Assembly (NCBI GenBank): GCA_028293425.1
Contig: JAQGOV010000111.1
Coordinates: forward strand, 1-45,616
Length of the DNA: 45,616 nucleotides
Source of the DNA: Verrucomicrobiales bacterium
GTDB lineage: Bacteria; Verrucomicrobiota; Verrucomicrobiia; Limisphaerales; JAQGOV01
Reading direction: 5' to 3'
Numbering within the stretch: the stretch's first letter is position 1; every line of letters begins with the position of its first letter. Under the pieces are notes generated by a model. The model did not search any database and was not told the DNA's origin. It saw only the letters and a program-made list of their open reading frames with translations. This document shows, one piece after another, positions 1 through 45,616 of the stretch. The position numbers were made by a program, and so were the translations under genes.

Positions 1-1
1 A

Positions 2-217
2 GTTCTGGAAGAGCGTTTGCTGAAGCGAGGCGGCGATTCCCTTTCCAGCATTCAAAAGAGACTTAGTGTTGCCCGGCACGAAATTGCCCAATGGAAGCAT
101 TTTGACTACCTCATTATCAGCGATGCCATTCCAGAGGACCAACGTCGCATGGAGGCCATCCTGGATGCGGAGAAGATGCGGCATTGCCGGGCGCTGGTCC
201 CTTCCTACGACCAGTGA
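2..217 (+). CDS. gmk: Guanylate kinase, C-terminal fragment (5' truncated by window edge)
   Basis: Frame is open from base 2 (VLEERLLKRGGDSLSSIQKRLSVARHEIAQWKHFDYLIISD), matching the guanylate kinase C-terminal pattern R...A..E...W..FDY.I.ND. Confidence 0.8.
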   Translation, partial: VLEERLLKRGGDSLSSIQKRLSVARHEIAQWKHFDYLIISDAIPEDQRRMEAILDAEKMRHCRALVPSYDQ

Positions 218-228
218 GTATCCTCACC

Positions 229-780
229 ATGAATGCAGCCAAAAAGAACGTCGTTCTTGGGGTGACCGGTTCGATTGCCGCTCATCGGGCCATCGATTTG
301 GCCAGCCAATTGACCAAAGCGAATTTTGATGTCCATGTCGTCATGACCGCGGATGCTTTGCGGTTCGTGACCTCGCTCCCTTTCAAGGTGCTTTCAAGAC
401 ATCCCGTCGTAACAAACTTGTACGACGAAGAGGAAGGGTGGAAGCCTGCCCATATTACATTGGCTGACGCCGCCAACCTGCTCCTGATTGCTCCAGCGAC
501 GGCAAACTGCCTTGCCAAACTGGCTCACGGAATCGCGGACGACGCACTGTCCTGCATCGCGCTCGCCCTTAACCCGGACGCGCGCATTCTCATGGCTCCA
601 GCAATGAACGGAAAAATGTGGCAGCACCCAGCTACCCAACAAAACGTGGAAACGCTCCGGTCCCGGGGAGTTGAATTTATCGGGCCCGATACTGGGTTGC
701 TCTCTTGCGGTTATGAAGGGTTAGGTCGTCTCGAACCGATCGAGAAGATTGCCAGGCGGGTTTGCGAACTTTTAGCGTGA
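229..780 (+). CDS. coaC: Phosphopantothenoylcysteine decarboxylase-like flavoprotein (CoaC domain only)
   Basis: GVTGSIAAHRAIDLASQL, LIAPATANCLAKLAHGIADDALS and APAMNGKMWQHPATQQN are typical of the CoaC/Dfp flavoprotein half; ATG at 229, 12 nt after the gmk stop. Confidence 0.88.
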   Translation: MNAAKKNVVLGVTGSIAAHRAIDLASQLTKANFDVHVVMTADALRFVTSLPFKVLSRHPVVTNLYDEEEGWKPAHITLADAANLLLIAPATANCLAKLAHGIADDALSCIALALNPDARILMAPAMNGKMWQHPATQQNVETLRSRGVEFIGPDTGLLSCGYEGLGRLEPIEKIARRVCELLA

Positions 781-843
781 AACGGCATCTGGACGAGGCT
801 CTTGGTCCGCTCACTTAACCCTGTTTTTGTGGGTGTTTTTAGG

Positions 844-849
844 TATAAT
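844..849 (+). promoter_or_regulatory. Possible -10 element (TATAAT)
   Basis: Perfect TATAAT 18 nt before the ATG of the histidine kinase; no clear -35 element. Confidence 0.3.
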
Positions 850-867
850 AGTTTTTGTTAATCACGC

Positions 868-2253
868 ATGAAGCTCTTTCGATGGCAAACCTTGAGCCGA
901 TTGGTGGACTTGCTCAAGGAAGCAGAGCCGCCGCCAGAGCAAATGGCTCTGAGACTCCAGGCCGTCGAGCGGGACATCATTCTTCCTGTAAAGGTTATCT
1001 TCGCCTTCCTGCTTTCTTACAGCTTCTTCTTCTCTCGATGGTTTGAGGATATTGCCCTTCCACGCTCGGTTGCCCAGCAGGTGATCGAAAGATTTTTCCT
1101 CATCTACCTGGTAATTAACGCAGGAGTAGCGGTTGTGCTGCTTCGTTCCAAACGCAAAGCTCCGACTGTTTTTCTTCCAAGGGTTATCTTCTTTTCAAAC
1201 CTTTTGGACGGACTGTTTCTGGCCGCGCTTGCATTCGTGACGGGTGGGTTTGATAGCCTGGTGTATTGGGTTTTTCCGGGGCTTATTGTTCGGAACGCTC
1301 TGAGCAGTCCTCGTGCAGTACCCCAGCTCCTGCTCAATGGTTCTCTCATTCTTTGCTACTTACTGGCTGGGGTGTTGGATGTCGCGATTTCAGATGAAAT
1401 GCTGGATTTCGAGGATTTCGCCCGAGGGACTCATGAAAATCCAACGGAACCTTTTTTGCTCCGCGTGTTTGTGCTCCTCTTTATGGCATTATGTTGTTAC
1501 GGGGTCCAGGTCCTGTTGGAAAAGCAACGGCAAGCAGAGGAGGAAGCCCGGGAACATGCTGCCCGCCAGGACAAGCTTACTTCCGCGGGCCGCCTGGCTG
1601 CCCAAATTGCCCATCAAATCAAAAATCCGCTGGCCATCATCAACAATGCGGCCTTCTCCTTGCAGCGGGCCATTCAGGAGAATAAAAGCATAAACCCAAA
1701 GCAAATCGAACTGATCAGGGAAGAAGTGGAGCGCTCCGACCGAATTATCACTGAATTGATGGGATATGCACAGTTGGCCGAGGGCAAAGTCGAAAAGCTT
1801 CGGTTACCGGATGAATTGGAGGCTGCGGTCCGAGCTGTCTTTCCGGCAGGTGCAGGCTACAAGACTGAGGTGGAACTTACTTGTTCCCCGGGGCTACCCC
1901 CCCTTTTGATGCAAAAGGGCCACCTTTCGGAAATATTTGTGAACATACTTAAAAATGCACGGGAAGCGATGCAGGGGGAGGGGAAGGTTCTCGTCCACGC
2001 CTTGGCAGGCCCTAACCACGCCATTATTGTTACTATTGCCGATCAAGGACCTGGTATTCCTATAGAACGGCAGGCTCAAATATTTACACCCTATTTCTCC
2101 ACTAAAACCACGGGGACTGGCCTCGGTTTAGCCATTGCCAAAAACAACGTCGAAATGTATGGGGGTACCGTTAAGGTCGAATCTGAGCTTGGAAAAGGTG
2201 CCACTTTCATTATAAACTTCCCCACCAGAACCTTTATGAAGCTGCAGTCATGA
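868..2253 (+). CDS. Membrane sensor histidine kinase
   Basis: Multiple N-terminal TM segments; HisKA motif AAQIAHQIKNPLAIINNAAF; HATPase motifs (NILKNAREAM, DQGPGIP, TTGTGLGLAIAKN). Confidence 0.92.
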   Translation: MKLFRWQTLSRLVDLLKEAEPPPEQMALRLQAVERDIILPVKVIFAFLLSYSFFFSRWFEDIALPRSVAQQVIERFFLIYLVINAGVAVVLLRSKRKAPTVFLPRVIFFSNLLDGLFLAALAFVTGGFDSLVYWVFPGLIVRNALSSPRAVPQLLLNGSLILCYLLAGVLDVAISDEMLDFEDFARGTHENPTEPFLLRVFVLLFMALCCYGVQVLLEKQRQAEEEAREHAARQDKLTSAGRLAAQIAHQIKNPLAIINNAAFSLQRAIQENKSINPKQIELIREEVERSDRIITELMGYAQLAEGKVEKLRLPDELEAAVRAVFPAGAGYKTEVELTCSPGLPPLLMQKGHLSEIFVNILKNAREAMQGEGKVLVHALAGPNHAIIVTIADQGPGIPIERQAQIFTPYFSTKTTGTGLGLAIAKNNVEMYGGTVKVESELGKGATFIINFPTRTFMKLQS

Positions 2254-3683
2254 GTATGCCCCTTCCTCCGGTGCTCGTCGTCGATGACGACAAGAACATG
2301 CGCCTTTCGCTCCAAACGGTCTTGGAGGATGAGGGGTACGCGGTTCGCTCTGTTTCGAACGCGGAAGACGCCCTCAAGCTGCTGGATCATGATAAGTTCT
2401 TTATGGTCATTACCGATGGGCACCTCGGGGGAATGACTGGATACGAATTGTTGTCCCAGGCCCGCAGGCTACGGCCAGAACTGCCGGTGCTGTTAATTAC
2501 GGCCTATGCCACCCCGAAGCTAGCCGTGGAGGCCATCAAGGCGGGCGCGATTGACTATCTTTCCAAGCCGTTCGAGCCGGAGGAGTTACTGCATGCAGTA
2601 GCCCGGTGCGCCGAGCGTCATCGCTTGCTCCAGGAGAACGCTTCTTTAAGGGCCCGCGCCGTGGAAGCCGCTTCTTTGGATCAAATTATTGGAGAATCGC
2701 CCAAGGTGCGGGAACTGCGGCAACTCGTTCAAACTGTGGCGCGCTCCACTGCCACCGTTTTGATTTTGGGCGAGAGCGGGACGGGCAAGGAGTTAATCGC
2801 CGGCGCTTTGCACTCCTGCAGCCCCAGGCGGGCTGCTCATTATGTGCGGATCAATTGCGCTGCCATTCCTGAGGCTCTCCTGGAGAGCGAACTTTTCGGT
2901 CATGAGAAGGGCGCTTTCACAGGCGCTCTCAAACAGAAGCCCGGCCGCGTTGAAGAAGCCGCCAGCGGCACTATTTTCCTCGATGAAATCGGCGACATGA
3001 GCCGCCCTCTTCAAGCCAAACTGCTCCGCTTTCTGGAGGATGGCACCTTCACACGCGTCGGGGGGAATGAAGAGTTGCGTGTGGACGTGCGGCTGATAGC
3101 AGCGACCAATCGCGATATTATCGATGCGATTCGACAGAACCAATTTCGAGAGGATTTGTTTCATCGGCTCAATGTGGTTCAGTTTTGTCCGCCTCCGTTG
3201 CGGGAACGAGGCAGCGATATATTGCTCCTGGCAGAACATTTTTTGCGAATCTTCAATGCCACCATGGCAAAGCAGCTGGAGCGCATCTCCCCGGCTGCCC
3301 AGCAAAAACTCCTTTCCCATCATTGGCCAGGGAATGTGCGCGAGTTGCGCAACGTCATCGAAAGGGCCGTTATCCTGGAATCTGCCCCGGAAATCCAGGC
3401 TCGAAGTCTGCCAGATTTCCATCTTGAAACTCGTCTGCGCAAAGGCGACCTGCCCATTGTGCCGGGAACTCATTCCATCGATGAGTTGATGGCCAACTAC
3501 GAACGAGATTTGATCGTTCAAACTTTGGAATTGAACAAAAACAATTTAACCAAAACTGCTGAGCAACTGAAAATTAGCCGCCATGCGCTCCGCTATCGGA
3601 TGCAGCGACTTAATCTCCAGTCGGAGCACGATACCGAGGAGGAATTGCCGCAAAACCCTGGAAAGGAAGTGACTCCATGCTAA
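2250..3683 (+). CDS. Sigma-54-dependent response regulator, NtrC family
   Basis: Receiver (VVDDDKNMRLSL), AAA+ Walker A GESGTGKE, GAFTGA loop and C-terminal Fis-type HTH; ATGA overlap with the kinase stop. Confidence 0.95.
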   Translation: MSMPLPPVLVVDDDKNMRLSLQTVLEDEGYAVRSVSNAEDALKLLDHDKFFMVITDGHLGGMTGYELLSQARRLRPELPVLLITAYATPKLAVEAIKAGAIDYLSKPFEPEELLHAVARCAERHRLLQENASLRARAVEAASLDQIIGESPKVRELRQLVQTVARSTATVLILGESGTGKELIAGALHSCSPRRAAHYVRINCAAIPEALLESELFGHEKGAFTGALKQKPGRVEEAASGTIFLDEIGDMSRPLQAKLLRFLEDGTFTRVGGNEELRVDVRLIAATNRDIIDAIRQNQFREDLFHRLNVVQFCPPPLRERGSDILLLAEHFLRIFNATMAKQLERISPAAQQKLLSHHWPGNVRELRNVIERAVILESAPEIQARSLPDFHLETRLRKGDLPIVPGTHSIDELMANYERDLIVQTLELNKNNLTKTAEQLKISRHALRYRMQRLNLQSEHDTEEELPQNPGKEVTPC

Positions 3684-4042
3684 AATTTATCCCCATTCTC
3701 GGTGAATTACCTCTCAGGCCTCAGGACAATCTGCCGAATACAGGCGGCCTTATCCAAAAAGGTTCGATCACGGATGTATTACTAATCGTGGGAGTTGGGT
3801 TGGCCATGGCCTTTGTCCTTTTTCTGATTGTCTACTTGTCTCGCGGGAGACGGGCCCGTGGCAAAGCAATGGTTCGTTCTTCCCGTGTTCTCTACGATGA
3901 AAGCGCCAGGTCTTCCGGCAGTTCAAAAGGCAAAGTTCGTAAGCGACGAAAATCGCACCCGGATAATTTGCCCCGCAATCCTACGTTGGGGGAAACGGGC
4001 GGCTTGCCCCCGTTGCGTCCCGAGAACCCTTCCGACCCTTAG
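3677..4042 (+). CDS. Hypothetical small membrane protein
   Basis: ORF overlapping the upstream stop; one TM segment (DVLLIVGVGLAMAFVLFLIVYL) and a basic tail. Confidence 0.65.
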   Translation: MLKFIPILGELPLRPQDNLPNTGGLIQKGSITDVLLIVGVGLAMAFVLFLIVYLSRGRRARGKAMVRSSRVLYDESARSSGSSKGKVRKRRKSHPDNLPRNPTLGETGGLPPLRPENPSDP

Positions 4043-4044
4043 GC

Positions 4045-4920
4045 ATGGAGCAGAGTAAAGCCATTACTCGCAAAAGTGCGTCTAACCTCGCTCTGGCATT
4101 CGTTCTTTTGCCGAAAGCCAAACGTGATGGCATGTCCGCGCTTTATGCCTTTTGTCGCGAGGTCGATGATGTGGCCGATGACGAGTCTATTCCCGTTGAA
4201 GAACGCCGCAGGAGACTGGCTGCCTGGAGAGAAGATGTGGCGCGGGCTTGTGGTAGGGTTTCGGGTGAGCCTCAATTCATCGTCAATCAGGAATTGCGTT
4301 CCGTGATCCAGCGGAATCGCTTGCCATATGAGCTGTTTGACGAGCTCATCCGCGGAGTCGAGATGGATTTGGACATCAAGCGATACGAGACGTGGGACGA
4401 ATTAGAACTCTATTGTTACCGGGTGGCTTCCGTGGTTGGTTTGCTGAGCATCGAAATTTTTGGTTATACAAATCCTGCTTGCCAAAAGTATGCCGATTAT
4501 CTTGGCAAAGCCCTTCAATTGACGAACATCCTCCGCGATGTGCGTGCGGACGCCGAGCGTGGGCGCATTTATTTGCCCTTGGAAGAGCTCAGACGACATC
4601 AGGTGTCCGAGGAGGAAATTCTACGATTCACCTACTCCAGCCGCTTCAGCGGCCTGGCTGAAGATATCGCCGCACGCGCCCGCGAGTTTTACAGGTTGGC
4701 GCGCGAGACTCTGCCGCCCGAAGACCGCCGCTCCATGGCGGCTGCGGAGTTGATGGGCTCGGTTTACTGGCGGTTGCTTCGCAAGCTGGAGCTCCAGCGG
4801 TTTGATGTTTTTGGCGCGCATCCCACACGCCTGAGCAAAGGCCAAAAGCTTTTGCTCGTTTGCCGCACCTGGTTCCGAGTGCTGTCCGGCGCGGTGGTTC
4901 CCGATTATGGCACCCCATAG
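4045..4920 (+). CDS. Squalene/phytoene synthase family, HpnD-like (presqualene diphosphate synthase)
   Basis: YAFCREVDDVADD, ALQLTNILRDVRADAERGRIYLP (trans-isoprenyl diphosphate synthase signatures); adjacent to an HpnK-like gene. Confidence 0.88.
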   Translation: MEQSKAITRKSASNLALAFVLLPKAKRDGMSALYAFCREVDDVADDESIPVEERRRRLAAWREDVARACGRVSGEPQFIVNQELRSVIQRNRLPYELFDELIRGVEMDLDIKRYETWDELELYCYRVASVVGLLSIEIFGYTNPACQKYADYLGKALQLTNILRDVRADAERGRIYLPLEELRRHQVSEEEILRFTYSSRFSGLAEDIAARAREFYRLARETLPPEDRRSMAAAELMGSVYWRLLRKLELQRFDVFGAHPTRLSKGQKLLLVCRTWFRVLSGAVVPDYGTP

Positions 4921-5740
4921 CGCCCCCCGGCGGCTGATAGTCAATGCCGACGACTTCGGACGTTCACCCTCGATCAATCGGGCGGTGATTCGCGCACACC
5001 AGGAGGGTATCCTGACCACGGCCAGCCTCATGGTAAATGAGGCGTCCCTGGAAGAGGCCGTCGGCCTGGCCCGGCAAAATCCGAGGCTCGGAGTGGGCCT
5101 GCATCTGACCCTTTTATGCGGGCACAGCGCTTTGTGCTTCGATCGCATCCCGGGCCTGGTAAACGAGAAGCGTGAGTTCAGCGACAACCCAACCGCGGTC
5201 GGATTCAAGTATTTTTGGAATCGGCGGCTGCGCCAGCAACTGGAAGCAGAGATCAGCGCGCAATTTGAAAAATTTCGTGCGACCGGCTTGACCCTGGATC
5301 ATGTCAATGGCCACCTCCATATGCATTTGCATCCGGTAGTGCTCGACATTCTGCTGGAGCATGCCGCTGCCTGGGGAATTAAGCACGTCCGCTGCACGCG
5401 TGAACCTTTCTGGCTGAATGCCCGGATTGCTTCCGGGCGCTGGTTGTATCGGTCGACTCATGCGCTGATTTATCGCCTGCTTTCCGCGCGGGCGCTGCCG
5501 CTTTTTCGCAACTCACGCATTCGCCATACCTCCGCCGTGTTTGGATTGCTGCAGAATGAGCGAGTGGATGAGGATTACCTGTTGCGGCTGCTCCCTGCTC
5601 TGCCTCTGGATGACGTGGAAATCTATTCGCATCCTTCCATGGATGAGTACAAAAATGAATTTGAAGCGCTGATTAGTCCGGCAGTAATGAGCCTGGTCAA
5701 GCGCTTAAATCTGTCGCTCGTTCGTTACCAAGATTTATAA
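4907..5740 (+). CDS. YdjC/ChbG-family deacetylase, HpnK-like (hopanoid-associated)
   Basis: LIVNADDFGRSPSINRAVIRAHQEGILTTASLMVN; GLHLTL; HVNGHLHMHLHP; overlaps the upstream CDS by 14 nt. Confidence 0.88.
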   Translation: MAPHSAPRRLIVNADDFGRSPSINRAVIRAHQEGILTTASLMVNEASLEEAVGLARQNPRLGVGLHLTLLCGHSALCFDRIPGLVNEKREFSDNPTAVGFKYFWNRRLRQQLEAEISAQFEKFRATGLTLDHVNGHLHMHLHPVVLDILLEHAAAWGIKHVRCTREPFWLNARIASGRWLYRSTHALIYRLLSARALPLFRNSRIRHTSAVFGLLQNERVDEDYLLRLLPALPLDDVEIYSHPSMDEYKNEFEALISPAVMSLVKRLNLSLVRYQDL

Positions 5741-5744
5741 AGGT

Positions 5745-6182
5745 ATGTACAAACTCATCGGTATTTTATTGGTCGCCCTGGTGCTGGAAGCCATCGGGGT
5801 GGTCTGGCTGAGCCAGGGATTGAAACAAATTGGCGAGCTGCGTGAATTTACCCTGAGTGAGATCCTCCGGCTGGTCGGCAAGGGCGCCACTAATCAATGG
5901 CTCTTGCTGGGGGTTTTATTTGAAACAATTTTTTTTGTCACTCTGCTTTACCTGCTCAAGAATTGGGATGTGAGTTTGATTTGGCCCCTGACCTCGCTAG
6001 GATTTGTCATCACCACTGGCGCGGCCAAATTCCTCCGCCACGAAGAAGTTAATACCTGGCGTTGGAGCGGTGTGGCTCTCATCGTGGTTGGGGCCACCCT
6101 GGTGGGCTACAGCGAACATGCCAAGCGAAATGCCCGGGCGGACCCATCTCCGGCCCCGGAAACGAGGCTTAGCAAGGAATGA
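5745..6182 (+). CDS. EamA/SMR-like four-TM transporter (half-transporter)
   Basis: Four hydrophobic segments, single EamA-like unit of 145 aa, immediately downstream of hpnK-like. Confidence 0.7.
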   Translation: MYKLIGILLVALVLEAIGVVWLSQGLKQIGELREFTLSEILRLVGKGATNQWLLLGVLFETIFFVTLLYLLKNWDVSLIWPLTSLGFVITTGAAKFLRHEEVNTWRWSGVALIVVGATLVGYSEHAKRNARADPSPAPETRLSKE

Positions 6183-6834
6183 CCTTCCGGAGCACTCCCG
6201 CCAGGTTGCGAGCCGCAATCTGCGTCTGCCGCTGGAGCCGGAGCAAGGCCGGGATCTTTCCTGGGGACATCAATAACGTCCAGATGAGCTTTAGGTAGTT
6301 TAATTGCTGGTCCGGAGTCATGAGCGCGTTGAAATCGAGAGGGAGGTTCTCATTGGCCGCATCGGAGATGACGCGGATAGTCGCGCTCGGGATTCCGTGG
6401 GCTTTGCAGATCGCTCGAATAATTTCAGATTCCATTTCAACGGCGTCAGCGCCTGTCTCCTCCCAGAGCTTCTTCTTTTCGGGCACACTCGTCGCCACCC
6501 GGTCACTGCAGTGAAAGGTCACAGGGCAGGCTCCTGCGCTCAGGAGCAGGGGAGTCAAGCCGGCATCCTCGTCCGTCGCAAAAACTACCGTTCCCGAGGC
6601 AAGGTAAGGGTTAAGCCCACCTGCAAATCCGCAACTTAAGACCAGCTGGGCTTCCCGTTTCCGGAGAGCCGTGTGGAGGTTGCGCTCCGCGTTCTCCCGG
6701 CCCATGCCGGTGATCAGGATCTCCATCCCAGGCTGGGAAAAAAACTTGGCTTCCTGTTCGACCGCAAAGCAAAACAGCACCCGCTCCAGCCCTTCCGGGC
6801 CGGCATCTCCGTCACCTCCGAACGCGTGTGTCAT
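6169..6834 (-). CDS. Phosphorylase-superfamily protein, HpnG-like (hopanoid-associated nucleoside phosphorylase)
   Basis: GMGRENAERN, SCGFAGGLNP, GADAVEMESEIIRAICKAHGIPSATIRVISDAANENLP; converges with and overlaps the EamA CDS by 14 nt. Confidence 0.8.
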   Translation of the reverse strand: MTHAFGGDGDAGPEGLERVLFCFAVEQEAKFFSQPGMEILITGMGRENAERNLHTALRKREAQLVLSCGFAGGLNPYLASGTVVFATDEDAGLTPLLLSAGACPVTFHCSDRVATSVPEKKKLWEETGADAVEMESEIIRAICKAHGIPSATIRVISDAANENLPLDFNALMTPDQQLNYLKLIWTLLMSPGKIPALLRLQRQTQIAARNLAGVLRKVIPC

Positions 6835-6838
6835 ACAC

Positions 6839-7552
6839 CTATTTTATACCACCCAGCCGTTCGCGCCAGATGTGGTACAGAAGAACGGTCGCCCGGACAT
6901 CCCGCAGACAATATTCCGCCACCTGCCGGAATTGCCCCTCCTGAACGAGCCGGCTGACATCCATTCCTGTTACGCCCTCGCTCTTGGGCGACTCAATTCC
7001 GAAGGCTTTGCAGTAAAAATCGAGGTTAAATCGGCGGGTGGCTCCGTCCCGGGTCCCATTGTAGAAGGTGAACTGATCAGCGAGGTCGCAATGCGGCTCG
7101 GTGGCAAATCTGTAGCCGAGCCAGTCTCTGCGCGTGATCGGCACGTTTAGCAGCGCTGAGCGCATATAAATGAAGGGAACATCAAAACCCCGGCCATTGA
7201 AAGTAATAATGCCTTCGTAGTGCTTGGCCACATCCCAGAAAGCTGTGAGCAACTCAACCTCATCCACGCACGCCACGAATTCAACCGGGCCCGCCTCGGC
7301 CGCTTCCTCGAAGTCGTCCGCAAGGAACAAAACTTGGCCGCGGGAACTTTCGGCATTGAGCATTGCGATGCACACCACCGTCCCAGTCAGCGGCCAGAGG
7401 CTGAACATGCGCTCAATTTCCTGGCGGCGGGCAGCCCGGGCTGGCTCCTCTGGCAGCTTTTCAGCCTCGCGAAACAAATACTCCTGCTGCACTTCGTCGA
7501 AGTGGCCCGGCGGCAAGCCGGTGGTTTCTATATCAAAGACAAGTTTGGCCAT
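6839..7552 (-). CDS. Ribonuclease H-like 3'-5' exonuclease (YprB-type)
   Basis: AKLVFDIETTGLP (DEDD motif I), ITFNGRGFDVPFI (motif II), YCLRDVRATVLLYHIW (motif III); start chosen at MAKLVFD. Confidence 0.82.
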   Translation of the reverse strand: MAKLVFDIETTGLPPGHFDEVQQEYLFREAEKLPEEPARAARRQEIERMFSLWPLTGTVVCIAMLNAESSRGQVLFLADDFEEAAEAGPVEFVACVDEVELLTAFWDVAKHYEGIITFNGRGFDVPFIYMRSALLNVPITRRDWLGYRFATEPHCDLADQFTFYNGTRDGATRRFNLDFYCKAFGIESPKSEGVTGMDVSRLVQEGQFRQVAEYCLRDVRATVLLYHIWRERLGGIK

Positions 7553-7576
7553 GAAAGACTGACATTTAAAAGCACA

Positions 7577-7609
7577 CGGCGCGAGAAGATGCATTTACTC
7601 CCCGCGCCG
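7577..7609 (-). terminator. Possible weak terminator hairpin between microprotein and exonuclease genes
   Basis: CGGCGCG (7577-7583) / CGCGCCG (7603-7609); minus-strand tail TGTGCTTTT. Confidence 0.3.
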
Positions 7610-7629
7610 GTATTCTGCTTAACAGTATG

Positions 7630-7695
7630 TTACTTCTTCTTGCCGGAAGACTTCTTCGCGGTCTTTTTAGCTGCGGTTTTCTTTTTAGTTGCCAT
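7630..7695 (-). CDS. 21-aa Lys/Ala-rich microprotein (histone H1-like), MATKKKTAAKKTAKKSSGKKK
   Basis: ATG preceded by perfect SD GGAGGTGA (7703-7710) with 7-nt spacing; short Lys/Ala-rich ORF ending in TAA. Confidence 0.7.
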   Translation of the reverse strand: MATKKKTAAKKTAKKSSGKKK

Positions 7696-7987
7696 CTGTT
7701 CGTCACCTCCATTCATCCTATGATTGGGAAAAACTTTGCCAAGGTAAATTACCTCGCGTTCTTCCCGCGCGGTTCTTTCGTCGCGCGCTGGCCACCGATT
7801 GTTGGTTCCTCTGAAACCGCTCTGCAATCTCGTTTGTGCATTGCTCCTGCATTGCGTGGTTGCCCTTTTCCTAAAACTCACGGTTCTTTATGGCAAGTAC
7901 ATAATGCATTTTATTTTTTCACGCGAGCGAAGTTTTGAAGCGAAATTTTTCTGATCTGCCTCCCAAAAATCCAATTGATAAAGCAGA

Positions 7988-8013
7988 AAGCCGCTTCCGG
8001 AAGGAAGCGGCTT
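7988..8013 (-). terminator. Terminator-like hairpin downstream of pilQ
   Basis: Perfect 11-bp stem AAGCCGCTTCC/GGAAGCGGCTT with 4-nt loop; minus-strand tail TCTGCTTTATC. Confidence 0.6.
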
Positions 8014-8071
8014 GCATGAATTATTTACCTTTGGCTGCGCTGGAATTATCTTCCGGCGCGTTGAGCAAAAC

Positions 8072-9733
8072 CTATTCGACAGGCTTCGTCCAATCGTGAG
8101 CCTTGGCGCTGTCCCACGCGCTGGCGGGGGCTTCGGCGCGCTCAACATAACGTGTCTTCAGGAAGTCGCTTCCGCTGCTGGTGACATGGAAGGCGTCCTC
8201 TTCCAGGATAGTTGGGGTTAAGAAAATAAGCAGATTAGCTTTGTTCCGGCTCTTGCCTTCCTGCCGAAAAGCCCAGCCTATTCCTGGCAGGTCACCCAGG
8301 ATAGGAACCTTGGTGAAGCTTTTCGTTTGCGAATCGCTCAACATGCCGCCCATCACCAGGGTAGTTCCGCTCGGAACCATCACCGACGTTTCCATGCGGC
8401 GGACCGCATAAATGTTCGCCGTATTCAGAGTGCTGTTTAGAGTCTGGCTGTCCTTCGAATCGATGTTCGAAACTTCGGGTATGACTCGCATCGAAACATT
8501 CTTATCTGCGGCAATTCGCGGCGTGACATAAAGGATCGTTCCAAGGTTGGTATAGGTGACAGTTGCTCCAGCTGCTGAATTGGCTGAGCCGGGCGTTACC
8601 TGAAAAATCGGGAACGCCCTCGTGACCGACAACGTTGCCATCTGGTTATCCAGGGTGACTGCGCGCGGGGTTGAAAGCACTTCAGTGTCAGCATCTTTGT
8701 TCAGGAAGGAGAGCACCACATTTGCGCCGTCCGCATTGAGGAACGCCATTCCAGGGAAGAATCCGCTCATGCTATTCCAGGTCACTTTTGGTCCGCCGCC
8801 GAATACGGTGCTCGGAACGGCTGGCTCCGTGCGGCTTCCTGGAATCGCGACATCCGTGTTATTTCCAAACGCGACGTGCTGGTTTTGGAGCGTGCCCGTC
8901 CAATCTATGCCCTTGATGGTGCTGGGCGCCTTCGACGTTTCAAACAGCTTGGCTTCAATCAGAACTTGCTTGGTTGGGGAATCCAGCCGGTTAATTAAGC
9001 TGATCACATTATCTACCTCGCGTTCTGTGGTGGTCACGATGAGTTGGCTGGTGCGGCCGTCCGAGACCACTGTGCTGCGCGCGGACAGCGTGGACTTCAC
9101 CAGGATGACCAGGTTGGTCGGGTCGCTGTAGCGCAATTGCACGACTCTGGAAATTAACGGATCTTCCGCTTTTGGATCCTTGACGGTGATGCGGGCGATT
9201 TTTGACTTGGTATCCCTGACGAGAGTCAAATTATAATTTTCCAGCACCGCGTTCAACGCTTCCTGGGCTGTGACGTTTTCGAACCGGATGCTAATGGTGG
9301 GTTGGTTCGATGATGTCACCCGCGGGTCAAATTGGAAATTCAAGCTTGATTGGCGGGCCAGGTTTCGGATGGCATCAGTCAACGGTACATCCTCAATGAC
9401 GATCAAGGGCACCACATCATTGGGGCTGCCGGCCGAAGCTGTGTTTGCTGCAGCCGTCGCGACTGCCGTGCCTGTAGCCGTGTTTTGAGCAAGCGCGGGC
9501 TCGGCTGGTGTTGTCCCGTCTGCCGGCGCAGCCGGAGTGGGCGCTGCTGCTAATGCCGGAGCGCTCGCTGGCGCCTCGGATGGAGGCGTGGGAGCAGGGG
9601 CCGTGGCTGGAGTGGTCACTTCAGAAGGAGGCGAGGCTTTAGGCACCGCGTCCGGTGAAGTGCTTTTGTCCTGCGCTACGCCTGTCAGGCAGGCGGCGAG
9701 CAGGAGCATGAGGGATGTGGTTTTCATTTTCAT
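8072..9733 (-). CDS. pilQ: Type IV pilus / type II secretin (PilQ/GspD-like)
   Basis: Signal peptide, Pro/Ala linker, STN-like PLIVIEDVPLTDAIRNLARQSSLNFQFD, secretin core VPSGTTLVMGGMLSDSQTKSFTKVPILGDLPGIGWAFR. Confidence 0.92.
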   Translation of the reverse strand: MKMKTTSLMLLLAACLTGVAQDKSTSPDAVPKASPPSEVTTPATAPAPTPPSEAPASAPALAAAPTPAAPADGTTPAEPALAQNTATGTAVATAAANTASAGSPNDVVPLIVIEDVPLTDAIRNLARQSSLNFQFDPRVTSSNQPTISIRFENVTAQEALNAVLENYNLTLVRDTKSKIARITVKDPKAEDPLISRVVQLRYSDPTNLVILVKSTLSARSTVVSDGRTSQLIVTTTEREVDNVISLINRLDSPTKQVLIEAKLFETSKAPSTIKGIDWTGTLQNQHVAFGNNTDVAIPGSRTEPAVPSTVFGGGPKVTWNSMSGFFPGMAFLNADGANVVLSFLNKDADTEVLSTPRAVTLDNQMATLSVTRAFPIFQVTPGSANSAAGATVTYTNLGTILYVTPRIAADKNVSMRVIPEVSNIDSKDSQTLNSTLNTANIYAVRRMETSVMVPSGTTLVMGGMLSDSQTKSFTKVPILGDLPGIGWAFRQEGKSRNKANLLIFLTPTILEEDAFHVTSSGSDFLKTRYVERAEAPASAWDSAKAHDWTKPVE

Positions 9734-9774
9734 AGGTGAGATTTAAATTCGTTGCGGATGAGTTATTGCGCTGC

Positions 9775-10206
9775 TTAACGAGGAGACAGGAGGAGTTCCC
9801 GGTCAATTCCATTGATTCGGATCAAGACCGATTTGTCTTTAATTTCGATGCATTTCACCCGGACACTTTGGCCTTTGGCCTTAAGCTCGCCTTCCTCGCC
9901 CACTTCAAACGTGCGATTGTTGATGATGGCGAGCCGCCTGGAACTGGTTCCAGAGACTCCCTTCAACAAGAGGTCCGGGGTATTTTCAACGATGGCAATA
10001 ACCTCTTTGAGCTGAGGCCCTCGGCGAGTGGAGCGAGGGAAAAATGGGTCCTTTCCAACAGACACATCATCAATGAAAAGAGACTTGGGAAGGGCAGTCG
10101 CCTCTTGCGCCGGGGCTGGGGCCTGGGCAGCGTCAGTTCTGAAACCGACAAAGAACAGGAGCAGGAGCCAAAAACAGGTTTGCGGCAGTGTTGCGCTATT
10201 TCGCAT
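9775..10206 (-). CDS. Periplasmic pilus-assembly protein, PilP-position
   Basis: Signal-like N-terminus; located between pilO and pilQ; VGKDPFFPRSTRR and KGVSGTSSRRLAIINNRTFEVGEE resemble pilus accessory proteins. Confidence 0.6.
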   Translation of the reverse strand: MRNSATLPQTCFWLLLLFFVGFRTDAAQAPAPAQEATALPKSLFIDDVSVGKDPFFPRSTRRGPQLKEVIAIVENTPDLLLKGVSGTSSRRLAIINNRTFEVGEEGELKAKGQSVRVKCIEIKDKSVLIRINGIDRELLLSPR

Positions 10207-10215
10207 AGATTTTAA

Positions 10216-10821
10216 TCAATGATTGTTCGGATTGATCAGGGTCACGATCTCCATCTTGAACGACAGTTTTTCAGCGTCCGCCGGTGTTTTCAGGTTGGCG
10301 ACTGGGCTGGCGGCGCTGTTGCCCATCGGGTCAATCTCCAGGTTTTGCAGGCGCGTGTAAGGAAAGGCATTCTCAAAGTCAGCCACCAGTTTTCCCAGGT
10401 CATGAAAATGCGCGGAGCCGCGCACGGTGAAAATGGCGGCCCTGTAAGGAAATTTTGGCAAAATACCCACCTCGGCAGTGACTTCACGGCTGAACTGCGG
10501 GATGTCCACTCCTCGTCCGACGCAGAACTTGGTCATGGTCTGAATAATCCACGAATACATGTCACCCGAAGCCATTCCATCCTCGATTATCTTGAGCTTC
10601 GCTTCCATCACATCCGCGCTCTTTTTGACCTCGGCCGCCGAACCCACCAACCGCTCGGCGCTGGTCACTTTCATCCTTTGATCCACAATTTGCTTGCCGA
10701 TATTATCAAGGCTCTTGCGCTGGTTGTTGACTAGGCCGTACCAAACGGCTGCCAGACATGCCGCGGTGCCAAGGACCACCAGGATCAGCCGGTCACGTTT
10801 TTCTTTGGGTAAATGTTTCAT
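10216..10821 (-). CDS. pilO: Type IV pilus assembly protein PilO-like
   Basis: One N-terminal TM, coiled-coil, then ferredoxin-like periplasmic domain; operon position. Confidence 0.7.
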   Translation of the reverse strand: MKHLPKEKRDRLILVVLGTAACLAAVWYGLVNNQRKSLDNIGKQIVDQRMKVTSAERLVGSAAEVKKSADVMEAKLKIIEDGMASGDMYSWIIQTMTKFCVGRGVDIPQFSREVTAEVGILPKFPYRAAIFTVRGSAHFHDLGKLVADFENAFPYTRLQNLEIDPMGNSAASPVANLKTPADAEKLSFKMEIVTLINPNNH

Positions 10822-10822
10822 G

Positions 10823-11488
10823 TTACCGCACCTTTTCCGCGAACGAACATTGTAAGCTGAATTTCACAAATGGATTGCGCCGGTTGCCATCTGCTTGCGG
10901 CGCCGAGAGGCTCAGGAGCAGCACTCCGTTTGTTTTTTGGAGGTTGTCCTGAAAAAATGGTTGAGTGGAGATGCTTGCTTTATAGCGGCTGTGGCCTGCC
11001 AATTGGCTGCTGGAGTCTATCGCGTCAATGATCATGCTGATTCTCTCGGTCGAACTCGCCCGGGTGCCTGGTCTGCTCTCCTTTGGTTTCACCTCGTCCA
11101 CCACCGCGTAGCTCTGCTCGGTCTTGATGTGCATCACTTGCACATCTTCTATCCCGGTGAGCGTCTGCTGGAAGGCATTCAGCGCGTTGCCCCACAAGAA
11201 GCGGTTGGTCGCCATTTGGTTCAGCGCCGCAATCTTTTCCTCGGCTTCCACTGCTTTGCGACGCACATCCACGGTCGTCTGGTAGCTTGTCTCGATCTTT
11301 TTCCAACTGGATTCCAAGGCATTCAGTTCGCCCTTGGAACGCAGGATTTTTAATTGCACGCTGCTGCTGAAGAGCAATGCTCCCGCGACTAAAATGACAG
11401 CCCCCAGGATGGCTCGTTTCACCGGGTCCTTTCGGCGCGCTTCCTCTGTCGCCTGGGCTTCCGCCAGCAAGTTGATTTTTATTGGCAT
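10823..11488 (-). CDS. pilN: Type IV pilus assembly protein PilN-like
   Basis: Start MPIKINLLAEAQ (PilN-type INLL motif), single TM, coiled-coil; directly after pilM. Confidence 0.75.
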   Translation of the reverse strand: MPIKINLLAEAQATEEARRKDPVKRAILGAVILVAGALLFSSSVQLKILRSKGELNALESSWKKIETSYQTTVDVRRKAVEAEEKIAALNQMATNRFLWGNALNAFQQTLTGIEDVQVMHIKTEQSYAVVDEVKPKESRPGTRASSTERISMIIDAIDSSSQLAGHSRYKASISTQPFFQDNLQKTNGVLLLSLSAPQADGNRRNPFVKFSLQCSFAEKVR

Positions 11489-11489
11489 A

Positions 11490-12575
11490 TTAGAAAAGGG
11501 ATGTAGCTGCTCCAATCGCGACCGTCAACTGGGGGGCGATATGCTCAATCTCGCCCATCTTTTCGGGGGAAAGAGCCAGTTCCAAAAAGCGAGCCGAGTT
11601 CCAGCTTTTGCAGGGAACCATCAATTCATTCTGCAGGCATTGCACGACAAGTTCGCCTCGAGCCGAACCGCCGGAGAGGAATACCTGCGTCACCGTTTTG
11701 TCATTCTGGTGCTCGAAAAAGTCAATTGAAGCCCGCAATTCTCTCCCCAGGGGATTCAGCACTGTCTCCAGGTTTTGCTGGACTTCGCTCGGCATGCCAA
11801 CTTTGATTCCATCGGCCTCGGCATAGCTGATGTTCAAGGCTTCAGCCAGTCCGGCGGTAATACGGTCCCCTCCCAGGGCCACCACTCTGTGAAGCATCAT
11901 TTCTCCGGCGCTTAAAATGGTGATCGTGGTGTTCTTAAATCCAATGTCCACAAGCGCAACCACCTCTTTTGCAAAATTCTCCGGCTCGCAAATTTCGAAC
12001 GCATTGGCCGGTCCGAGCAGCCCTGGGATTACTGTGTCCGCAATGAGACCGGCATTTTTCACCGCGGCCGCCAGGTTGTCCACAATCTGCCGTTTTGCGC
12101 CGCCCACCATCACCCGCATTTTGGGGGTGGCAGAGGCTCTTGCTTCCGAGGATTTATCTGCGTTTGAAACTTTAGTCTGGCTCAGGGGCAGGCAATAACA
12201 GTCAAAGACATGATCCGAAAGGTCCTGCTGCAAGTATGTCTTCGAATTGAACTTGAGCATTTGTCGGATATCCGAGACTGGCATCAACGGCACCTCCACC
12301 TGGCGCAGAAGAGATTCGGTGACTCCCAAAGCGAGCGTCACTTGTTTGACCCGGCTTGCTTTCAAATCGTGTGCGACTGCCTTAAGATGTTCCGTAAGCG
12401 CCTCGGGAGTTGGAGCTTTGTCGCTCCCCGGTGTGTCCAGGATAGTGTAGTTGACCAAACAGAAGCGCTCTCCCTTACGTTGCAGGTGCACCGCTTTGGT
12501 GGTTCTCGTACCCAGATCTATGGCTACAATCTGGTCACGCTTCTTTGTCTGGCTGCTTAAAAATGGCAAACCCAT
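11490..12575 (-). CDS. pilM: Type IV pilus assembly actin-like ATPase PilM
   Basis: VAIDLGTRTTKAVHL, VALVDIGFKNTTITIL, VFLSGGSARGELV actin-fold ATPase motifs; start chosen at MGLPFLSSQ. Confidence 0.88.
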   Translation of the reverse strand: MGLPFLSSQTKKRDQIVAIDLGTRTTKAVHLQRKGERFCLVNYTILDTPGSDKAPTPEALTEHLKAVAHDLKASRVKQVTLALGVTESLLRQVEVPLMPVSDIRQMLKFNSKTYLQQDLSDHVFDCYCLPLSQTKVSNADKSSEARASATPKMRVMVGGAKRQIVDNLAAAVKNAGLIADTVIPGLLGPANAFEICEPENFAKEVVALVDIGFKNTTITILSAGEMMLHRVVALGGDRITAGLAEALNISYAEADGIKVGMPSEVQQNLETVLNPLGRELRASIDFFEHQNDKTVTQVFLSGGSARGELVVQCLQNELMVPCKSWNSARFLELALSPEKMGEIEHIAPQLTVAIGAATSLF

Positions 12576-13002
12576 AATTTTTCGAACTTCAGGTTTAGCA
12601 GAACAAGTGCCAATAAAGGACGCTTGCGCTCGCTGCGTGTCATTGGATAGGTCATTAACGCGATTTCCTTGCACTGCGAAATCCATGCCAGCTTTCAAAT
12701 GTTTCCGAATTGCGTCTTTATGCTGGGTTTTGATGTTATCCAAGCTCTTGCCTGCAGTATCACTTTTGCCGCTAGGAGCTTTCAGGCTCGGCAAATCCTT
12801 CTCGCTTATGCCGCAAGGCAGCTCGACTCTGTCCCGGGCGGGACACAGTTTCCAATTACTAGACACAAGGGCTGGACAATATTTGGAAGGCTGAAGTCTG
12901 GAAATCCGTTCGAACCGTGTGTCGGATTCACTTTGTCTTTGAAAAACCAAAGCGCACTTCCTGAGGTGCAGTCTTTGCCTAAACCTGATACCATCGCTTT
13001 CG

Positions 13003-13905
13003 ATGGATGCGCGAACAAAATGGATGCTGGTTTTAAGCTTTTGCTTTTCCTTCGCTGTCCGCGCTCCGGCTCAGGATACCGTCCAGGCGGATGAGCTTCT
13101 GGATTCGGTGCAAAACTGGGTGCAGGAGAACGTGGACAACGATGTCTGGGATGCCCTGGGCCTCGATCAATCACGTGTTCAGCAGTTTATGGTTGAACTA
13201 CAAAGGCGCTTTCAGGGTCAGGACGTTTACGAATTGGGCAACCTGCAACAGACCGCTACCCAGCTTATTCCCGTGCTGCGGAAATTTGAGGAAACCCAGC
13301 CTTATGCGCTCTGGCTTCAATCCCATTTGGATTACCTCACGACAGCCAATGAACTGCGTCGACAGGCCAGGCCCGGCACGAATGCGCCCCCTCCCACCGC
13401 CCAACTCCAGCGCCGGGTTTGGGTACGGGAACTGGAAAGCCGGCCTTTGCCCCCAAAGGCCCAAAGCCTGATGCCCAGGCTGAAACCGGTTTTTCGGGGT
13501 GAAAGTGTTCCGCAGGAATTGGCTTGGCTGGCCGAAGTCGAATCCTCTTTTAATCCCTTGGCACGAAGTCCAGCCGGCGCGGTCGGTCTGTTTCAGCTCA
13601 TGCCCGCGACCGCCAGGCGATTCAAGCTTTCCACCTCGCCGCGGGACGAACGTCTGGATCCGGAGAAGAGCGCAAGAGCGGCAGCTAATTACTTGCGTTT
13701 GCTCCACACTCGCTTCGGCGACTGGCGGCTCGCTTTGGCCGCCTACAATAGTGGGGAACAGCGTGTGAACAACCTGCTGAGGTCCAGTAAAACCCGCTCC
13801 TTTGACGCTATTGCTTCCAGGCTCCCGGCCGAAACGCAAATGTATGTGCCCAAGTTCGAAGCGGTTCTCCTCCGCCGCGAAGGCAAAACCCTCATCAACC
13901 TTTGA
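13003..13905 (+). CDS. Lytic transglycosylase (SLT domain)
   Basis: ELAWLAEVESSFNPLARSPAGAVGLFQLMPATARRF; AANYLRLLHTRFGDWRLALAAYNSGEQRV; signal peptide. Confidence 0.92.
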   Translation: MDARTKWMLVLSFCFSFAVRAPAQDTVQADELLDSVQNWVQENVDNDVWDALGLDQSRVQQFMVELQRRFQGQDVYELGNLQQTATQLIPVLRKFEETQPYALWLQSHLDYLTTANELRRQARPGTNAPPPTAQLQRRVWVRELESRPLPPKAQSLMPRLKPVFRGESVPQELAWLAEVESSFNPLARSPAGAVGLFQLMPATARRFKLSTSPRDERLDPEKSARAAANYLRLLHTRFGDWRLALAAYNSGEQRVNNLLRSSKTRSFDAIASRLPAETQMYVPKFEAVLLRREGKTLINL

Positions 13906-13917
13906 ACCTCCTGATAG

Positions 13918-15129
<1,212 letters not shown>

Positions 15130-15136
15130 TCCATTT

Positions 15137-16585
15137 ATGCGGCGAGTCATTTCAGGCGGTCGGGGGTTATGGCTTGGATGGGTCTCTTTGCTCCTTTGCT
15201 TGCTTTCAATCTTCCAAACCCGGGCCGAAGAACCTCTCCTCTTGGAGGTGGATTTTGCAAGAACAAATCAGCCTTTCCGCCCCCTCCACGGGGTGAATAA
15301 AGGCCCCGACGTTGCCGGAGGGATATTTAACCTCACCGAAGCGCAACGCCAGCTTGGAATCCCTTTTACCCGCCTGCACGACTGCCATTGGCCCGTCCCG
15401 GATGTGGTGGATATTCACGTGGTTTTTCCGCGTGTGGACGCGGATGCCTCAAGCCCGGCGAGCTTTGATTTCGCGCGGACGGATGATTACGTGGCCGCGG
15501 TGCGGCAGACTGGCGCAAAAATTATTTACCGTCTCGGCGAGAGCATCGAGCACACCAGGGTCAAAAGGTTCGTCCATCCTCCGGCGGCCCTGGACCATTG
15601 GGCGGATGTTTGTCTCGGAGTTATCCGGCATTACAACGAAGGTTGGGCAAAAGGCTTCCGATACGACATTCAATATTGGGAAATCTGGAACGAGCCTGAG
15701 AATCGTCCCTCCATGTGGAGCGGCACGGATGAGGACTACCTCCGGCTTTACAAGGTAGCCGCGCGGAAAATTAAATCTGCCTGCCCGAACCTCAAAGTGG
15801 GCGGCCCCGCGCTCGGCTACTCTGGGCAATTCAAGAATGGGCGTTTTGAACCGTCGGCATTCCTGCTCGCATTCCTCGCAATGTGCAAAAAGGAAAGCTT
15901 GCCCCTCGATTTCTTATCCTGGCACTGCTATACCGCCGATCTTTCTGAACTGGTGCAACGCTCAAAAGCCATTCGTCAGTTGCTTGACCAACACGGATTC
16001 CGGCAAACCGAAAGCCATTTAAATGAATGGAATTATCTCCCGAATAATTCCTGGAAGCCGCTTTCAAAATCAGCCGGACCAGAGGCGAGAGAACGCTGCT
16101 ACGGAGAAATGTCAGGGCCGGCGGGCGCCTCGTTTATTGCGGCCGCTTTGCTCGAATTGCAGGATGCCCCAATCGACGTTTGCAACCTCTTCCATGGGGA
16201 AGTAGGGGGTTTCGGATTATTTTCGGAGAATGGCGTCCCTGCTCATAACTATTATGCATTGCGAGCTTTTGATGCCTTGGTGACGTCAGGAACTCGCGTG
16301 TGGGTGCGGGGAGCGTTGGCCGGGCGTCTCGCTGCAGGTGCGGGAATTTCCACAACCAATGCGGTTCTCTTGCTCAGCAACTTTTCGGATGAGCATTCCT
16401 CCTGCGAAGTTGTTTTGCGCAACCTTCCTTGGGGCACGGAAGCGTCATTCGAGGCGCGTCGCATCGACGCCCATTCCCGGTGGCAGCCAGCAGAGCAGGG
16501 GATGGCTGCTGGTCGTTTGCAGATCATCCTAAAGAAGAACTCGGTCGCACTGGTTGAGTTGAGGCCGAAACGTGGTGCTCAGTGA
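15137..16585 (+). CDS. Secreted glycoside hydrolase, GH39-like (clan A)
   Basis: Signal peptide; YWEIWNEPENRPSMWSG acid/base motif and SHLNEWNY nucleophile motif. Confidence 0.78.
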   Translation: MRRVISGGRGLWLGWVSLLLCLLSIFQTRAEEPLLLEVDFARTNQPFRPLHGVNKGPDVAGGIFNLTEAQRQLGIPFTRLHDCHWPVPDVVDIHVVFPRVDADASSPASFDFARTDDYVAAVRQTGAKIIYRLGESIEHTRVKRFVHPPAALDHWADVCLGVIRHYNEGWAKGFRYDIQYWEIWNEPENRPSMWSGTDEDYLRLYKVAARKIKSACPNLKVGGPALGYSGQFKNGRFEPSAFLLAFLAMCKKESLPLDFLSWHCYTADLSELVQRSKAIRQLLDQHGFRQTESHLNEWNYLPNNSWKPLSKSAGPEARERCYGEMSGPAGASFIAAALLELQDAPIDVCNLFHGEVGGFGLFSENGVPAHNYYALRAFDALVTSGTRVWVRGALAGRLAAGAGISTTNAVLLLSNFSDEHSSCEVVLRNLPWGTEASFEARRIDAHSRWQPAEQGMAAGRLQIILKKNSVALVELRPKRGAQ

Positions 16586-16599
16586 TTTGCCCAAACGGC

Positions 16600-16941
16600 T
16601 CACAGCAGTCTTCCGGCATAAGCAGCGACTTGGGGCGGCAACTCCAGCTTTTTGTTGAGCAGATGTTCCCGTGCCAAGGTAGTTAACCACTCTCGGGATG
16701 TAGTCACGCTGTGGACAATCAGAAAAACCCTCTCTCCCTCCCTCTGGAGTTCATAGCGGGTCAGTTGAATTTCCACAGGATGGTTTTCACCCTTTAAGTC
16801 GAGCACCACCGCGGCGGATTTATCGGCGGAGTTGAGCTTCAAACTCGTGGCTTTGCCGTAAGGCTGAAGCAGTGAGTTGTTCAGCATTGGCAACGCCATG
16901 CTTTCCACCATCCGGTCCTTCGAATCTGAAAAGAATCCCAT
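16600..16941 (-). CDS. Hypothetical protein
   Basis: ORF starting at MGFFSDSKDRMVE; 59 nt downstream of the UbiB-like gene on the same strand. Confidence 0.6.
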   Translation of the reverse strand: MGFFSDSKDRMVESMALPMLNNSLLQPYGKATSLKLNSADKSAAVVLDLKGENHPVEIQLTRYELQREGERVFLIVHSVTTSREWLTTLAREHLLNKKLELPPQVAAYAGRLL

Positions 16942-17000
16942 GTGTTTTGTATCCCGGCACAATTTGGCCTTTGCCTGCCACTGAGGCAAGTCTCGAAGTC

Positions 17001-18677
17001 CTAGTGCCGACTCTTCTGTTTATCCCTGTAATCTTTAACCACAATGCTGATCACCAGCCAGAACCCTCCCGTGGCTGCCGCTAGGAAGCAGATCATCGCG
17101 ATTCCGGGATAACCAAAGATCTGGAATGCTGTGTTCACTTGCATCAGCAGGGAAGCCCCAATAATCAGTGATGCCAGAATCAATCCGGTGGTGATGCGGT
17201 TGGCCAGTTTTTGGAAGCCTGACATCACCTTTTCCGCGTCAGGTGTTTTCACCTTCACCTCCAGTTCCGCGTTTGCCACGGCATCCAGGATTTTATTCAA
17301 ACGCGGTGGGAGGCCGGTCACGAAATCCTTTACTTGCAGCACGGAACCCAGAATTCGGGCAGGCGAAGCGTCTTTCCACATCTTTTGGCTGAGTAACTCA
17401 CTCACATTCCGCCGCACCGAGGCGTTGGGATTGAAACTCGGCGCAAGAATCCTTCCGATCTGGTCCAGTTGCAGCAAAGTTTTGCCAATCATTGTCAGCT
17501 CAGGCGGCACAAACAAGCCGGTGTCCGCGCTCAGCTTTCCGACCTTCAGCAGGGACTTGCCGATGTCCATCTCTGCCACTGTTGTATTTTGTTGCTCCGA
17601 AATTTGGTGGGACATCTTCCGGCGGAACTCCGTTTCATTGAACTCATCCGAGGTTTCGCTGATCGCCAGGATGATTTCCAGCGCTTTCTCGGCTTCGCCT
17701 TCGCTGATGGCAAGAAGGAGTTTCAAAAGCTGATCCTGCTGGCCCGGTGTGGTCCTGCCCACCATCCCAAGATCGAGCAGTGCAATCTTGTTGTCATTGG
17801 TCAGGAAAATATTCCCGGGATGCGGATCTGCGTGGAAGAGGCCATCTACCAGCACCTGTTTCAAGTACGCGCGGAAAAGTTCATCCGCGAGTGCCTCTCC
17901 ATTCATGTCCAGCCGGGCCAGGGGGCTTAGCTTGGTGATCTTGGTCCCGTGGATCAGCTCCATCGTCAGGATGCTATGGGTGGTATAATCATGCACGGGC
18001 TTTGGCACCCGAATGTTGGGGGAGTCTTTCAAAGTCTCCCCGACTTTTTCCAGGTTGGATGCTTCGCGCAAGTAGTCCAGTTCGTGCAGGAGAGTTCCTT
18101 TAAATTCTTCGAGCAATTTGGAAAACCGGTAACGGCGTCCCAGCTGTGTGTGGTTGTCGAAGAATAGGGCCATCTCCTCCAAAACTTCAAAATCCTCTGC
18201 GATTTGCTTTCGGATTCCTGGCCTCTGAACTTTGACCACGACTTGTCGCCCATCCCGTAAAGAAGCTTCGTGGACCTGCCCGAGCGACGCGGCGGCCATT
18301 GGTTCGTTGTTGAAATGCGCGAAGGCCTTCGACAATCTCACCCCCAGCTCGCTCTCCACAATGTGTTCTACCTCCGCAAAGGAAAAGGGCTTTACCTTAT
18401 CCTGCAGCCGGCTCAATGCCTTCAAGTAAACTTCCGGTAACAAATCCGCCCGGCTCGATAGGATCTGTCCAATCTTCACGAAGGTCGGGCCCATCCGTTC
18501 CAGGTCGTCCGCCAGCTCAAGAGCTTGCGGGTTTTCGGTGGGAATGGGCGTATCTTCCTCTCCCCAAAAGTCCGATTCTGCTACCTCGGCCGCCAAATCG
18601 GACGAACTGTACTTTAAGAAAAGGTACAGGATGTCTTTGTAGCGCTTGAGGTGGTGGGGGCTAAGTGAGATTTTCAT
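17001..18677 (-). CDS. ABC1/AarF/UbiB-family atypical kinase
   Basis: LGPTFVKIGQILSSRADLLP, PMAAASLGQVHEASLRDGRQVVVKVQRPGI, GLFHADPHPGNIFLT, C-terminal TM segments. Confidence 0.95.
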   Translation of the reverse strand: MKISLSPHHLKRYKDILYLFLKYSSSDLAAEVAESDFWGEEDTPIPTENPQALELADDLERMGPTFVKIGQILSSRADLLPEVYLKALSRLQDKVKPFSFAEVEHIVESELGVRLSKAFAHFNNEPMAAASLGQVHEASLRDGRQVVVKVQRPGIRKQIAEDFEVLEEMALFFDNHTQLGRRYRFSKLLEEFKGTLLHELDYLREASNLEKVGETLKDSPNIRVPKPVHDYTTHSILTMELIHGTKITKLSPLARLDMNGEALADELFRAYLKQVLVDGLFHADPHPGNIFLTNDNKIALLDLGMVGRTTPGQQDQLLKLLLAISEGEAEKALEIILAISETSDEFNETEFRRKMSHQISEQQNTTVAEMDIGKSLLKVGKLSADTGLFVPPELTMIGKTLLQLDQIGRILAPSFNPNASVRRNVSELLSQKMWKDASPARILGSVLQVKDFVTGLPPRLNKILDAVANAELEVKVKTPDAEKVMSGFQKLANRITTGLILASLIIGASLLMQVNTAFQIFGYPGIAMICFLAAATGGFWLVISIVVKDYRDKQKSRH

Positions 18678-18953
18678 ACACGGCACACCTTAACGGCTTT
18701 TTTTTATCTTCTCCTGATCCGCCGCCCTTTGATAATGGGTAAAATCCCGACAAAAGGCCTCACGCCCTCTTTGCCCGGTGCGTCAGCGACCGCTCTCTCG
18801 TTGGGAACAACCTTCCCCGCCAGCGGGTAGGTTCATTCCCCACCGTGCTGAAAGCGGTTTCGTTTGCGCTTTCTGTTGCCGACTTTACGCTGCCTTGGAA
18901 GAGAGAGCAGGCTTGGCCATAAGCCCTTTCCAAACCCGAATACGGAGGTTGTA

Positions 18954-20285
18954 ATGCAACGAAGATTTTGTTTCCCAAAGGCGAGCTGGTTCCTGCTCCT
19001 CTCTGCATTGTGTTTTTGGGGCTGTCATATGCCTCGTTCGGGGCAGCAGGCATCCAGGGACCATCGACAAACCGAGAACGCCGGTGGCTTGAACCTCGCT
19101 CCTCAGGCGGCAACCGGCAGCGGCTCAGGCGGTCCCACCGAGACCAACCGCTTGAAGATTTCGCCCGAAGCCGAGTCCCTGCTTTCCGAGATGCGCCAGG
19201 CCTACCAGCAGTTACAAACCGCCGAGTTGGATGGCACTATTTGGGCTCGTTTTGAACTGAAAGACGATTCCAAGGAGCTGAAGCACCCTTTCAACAGCGC
19301 CTTTCAACGGCCAAACCAATTCAAGCACGTGCTCGAGCAGGATTTGCTGATCGGTTCCTCGGGCACCAACATCTACATCTTTCAAAAATCGGCCAACGCT
19401 TTCTTCCAAACCAATCTCACCAACGTTGCTCTTAAAACCCTGCCTCACCCGCTGCCACAACTGTTGCAGGCGCAAAACCCCTCTCTCTTGATGGCCTTGG
19501 CCGGTGATCCGTTGCGCGTGCTCGGCCTTCCCGTCCAGGAAATTAGCCGCACCAACGACGTGGTAATCGGTGGCAAGTCCTATCCAGCTCTGTTCCTTCG
19601 ACCTTCTGACGGCGATTATTCAGTGGTGCTGGTGGTGGACAATGATACCAAATTGATGCGCCGCTTGAGCGTGGATATCAGCACGGCCCATTTGAAGCAA
19701 GGTGGTGACATCGGACCTCTCAAAGGTATCAGCACGGAAGTGGATTACGCTACCATCCGCCCAAACACCGGCTTTGATGCGGACTTCTTCACATGGACTG
19801 CACCCGAAGGCGCGGAAAGCCTTGCCTCGCTGGAACAGGAAGATACTCCCGCAAGTTTGGAAGGTAAAAGCGCTCCAGACTTTCACTTGGACAGCCTTCA
19901 AGGAAATCCAGTGTCGCTTTCAGGGGTTAAAGGTCACGTGGTGGTTCTCGATTTTTGGGCGACTTGGTGTGGCCCTTGCCGGAAATCACTCCCCGAGATT
20001 GCTGAACTCGCGAAGGATAAATCGGACGCTGGAATTTTGGTCTACGCCGTCAACGTGAAAGAGGACAAAGCGAAGGTGGATGCCTTCCTCCGCCAGCAAA
20101 ATTATACCATTCCCATATTAATGGATACCAATGGGGATGTGGCTGGAAAATACATGGTCACAGGGATCCCTCAAACGGTCGTGATTGGCAAAGACGGAAA
20201 GATCCGAAGAGTCTTTATCGGCACTACACCCGAAACAGCTAGCCAGCTCCGGGCCGAGGTGGAGCTTGCCAACCGGGAACCTTAG
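18954..20285 (+). CDS. Membrane-anchored protein with N-terminal DUF2092-like domain and C-terminal TlpA thioredoxin
   Basis: Signal peptide ending near CFWGC; C-terminal VVVLDFWATWCGPCRKSLPEI; SD ggagg upstream of ATG. Confidence 0.85.
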   Translation: MQRRFCFPKASWFLLLSALCFWGCHMPRSGQQASRDHRQTENAGGLNLAPQAATGSGSGGPTETNRLKISPEAESLLSEMRQAYQQLQTAELDGTIWARFELKDDSKELKHPFNSAFQRPNQFKHVLEQDLLIGSSGTNIYIFQKSANAFFQTNLTNVALKTLPHPLPQLLQAQNPSLLMALAGDPLRVLGLPVQEISRTNDVVIGGKSYPALFLRPSDGDYSVVLVVDNDTKLMRRLSVDISTAHLKQGGDIGPLKGISTEVDYATIRPNTGFDADFFTWTAPEGAESLASLEQEDTPASLEGKSAPDFHLDSLQGNPVSLSGVKGHVVVLDFWATWCGPCRKSLPEIAELAKDKSDAGILVYAVNVKEDKAKVDAFLRQQNYTIPILMDTNGDVAGKYMVTGIPQTVVIGKDGKIRRVFIGTTPETASQLRAEVELANREP

Positions 20286-20352
20286 CCAGCCCCAGACACT
20301 TTTTGGAAAATTCATCTTCCCGTCTCGCCAGATTCGCGCTCTTCCCGTACCT

Positions 20353-21753
20353 TTGATTGAAAAAGACCGCGTGAATCGCCCTGGTGAATCAAACTTTTCT
20401 CCTGTTCGCAGGCCGCTTGGCCGGGGGCCGGAAGCCAGGATTGTCATCAGCTACCTGGTCTTTGCCTGCCTGTGGATCTTCCTTTCGGACAAATTTTTGT
20501 CGCTGCTCACCAGCGAGCCTTCTCAATTGCACCGGTGGCAAACCTACAAGGGTCTCGGCTTCGTCCTGGTCACCGCTCTGCTGCTTTTCATCATGCTTCG
20601 GCGGGCCTTCACGGGGACACACGACGTTGAACGCAGCCTGCGTGAGTCCGAGTCTCGGCTTCGGCGCTTCTTTGAGGAATTATCCTGCACAAAAGACAGG
20701 CTGGACAACGCGCAACGCATTGCTCGCATGGGCAATTGGGACTGGGAGGTGAAGGAGCAAAGATTATTCTGGTCTGACGAGATTTATCGCATTTTCGGAA
20801 TGGAGAAGGGAAAGGACTTGCCCACGGGGGACAAATTTCTCGAAGCCGTCCCTCCTGAGGACCGCGATTGGGTGAAACACGTCCACGAGGAAGCCCTCCA
20901 AACGGGAAAGCAGCTCGATTATGAATACCGCATTCGCCGCCGTGACGGCCAAATTCGATGGGTTCGGGAGAAAGCAGAAATTGTTTTTGATGAGCAAAAG
21001 CTGCCTGTCCGTATTGCCGGCACTATCCAGGACATTACCGAGCGCAAGCGCGCCATGGAAGCCGTCCAGGAATCGGAGCAACGCCTGCGCGCCTTAACCG
21101 CCCGCGTGGAGTCTTTGCGGGAAGAGGAACGCCGGCGCATTTCACGCGAAATCCACGATGAACTCGGGCAGATGCTGACAGCTTTGAAAATGGATTTGCG
21201 CTGGCTGGAAAAGAAATTTGCCGAGCGCGAAGCCGATCCTTCGGTGAATCCTTTGCTCGACCGGGTAGTTTCCGCCACCGAATTGGTTGATGCTACGATG
21301 AGCGCCGTGCAGCGCATTTCAGCCGAGCTCCGTCCGGGAATCCTAGATAATCTCGGCCTCTTACCCGCTTTGCAACATGAAGCGGCCCGCTTCCAGGAAC
21401 GAACCGGCATCCAGTGCGTCCTCCATCTGCCGGACCCTCCGCCTGAAATCCCAACCGGCATTTCAATAGCGCTTTATCGCATATTCCAGGAATGCGTAAC
21501 CAATGTCACCCGCCATGCTAAGGCTGCCCGCATCGATGCCCATTTCCGGTTCGAGGATGGCCAGTTCCTGCTCGACGTGCAGGACGACGGCGTCGGTATG
21601 CCCATGCATGAATTGGAAAATTCCCGCAGTTTGGGCCTGCTCGGAATGCAGGAACGCGCCATGTTGCTGGGAGGGCGGGTGACCTTCGAAAAACCAGCCC
21701 ATGGCGGCACTACCGTGCGGGTTTGCATTCCGCTCATTCCGGGTCAATCTTGA
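20353..21753 (+). CDS. PAS-domain sensor histidine kinase, NarL/HisKA_3 type
   Basis: Two TM segments, PAS/PAC (GNWDWEVKEQRLFWSDEIYRIFG), HisKA_3 EEERRRISREIHDELGQMLTALKMDL, ATPase QDDGVGMP. Start uncertain (TTG 20353 or GTG 20371). Confidence 0.88.
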   Translation: MIEKDRVNRPGESNFSPVRRPLGRGPEARIVISYLVFACLWIFLSDKFLSLLTSEPSQLHRWQTYKGLGFVLVTALLLFIMLRRAFTGTHDVERSLRESESRLRRFFEELSCTKDRLDNAQRIARMGNWDWEVKEQRLFWSDEIYRIFGMEKGKDLPTGDKFLEAVPPEDRDWVKHVHEEALQTGKQLDYEYRIRRRDGQIRWVREKAEIVFDEQKLPVRIAGTIQDITERKRAMEAVQESEQRLRALTARVESLREEERRRISREIHDELGQMLTALKMDLRWLEKKFAEREADPSVNPLLDRVVSATELVDATMSAVQRISAELRPGILDNLGLLPALQHEAARFQERTGIQCVLHLPDPPPEIPTGISIALYRIFQECVTNVTRHAKAARIDAHFRFEDGQFLLDVQDDGVGMPMHELENSRSLGLLGMQERAMLLGGRVTFEKPAHGGTTVRVCIPLIPGQS

Positions 21754-21779
21754 GTCCTGGGCTTTTTACCTTCGGGGCT

Positions 21780-22427
21780 ATGAATGTTTTAATTGTGGAT
21801 GATCACGAGGTGGTGCGGAGGGGATTGAAGCAAATCCTCATGGATGCCTTTCCGGACGCTATTTTTGCGGAGGCTGCCAATTCTCAGGAAGCTTTGGACC
21901 TCGTGGGTAAACAGCGCTGGGATATCCTTCTCCTCGATATCAACATCCCCGGGCGCAATGGTTTGGAAGTGCTCGAGGAAGTTCATAAGCACCAGCCCAA
22001 GACCCCCGTGCTCGTTCTCAGTGCCTTTCCTGAGCAGGATTTTGCTCTCCGCGCGCTCAAGTTGGGCGCCGCTGGCTATCTCACCAAGCAGAGCGCCTCC
22101 GACGAGTTGCACGCCGCCGTGCGCAAAGCTTTGGATGGAGGGAAGTATGTCACTGCTTCCCTGGCTGAAAAATTGGCTGCCCGCCTCGGGCAGGATCTTC
22201 ATCAGGCGCCCCCCCATGAAGCGCTCTCCAACCGTGAGCTGCAAATATTGCGCATGATTTCCTCCGGCAAAACCATCAAGGAAATTGCCTCCGACTTGTC
22301 CCTCAGTGAAAAGACCATCGCCACTTACCGAGCGCGCATCGCCGAAAAACTGAACCTCACCACCAACGTCGAGTTCACCCGCTACGCCTTGAAACACCAC
22401 CTGGTGGAACTCCAAACGGATATGTGA
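21780..22427 (+). CDS. NarL/FixJ-family response regulator
   Basis: MNVLIVDDHEVVRRGLKQIL receiver and LuxR-type HTH LSNRELQILRMISSGKTIKEIASDLSLSEKTIATYRARIAEKL. Confidence 0.95.
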   Translation: MNVLIVDDHEVVRRGLKQILMDAFPDAIFAEAANSQEALDLVGKQRWDILLLDINIPGRNGLEVLEEVHKHQPKTPVLVLSAFPEQDFALRALKLGAAGYLTKQSASDELHAAVRKALDGGKYVTASLAEKLAARLGQDLHQAPPHEALSNRELQILRMISSGKTIKEIASDLSLSEKTIATYRARIAEKLNLTTNVEFTRYALKHHLVELQTDM

Positions 22428-22430
22428 GAT

Positions 22431-22460
22431 AAAAAAAGACGAAGCATAGTATGCTTCGTC
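22431..22460 (-). terminator. Rho-independent terminator (strong on minus strand, possibly bidirectional)
   Basis: GACGAAGCATA-G-TATGCTTCGTC perfect 11-bp inverted repeat flanked by A7 (U7 on minus strand). Confidence 0.78.
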
Positions 22461-22551
22461 GATGGACTGATTTTCCCTTTTACCCTTAATCTATCCGCGA
22501 GCAACTTAGCCGCGGTTCACGAATGAACAATAGGGCATATACCTGACTCTA

Positions 22552-22737
22552 TTAGTTCTTCGGGGTCTTAACACTAAAAAGAACCATCGGTCTTTTTCCC
22601 TTTGCCACGACCGGGTTATGATTTTTCCGCCGTTTCCTTTCCAAGCGGGCGGTGGGGGTCAAATAATTGCGCACAACATACCACGTCCCCCACAGCACCA
22701 TCAGGACGATGATCCAAAATAGAGGTTGCTCCATCAT
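22552..22737 (-). CDS. Hypothetical small membrane protein
   Basis: MMEQPLFWIIVLMVLWGTWYVVRNYL TM segment plus basic tail; terminator downstream. Confidence 0.5.
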   Translation of the reverse strand: MMEQPLFWIIVLMVLWGTWYVVRNYLTPTARLERKRRKNHNPVVAKGKRPMVLFSVKTPKN

Positions 22738-23024
22738 GTCCGCAGTATAGAAAAACAAACGATCATGTAAAGATCGAAGCCCAAACATCCGCAGTTGCCG
22801 GAGCGCACGCCATTAATTAACCCAGAAAGGTAGCGGCTTCGTGTCTTCTCCCTCTCTTCCAATTGCTAAACTGGAGGATCAGGGCCAGGGAGAGGAGGAG
22901 TTTAGCTTCGCAAACCAGCGACTTTCAAAATTCCGGACCGGTAAATAGTCCACCGCTCAACCGTGCGCAGCTTTCGCTCTTCCTTAACTCATTGGCAGTG
23001 CCGTCGGAGAGTCTTTTCAAACTC

Positions 23025-23729
23025 CTACTGCAACTCATGAACCTTCACATTCCTAAAGCTGATCTCATCCCCATGATCCTGGAGCAGAATGTGTCCCTTG
23101 ATTTTCGTTCCAAATCCCGCCACCAGCTTGAACTTGCTTTGGGAGACCGCATCCAACACTTCCGGGCTGCCTAATTCATATTCCAGCACCTTCGTGCCGT
23201 TGAGCCAGTGCTCCACGTGATTTCCTTGCACCAGCACCCGGGATGAATTCCACTCGCCGGCTTCCTTCGCGGTATGCTCCTTGGGCGCAAGCACATCGTA
23301 AAACGAAGCGGTTACCCGTTTGCCTCCGGCCAGGCTGGCGTCCTTGTGCCGCGCATCATCGATCAACTGATACTCATGTCCGAGGGCTTCTTTCCGCGAT
23401 TCTGTGATGAAATATTTCAACCCACTGTTCGCGCCCTGCGCCAGTTTCCAGTCCCAGGTCAGCTCGAAGTCATTGAATTCCGCGTCGGTAATGATATCCC
23501 CGCCGCCGCCCTTCGATTTATGGATGAGCACACCATCCTCCACCACCCAGCCCTGTTTCGGACCTTCCTTCTTCTTAAAAGATCGCCACCCCTCCAGGTC
23601 CTTGCCATTAAACAAAAGCTTCCAGCCTTTCGCTTTCTCTTCCGAGCTCAACGACGGTGCTTCGGCGAAAGCCATCGAGCCCAGCATCAGGCCGGCTGTG
23701 ATTGCTGCTAATACATTCTTCATTCTCAT
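23025..23729 (-). CDS. DUF1080 family protein (3-keto-disaccharide hydrolase-like), secreted
   Basis: Signal peptide; WKLLFNGKDLEGW, NSGLKYFI, EWNSSRVLVQGNHVEHWLNGTKVLEYE, ILLQDHGDEISFRNVKV. Confidence 0.9.
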   Translation of the reverse strand: MRMKNVLAAITAGLMLGSMAFAEAPSLSSEEKAKGWKLLFNGKDLEGWRSFKKKEGPKQGWVVEDGVLIHKSKGGGGDIITDAEFNDFELTWDWKLAQGANSGLKYFITESRKEALGHEYQLIDDARHKDASLAGGKRVTASFYDVLAPKEHTAKEAGEWNSSRVLVQGNHVEHWLNGTKVLEYELGSPEVLDAVSQSKFKLVAGFGTKIKGHILLQDHGDEISFRNVKVHELQ

Positions 23730-23750
23730 AACTCGGTTTTTTTAAAAACT

Positions 23751-23815
23751 CTTTCTTCGTGTTCTCCGTGCTCTTCGTGGTTAATTTCTCATTCGTATAA
23801 TTCCGTGGTTAAATC
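23751..23815 (+). repeat. Intergenic TTCGTG/CGTGGTTAA-type repeat cluster
   Basis: TTCGTGTTCTCCGTGCTCTTCGTGGTTAATTTCTCATTCGTATAATTCCGTGGTTAAAT; internal near-duplicate TTC(C)GTGGTTAA. Confidence 0.5.
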
Positions 23816-24524
23816 AAAGCCTCCGGATCCTCACATTCCGAAACCACGCTTCCTCGCCATGATGCTGGAGCGCCACATAACCTTCTGGTTGCGTCATGAA
23901 TAGCGGCATATCCTTAAACTTGCTGACCTTAATAAGTGCTTTTACCTCTGGGCTGGCCCATTCGTATTCCACGATTTTGATTCCATTAAGCCAGTGCTCA
24001 ACGTGGTTGTTCTTTATGATCAGCTTCGCCTTATTCCATTCCCCCGCTGGGTTCACCTTCTTGTTCGCACTCGGAGCAATCAAAGCGTACAAAGCTCCCG
24101 CTGTGGTTTTGGGATTCTTCCCGTCCGGATGCCGCTGGTCATCCAGCACCTGCATCTCCGGTCCCGTCGTGTAGGTGGGGCCGTCCGTCTCCGCCACGCG
24201 ATAAATAATTCCGCTGTTCCCCACCGGCTTTACTTTCCATTCCACCTCTAGCTCGAAGTCCTTGTACTTCTCCACCGTAATCAAATCCACTGCTTTGCCC
24301 GGCACCGTCTTCAGCGCGTCACCGTCAATCACCCAGTTGTCGCTGGGAAACCCGGTCATTTTATAACCCCGCAGCTTGTCCGTGGGCTTGCCATCAAAAA
24401 GCGTGGTCCATTTTGAACTGCTGCTCGAATCGCTCGCTTTGGGAGCTTCGGTCGTCTGGCAGCCGCTGGCCAGGGCCAGGCAGGCGAGGACGATCGGAGG
24501 AAAAAATGTTGTTCTAAAATTCAT
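23814..24524 (-). CDS. DUF1080 family lipoprotein (3-keto-disaccharide hydrolase-like)
   Basis: Lipobox LALASGC; WTTLFDGKPTDKLRGY, NSGIIYRV, EWNKAKLIIKNNHVEHWLNGIKIVEYEW, VALQHHGEEAWFRNVRI. Confidence 0.9.
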   Translation of the reverse strand: MNFRTTFFPPIVLACLALASGCQTTEAPKASDSSSSSKWTTLFDGKPTDKLRGYKMTGFPSDNWVIDGDALKTVPGKAVDLITVEKYKDFELEVEWKVKPVGNSGIIYRVAETDGPTYTTGPEMQVLDDQRHPDGKNPKTTAGALYALIAPSANKKVNPAGEWNKAKLIIKNNHVEHWLNGIKIVEYEWASPEVKALIKVSKFKDMPLFMTQPEGYVALQHHGEEAWFRNVRIRRL

Positions 24525-25033
24525 AGAGCTTGGACGTTGTTTGGTTCGCCGGCATTGAAACAAACGCCGCCGCCGTCGTCCACTGGCTATTTTAACCACG
24601 AATGCACCTCATGTTGCCTGCCCGGAAAATCACACCGTCCCCTTTTTTACCTCTTGCGCCTTCGCTGCTAAGCAGTCCCTTTTGAGCTCCTTATGATCTC
24701 CGTGGTAACTCCAGCATGTAAGAATCAGGGTACTTTTGAGACTTCTGCCTCTTTGCATCCCATCCCTTTGTCACCTTTGCGCTCTTCGCTGAAAAACCCA
24801 CGCTTCCATCCGTCTTTGTGCTTGCAATCCGTGGGCAAACATTCCTTCTTCTCAGTCACCCCCAAATTTCGAACTGGCTTTAGGACCCAAAAATGAGGCC
24901 TCGTTTTGGGCTTTCTCGTCGGCCCGTCCCTGATTAGCATCCTTCGAGGAAAATAATTATGAGACCGGGCGTAACCCTGCAGCGAGCCACAGCCACTGAG
25001 CTTTGGGTCTTACGTTAGGAACAAGCATCGCCA

Positions 25034-25252
25034 TGGATAGCACTCAAGATGAAGCTCGGAGGAAGATTGCAGCCATTTTTGCCGAGTTGGCGGGGAGCGC
25101 GCCGCCCGTCTTGGCGAGCCGAAGGCGCAGGAAACGCGCGAACGACTGGCGAGCATGTTGTCAGCAGACTATCCACTCGATATCGCGCGCGATAGTGCCC
25201 TCCATTTCAGAGAGGCCTTTTATCGAAAGTTTCACCATGAGAGACGAACAGT
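25034..25252 (+). pseudogene. Frameshifted/truncated gene remnant
   Basis: MDSTQDEARRKIAAIFAELAG continues in another frame as ERAARLGEPKAQETRERLASMLSADYPLDIARDSALHFREAFYRKFHHE if one G is restored in the GGGG run near 25095. Confidence 0.45.
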
Positions 25253-25313
25253 TAGGCGGCGTAAACATGCCTGCAGTGACGGACTGAGGTCGAAGCCATT
25301 TCACGAGTTCTTT

Positions 25314-25757
25314 GTGAGCACAATCCGAAAAGTCTCTCAGCACACCTTGGCAGTTCTGGCATCCGTGGCATTCTTTGCGCTTGTGCCACTGGCGCTCTAT
25401 GGCTCCTGGGTTATTCCTCGTGCGGTCTCGGCAGCAGACCTCGGAGGACCGCTAAACTTCATCATCATTCCTCTCGGAGGGGCGCTGCTCGGACTTGCAG
25501 TCTCAGTTGTTGCTTTCCTTCCCCTGAGTTTGCTCGCAGGGCGCTTCGGCTTTCGGCGTTGTTTGCGTACGGTCGCATTCATCTCATTTTTACTCACTGC
25601 GTTCGTCGTTGTTGCCGCAGTTTGCTTTAGCCGCACAGGCGGACAGGAGACGAATTGGTTGCCAGCTTTGGTCTGCAGCGCTCTGGCTCTCTACCTCGTC
25701 GGGGGGTTCTTCGTTTATTTGTGTTGTGTCGCGGTTTTTCGCAGGATGTTCCCGTGA
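25314..25757 (+). CDS. Hypothetical membrane protein
   Basis: Four hydrophobic segments (TLAVLASVAFFALVPLALYG etc.); probable GTG start. Confidence 0.55.
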   Translation: MSTIRKVSQHTLAVLASVAFFALVPLALYGSWVIPRAVSAADLGGPLNFIIIPLGGALLGLAVSVVAFLPLSLLAGRFGFRRCLRTVAFISFLLTAFVVVAAVCFSRTGGQETNWLPALVCSALALYLVGGFFVYLCCVAVFRRMFP

Positions 25758-25909
25758 CAATGCGGCTGAACATGTATCACAACCGAAACCAAAGGATCAT
25801 AGTGATCCCGAAAGAGCTTGGCCATGCGCAGCGGCCGCCGGCATCGGATCACCGTTCCAATCGCCCCGTTTCCTGGGCGTCGGTTTTGAGCTTGGGCCGT
25901 CAGGCGTTT

Positions 25910-26413
25910 ATGCGCACCCTGCACCTTAGCATGTTTCTTTTCGCGGCATCCTGTTGCACTGTCTTGAGTGCCAACCCGCGAGTTCAGGTGGACGCTTTCT
26001 CAAAGCTCAAGCAGGGCGACACGTTGATTGTCCGTTTTCAAACCAGCGGGTGCTTTCACGAAGCGACACACCTGTTGACCTTTCGTCGAGCATCAGAGCT
26101 TTCGGTGTCGATTGTGAAGTTGGCCCCCGATACTGCCCGGACTGGAGTGGTGACCACACCGACTAACCGGGTGAAATTAGGCACACTGACCCTCTCAAAG
26201 CCCGATGTCGTCGGATTGGACAGGCTGATAAATTTTTACCACTCCAAGCACGACAGCTTCTGCACCACTGTTGACCACATCACAATCACGCAACAGCGGG
26301 ACGGCAAGACCGTGGCCACGGAAGAAATTACTGACGGCTCATGTCAGACCTTTCAGATGAAGATGCTGACCACATTTCCAGAGCTGATTGGCAGGCTCCA
26401 TCGTTTGCACTAA
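25910..26413 (+). CDS. Hypothetical secreted protein
   Basis: Signal peptide MRTLHLSMFLFAASCCTVLSA followed by 145-aa domain with paired Cys. Confidence 0.6.
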   Translation: MRTLHLSMFLFAASCCTVLSANPRVQVDAFSKLKQGDTLIVRFQTSGCFHEATHLLTFRRASELSVSIVKLAPDTARTGVVTTPTNRVKLGTLTLSKPDVVGLDRLINFYHSKHDSFCTTVDHITITQQRDGKTVATEEITDGSCQTFQMKMLTTFPELIGRLHRLH

Positions 26414-26464
26414 CTCTGCTAGGAGTGACCTGTCTGTAGAACCCGATCATTCATACCCCATTTC

Positions 26465-26531
26465 CTTTTCAGCGGCGCGGCGCCTTTGACGTTGTGCAAA
26501 CCAGAACCTCCCCCGCCGCGCCGTTGAAAAG
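26465..26531. repeat. 18-bp inverted repeat (stem-loop)
   Basis: CTTTTCAGCGGCGCGGCG (26465-26482) / CGCCGCGCCGTTGAAAAG (26514-26531), 17 of 18 perfect plus one G.U; 31-nt loop. Confidence 0.75.
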
Positions 26532-26952
26532 CATCCCCGCTCCTCCATTCTTGCCCCAACCCGCTCAGCTGCTCACCCTGCACACAAAACTCAAAGAAAC
26601 GCCTGCCATTTAAAATTAATGAGCTCGACCGATAAGATCGACCCCAGAACCAGACGCCAATCGCTCGTTCCAGCTCTGCCGGTTATCTCTCTCACGCGCC
26701 CCACGCTCCTCTCGCGTCCTGTGCTCCCCACGCATCTTCTGCGCCCCACGCGTTATGCAATTCGAGAAAGGCGTGCTAAAACTATCCCGCGAAAGGTTAG
26801 GAACGTTCCTATCCGCACGAACAGAAACGTATGCAAACGAAATTGCGAAAGACGGAGCCCGCAGCCGCCGAAAACAGAAGAGCGACCAAGCGACAGGTCG
26901 CCTCACGTTCCCAAACTTTGGATTCTGGACCTTGGTCTTTGGACAATAGCCC

Positions 26953-27024
26953 TGTAGCCAAATGTAGCCTTCGGAAGGCGAATGTAGGTTCATGTAGGCT
27001 AAAAAAAATTCCTCGGTCCTGTAG
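26953..27024 (+). repeat. Phased TGTAG direct repeats
   Basis: TGTAG at 26953, 26963, 26983, 26993 (10/20/10 bp steps) and 27020. Confidence 0.6.
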
Positions 27025-27314
27025 CCTAATTCCAGCCATCACTTCCTCCGTGCCTGCCAAGATGGCCTTTACTTCAGCCTTTCCCCAACATGCCCTTGCC
27101 AAAATTCACATCCAGGCCCATTCGCGTCCATCGGCGATTGCCAGGTTCAAGTTCTTCACTTTGATAACACCCCAACTTCCAAAAGTTTCGACGAGCCCAA
27201 TCAAGGTAATTCAAGGCTCCACAGGCTTCCAAAGGCAAGACAAGGCTCCCCAAAAAATCATTCATCAAGTCTTGATATCAAGCCTCCAGCCTTTTCTTCG
27301 CCGTGCGCCTTTTG

Positions 27315-27457
27315 TCGCGAAACTCCAGTCGCGTTTTGGAGCGAATTATCAAGAAACTCTCCACCTCCCAAATTGCTCCCATCGCGAAATGTCGGCTTAT
27401 ATCAAGGAATATACAGAAATCATCCAGCACACTGTTCCCGTCGCGAAATATCAGGAA
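27315..27457 (+). repeat. TCGCGAAA direct repeats
   Basis: TCGCGAAA at 27315, 27382 and 27441; last two share TGYTCCCRTCGCGAAAT. Confidence 0.6.
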
Positions 27458-27729
27458 ACCCCTTCAACAGAGGCTTTGGATCGTGCGCATTATTCGTTGG
27501 CCTTTACCCTCATGGCCGCAGAAATGATTAGGCAGACCGCCTCTACTTTCTGGCATCTTTTTCTGGGCTGTCGTCCCGTTGCACATTTTGACGCATTGTT
27601 CCGAGTCCCATCAATCCAACTATCCGTTTATCCACACATCCACTTCGCCATGCCATTGCGGGAAACCTTTCTGTCTCGATAAATGAATTGACCGACCAAA
27701 AACTGTGTCTGTTAATGTCTGAACAGCTT

Positions 27730-30700
27730 ATGAGGAAAATCGTCATTTTGACTTCCGTTGTCGTTTTGAATCTCTGCGGGGAAGGATTCGCCGCGGATTA
27801 CAAAGTTCCCCGAAACAAGCGCTACGATTTTCCAATCTACACCAACCAGCCCTCCGGCAAACAGCTCTCGGGGGTCTATTCCCCTTCCGGTTCGCCAGCT
27901 CTCGCCCCTGATGAAACACAAAAGAAATTTCAGGTGCCGCCTGGCTTCGAGGTTCGATTATTCGCTGCCGAGCCGGATGTCGTCAACCCCGTGGCGATGA
28001 CCTGGGACGACCGCGGCCGTCTTTGGGTGCTGGAGCTGTATGAATATCCCAAAGGCGCGCCCAAAGGAGAAAAGGGTCGGGACCGGATTAAAATCCTCGA
28101 AGACGTGGATGGCGACGGGCGCGCGGACAAGGTAACCGTTTTCGCAGATGGCTTCAGCTTGGCCACTGGCCTGGCGCTCGGCAACGGCGGTGTATATCTA
28201 GGTGCTGCTCCCAACTTCTACTTTTTGCAGGATACCAATGGCGATGACAAAGCCGATAAGGTGACCGTCCTCAAGACCGGCTTCGGGATGGAAGATCGTC
28301 ATGAACTGCTTAACGGCTTTGCCTGGGGTCCGGATGGCTGGCTTTATATGACCGAAGGAGTCTTCACGCATTCCAAGGTTCGTGACCCAAATGACCCGGA
28401 TGACACCGGGGTGCGCATGGACGCAGCTCTCGCTCGATACCGACCGGCCACCAAAAAGTTCGAAGTATTTGCCGATGGCACAAGCAATCCATGGGGAGTG
28501 GATTGGGACGAGCGGGGAGAAGCTTTTGTCAGCGCGTGTGTCATCCAGCATTTGTTCCACATGGCCCCTGGTGGACAATACAATCGCCAGGGCGGCACGT
28601 GGCCAAATCAGTATGGTTATGTGAACGACCTCCCCAGCCGGGGTTTGCCTGCTGTCGTGGACTGGCGGCATTACCGCGCTGCCCACGCGGGCATTGATAT
28701 CTACCAGGGCAACCAGTATCCAGCCGAATGGCGGGGCCTGGTATTCATCGGGAACATTCACCAAAGTGCGCTGAACCTGGATCGCCTCACCCCTGTTGGG
28801 TCCACCTATAAGGCCGAAAAGGAAACCACGCTGCTGGGACCCGCCGGGGAAACGTTGCGCAAAAAAACCGGCGAAACCGTTTCCAAAGGCGAGGATTATA
28901 AGTTTGTCGGCCCCGGCAACTTCCTGGTGAGCCGCGACACCTGGTTCCGTCCCGTCAGTAACCAAACCGGCCCCGATGGCGCCATGTGGGTGATGGATTG
29001 GTATGACAAATATCCTTGTTACCAAAATGCGCAAGCGGATCCCGAAGGTGTGGACCGCGAGCACGGACGCATTTGGCGCGTCGTGTGGGTGGGCAACCAG
29101 GCGGGTAAGCCCATCCCCAGCCGGCCGGAGAAGCAAATGAATTTGGCCAAGTTGAGTGATGACAAGTTGATTCAGTTGCTGGGCCATCCCAATGTCTGGC
29201 AACGACGTCAGGCGCAGCGCCTGCTCAAGGAGCGCTCCAATCCCGAATTGGTGGAAAAGGTCAAAGATTTCTTTGGAAAGGCCGCTTCCAACGAGGCGGC
29301 CAGGAGTGCCTTTTGGGCCCTGATGGCCATGGCTGATTTGAGAACTTCAGGTGACATCCAGACGGTGCAGCCATCTCAACGTGGGAACCTATTGGATATC
29401 TACGCGGACAGGGGGACCTCCGATGCCCAGATTTGGATGGCCCGCACCATTGGCGAGCAAAAGGATACAAGCGAGAAGGGAATATCCACCTTGCTGCAGC
29501 TGGCCCGGAACAAGGATCCGCGCGTGCGCGCCGCCAGTGCTTCGGCACTGCGCCAACTCAGCGCCGGAGAATTGACTATCGACAGCGGGGATCGGCCTTT
29601 TCGGCGAACAGAGGCGCTCATGCCGCACTTCAAGGAACTGCTGGCCCGTCCGAGCGTTGACGGTGATACGTACTATCCGCACATTGTCTGGATGGCAATG
29701 GAAGTAGCCGTAGCAGAAAATCCAGAACCCTTCTTCCCACTGCTGGCGGCAAATGAGAACTCAGCTTCAGCGTATTGCACCCGACGGGTTATGCGGCGCA
29801 TTTCGGACATCAGCGACCGTCCTACTCGCGAGAAGTATCTCAACGCCGCCTTGCATTTTGTTAGTGACATCGCGCCCAAAACCGAACTGGCCGGAGCAGC
29901 CCTTGATGGCCTCATTGAAGCGCAGAAGAGTAAGGGGGCGCCGCCCACAGTGGAACTGGGACCGATCTTTGCCAAATTGACCGCCAATCCAGCCATCGCG
30001 GATAAAGCGCGCCGTCTAGCCACCATGTTGGGCGATACCAGCGCGTCCAAAACATTGATCGCCAAAATCAATGATCCCAAGTCATCCATTGAGGATCGGC
30101 TGAAAGGGATCCAGGCAGCGAAGGAAACAAAGGACGACGGTTCCCGGGCTGAGCTTTTGAAGCTGGTGACCACTGAAAGGAATCAGCCGCTTTTAATCGA
30201 AGGCGTCCGCGCGTTGAACGCTTTCACGGGCGATGATATTGCCTATGAAGTCGTGGATGCGTGGAAAAACTTCCCGCTCCCTGCCAGGCGTTCAGCGGCG
30301 GAAGTGTTGGTCACCCGGAGCAAGTGGGCTCGGGCCTTGCTGGCCGGGGTGGAAAAGAAGGTCGTAGACCCGCAGGATATCTCAGCTACCGCCCGTCGCG
30401 CCCTCGCCCGAGCGGACGATAAAACGATCGGCGACAATGCCGACCGCCTGCTGGGACGTTACCGAGCCAGCAGCGAAGACAAGCTGAAGCTCATCGCGCA
30501 GAAGAAGAAAATGATCCTGAGCGGTACACCCGACCTGCAGGCTGGCCATGAGGTTGCGAAACGAACCTGCTTCGTTTGCCACAAACTCCACGGGGAAGGC
30601 GCCGATGTTGGCCCTGACCTGACCGGTGTGGGCCGCAGCAGCCTGGAGGCGTTGCTGCACAATGTCATTGATCCCAACGAAGTCATCGGCGCGGGCTATG

Positions 30701-31509
30701 AAACAACCGAGGTCGAACTCAAGGACGGAAGCACGGTGAGTGGACGGGTGGTAGAGGACAGCGACACCCGAATTAAACTGGTTGCTGCAGGCCCAACCGA
30801 GCAGACCATTGCCAAGAGCGACATCACCGTCGCCAATGGTAAAATGAAAATCCGGAAAACCGATTTCAGCCTCATGCCTGAGGGGTTGGAGCAAATTCCT
30901 GATGACGATTTCCGAAACCTTATTTGGTACATCCTGAACCCGCCGCAAGACAACCGGCCCTGGAGCCCAGCCTTGCGGAAAGAACTTATCGGCGATGAGG
31001 GTGAAAGGAAAAACGCCAAAGCCGACACGGATTCAAATGTCTCCTTTCGCGGACCGGGCTCTCAAGCCGGCGATGGTGAATCGGTTGCCCTTTGGAATCC
31101 CGACTGGAAAGTCACCTGCCAGCCTTTTGAAGGCGCCCCCAAAAAACTGGTCGAATATGCCGGCCGGCGCAACGTGCTCATGACCCACCCGCTAAGCCGG
31201 ACATCTCCAGCCCTGCTGGAACGAGACATTGAGGTGCCGAGTGGCCGGAAAACGACCCTGAGCTTTGCGGTGGCGTCGGATGAACGTGGTGATTGGGAGT
31301 TGCACGTCGTCGCTGACGGCAAAGTCCTTAAAAAGCAATTGGTCAATCACGAGGGAGAGCGGTGGAAGCAGGTCGTCGTAGACCTGACGTCGCTGGCAGG
31401 CAAGAACGTCCACTTGCGCTTGGAGAACGCCTCTAACGATTGGAACTGGGAGTTCGCCTACTGGAGCGAACTGCAAATCAATACTACCGAGCAGCGGGCT
31501 TCCAAATAG
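27730..31509 (+). CDS. PVC-type membrane-bound dehydrogenase/HEAT-repeat protein with c-type cytochrome domain
   Basis: Signal peptide; propeller-like N-terminal domain (VPPGFEVRLFAAEPDVVNPVAMTWDDRGRLWVLE); HEAT-like repeats; heme motif CFVCH (KRTCFVCHKLHGEGADVGPDLTGVG). Confidence 0.92.
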   Translation: MRKIVILTSVVVLNLCGEGFAADYKVPRNKRYDFPIYTNQPSGKQLSGVYSPSGSPALAPDETQKKFQVPPGFEVRLFAAEPDVVNPVAMTWDDRGRLWVLELYEYPKGAPKGEKGRDRIKILEDVDGDGRADKVTVFADGFSLATGLALGNGGVYLGAAPNFYFLQDTNGDDKADKVTVLKTGFGMEDRHELLNGFAWGPDGWLYMTEGVFTHSKVRDPNDPDDTGVRMDAALARYRPATKKFEVFADGTSNPWGVDWDERGEAFVSACVIQHLFHMAPGGQYNRQGGTWPNQYGYVNDLPSRGLPAVVDWRHYRAAHAGIDIYQGNQYPAEWRGLVFIGNIHQSALNLDRLTPVGSTYKAEKETTLLGPAGETLRKKTGETVSKGEDYKFVGPGNFLVSRDTWFRPVSNQTGPDGAMWVMDWYDKYPCYQNAQADPEGVDREHGRIWRVVWVGNQAGKPIPSRPEKQMNLAKLSDDKLIQLLGHPNVWQRRQAQRLLKERSNPELVEKVKDFFGKAASNEAARSAFWALMAMADLRTSGDIQTVQPSQRGNLLDIYADRGTSDAQIWMARTIGEQKDTSEKGISTLLQLARNKDPRVRAASASALRQLSAGELTIDSGDRPFRRTEALMPHFKELLARPSVDGDTYYPHIVWMAMEVAVAENPEPFFPLLAANENSASAYCTRRVMRRISDISDRPTREKYLNAALHFVSDIAPKTELAGAALDGLIEAQKSKGAPPTVELGPIFAKLTANPAIADKARRLATMLGDTSASKTLIAKINDPKSSIEDRLKGIQAAKETKDDGSRAELLKLVTTERNQPLLIEGVRALNAFTGDDIAYEVVDAWKNFPLPARRSAAEVLVTRSKWARALLAGVEKKVVDPQDISATARRALARADDKTIGDNADRLLGRYRASSEDKLKLIAQKKKMILSGTPDLQAGHEVAKRTCFVCHKLHGEGADVGPDLTGVGRSSLEALLHNVIDPNEVIGAGYETTEVELKDGSTVSGRVVEDSDTRIKLVAAGPTEQTIAKSDITVANGKMKIRKTDFSLMPEGLEQIPDDDFRNLIWYILNPPQDNRPWSPALRKELIGDEGERKNAKADTDSNVSFRGPGSQAGDGESVALWNPDWKVTCQPFEGAPKKLVEYAGRRNVLMTHPLSRTSPALLERDIEVPSGRKTTLSFAVASDERGDWELHVVADGKVLKKQLVNHEGERWKQVVVDLTSLAGKNVHLRLENASNDWNWEFAYWSELQINTTEQRASK

Positions 31510-31520
31510 AAAGGTTCGGT

Positions 31521-32012
31521 ATGCGTTATGTCATGAAACAAAAGGTCTTCGCCTTGGGCGATGACTTCATTATCAAGACAGCGGATGGACAGGATGCGTT
31601 CTTTGTCGATGGCAAGGCATTGAGCATCGGCGACAAACTTTCATTCCAGGACATGAACCGCAACGAACTCGCGTTTATTCGCCAGAAGCTTCTTTCCTGG
31701 GGTCCCACCTATGAAATCTATCGGAACGACCAGTTGCAGGCGGTGGTGAAGAAGAAGCTGATCACCTTCATCCACTGCCGGTTCATCGTGGATGTTCCGG
31801 GTCCCGACGACCTGGAAGCGAAAGGAAGCTTCACCGACCACAGCTATGAATTCATCCGACACGGACAAAGGGTGGCTGAAGTCTCGAAGCGCTGGTTTTC
31901 GTGGAGCGATACTTACGGAGTGGACATTGCCGAAGGTGAGGACGATGTGCTCATTTTGGCGAGCTCGGTCGTCATCGACATGGTCTGCCACGGCGACCAG
32001 GAAAAACATTAA
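31521..32012 (+). CDS. LURP-one-related (LOR/DUF567) family protein
   Basis: MRYVMKQKVFALGDDFIIKTADGQDAFFVDGKALSIGDKLSFQD and C-terminal W(F)SWSDTYGVDI. Confidence 0.85.
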   Translation: MRYVMKQKVFALGDDFIIKTADGQDAFFVDGKALSIGDKLSFQDMNRNELAFIRQKLLSWGPTYEIYRNDQLQAVVKKKLITFIHCRFIVDVPGPDDLEAKGSFTDHSYEFIRHGQRVAEVSKRWFSWSDTYGVDIAEGEDDVLILASSVVIDMVCHGDQEKH

Positions 32013-32026
32013 ACCGGTTCAACCGG

Positions 32027-33370
32027 TTAGTGCGCAACCAACGTTTCCGGGTCGATATCCGTGCTGAGGGCAGACTTCATTTCCACCGTTGTTCCCTCGC
32101 GCGCTGCTTCAACTTCCAGCGTGCCTCCGGCGGCTTTGACGAGGCCTCGGGCATGCTCGGCCATGGCGGACAACTTTTGGTCGTTGTGGTCCGGATCATG
32201 ATGGAACAGGAAAAGTTTTTTGATGCCGGATCTTAAAGCCAGGCTGACTGCTGCATCCACGCAACCATGTCCCCAGTGGATGTGGGTCTTGTATTCCTGA
32301 GCATCGTATTGGGCGTCCAGGATAAGCACGTCAGCGCCCGACAAGAATTCGAGCAGTTTGTCGTCCTGCGAACGCGCAAAGGCTTTGGTGTCCGACTCTT
32401 TGTCTCCCTTGGCTACTGTGTGGCAGGCCAGAGCGGGCTCGTGGTCGGGCATGTAAACGATAGCTCCGGCGGAGGTTAGCAGCTTATAGCCGACACAGAT
32501 GCCCGGATGATTGGCAAATGCCGCATGCACCCGTACGCGGCCAACGGAAAATTCAAGTTGCCGCAGTTCTTCGACCTGGATGTGGCTGGGCATTTCCTTG
32601 AAGCCCACCGGGAAGAATGGGCCTTCCATCTGCGACGAAAATATCCGAGCCAGTCCTTCTCGCGCACCCTCAAAACCCAGGATCCGGATCTGATGCTGGG
32701 CCTGATACGCAGGGAGGAAGAAAGGAAAGCCCTGGATATGATCCCAATGCGTGTGGGTAATCAGAATCGTCATGTTCAGCGGCTGTCCCGGAAACTCGGC
32801 GAGCAGGGAACGCCCCAGCGGGCGAATGCCGCTCCCGGAATCCAGGATGATCAGTTCTCCATCCGCGCGGACCTCTACACACGAAGTGTTGCCGCCGTAT
32901 TGCACGGTCTCAGGACCAGGTGACGGAATCGACCCGCGCACGCCCCAGAACTTTATTGAAACCGGTCCCTCCTCATGGAGTGAAGAACGTGTGGCGCTGT
33001 CTGGCCCGGCAATGACTGTGTGAGAAAGCAATTCGAGCAGCTCAGCAGGCCGCACTGGTTTGCCCAGAAAATCGTTCGCTCCGGCTTCCAGAGCGCGCTG
33101 TCGGTCCCCGGCGAAAGCCTTGGCTGAGATCGCAATGATCCGAGTGCTTTGAAGCCCCGGACTCTGCCGTAAAGCCCGGAACAGCTGGAAGCCATTCATG
33201 TTCGGAAGAAGCAGATCAGCGATAATCACCAAGGGACGCACCCGCTTCGCGATCTCCAGTCCGATATCGCCATCGCTCGCTTCGTAAATCTCCCAGCCGT
33301 TTTGCCCCAGGGTTCTGGCCAGGATCGTGCGCACCACTCTGTCGTCATCAATAAGCAAAACAGTCTTCAT
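32027..33370 (-). CDS. Response-regulator receiver fused to metallo-beta-lactamase-fold hydrolase
   Basis: MKTVLLIDDDRVVRTILARTLG receiver; KFWGVRGSIPSPGPETVQYGGNTSCVEV and ITHTHWDHIQGFPFF MBL metal-binding motif. Confidence 0.9.
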   Translation of the reverse strand: MKTVLLIDDDRVVRTILARTLGQNGWEIYEASDGDIGLEIAKRVRPLVIIADLLLPNMNGFQLFRALRQSPGLQSTRIIAISAKAFAGDRQRALEAGANDFLGKPVRPAELLELLSHTVIAGPDSATRSSLHEEGPVSIKFWGVRGSIPSPGPETVQYGGNTSCVEVRADGELIILDSGSGIRPLGRSLLAEFPGQPLNMTILITHTHWDHIQGFPFFLPAYQAQHQIRILGFEGAREGLARIFSSQMEGPFFPVGFKEMPSHIQVEELRQLEFSVGRVRVHAAFANHPGICVGYKLLTSAGAIVYMPDHEPALACHTVAKGDKESDTKAFARSQDDKLLEFLSGADVLILDAQYDAQEYKTHIHWGHGCVDAAVSLALRSGIKKLFLFHHDPDHNDQKLSAMAEHARGLVKAAGGTLEVEAAREGTTVEMKSALSTDIDPETLVAH

Positions 33371-33526
33371 CAAAAGCCGGTTACAATGCACGAAAGCGCT
33401 GGCGCAAATTAACCCGATATAAGGATCAACGGACAATTCAGGACAGTTCTTGAGCAGATCTGGTGAATGCAGAAAAGAATTCTCTGAGGAACTGGTTAAG
33501 CCAACGACGGAGGTGCCAGGCAAGAA

Positions 33527-33898
33527 TTAACCCTTGTGAATATAATCGGTAAACGGTTTGAGAAACTTGAGCTTGAGCAGCAGGACCAGTAAACCCGTAT
33601 AAAGCAAAGAAATTAGCATGTCCCTCACGAACGAACGCCAGGTGTAAGGCTTCGGTTCAGCCGCATTGGCGAGTTTGCCGATGCCGCGGTGCAACAAGAC
33701 AAAGCCGAGCACATTGGTCAGCCAATAACCCACAATGACGGCTCCATCAAATGCCGGCCGGTACACAAGTCCTATCAACCAACCGAAGCCCACCGCTAAG
33801 GGCAGGTTGACGAAAGCATCATTCCACCAGGACAGGGGCGACAGCATGAAACCCACAAAGCCAAGAATGCTGCCGTTAATTTTCCGCTTCCAACCCAC
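33527..33898 (-). CDS. Hypothetical small membrane protein
   Basis: Several hydrophobic segments; 123 aa ORF. Confidence 0.6.
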   Translation of the reverse strand: MGWKRKINGSILGFVGFMLSPLSWWNDAFVNLPLAVGFGWLIGLVYRPAFDGAVIVGYWLTNVLGFVLLHRGIGKLANAAEPKPYTWRSFVRDMLISLLYTGLLVLLLKLKFLKPFTDYIHKG

Positions 33899-33932
33899 AG
33901 GATTAAAGCATGCTCAGTCCCTAACGGCAGAA

Positions 33933-33971
33933 GCAAGCCATTGCAAACGATTTCCGTTTGCAATGGCTTGC
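33933..33971 (-). terminator. Long perfect hairpin just after leuA stop, terminator-like
   Basis: GCAAGCCATTGCAAACG / CGTTTGCAATGGCTTGC, 17-bp perfect stem, 5-nt loop; weak U-tract (TTCTGCCGTT). Confidence 0.65.
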
Positions 33972-33979
33972 GTGAATCA

Positions 33980-35548
33980 TCAAGGCTGGGGACGTTTCTT
34001 TCGCGGGGCGTGACCATTCCCGAGGAAACGATTTACCGCGTTCAAATAAGCGCGTGCGCTGGCTTCAATCACATCTGTGCTCGTCCCTTTGCCTGTCACC
34101 AATTCGCCGTCCCCAAAGTTGGCTTTAATCGTGACTTCACCCAAAGCATCCTTACCTTCAGAAACAGCGCGGAGAGCATAATCCATCAGCTTGCCCCGCG
34201 TCTCAGTGATGCGATCGATCGCTTTCAAAGCTGCATCCACGGGGCCATCCCCAATGCTGGCATCCGTGATGGGCTCAGCGTCTTTCACCGCGGTTCTCCT
34301 GAGCCGAACTGTCGCGGTCGGAATGGATTGGCTGCCGCTAGTGACGCTGAGGTAATCAAGCGACCAGACTTCGGGCACCTCGGTAATTTGACCCTCAACG
34401 AGCGCGGTCAAGTCGTCGTCATACACGAATTTCTTCTTGTCACCGATTTCTTTGAATCGTGCGAAGATACCCTGCACCTCCTGTTCGTTCATTTTGAAGC
34501 CGAGGTGCTTTAAACGGACGCTCAAAGCAGCGCGTCCGCTGTGCTTGGTCAAAGGCAACTCGGTTTGGAGCCAGCCCACTTCCCGTGGATCCATGATCTC
34601 GTAGGTTTCGCGCTTCTTGAGGATGCCGTCCTGGTGAATGCCGCTCGAATGAGCAAAAGCGTTCTCGCCCACAATGGCCTTGCTCCGCTGCACCACGAGG
34701 CCGCTCATGCGGGAAACCAGCCGTGAGGATTTTACAATTTCGCGCGTATCGACTCCGATGCTCATACCTTGGAAAAAATCGGGCCGAGTCTTGATAGCCA
34801 TGGAGATTTCCTCGAGCGCGGCGTTCCCGGCACGCTCGCCAATGCCATTAACGGTGCATTCCACTTGGCGGGCACCATTGCGAACGGCCGATAGGGAGTT
34901 CGCTACCGCAAGCCCAAGGTCATTGTGGCAATGGACGCTGATGATCGCTTTGCCATTTTGGAATTCAGGCACTGATTCGTAAAGATGCTTGATGAGAGCG
35001 CCGTATTGATCCGGAACGGCCCAGCCGACAGTGTCCGGGACGTTTACAGTGGTTGCACCCGCGGCCACAACCGCTTTGCAGACTTCCACGAGGAAATCCG
35101 GTTCCGTGCGCGAGCCATCCTCAGGCGAAAACTCTACATCGTTCACGAAAGACTTCGCGCGTTTAACCCCATCGACTGCGAGGCGGATGATCTCGTGTTG
35201 GGCCTTGCCAAGCTTGAACTCACGGTGAATCTTGGACGTGGCGAGGAAAACGTGGATGCGTCCGCGCTTTCCCGCGGGCTTCAGCGCATTTCCTGCCGCG
35301 TCAATATCCTTTCCCACGCACCGGGCGAGACCGCAAATGACAGGACCCTTGATCTCACGGGCAATGGTCTGGACCGACTCGAAATCGCCGTCGCTAATGA
35401 CAGGGAAGCCAGCCTCAATGATGTCGACCTTCAACCGGGCAAGTTGGCGGGCCACTTCCAGCTTTTCGCGCAAGTTCATGGAAGCACCAGGACATTGTTC
35501 GCCATCGCGAAGCGTTGTGTCGAAGATGAGGATACGATTATCTTTCAT
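33980..35548 (-). CDS. leuA: 2-isopropylmalate synthase / citramalate synthase family (LeuA-like)
   Basis: [73 protein letters not shown]-terminal allosteric domain. Confidence 0.95.
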
Positions 35549-35592
35549 ATATATGTTTTGTTATGGCGGTGCGGCCTCAGCATTACAAAAGC

Positions 35593-35625
35593 AAAAACCC
35601 CACCGCCGGTTCAGGCAGTGGGGTT
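35593..35625 (-). terminator. Attenuator terminator upstream of leuA (3:4 hairpin)
   Basis: Minus strand AACCCCACTGCC-TGAACC-GGCGGTGGGGTT-TTT: 12-bp stem with one G.U pair, followed by U-run. Confidence 0.88.
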
Positions 35626-35645
35626 TGGAAACTCGTCTTAACGCG

Positions 35646-35720
35646 TCAACACCCAACCGCCGCTGTGCACAGCAGCAGCGCGCTCAGACCGAGCAGTCGA
35701 GTGTTAATATTCCAAATCAC
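35646..35720 (-). CDS. leuL: Putative Leu-rich leader peptide (VIWNINTRLLGLSALLLCTAAVGC, GTG start)
   Basis: 24 codons with 6 Leu, including CTG CTC and CTG CTG CTG; stop is 20 nt before the terminator hairpin; in-frame TGA just upstream of the GTG. Confidence 0.72.
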   Translation of the reverse strand: MIWNINTRLLGLSALLLCTAAVGC

Positions 35721-35797
35721 GGTTCAAAACATAGCACAGCGCATGCCCCGGTCAATGGAATTCTTCAATTTCCTAAGCTTTTGAGGCTCTTTTGCTT

Positions 35798-37183
35798 CTA
35801 GTCGAACATCTTGCCCGGGTTCAGAATTCCTTTTGGGTCGAGTGCGCGTCGCAGTTCGCGCATCACCCGCATCTGGGCGGCACCAGCAAATTTTGGGAGG
35901 ATCTCCTTTTTGGCAATACCCACCCCATGCTCGCCTGTCACCGTTCCGCCGAGCCGGATCGCTTCCTCGAGAATCTCACGAAATGCCTCATGCACTCGTT
36001 GCATTTCCTCCTTGTTCCGTTCGTCGGTCAGGAAGGTGGGATGTAGATTGCCATCCCCCATATGGCCGAAGGTTCCCACACGCAGCTTGTATTTTTTCGC
36101 CACCGCTTCGACATAACGAACCATGCGCGCCAGTTCGCTGCGAGGCACCGTGGCATCCTCCAGGATTGTTGTGGGAGCGAGTCGAGCCAGGGCGGAGAAA
36201 GCAGAGCGTCGTGCGTTGGCCAGTTGAGTCGCTTCGGCCTCATCCTTGGCAACACGCACTTCCATACAACCTTTTTCACGGCAGATCTTTTCCATTTGCG
36301 CCGCTTCATCCGCCACGGCTGCTGGATGCCCATCTGTTTCGATCAGGAGCAAAGCTTCGCAGTTTAGAGGCAAGCCGATTTTCGCGTAATCCTCCACGCA
36401 ATGAATCGTGGTGCGATCCAAAAACTCAAGCGTGCAGGGGATGATCTGCGCTGCGATAATGGCAGAGACAGCATCGGCTGCATGATCCATCTGGGCGAAG
36501 GTTGCCACCATGGTTTTCTTTGCAGCCGGTTTGGGAATGATTCTGAGCAACACTTTGGTAATCACCCCCAGGGTGCCTTCAGAGCCCACGAATAAATCCT
36601 TGATGGAATAACCGGCCACATCCTTCACGCATTTATTCCCGGTCCAGAGAATTTCTCCATCGGGCAACACAATTTCCAAACCCATCACGTAGTTGCGGGT
36701 GATGCCGTATTTCAGCCCCCGCAACCCGCCTGAATTCTCCGCCACGTTCCCGCCAATCGTGGAAATTTTCATCGAGCCCGGGTCCGGTGGATAGAAAAGG
36801 CCCACAGCAGCCGCGGCGTCCGCGACAGCCAGGGTAGTCACGCCCGGTTCCACGAGCATGGTGAGATTGGCTCGATCCACCTCTAGGATGCGGTTCATCT
36901 GAACGGTGCAGAGGACAATGCAGGAACTCACCGGCAGGCTGCCGCCGCTCAGGCCTGTCCCTGAACCCCGGGTGACCACGGGCACGCCGTGCTCGTTGGC
37001 CAACAGCAACACCCCTCGAATCTGTTCCGTGCTCGTGGCGAATACCACGCAGCCTGGCATCGCTTGAAGTGCGGCTGTTCCATCGAAGGAATAGGGGATA
37101 AGGTCCTCAGGCTGCGTCAGAACGTTTCTGTGACCAAGCAAACGTTTCAGGCTATCGAGCACACTTTGCGACAAATGAGTCAT
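35798..37183 (-). CDS. glcD: FAD-linked oxidase, GlcD-like (glycolate/D-lactate dehydrogenase family)
   Basis: VVTRGSGTGLSGGSLPV, DPGSMKISTIGGNVAENSGG, FGHMGDGNLHPTFL, GTVTGEHGVGIAKKE. Confidence 0.93.
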   Translation of the reverse strand: MTHLSQSVLDSLKRLLGHRNVLTQPEDLIPYSFDGTAALQAMPGCVVFATSTEQIRGVLLLANEHGVPVVTRGSGTGLSGGSLPVSSCIVLCTVQMNRILEVDRANLTMLVEPGVTTLAVADAAAAVGLFYPPDPGSMKISTIGGNVAENSGGLRGLKYGITRNYVMGLEIVLPDGEILWTGNKCVKDVAGYSIKDLFVGSEGTLGVITKVLLRIIPKPAAKKTMVATFAQMDHAADAVSAIIAAQIIPCTLEFLDRTTIHCVEDYAKIGLPLNCEALLLIETDGHPAAVADEAAQMEKICREKGCMEVRVAKDEAEATQLANARRSAFSALARLAPTTILEDATVPRSELARMVRYVEAVAKKYKLRVGTFGHMGDGNLHPTFLTDERNKEEMQRVHEAFREILEEAIRLGGTVTGEHGVGIAKKEILPKFAGAAQMRVMRELRRALDPKGILNPGKMFD

Positions 37184-37639
37184 GCGTCTTCCAGCATGGG
37201 AAAGGAATGGCGGGGGTTCAAGAGCGGAGAGGGGAAAGTGCGTTTATCGGGAATGGGCGGAAAGGAGCAGCCTGCAGTTGTTTGGGCTCGGATTCCGCTT
37301 ATGGCGCAGGATTTCGGTGCGACTCATGCGCCATGCCGATGGCTCCCCAGGACAAATTTGGGTCAAGTAACCGCAATGATAGGGAGGTGAAAACCTGAGC
37401 ACCTGTTGGGGATTCTGATGAAGGGGAGGGATTTCAAGGCAAGGGTTGTCATAGAAAGCTCAGTTTCACCTTCCAAAAATTGCGCGAGTTTGCCAAAGGC
37501 TTAGATTGATTGGGAGACGAGAACTCGCACGGGCTCCATTGGAATCCAGAGGGTGCAAATCGGAGACACTGAACAATTGGATCCGGAAACCTAGGATTCG
37601 GTCGGGCCAGCAGGGTGTCTTCCTAGAAAGGACAATATT

Positions 37640-38065
37640 ATGAACTCCGAATTGAAGAAAAACGACCCCGAAAAAGCTCGGCAATTCTTTGCTGACAAAA
37701 TGGCCTTCACCACCGGCCCGGTGGAACTGGCTCGAACCATTAAACAAGGCGGGAAGGTGACTGTGATTGACGTACGTGAAACCGAGGATTACCGGAAAGG
37801 CCATGTGCCTGGATCCATAAACCTGCCACATGAGCAATGGGACACGTTGAAAGGCTTGAACAAGGATGATTTGAACGTTCTCTACTGCTACTCCGAAGTC
37901 TGCCACCTGGCGGCGCATGCCGCCGTTCAATTTGCCAGCCAAGGCTACTCAGTCATGGAAATGGATGGAGGTTTCGACGCATGGAAGGCACATGATTTGG
38001 AAATTGAGAGTGAAATTTCAGGGTCGAAAGGGGCGTGGAAAAGGCGCGAGGCGGTTGCAGCGTAG
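37640..38065 (+). CDS. Rhodanese-domain protein
   Basis: VTVIDVRETEDYRKGHVPGSINLPHEQW, active-site-like LYCYSEVCHLAAHAA, GYSVMEMDGGFDAW. Confidence 0.88.
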   Translation: MNSELKKNDPEKARQFFADKMAFTTGPVELARTIKQGGKVTVIDVRETEDYRKGHVPGSINLPHEQWDTLKGLNKDDLNVLYCYSEVCHLAAHAAVQFASQGYSVMEMDGGFDAWKAHDLEIESEISGSKGAWKRREAVAA

Positions 38066-38129
38066 GAGAGCAGAGAGCTATCAAGCGCCGAACCGGAAAA
38101 GGAAGTAAAAATAGTTACATGAAGGTTTT

Positions 38130-38567
38130 ATGAGACTAACAAGCCAAGCATTCGAGAGCAATGGAACGATTCCAGACAAATACACTCAATACGGGGACAA
38201 TAAAATACCACCGCTGCATTTCGAGGAAATACCGGAGAGAGCACGCAGCCTCGCGTTGATTGTGGAGGATCCGGATGCACCGAATGGAACGTTCACCCAT
38301 TGGGTGCTTTTCAACATGGACCCGAAAATCCGGGATGTTCGGGAAAATTGCGTGCCGGTAATGGCAACGCAGGGTCGCAATGATTTTGGGGAGATAGAAT
38401 ATAATGGCCCCAAACCTCCCTCCGGCGAACACCGTTACCTGTTCCGAGCGGTGGCACTCGACACCGTTTTACCGCTGTCGCGCGGAGCCAAGCCCACTGA
38501 ATTGAAGAGAGAAATGGCAGACCATGTCCTGGATGAAGCGATTCTGATGGGCAAGTACGCTCATTGA
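38130..38567 (+). CDS. YbhB/YbcL (PEBP) family protein
   Basis: IPDKYTQYGDNKIPPLHFEEIPERARSLALIVEDPDAPNGTFTHWVLFNM; YNGPKPPSGEHRYLFRA. Confidence 0.92.
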   Translation: MRLTSQAFESNGTIPDKYTQYGDNKIPPLHFEEIPERARSLALIVEDPDAPNGTFTHWVLFNMDPKIRDVRENCVPVMATQGRNDFGEIEYNGPKPPSGEHRYLFRAVALDTVLPLSRGAKPTELKREMADHVLDEAILMGKYAH

Positions 38568-38578
38568 GCAGTATTCTC

Positions 38579-38620
38579 TTTCACTCCGGCCCTGGATAAT
38601 CCCAGCGGCGCGGAGTGAAA
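38579..38620. repeat. Inverted repeat downstream of PEBP gene
   Basis: TTTCACTCCG / CGGAGTGAAA perfect 10-bp arms starting 12 nt after the stop; no U-tract. Confidence 0.5.
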
Positions 38621-38759
38621 CGGGTTACACGTGCCGCAGCAGCTCACCTGCATTCAGCCTTCGTTATTCATTCCAGCATCGGAAGGTATTCGCCTCCTTC
38701 TGTTGAAGAATCCCGGGCTCTTCTTCGTCTGAGTCCCCGAACCCTCAACGAAATGGATT

Positions 38760-40043
38760 ATGAAAACCTTTCCAGTTTCCCGCCGTACCTTTGTGAAAAC
38801 CTCCGCCCTTGTGGCGGGCGGAGTAGCCGTGGGGGCGGTCACCCCCGTGCGGGCTCTGAGCGCGAATGACCGGATTCGCATCGGAATCATTGGTGTCGGG
38901 GGAATGGGCTCCAACCACCTGAACAGCCTGATCAACAAGTCGGACGCGGAGAACATCCAGGTGGTTGCGGTCAGCGATGTGTATCAGCGTCGGCTGAGTC
39001 ATGCCCAAGCCACCTGCAAAGGGGATGGGTATCGGGATTATCGGCGGTTGTTGGACCGGAAGGACATTGATGCCGTCCTCATTGCCACGCCCGATCATTG
39101 GCATGGCAAGATCAGCATTGATGCCATGCAAGCGGGCAAGCACGTCTACTGCGAGAAGCCGATGACTCATACCGTCCAGCAGGCAATCGAGGTCCGGGAC
39201 GCAGTTAAACGTTACAAAAAGGTCTTCCAGGTGGGGCCGAATGCAACCGCTAGCGACAGCTACTGGAAGGCGCGCACGGCCATCGCAGAAGGACGGATTG
39301 GAAAAGTGACCTGGGCCCATGGGAGCTACAACCGAAATGCGCGCACCTGCCTTTTCAATGAGCACCAGAAGATTGATCCGACCGCGGGCCCAGGAAAAGG
39401 CGGGGACGATTTTATCGATTGGGACATGTGGCTTGGTCATAAATGGGAACTCGCGCCGAAGATTGCCTGGAATCCGGAACACTTTTTCCGCTTTCGAAAA
39501 TATTTCCCGTACAACGGTGGTGTTGCCACCGACTTGCTTTATCACAAGCTGGCTCCCTTGCTCATTGCCATCGCCGGTCCAAACGGCGAGTACCCGAAGC
39601 GGGTGAATGCGAATGGGGGACTTTATATCGAGAAGGATGGCCGGGAAATCCCGGATGTGTTCATGATGACGGTAGATTATCCGAGCGAGTGGTCGTTGTT
39701 TCTGGTCAGCACGCTTACCAATGACGCGGGCATTCCGGACAGAATTTATGGCAAACACGGGACCATGGAACTTGGCCATGAGCCGAGTCTCAAGTGGAAC
39801 GGTGATTTCAAGGAGGAGTTCAAGGCAAAGAATGGCGGAAAGGAAGAACTCAAACTTTCCGTGGAACCGCGGCGCGACTTGGAGAACAACTGGATTGATG
39901 TGATGCGAGACAAAGGAACCCTGCAGTGCAATGAGGATCTCGGCTGCGCCACCATGGTCGCGATCAAGATGGCTGTGGAAAGCTATCGGCAGAGCAAAAC
40001 CATGCTGTGGGACGCCAAAAAGCAAAGGGCGGTGGTAGCGTGA
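38760..40043 (+). CDS. Tat-exported Gfo/Idh/MocA family oxidoreductase
   Basis: Twin-arginine signal SRRTFVKTSALVAGG; Rossmann IGIIGVGGMGSNHL; ATPDHWHGKISIDAMQAGKHVYCEKPMTHT. Confidence 0.94.
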   Translation: MKTFPVSRRTFVKTSALVAGGVAVGAVTPVRALSANDRIRIGIIGVGGMGSNHLNSLINKSDAENIQVVAVSDVYQRRLSHAQATCKGDGYRDYRRLLDRKDIDAVLIATPDHWHGKISIDAMQAGKHVYCEKPMTHTVQQAIEVRDAVKRYKKVFQVGPNATASDSYWKARTAIAEGRIGKVTWAHGSYNRNARTCLFNEHQKIDPTAGPGKGGDDFIDWDMWLGHKWELAPKIAWNPEHFFRFRKYFPYNGGVATDLLYHKLAPLLIAIAGPNGEYPKRVNANGGLYIEKDGREIPDVFMMTVDYPSEWSLFLVSTLTNDAGIPDRIYGKHGTMELGHEPSLKWNGDFKEEFKAKNGGKEELKLSVEPRRDLENNWIDVMRDKGTLQCNEDLGCATMVAIKMAVESYRQSKTMLWDAKKQRAVVA

Positions 40044-41401
40044 AGTCCATAGGTTTGTGCCTGATGCTCACCAGCTTGCTCGCTAGGGGTCAAACGGTCG
40101 AGAGTGGGTGGAACCCGGTTTTCGACGGTAAAACCTTGAATGGGTGGCACGTCAGCGGGAAGACGGGGCACAGCGGGCCGAGCAAGCATCAATCGGGCGG
40201 GCGATGGGTTGTGGAGGATGGGGCCATCATCGGGTCACAAGACATTCCAGGCAACGGGGGCATTGTCATTACCGACCAACAGTTCGGCGATTTTGAGGTA
40301 GCCCTGGAGATGAACAATGACTTCGGGCCGGACAGCGGCCTTTTTCTCCGGAGCACCGAGGATGGCAAGGCATGGCAGGCCATGATCGATTATCACGTCA
40401 ATGGCAATTTGATGGGCGTTTATGGCGAAGGTCTCGGCGGAAAACCTAATGTGCTGAGCTTTAAATTTCTCGATTCAGTGGAACGGATCCAGGAAATTAC
40501 CTCACCCGCGCCTCCCTCGCTGCCAGTCCTGCCGGAAGCCTGGCCGAAGTTTTGGCGGCATGGACAATGGAACGAACTGCGGGCTCGGATCGTGGGCAAC
40601 CCGCCTCACATCACGACCTGGATCAATGGTGTACGATTTTGTGATTGGCAGGAAACCGAGCGGCGGCATCCTGACCAGGGGGGCATCGCCTTGCAGGTGC
40701 ACGGGGGCGGGGACTTCACCAAACAGTTTGTGCGCTATCGGAATATCCGAGTCAAAAAAGTGCCGCAGGCTGCCGAGAACACGTTGACCGAGCAGGAACG
40801 AAAGGATGGCTGGGTCCTGCTTTTTGATGGTAAAACCCTGGCGGGCTGGATGAACAGCGACCGCTCCGTTCCGCGAACACCGGTGGAGGAAGCCGCCATC
40901 AACCCTCACCGTGCGGGGCATTATATGATGGTTTACACCCAACAATGGGAGAACTTTGTCCTAGTCGCAGACTTCAAAATCTCTCCTCACTGCAACAGTG
41001 GCATTTTTGTTCATACCAGTTCCCTGACGCCGAGGCCCAGCCGCGACGTCGGCTTCAACGGGATTGAGATTGCGATCGATGACACCCAGACCGCCGGCTT
41101 CGTGGACACGGGTGCCGTCTATGACTTGTCCAAGCCCACGCGCAATGCGATGCGCCCGGTTGGCGAATGGAACCATATTGAGATTACCTGCCACTACGGG
41201 CTAATTGATGTTGTCCTAAACGGCGAAAAGGTTAATTCGGTGGACCTTTCGAAGTTTACTCAGCCGAACAAGCGGCCCGACGGCAGCACGCATAAGTTCG
41301 ACATAACTTATCGCGACCATCCCCGATTGGGCTTTATTGGACTTCAGGACCATGGCAGTCCGTGCTGGTACAAAAACATTAAGCTGAAGCCGTTAAGGTG
41401 A
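40040..41401 (+). CDS. Double DUF1080 (3-keto-disaccharide hydrolase-like) secreted protein
   Basis: GTGA overlap with upstream stop; two DUF1080 units (WNPVFDGKTLNGWHVSG... and WVLLFDGKTLAGWMNSD...GLQDHGSPCWYKNIKLK). Confidence 0.9.
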   Translation: MKSIGLCLMLTSLLARGQTVESGWNPVFDGKTLNGWHVSGKTGHSGPSKHQSGGRWVVEDGAIIGSQDIPGNGGIVITDQQFGDFEVALEMNNDFGPDSGLFLRSTEDGKAWQAMIDYHVNGNLMGVYGEGLGGKPNVLSFKFLDSVERIQEITSPAPPSLPVLPEAWPKFWRHGQWNELRARIVGNPPHITTWINGVRFCDWQETERRHPDQGGIALQVHGGGDFTKQFVRYRNIRVKKVPQAAENTLTEQERKDGWVLLFDGKTLAGWMNSDRSVPRTPVEEAAINPHRAGHYMMVYTQQWENFVLVADFKISPHCNSGIFVHTSSLTPRPSRDVGFNGIEIAIDDTQTAGFVDTGAVYDLSKPTRNAMRPVGEWNHIEITCHYGLIDVVLNGEKVNSVDLSKFTQPNKRPDGSTHKFDITYRDHPRLGFIGLQDHGSPCWYKNIKLKPLR

Positions 41402-41627
41402 CGGGTAGTTTTGGGTTCGAGGTCACGGGCGAACCATCGTCAGTTTAAGATTACTGACCATTTAGCACTGCTACGGCCGGTACTACTGCACCCGGGCAAT
41501 ACAGCTTGATCGGCTGATACTTTCGCGAGGCAGCCTCGTTACTTCGGCTGCTAAGGTGGACAGATGGCGTTACTCAGGGTTTCAATTCCGCTGGCTATTA
41601 GCAGGGCTCAAGGTTAGTGTCACCAGA

Positions 41628-44366
41628 ATGTCCTGTCGCAACTTTACTGATTGGGCACGGATGCTTTTCCTCCCCTTGGTGTTTTGGGTCAACATGGCTG
41701 TGGCCCAGGATATAAACGTTAACGGCACCAGCGATAGCAACTCGCTGGCACTCGCCCTGAATACCCCCAATTGGATTTGGCACACGAATGCGGTCGGATG
41801 GTTTTCAGAGCCGAGGGTGGCTCACGATGGTTTTGGCGCCGCGCAAAGCGCCAGTTTTGCGGCTGGGCAAACCAGCAGCATGGAGACGGCAGTTATGGGA
41901 CCCGGCAAGGTGCGGTTCTGGTGGAAGTGCGCCTCCGCGGATAGTGGCGACAAACTGCGGTTGTATGTGAATGGCTCACAGAGCAAGAGCATTTCTGGAA
42001 ACAAAGATTGGCAAATCTACACCGCAGCGATTTCTGGTTCGGGAACGCAAGGTTTACGGTGGGATTATGCATGGTCTAGCGGGAGTTCGGCCAGCGGAGC
42101 CACCGGTTGGGTGGACCAGGTGGAGTTCGGTCGTGAACTGCCCCCTCTGATCACCAGTCAGCCGGCCTCGAGCACAAATCTAGAGGGCGGCTCAACGAAG
42201 TTCAGTGTCGTGGTAAACGGCAGTTCGCTCGCGTATCAGTGGCGTTTCAATGAGACAAACTTGATCGAGGGGAATGGAATTAGCGGTTCGAAATCAATGA
42301 GTCTGAAGTTAAGCGGGTTGAGGTTGACTCAATCGGGCTCGTATTCCGTGGTCGTTACGAATGTAGCTGGAGCGGTGACGAGTGCGGTGGCTAATCTCGT
42401 GGTGCAGCGGGTGATCAGCGTCACCGAAGCGCTGGATTGGGCTGGCGTAGCGTGGAAGACGAGCGGCTCACCGGGGTGGTTTGGGCAAACGAATATCACG
42501 CATGACGGAGAGGATGCGGCGCAGAGCGGGCCGATAAGCGATGGTAAATCGATCTACTTCACCACCAATATCACAGGACCTGGCACGCTGAGCTTTTGGT
42601 GGAAGGTATCATCTGAAACAAACAATGATGTTCTGCTCCTCCAAATAGGGAGCGTTGAAAAAGCGCGGATCTCGGGAGAAGTGGATTGGGTGCAGGCCGG
42701 TCCTTTTGCAGTGCCCTCGGGAAGCCAGGCGCTGAAGTGGACCTACAAGAAGAACAGCAGCGGAACGAGCGGGGCGGACGCGGGCTGGGTTGATCAGGTT
42801 TCATTCGTTCCGCCAGCCCCTGAAATCACCAGCCAGCCCGCGAGCCAGACTGTGTTGTCTGATTCGACAGCAACATTTGCGGTGGGTGCCAGCGGGGCAG
42901 GGCTTTCCTATCAGTGGTATTGGGATGGTTTGGCGTTGAGCAACAACGCGGCAGCTTCGGGAGTGAATACGGCCAACCTCGTGCTTCCCGCAGCCGCAAC
43001 GAATCAGTCGGGAGGTTATTCCGTGGTCATAACAAACTTCGGAGGCGCAGTAACCAGTGCAGTGGCGTTGCTGGAGGTTCATTATGATACGAACAATGTT
43101 CTGCCGGGGACGAACGAGATCGCGGCGGCAATCCTGTTGGCCAATGATTACTTCATCCGTAACAACACGCGGCAGACGAAAGGCTGGTCGCGCGGTGTGA
43201 ACCATTCGGGAAATGCCAGAGCAAACCAATTTCTAGGAACACAACGGTTCTATGATTGGGCGGTGCAGTGGGGGGACTACTTCCGCTGGCAGCCTGGCTG
43301 GCGCGGACCAACGAACGCCGACGGGGAGGTGTGCGGACAAGCCTATGTCGACCTGTACAAAGTTGATCCTCAGCCGATCCGAATCGCGGCGCTCAAGGCC
43401 GGGATGGACAATCGGGTGGCTTACGTGCCGGTGGACGACTGGTGGTGGATCGATGCTTTCTTCATGGCCGGTCCGGTGTATGCCAGGTTTGGCAACCTTT
43501 ACCAAACGAACAGCTACTTCGATAAATTGTTTGCCATGTACCAGGACATGAAAGTGAGGCGAGGGTTGTACGATCCGACCGAAGGGCTTTGGTATCGAGA
43601 TGCCGACGCGAAGATAGCCAAAACGGCAAATGGAAAAAAGCAATTCTGGGGGCGCGGCGAGGGTTGGGTAATCGCCGCGTGCGCGAGGATCTTGGAGCAA
43701 TCTCCAACTTCCGCCGCGCAACAAGCGGAGTACGCAACGATGTTGCAACGCATGGCGGCGGTGTTGAAGCCCCGGCAGGGGAGCGATGGTTTTTGGCGGG
43801 CAAGCATCTATGATCCAGGGGAAGTTCCGAACCCGGAAACGAGCGCCACCGCGCTGTTCACTTACGCGATGGCGTGGGGCATCCGGAACGGGTATTTGGA
43901 TGCGGCGGAATACGGGCCGGTGGTGGCACGCGCATGGAATGGCATGGTCCGAATCGCGTTGCATCCGGATGGCAAGCTTGGTTACGTACAACCCCAAGGG
44001 AAGTTTCCGGACAAAGCCGGATACGAGGATACAGCCGATCATGGTGTCGGTCCGTTCCTTCTGGCTGGAAGTGAAGTGATGTTGCTCTCGACCGCGACCC
44101 CTTCGGTGACAACCACTCCTGTTCCTGCACCAGGGGTTGGGGAGTCCGGCTTGGCCGAATTGCAAATTCTCCAGGGGAAAGGCAGTTTTGTTTTGAGATG
44201 GAAAACACGGCCGGGGGCGAACTATCAGGTGCTCTGGACGGATGATTTGCTACTTGGAGATTGGGCACCGTTGGATGGTGAGATAGAATTCGGAGAAGGT
44301 GAGGCATGGATCTCGGTCGGCGCGGAGGATGGGGCGCAGCACTTTTTCCGAATAGAAGAGCGTTGA
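41628..44366 (+). CDS. Secreted multidomain GH88/GH105-like hydrolase with duplicated accessory and Ig-like modules
   Basis: Signal peptide; duplicated WFxxxxxxHDGxxAAQS...WVDQVxF modules plus Ig-like ITSQPAS...YSVVVTN; catalytic region WWWIDAFFMAGPVYAR, FWGRGEGWVIAACARIL. Confidence 0.85.
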   Translation: MSCRNFTDWARMLFLPLVFWVNMAVAQDINVNGTSDSNSLALALNTPNWIWHTNAVGWFSEPRVAHDGFGAAQSASFAAGQTSSMETAVMGPGKVRFWWKCASADSGDKLRLYVNGSQSKSISGNKDWQIYTAAISGSGTQGLRWDYAWSSGSSASGATGWVDQVEFGRELPPLITSQPASSTNLEGGSTKFSVVVNGSSLAYQWRFNETNLIEGNGISGSKSMSLKLSGLRLTQSGSYSVVVTNVAGAVTSAVANLVVQRVISVTEALDWAGVAWKTSGSPGWFGQTNITHDGEDAAQSGPISDGKSIYFTTNITGPGTLSFWWKVSSETNNDVLLLQIGSVEKARISGEVDWVQAGPFAVPSGSQALKWTYKKNSSGTSGADAGWVDQVSFVPPAPEITSQPASQTVLSDSTATFAVGASGAGLSYQWYWDGLALSNNAAASGVNTANLVLPAAATNQSGGYSVVITNFGGAVTSAVALLEVHYDTNNVLPGTNEIAAAILLANDYFIRNNTRQTKGWSRGVNHSGNARANQFLGTQRFYDWAVQWGDYFRWQPGWRGPTNADGEVCGQAYVDLYKVDPQPIRIAALKAGMDNRVAYVPVDDWWWIDAFFMAGPVYARFGNLYQTNSYFDKLFAMYQDMKVRRGLYDPTEGLWYRDADAKIAKTANGKKQFWGRGEGWVIAACARILEQSPTSAAQQAEYATMLQRMAAVLKPRQGSDGFWRASIYDPGEVPNPETSATALFTYAMAWGIRNGYLDAAEYGPVVARAWNGMVRIALHPDGKLGYVQPQGKFPDKAGYEDTADHGVGPFLLAGSEVMLLSTATPSVTTTPVPAPGVGESGLAELQILQGKGSFVLRWKTRPGANYQVLWTDDLLLGDWAPLDGEIEFGEGEAWISVGAEDGAQHFFRIEER

Positions 44367-44370
44367 AGGG

Positions 44371-44480
44371 GAACTCGAGGACGCAGAGAAGACGGTGGGG
44401 TTTGGGTGAGTGTGGGTAGTTCGAAGGTTTTCCGTGCATTCTCATCGAAACGCAAAGACGCCGCCCGCAAAGAGGAACTA
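44371..44480 (-). repeat. Intergenic repeat of the CTTTGCGT/CTTCTCTGCG type
   Basis: Minus strand reads GTTCCTCTTTGCGGGCGGCGTCTTTGCGTTTCGATGAGAATGC ... CCGTCTTCTCTGCGTCCTCGAG. Confidence 0.45.
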
Positions 44481-44564
44481 AACAGCATTGTTTGCCGTGG
44501 GGCTGAATGATATAGGAGTCGGCAACTCTTCTCTTTCTGCGGTTTTTCAGCTACAATATCCGCT

Positions 44565-45616
44565 GTGAGCGAATTTTCTTCCACTCGGGGCCGCGGGGCT
44601 GTTTCGAATCCGGGTAACCGGTTTGAGAAGCTGCACCTGGAGCGAGACCCGGATTGGAATGCAGACGATGATCCGGGCCTTCGGACAGAGTTCCTGAAGG
44701 ATGCGACTTCCAGCATCATTACTTATAACAACAGTCCGGATGTGGGTTTCGATGCGAGCATTAATCCGTATCGAGGTTGCGAGCATGGGTGCATTTATTG
44801 TTTCGCGCGGCCGACCCACGAATACCTTGGGCTTTCGGCAGGGCTTGATTTTGAGAGCAAGATTTTGGTGAAGGAGCGGGCCCCGGAGTTATTGCGCAAG
44901 GAATTAGCGGCTTCCAAGTGGAAGCCGCAGACGCTGGCAGTGAGCGGGGTGACGGATTGTTATCAGCCAATCGAGCGGAAGCTGAAGCTAACGCGGCGGT
45001 GTCTCGAGGTGCTGGCGGAATTCCGGAACCCGGGGGTGATCGTGACGAAAAACCATCTGGTGACGCGGGATATCGATGTTCTCCAGGAACTGGCCAAGCA
45101 CGATGCCATAGCGGTGTTTGTGTCGGTGACGACTTTGGATGCGGACCTGGCGCTGAAGCTGGAGCCGAGGGCTTCGCTGCCGAAGCATCGTTTAGGGGCG
45201 ATCCGGGAGCTAAACCAGGCTGGAATCCAAGTGGGGGTGCTGATTGCGCCGGTGAGTCCGGCGATAACGGACCATGAATTGCCGCGGATTATGGAAGCGG
45301 CGGCGGAAGCAGGAGCGCAATACGCGGGATATGTGCCTTTACGACTGCCGTTTGGGCTGAAGGAGTTGTTCGAGGAGTGGGTGGGACGTCACTTTCCGGA
45401 ACGCAAGGACAAGGTGCTGAACCAGATCCGTTCGTTGCGCGGGGGAAAGCTTAATGATCCGAATTATGGCACACGGATGAAAGGTGAAGGGATTTTGGCG
45501 CACCAGATCGACCAGCTTTTTTCGACTGCGCGCCGTCGAGCGGGTTTGGATGGGCGGAGCCCCCGTCTTTCCGTTTCTGCTTTTCGTGTCCCCGCTTCAG
45601 CTTCCGCGAGTAACCA
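44565..45616 (+). CDS. Radical SAM protein, spore-photoproduct-lyase-like/PA0069 family (truncated at window end)
   Basis: GTG start; NPYRGCEHGCIYCFARPTHEYLG (CxxxCxxC), VSGVTDCYQPIERKLKLTRRCLEVL, RPxSLPKHRLGAIREL; frame open to the last base. Confidence 0.9.
   Translation, partial: MSEFSSTRGRGAVSNPGNRFEKLHLERDPDWNADDDPGLRTEFLKDATSSIITYNNSPDVGFDASINPYRGCEHGCIYCFARPTHEYLGLSAGLDFESKILVKERAPELLRKELAASKWKPQTLAVSGVTDCYQPIERKLKLTRRCLEVLAEFRNPGVIVTKNHLVTRDIDVLQELAKHDAIAVFVSVTTLDADLALKLEPRASLPKHRLGAIRELNQAGIQVGVLIAPVSPAITDHELPRIMEAAAEAGAQYAGYVPLRLPFGLKELFEEWVGRHFPERKDKVLNQIRSLRGGKLNDPNYGTRMKGEGILAHQIDQLFSTARRRAGLDGRSPRLSVSAFRVPASASASN

Follow-up and report, generated by a model that had tools for sequence, protein, structure and literature searches.

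A predicted leader-peptide attenuator upstream of leuA in the Limisphaerales (Verrucomicrobiota)

The leader of leuA in a Verrucomicrobiales bacterium is very probably a ribosome-mediated transcription attenuator that senses leucyl-tRNA. It lies in a window of 45,616 nucleotides (the whole stretch of DNA that was analysed), and we document here its anatomy, its conservation, the covariation of its helices, and the specificity of its codons. Comparison with related genomes indicates an attenuator of the classical kind, present across the order and one of at least three such in these genomes. The Limisphaerales are soil and freshwater Verrucomicrobia known mostly from metagenome-assembled genomes, and the results bring an order of Verrucomicrobiota, on comparative evidence, within the range of leader-peptide attenuation. 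The mechanism itself is already known from other phyla, with attenuators also reported in Bacteroidetes and Thermotogae; for this lineage it is new, as far as we found.

Anatomy of the leuA leader

The sequence-only reading of this DNA had proposed a complete leucine attenuator with three mutually exclusive pairings, and all of its elements were located where it had placed them, upstream of leuA. The product of this gene is recognized by two profiles, NF002086 (747 bits, cut-off 532) and TIGR00973 (708 bits, cut-off 598.7). The features of the locus are the following.

35755-35728, minus strand: predicted promoter, sigma-70-like, from consensus matching
35755-35750, minus strand: -35 box TTGACC, followed by a 16-nt spacer
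35733-35728, minus strand: -10 box TATGTT, 7 nt from the GTG of the leader ORF
GTG at 35720 to TGA at 35646, minus strand: leader ORF, fMet-IWNINTRLLGLSALLLCTAAVGC and stop, 24 codons with 6 Leu, predicted leaderless
35685-35696, minus strand: Leu codon cluster 1 (codons 9, 10, and 12)
35670-35678, minus strand: Leu codon cluster 2, CTGCTGCTG (codons 15-17), part of segment 1
35657-35682, minus strand: 1:2 anti-antiterminator hairpin, with several registers
35682-35675 with 35668-35661, minus strand: 1:2 in the register conserved across the order, 6 of 8 pairs formed in the window
35678-35670 with 35665-35657, minus strand: 1:2 in the register of the sequence-only reading, 9 bp
35707-35646, minus strand: longer 1:2 hairpin preferred by RNAfold, which buries segment 2 too
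35651-35661, minus strand: segment 2, GGCGGTTGGGT, within the last codons of the ORF, antiterminator partner of segment 3
35614-35626, minus strand: segment 3, AAACCCCACTGCC, common to antiterminator and terminator
35595-35607, minus strand: segment 4, GGCGGTGGGGTTT, 3' arm of the terminator
35585-35594, minus strand: U-rich tail of the terminator, TTGCTTTTGT
33980-35548, minus strand: leuA, 2-isopropylmalate synthase of 522 aa, the regulated gene, from profile scores

The terminator (35626-35595) has 13 of 13 pairs and a loop of 6. It ends 46 nt short of the leuA ATG, and no second terminator-like site was found in 600 bp. An RNAfold run, proposed along with the original reading, showed that the 141-nt leader folds far better than shuffled sequence, at 4.3 standard deviations below it (z -4.3). 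The 9-bp pairing put forward for 1:2 is indeed present, but it is one option only, since RNAfold favours the hairpin 35707-35646 and the register kept across the order differs.

The transcription start was placed by consensus matching only, and the GTG of the leader ORF is predicted to lie at this start, giving a leaderless mRNA. The predicted promoter (35755-35728) stands upstream of the hairpins, not downstream of them, and its geometry is kept in relatives: of the 43 leaders aligned, 42 have TTGAC at a distance of 35-41 nt from the start codon, and one has it at 45 nt. The GTG would be read as fMet; a leaderless start was absent from the sequence-only reading.

Conservation and covariation in the Limisphaerales

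We took leuA orthologues from 47 Limisphaerales loci and applied a uniform scan that demands a promoter, an ORF of 15-36 codons, and a terminator; 45 of the 47 pass. The usual layout in these relatives has a TTGAC -35 box with an ATG or GTG mostly 35-41 nt downstream, an ORF of 21-25 codons, and a terminator stem 16-28 nt past the stop. A covariance model based on 43 leaders matches 175 of the 196 genomes of the order, including 105 of the 111 high-quality ones, while among 388 genomes sampled across the phylum only two have a strong score, both of them Limisphaerales. Searching 85,462 GTDB species for the exact pattern returned 23 sites. Judging from record titles, nearly all belong to Verrucomicrobia, subdivision 3, Pedosphaera or Limisphaerales; the exceptions are one under Proteobacteria and one named just 'bacterium'. 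At high score the leuA leader is single-copy in its own genome. A second model match there (G000:C317, 27.5 bits) was put down to chance, as it lacks Leu enrichment and stands before an unrelated ORF, and the weak matches outside the order (25-36 bits) were mostly ordinary terminators.

These matches bear on another view of the hairpin. The upstream neighbour of the leader is glcD, on the same strand and ending at 35798, so that the hairpin might be the plain terminator of glcD, with the ORF and the antiterminator arising by chance. Its proximity and orientation fit this view, but a predicted promoter lies between glcD and the hairpin, and the element is tied to leuA: all 19 exact-pattern sites examined precede leuA, as do 18 of 19 strong model matches examined, the remaining one being at a contig end. 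Together with the conservation of the ORF, its codons, and the 2:3 pairing, this makes a glcD terminator extremely unlikely.

The helices were tested on a MAFFT alignment of the 43 leaders that was not fitted to any structure. In the 1:2 helix 81.7% of cells are paired, and 18 cells are changed on both sides yet still pair; for 2:3 the figures are 81.6% and 19, and for 3:4 they are 96.7% and 24. None of 500 shuffles, which keep relatedness as is, matched these values for any of the three helices, and when the partner is slid along the alignment pairing falls to 22-60%. The terminator is the most conserved part of the leader. The three exclusive pairings that had been read from a single sequence are thus present and kept in relatives with compensatory changes, and the same holds for the runs of Leu codons, whose conservation had been named as a check.

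We also compared the pairing with that of synonymous recodings of the ORF. The 2:3 duplex reaches -17.4 kcal/mol against -12.2 in the recodings (standard deviation of the mean 0.54), and the 1:2 region -17.6 against -11.5 kcal/mol (standard deviation 0.48). Recoding loses much of both, so the peptide sequence does not by itself account for the pairing. In the middle of helix 2:3, a mismatch between columns 72 and 112 is conserved in 38 of the 43 leaders; it may keep the antiterminator weaker than the terminator.

Leucine makes up 30% of the residues of the 43 leaders, in two clusters, against 6.8% in leuA coding regions. Counted from the stop, it is found at codons -16, -15, and -14 in 39, 28, and 32 of the 43 leaders, and at codons -10, -9, and -8 in 40, 36, and 25. 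There is no Leu in any of the 43 at codons -7 to -3, the site of segment 2. A ribosome stalled at the Leu clusters, which lie upstream of segment 2, would therefore leave most of this segment open, and a ribosome at the stop would cover it. The ORF appears to be translated, judging from gap lengths in relatives: all 11 distinct gap blocks in the ORF alignment are multiples of 3 (lengths 3, 6, and 9), whereas in the spacer that follows the stop only 3 of 10 are, with lengths from 1 to 9. An apparent bias in Leu codons (CTG-rich and CTC-poor relative to leuA) was dropped because other genes of the window are CTG-rich too.

A model for the switch and its known counterparts

The comparative tests favour the attenuation reading, with read-through upon leucine starvation being the step that we infer. 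The model outlined here covers the start site, the loading of the ribosome, its stalling, the timing, and the response to leucine, all worded as expectations. RNA polymerase would start at the GTG of the leader ORF or a few nt from it, and a ribosome would load on the 5' end of the RNA without a Shine-Dalgarno site. When leucine is ample, the ribosome would reach the stop codon and cover segment 2, so that 3:4 pairs and transcription ends before leuA. When leucine is low, the ribosome would stall at either Leu cluster, breaking 1:2 and freeing segment 2. The freed segment would pair with segment 3 ahead of the synthesis of segment 4, and the polymerase would continue into leuA. If the leader is not translated, 1:2 would form and the terminator would win.

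We simulated this switch on the nascent RNA of the 43 leaders, folded up to the last base of segment 3 with the stretch under the ribosome masked. The ribosome was assumed to cover the RNA from 16 nt before to 14 nt after the first base of the A-site codon. The median probability of 2:3 is 0.07 with no ribosome and 0.00 with a ribosome at the stop, against 0.82 with a ribosome stalled at cluster 1 and 0.83 at cluster 2. For the leader of the window, the corresponding values are 0.00 (no ribosome), 0.00 (stop), 0.82 (cluster 1), and 0.35 (cluster 2). In wider leader sets under the same masking, the probability of 2:3 is high on stalling and low at the stop in all four sets. Without a ribosome it is not uniformly low across these sets; leuA2 leaders have a median of 0.83 in this state, and termination is not clearly favoured. 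In the full-length RNA at equilibrium, 3:4 forms nearly always, and the terminator is present in 37 of 43 leaders even with a stalled ribosome. Since the terminator wins at equilibrium once segment 4 is present, the decision of the switch must be kinetic and taken during transcription. Known attenuators likewise decide kinetically.

Rfam models were searched against the window, with no family match at the gathering threshold and chance matches only at relaxed thresholds. Ten related loci had no match to a leader family and a single tRNA, and no T-box model matched the leuA leader. The search for Leu leader families suggested at the outset was thus run and gave no family match, and the leuA leader defines an RNA family absent from Rfam. 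RF00512 (Leu_leader) and its relatives are the amino-acid attenuators of the leuL/trpL type of enterobacteria. Our leader resembles this type in its short ORF of cognate codons, its exclusive 1:2, 2:3, and 3:4 pairings, its U-tailed terminator, and the cognate biosynthetic gene downstream. It differs in lacking an Rfam match, in its predicted leaderless start, and in having the stop codon at the end of segment 2.

Closer in target are the leaders of Actinobacteria. Their LEU element, a pseudoknot whose base stem joins the Leu codons to the Shine-Dalgarno box of leuA, without a typical terminator, shares with our leader the leuA target and the Leu codon run (PMC1262725, PMC8079986), and the leader ORF of Streptomyces lividans leuL is leaderless (PMC1262725, PMC8079986). 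Unlike them, the leader described here has a conserved terminator/antiterminator pair, with an intrinsic terminator. For these actinobacterial leuA leaders, which carry Leu runs without a typical terminator, control through translation or Rho has been proposed (PMC1262725, PMC8079986), and one may ask whether the Leu codons studied here are likewise sensed mainly through translation or Rho-dependent termination instead of the intrinsic terminator. We regard this as very unlikely, because a U-tailed terminator of 13 pairs, placed 46 nt before the leuA start codon, is the part of the leader that relatives conserve best.

A leaderless start is common to our attenuator and to Sinorhizobium meliloti trpL, whose attenuator RNA begins at the ATG of the leader ORF (PMC7298713), but the latter has tryptophan codons, targets trpE, and belongs to an alphaproteobacterium. 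Corynebacterium glutamicum has leaders before leuA, ilvB, aroF, and trpE, and its ilvB attenuator combines a terminator, an antiterminator, and an anti-antiterminator (PMC3890552, PMC11857589). The target genes are largely the same as here in another phylum, except that trpE has a leader there and in none of the 24 loci of our set. Branched-chain synthesis in Staphylococcus aureus is described as controlled by a Leu-rich leader peptide attenuator combined with CodY (PMC5794164); likened by that description only, it has the Leu-rich leader in common with ours, but it is found in a Firmicute and works with CodY. According to a survey of 2010, Proteobacteria and Actinobacteria had been the only groups with known leader-peptide attenuation, to which the survey added Firmicutes (PMC2965389). 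In line with the sequence-only reading, which knew of no described case in this lineage, our search on Verrucomicrobia and attenuation, mostly in literature outside subscription journals, found no description, and an earlier mention is possible.

Other leaders of the order and a second LeuA type

Under the same uniform rule, leaders are found before other biosynthetic genes of the order. Val-rich leaders precede ilvB in 25 of 30 loci, and leaderless leaders rich in Phe, Tyr, and Trp precede DAHP synthase in 15 of 21 loci (L190-L209), whereas none was found before trpE (0 of 24 loci) or hisG (0 of 19). These counts per gene show that the enriched amino acid follows the pathway. When 1.6 Mb from one complete Limisphaerales genome was scanned blindly on both strands, only 15 matches came up, and three of the six best are the leuA, ilvB, and DAHP synthase leaders. 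With so few matches, and attenuator leaders making up three of the best six, the rule is specific. In the genome of the window, the DAHP synthase gene (L197) has an aromatic leader ORF and no clear terminator. The ilvB leader of this genome (L126, on G000:C698, locus 1220-1390) is leaderless, with a Val run MNPIRQAIAAVVVVVCDEAVGACRE, a long apparent antiterminator pairing GCTTGTCGA with TTTCGACAA, and a terminator.

The change of residue with the downstream gene also speaks to the role of the peptide. The ORF of the window ends in LLLCTAAVGC, which looks like a lipobox: its hydrophobic Leu run and terminal Cys are reminiscent of the signal sequences of lipoproteins. The ORF also appears from its gap pattern to be translated, and together these features might point to a functional small peptide that is secreted or lipidated. 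Such a function has next to no likelihood in our judgement: most of the leader ORFs end in F, L or V and few in Cys, the enriched residue is Leu, Val or Phe depending on the gene that follows, and synonymous sites are constrained for RNA pairing.

Returning to attenuation, about half of the order has another LeuA, of the NF002991/TIGR00970 type and about 27% identical to the first. The leuA leader precedes this second type in 15 of 19 loci by the uniform rule, or in 17 counting two identified by eye, which indicates that it is kept before two distantly related LeuA enzymes. One leader before two distant enzymes of the same step is a clean evolutionary case. We consider it likely that the Limisphaerales have a regulon of leaderless, Shine-Dalgarno-independent attenuators (Leu for leuA, Val for ilvB, and Phe-Tyr-Trp for DAHP synthase) and, jointly, that the leuA leader is a module kept or copied when LeuA was swapped for a distant relative. 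This suggests a whole circuit on leaderless transcripts, in which the ribosome would bind the 5' end directly. One genome (G062) has both LeuA types with one copy of the leader before each. In another (G554), which has two copies of the leader, it stands before a first-type LeuA.

Outside this order but within the class, 8 of 28 loci have leuA leaders that resemble these in design and differ in sequence; none was found in families f64 and f65. In these eight (L129, L132-L134, L138, L139, L142, and L148; for example MNRNLNLLLALLALLLTRQTAG) the terminator sequence differs as well. Finally, isolated likely attenuators occur in other families of the phylum (L055, L057, and L064): one with MSFINNSFFYYFFSCFAYFYYRK upstream of DAHP synthase, one with a Leu-rich ORF in front of LeuA, and one with MKLTLVVLLVKVVVVVVTS upstream of acetolactate synthase.
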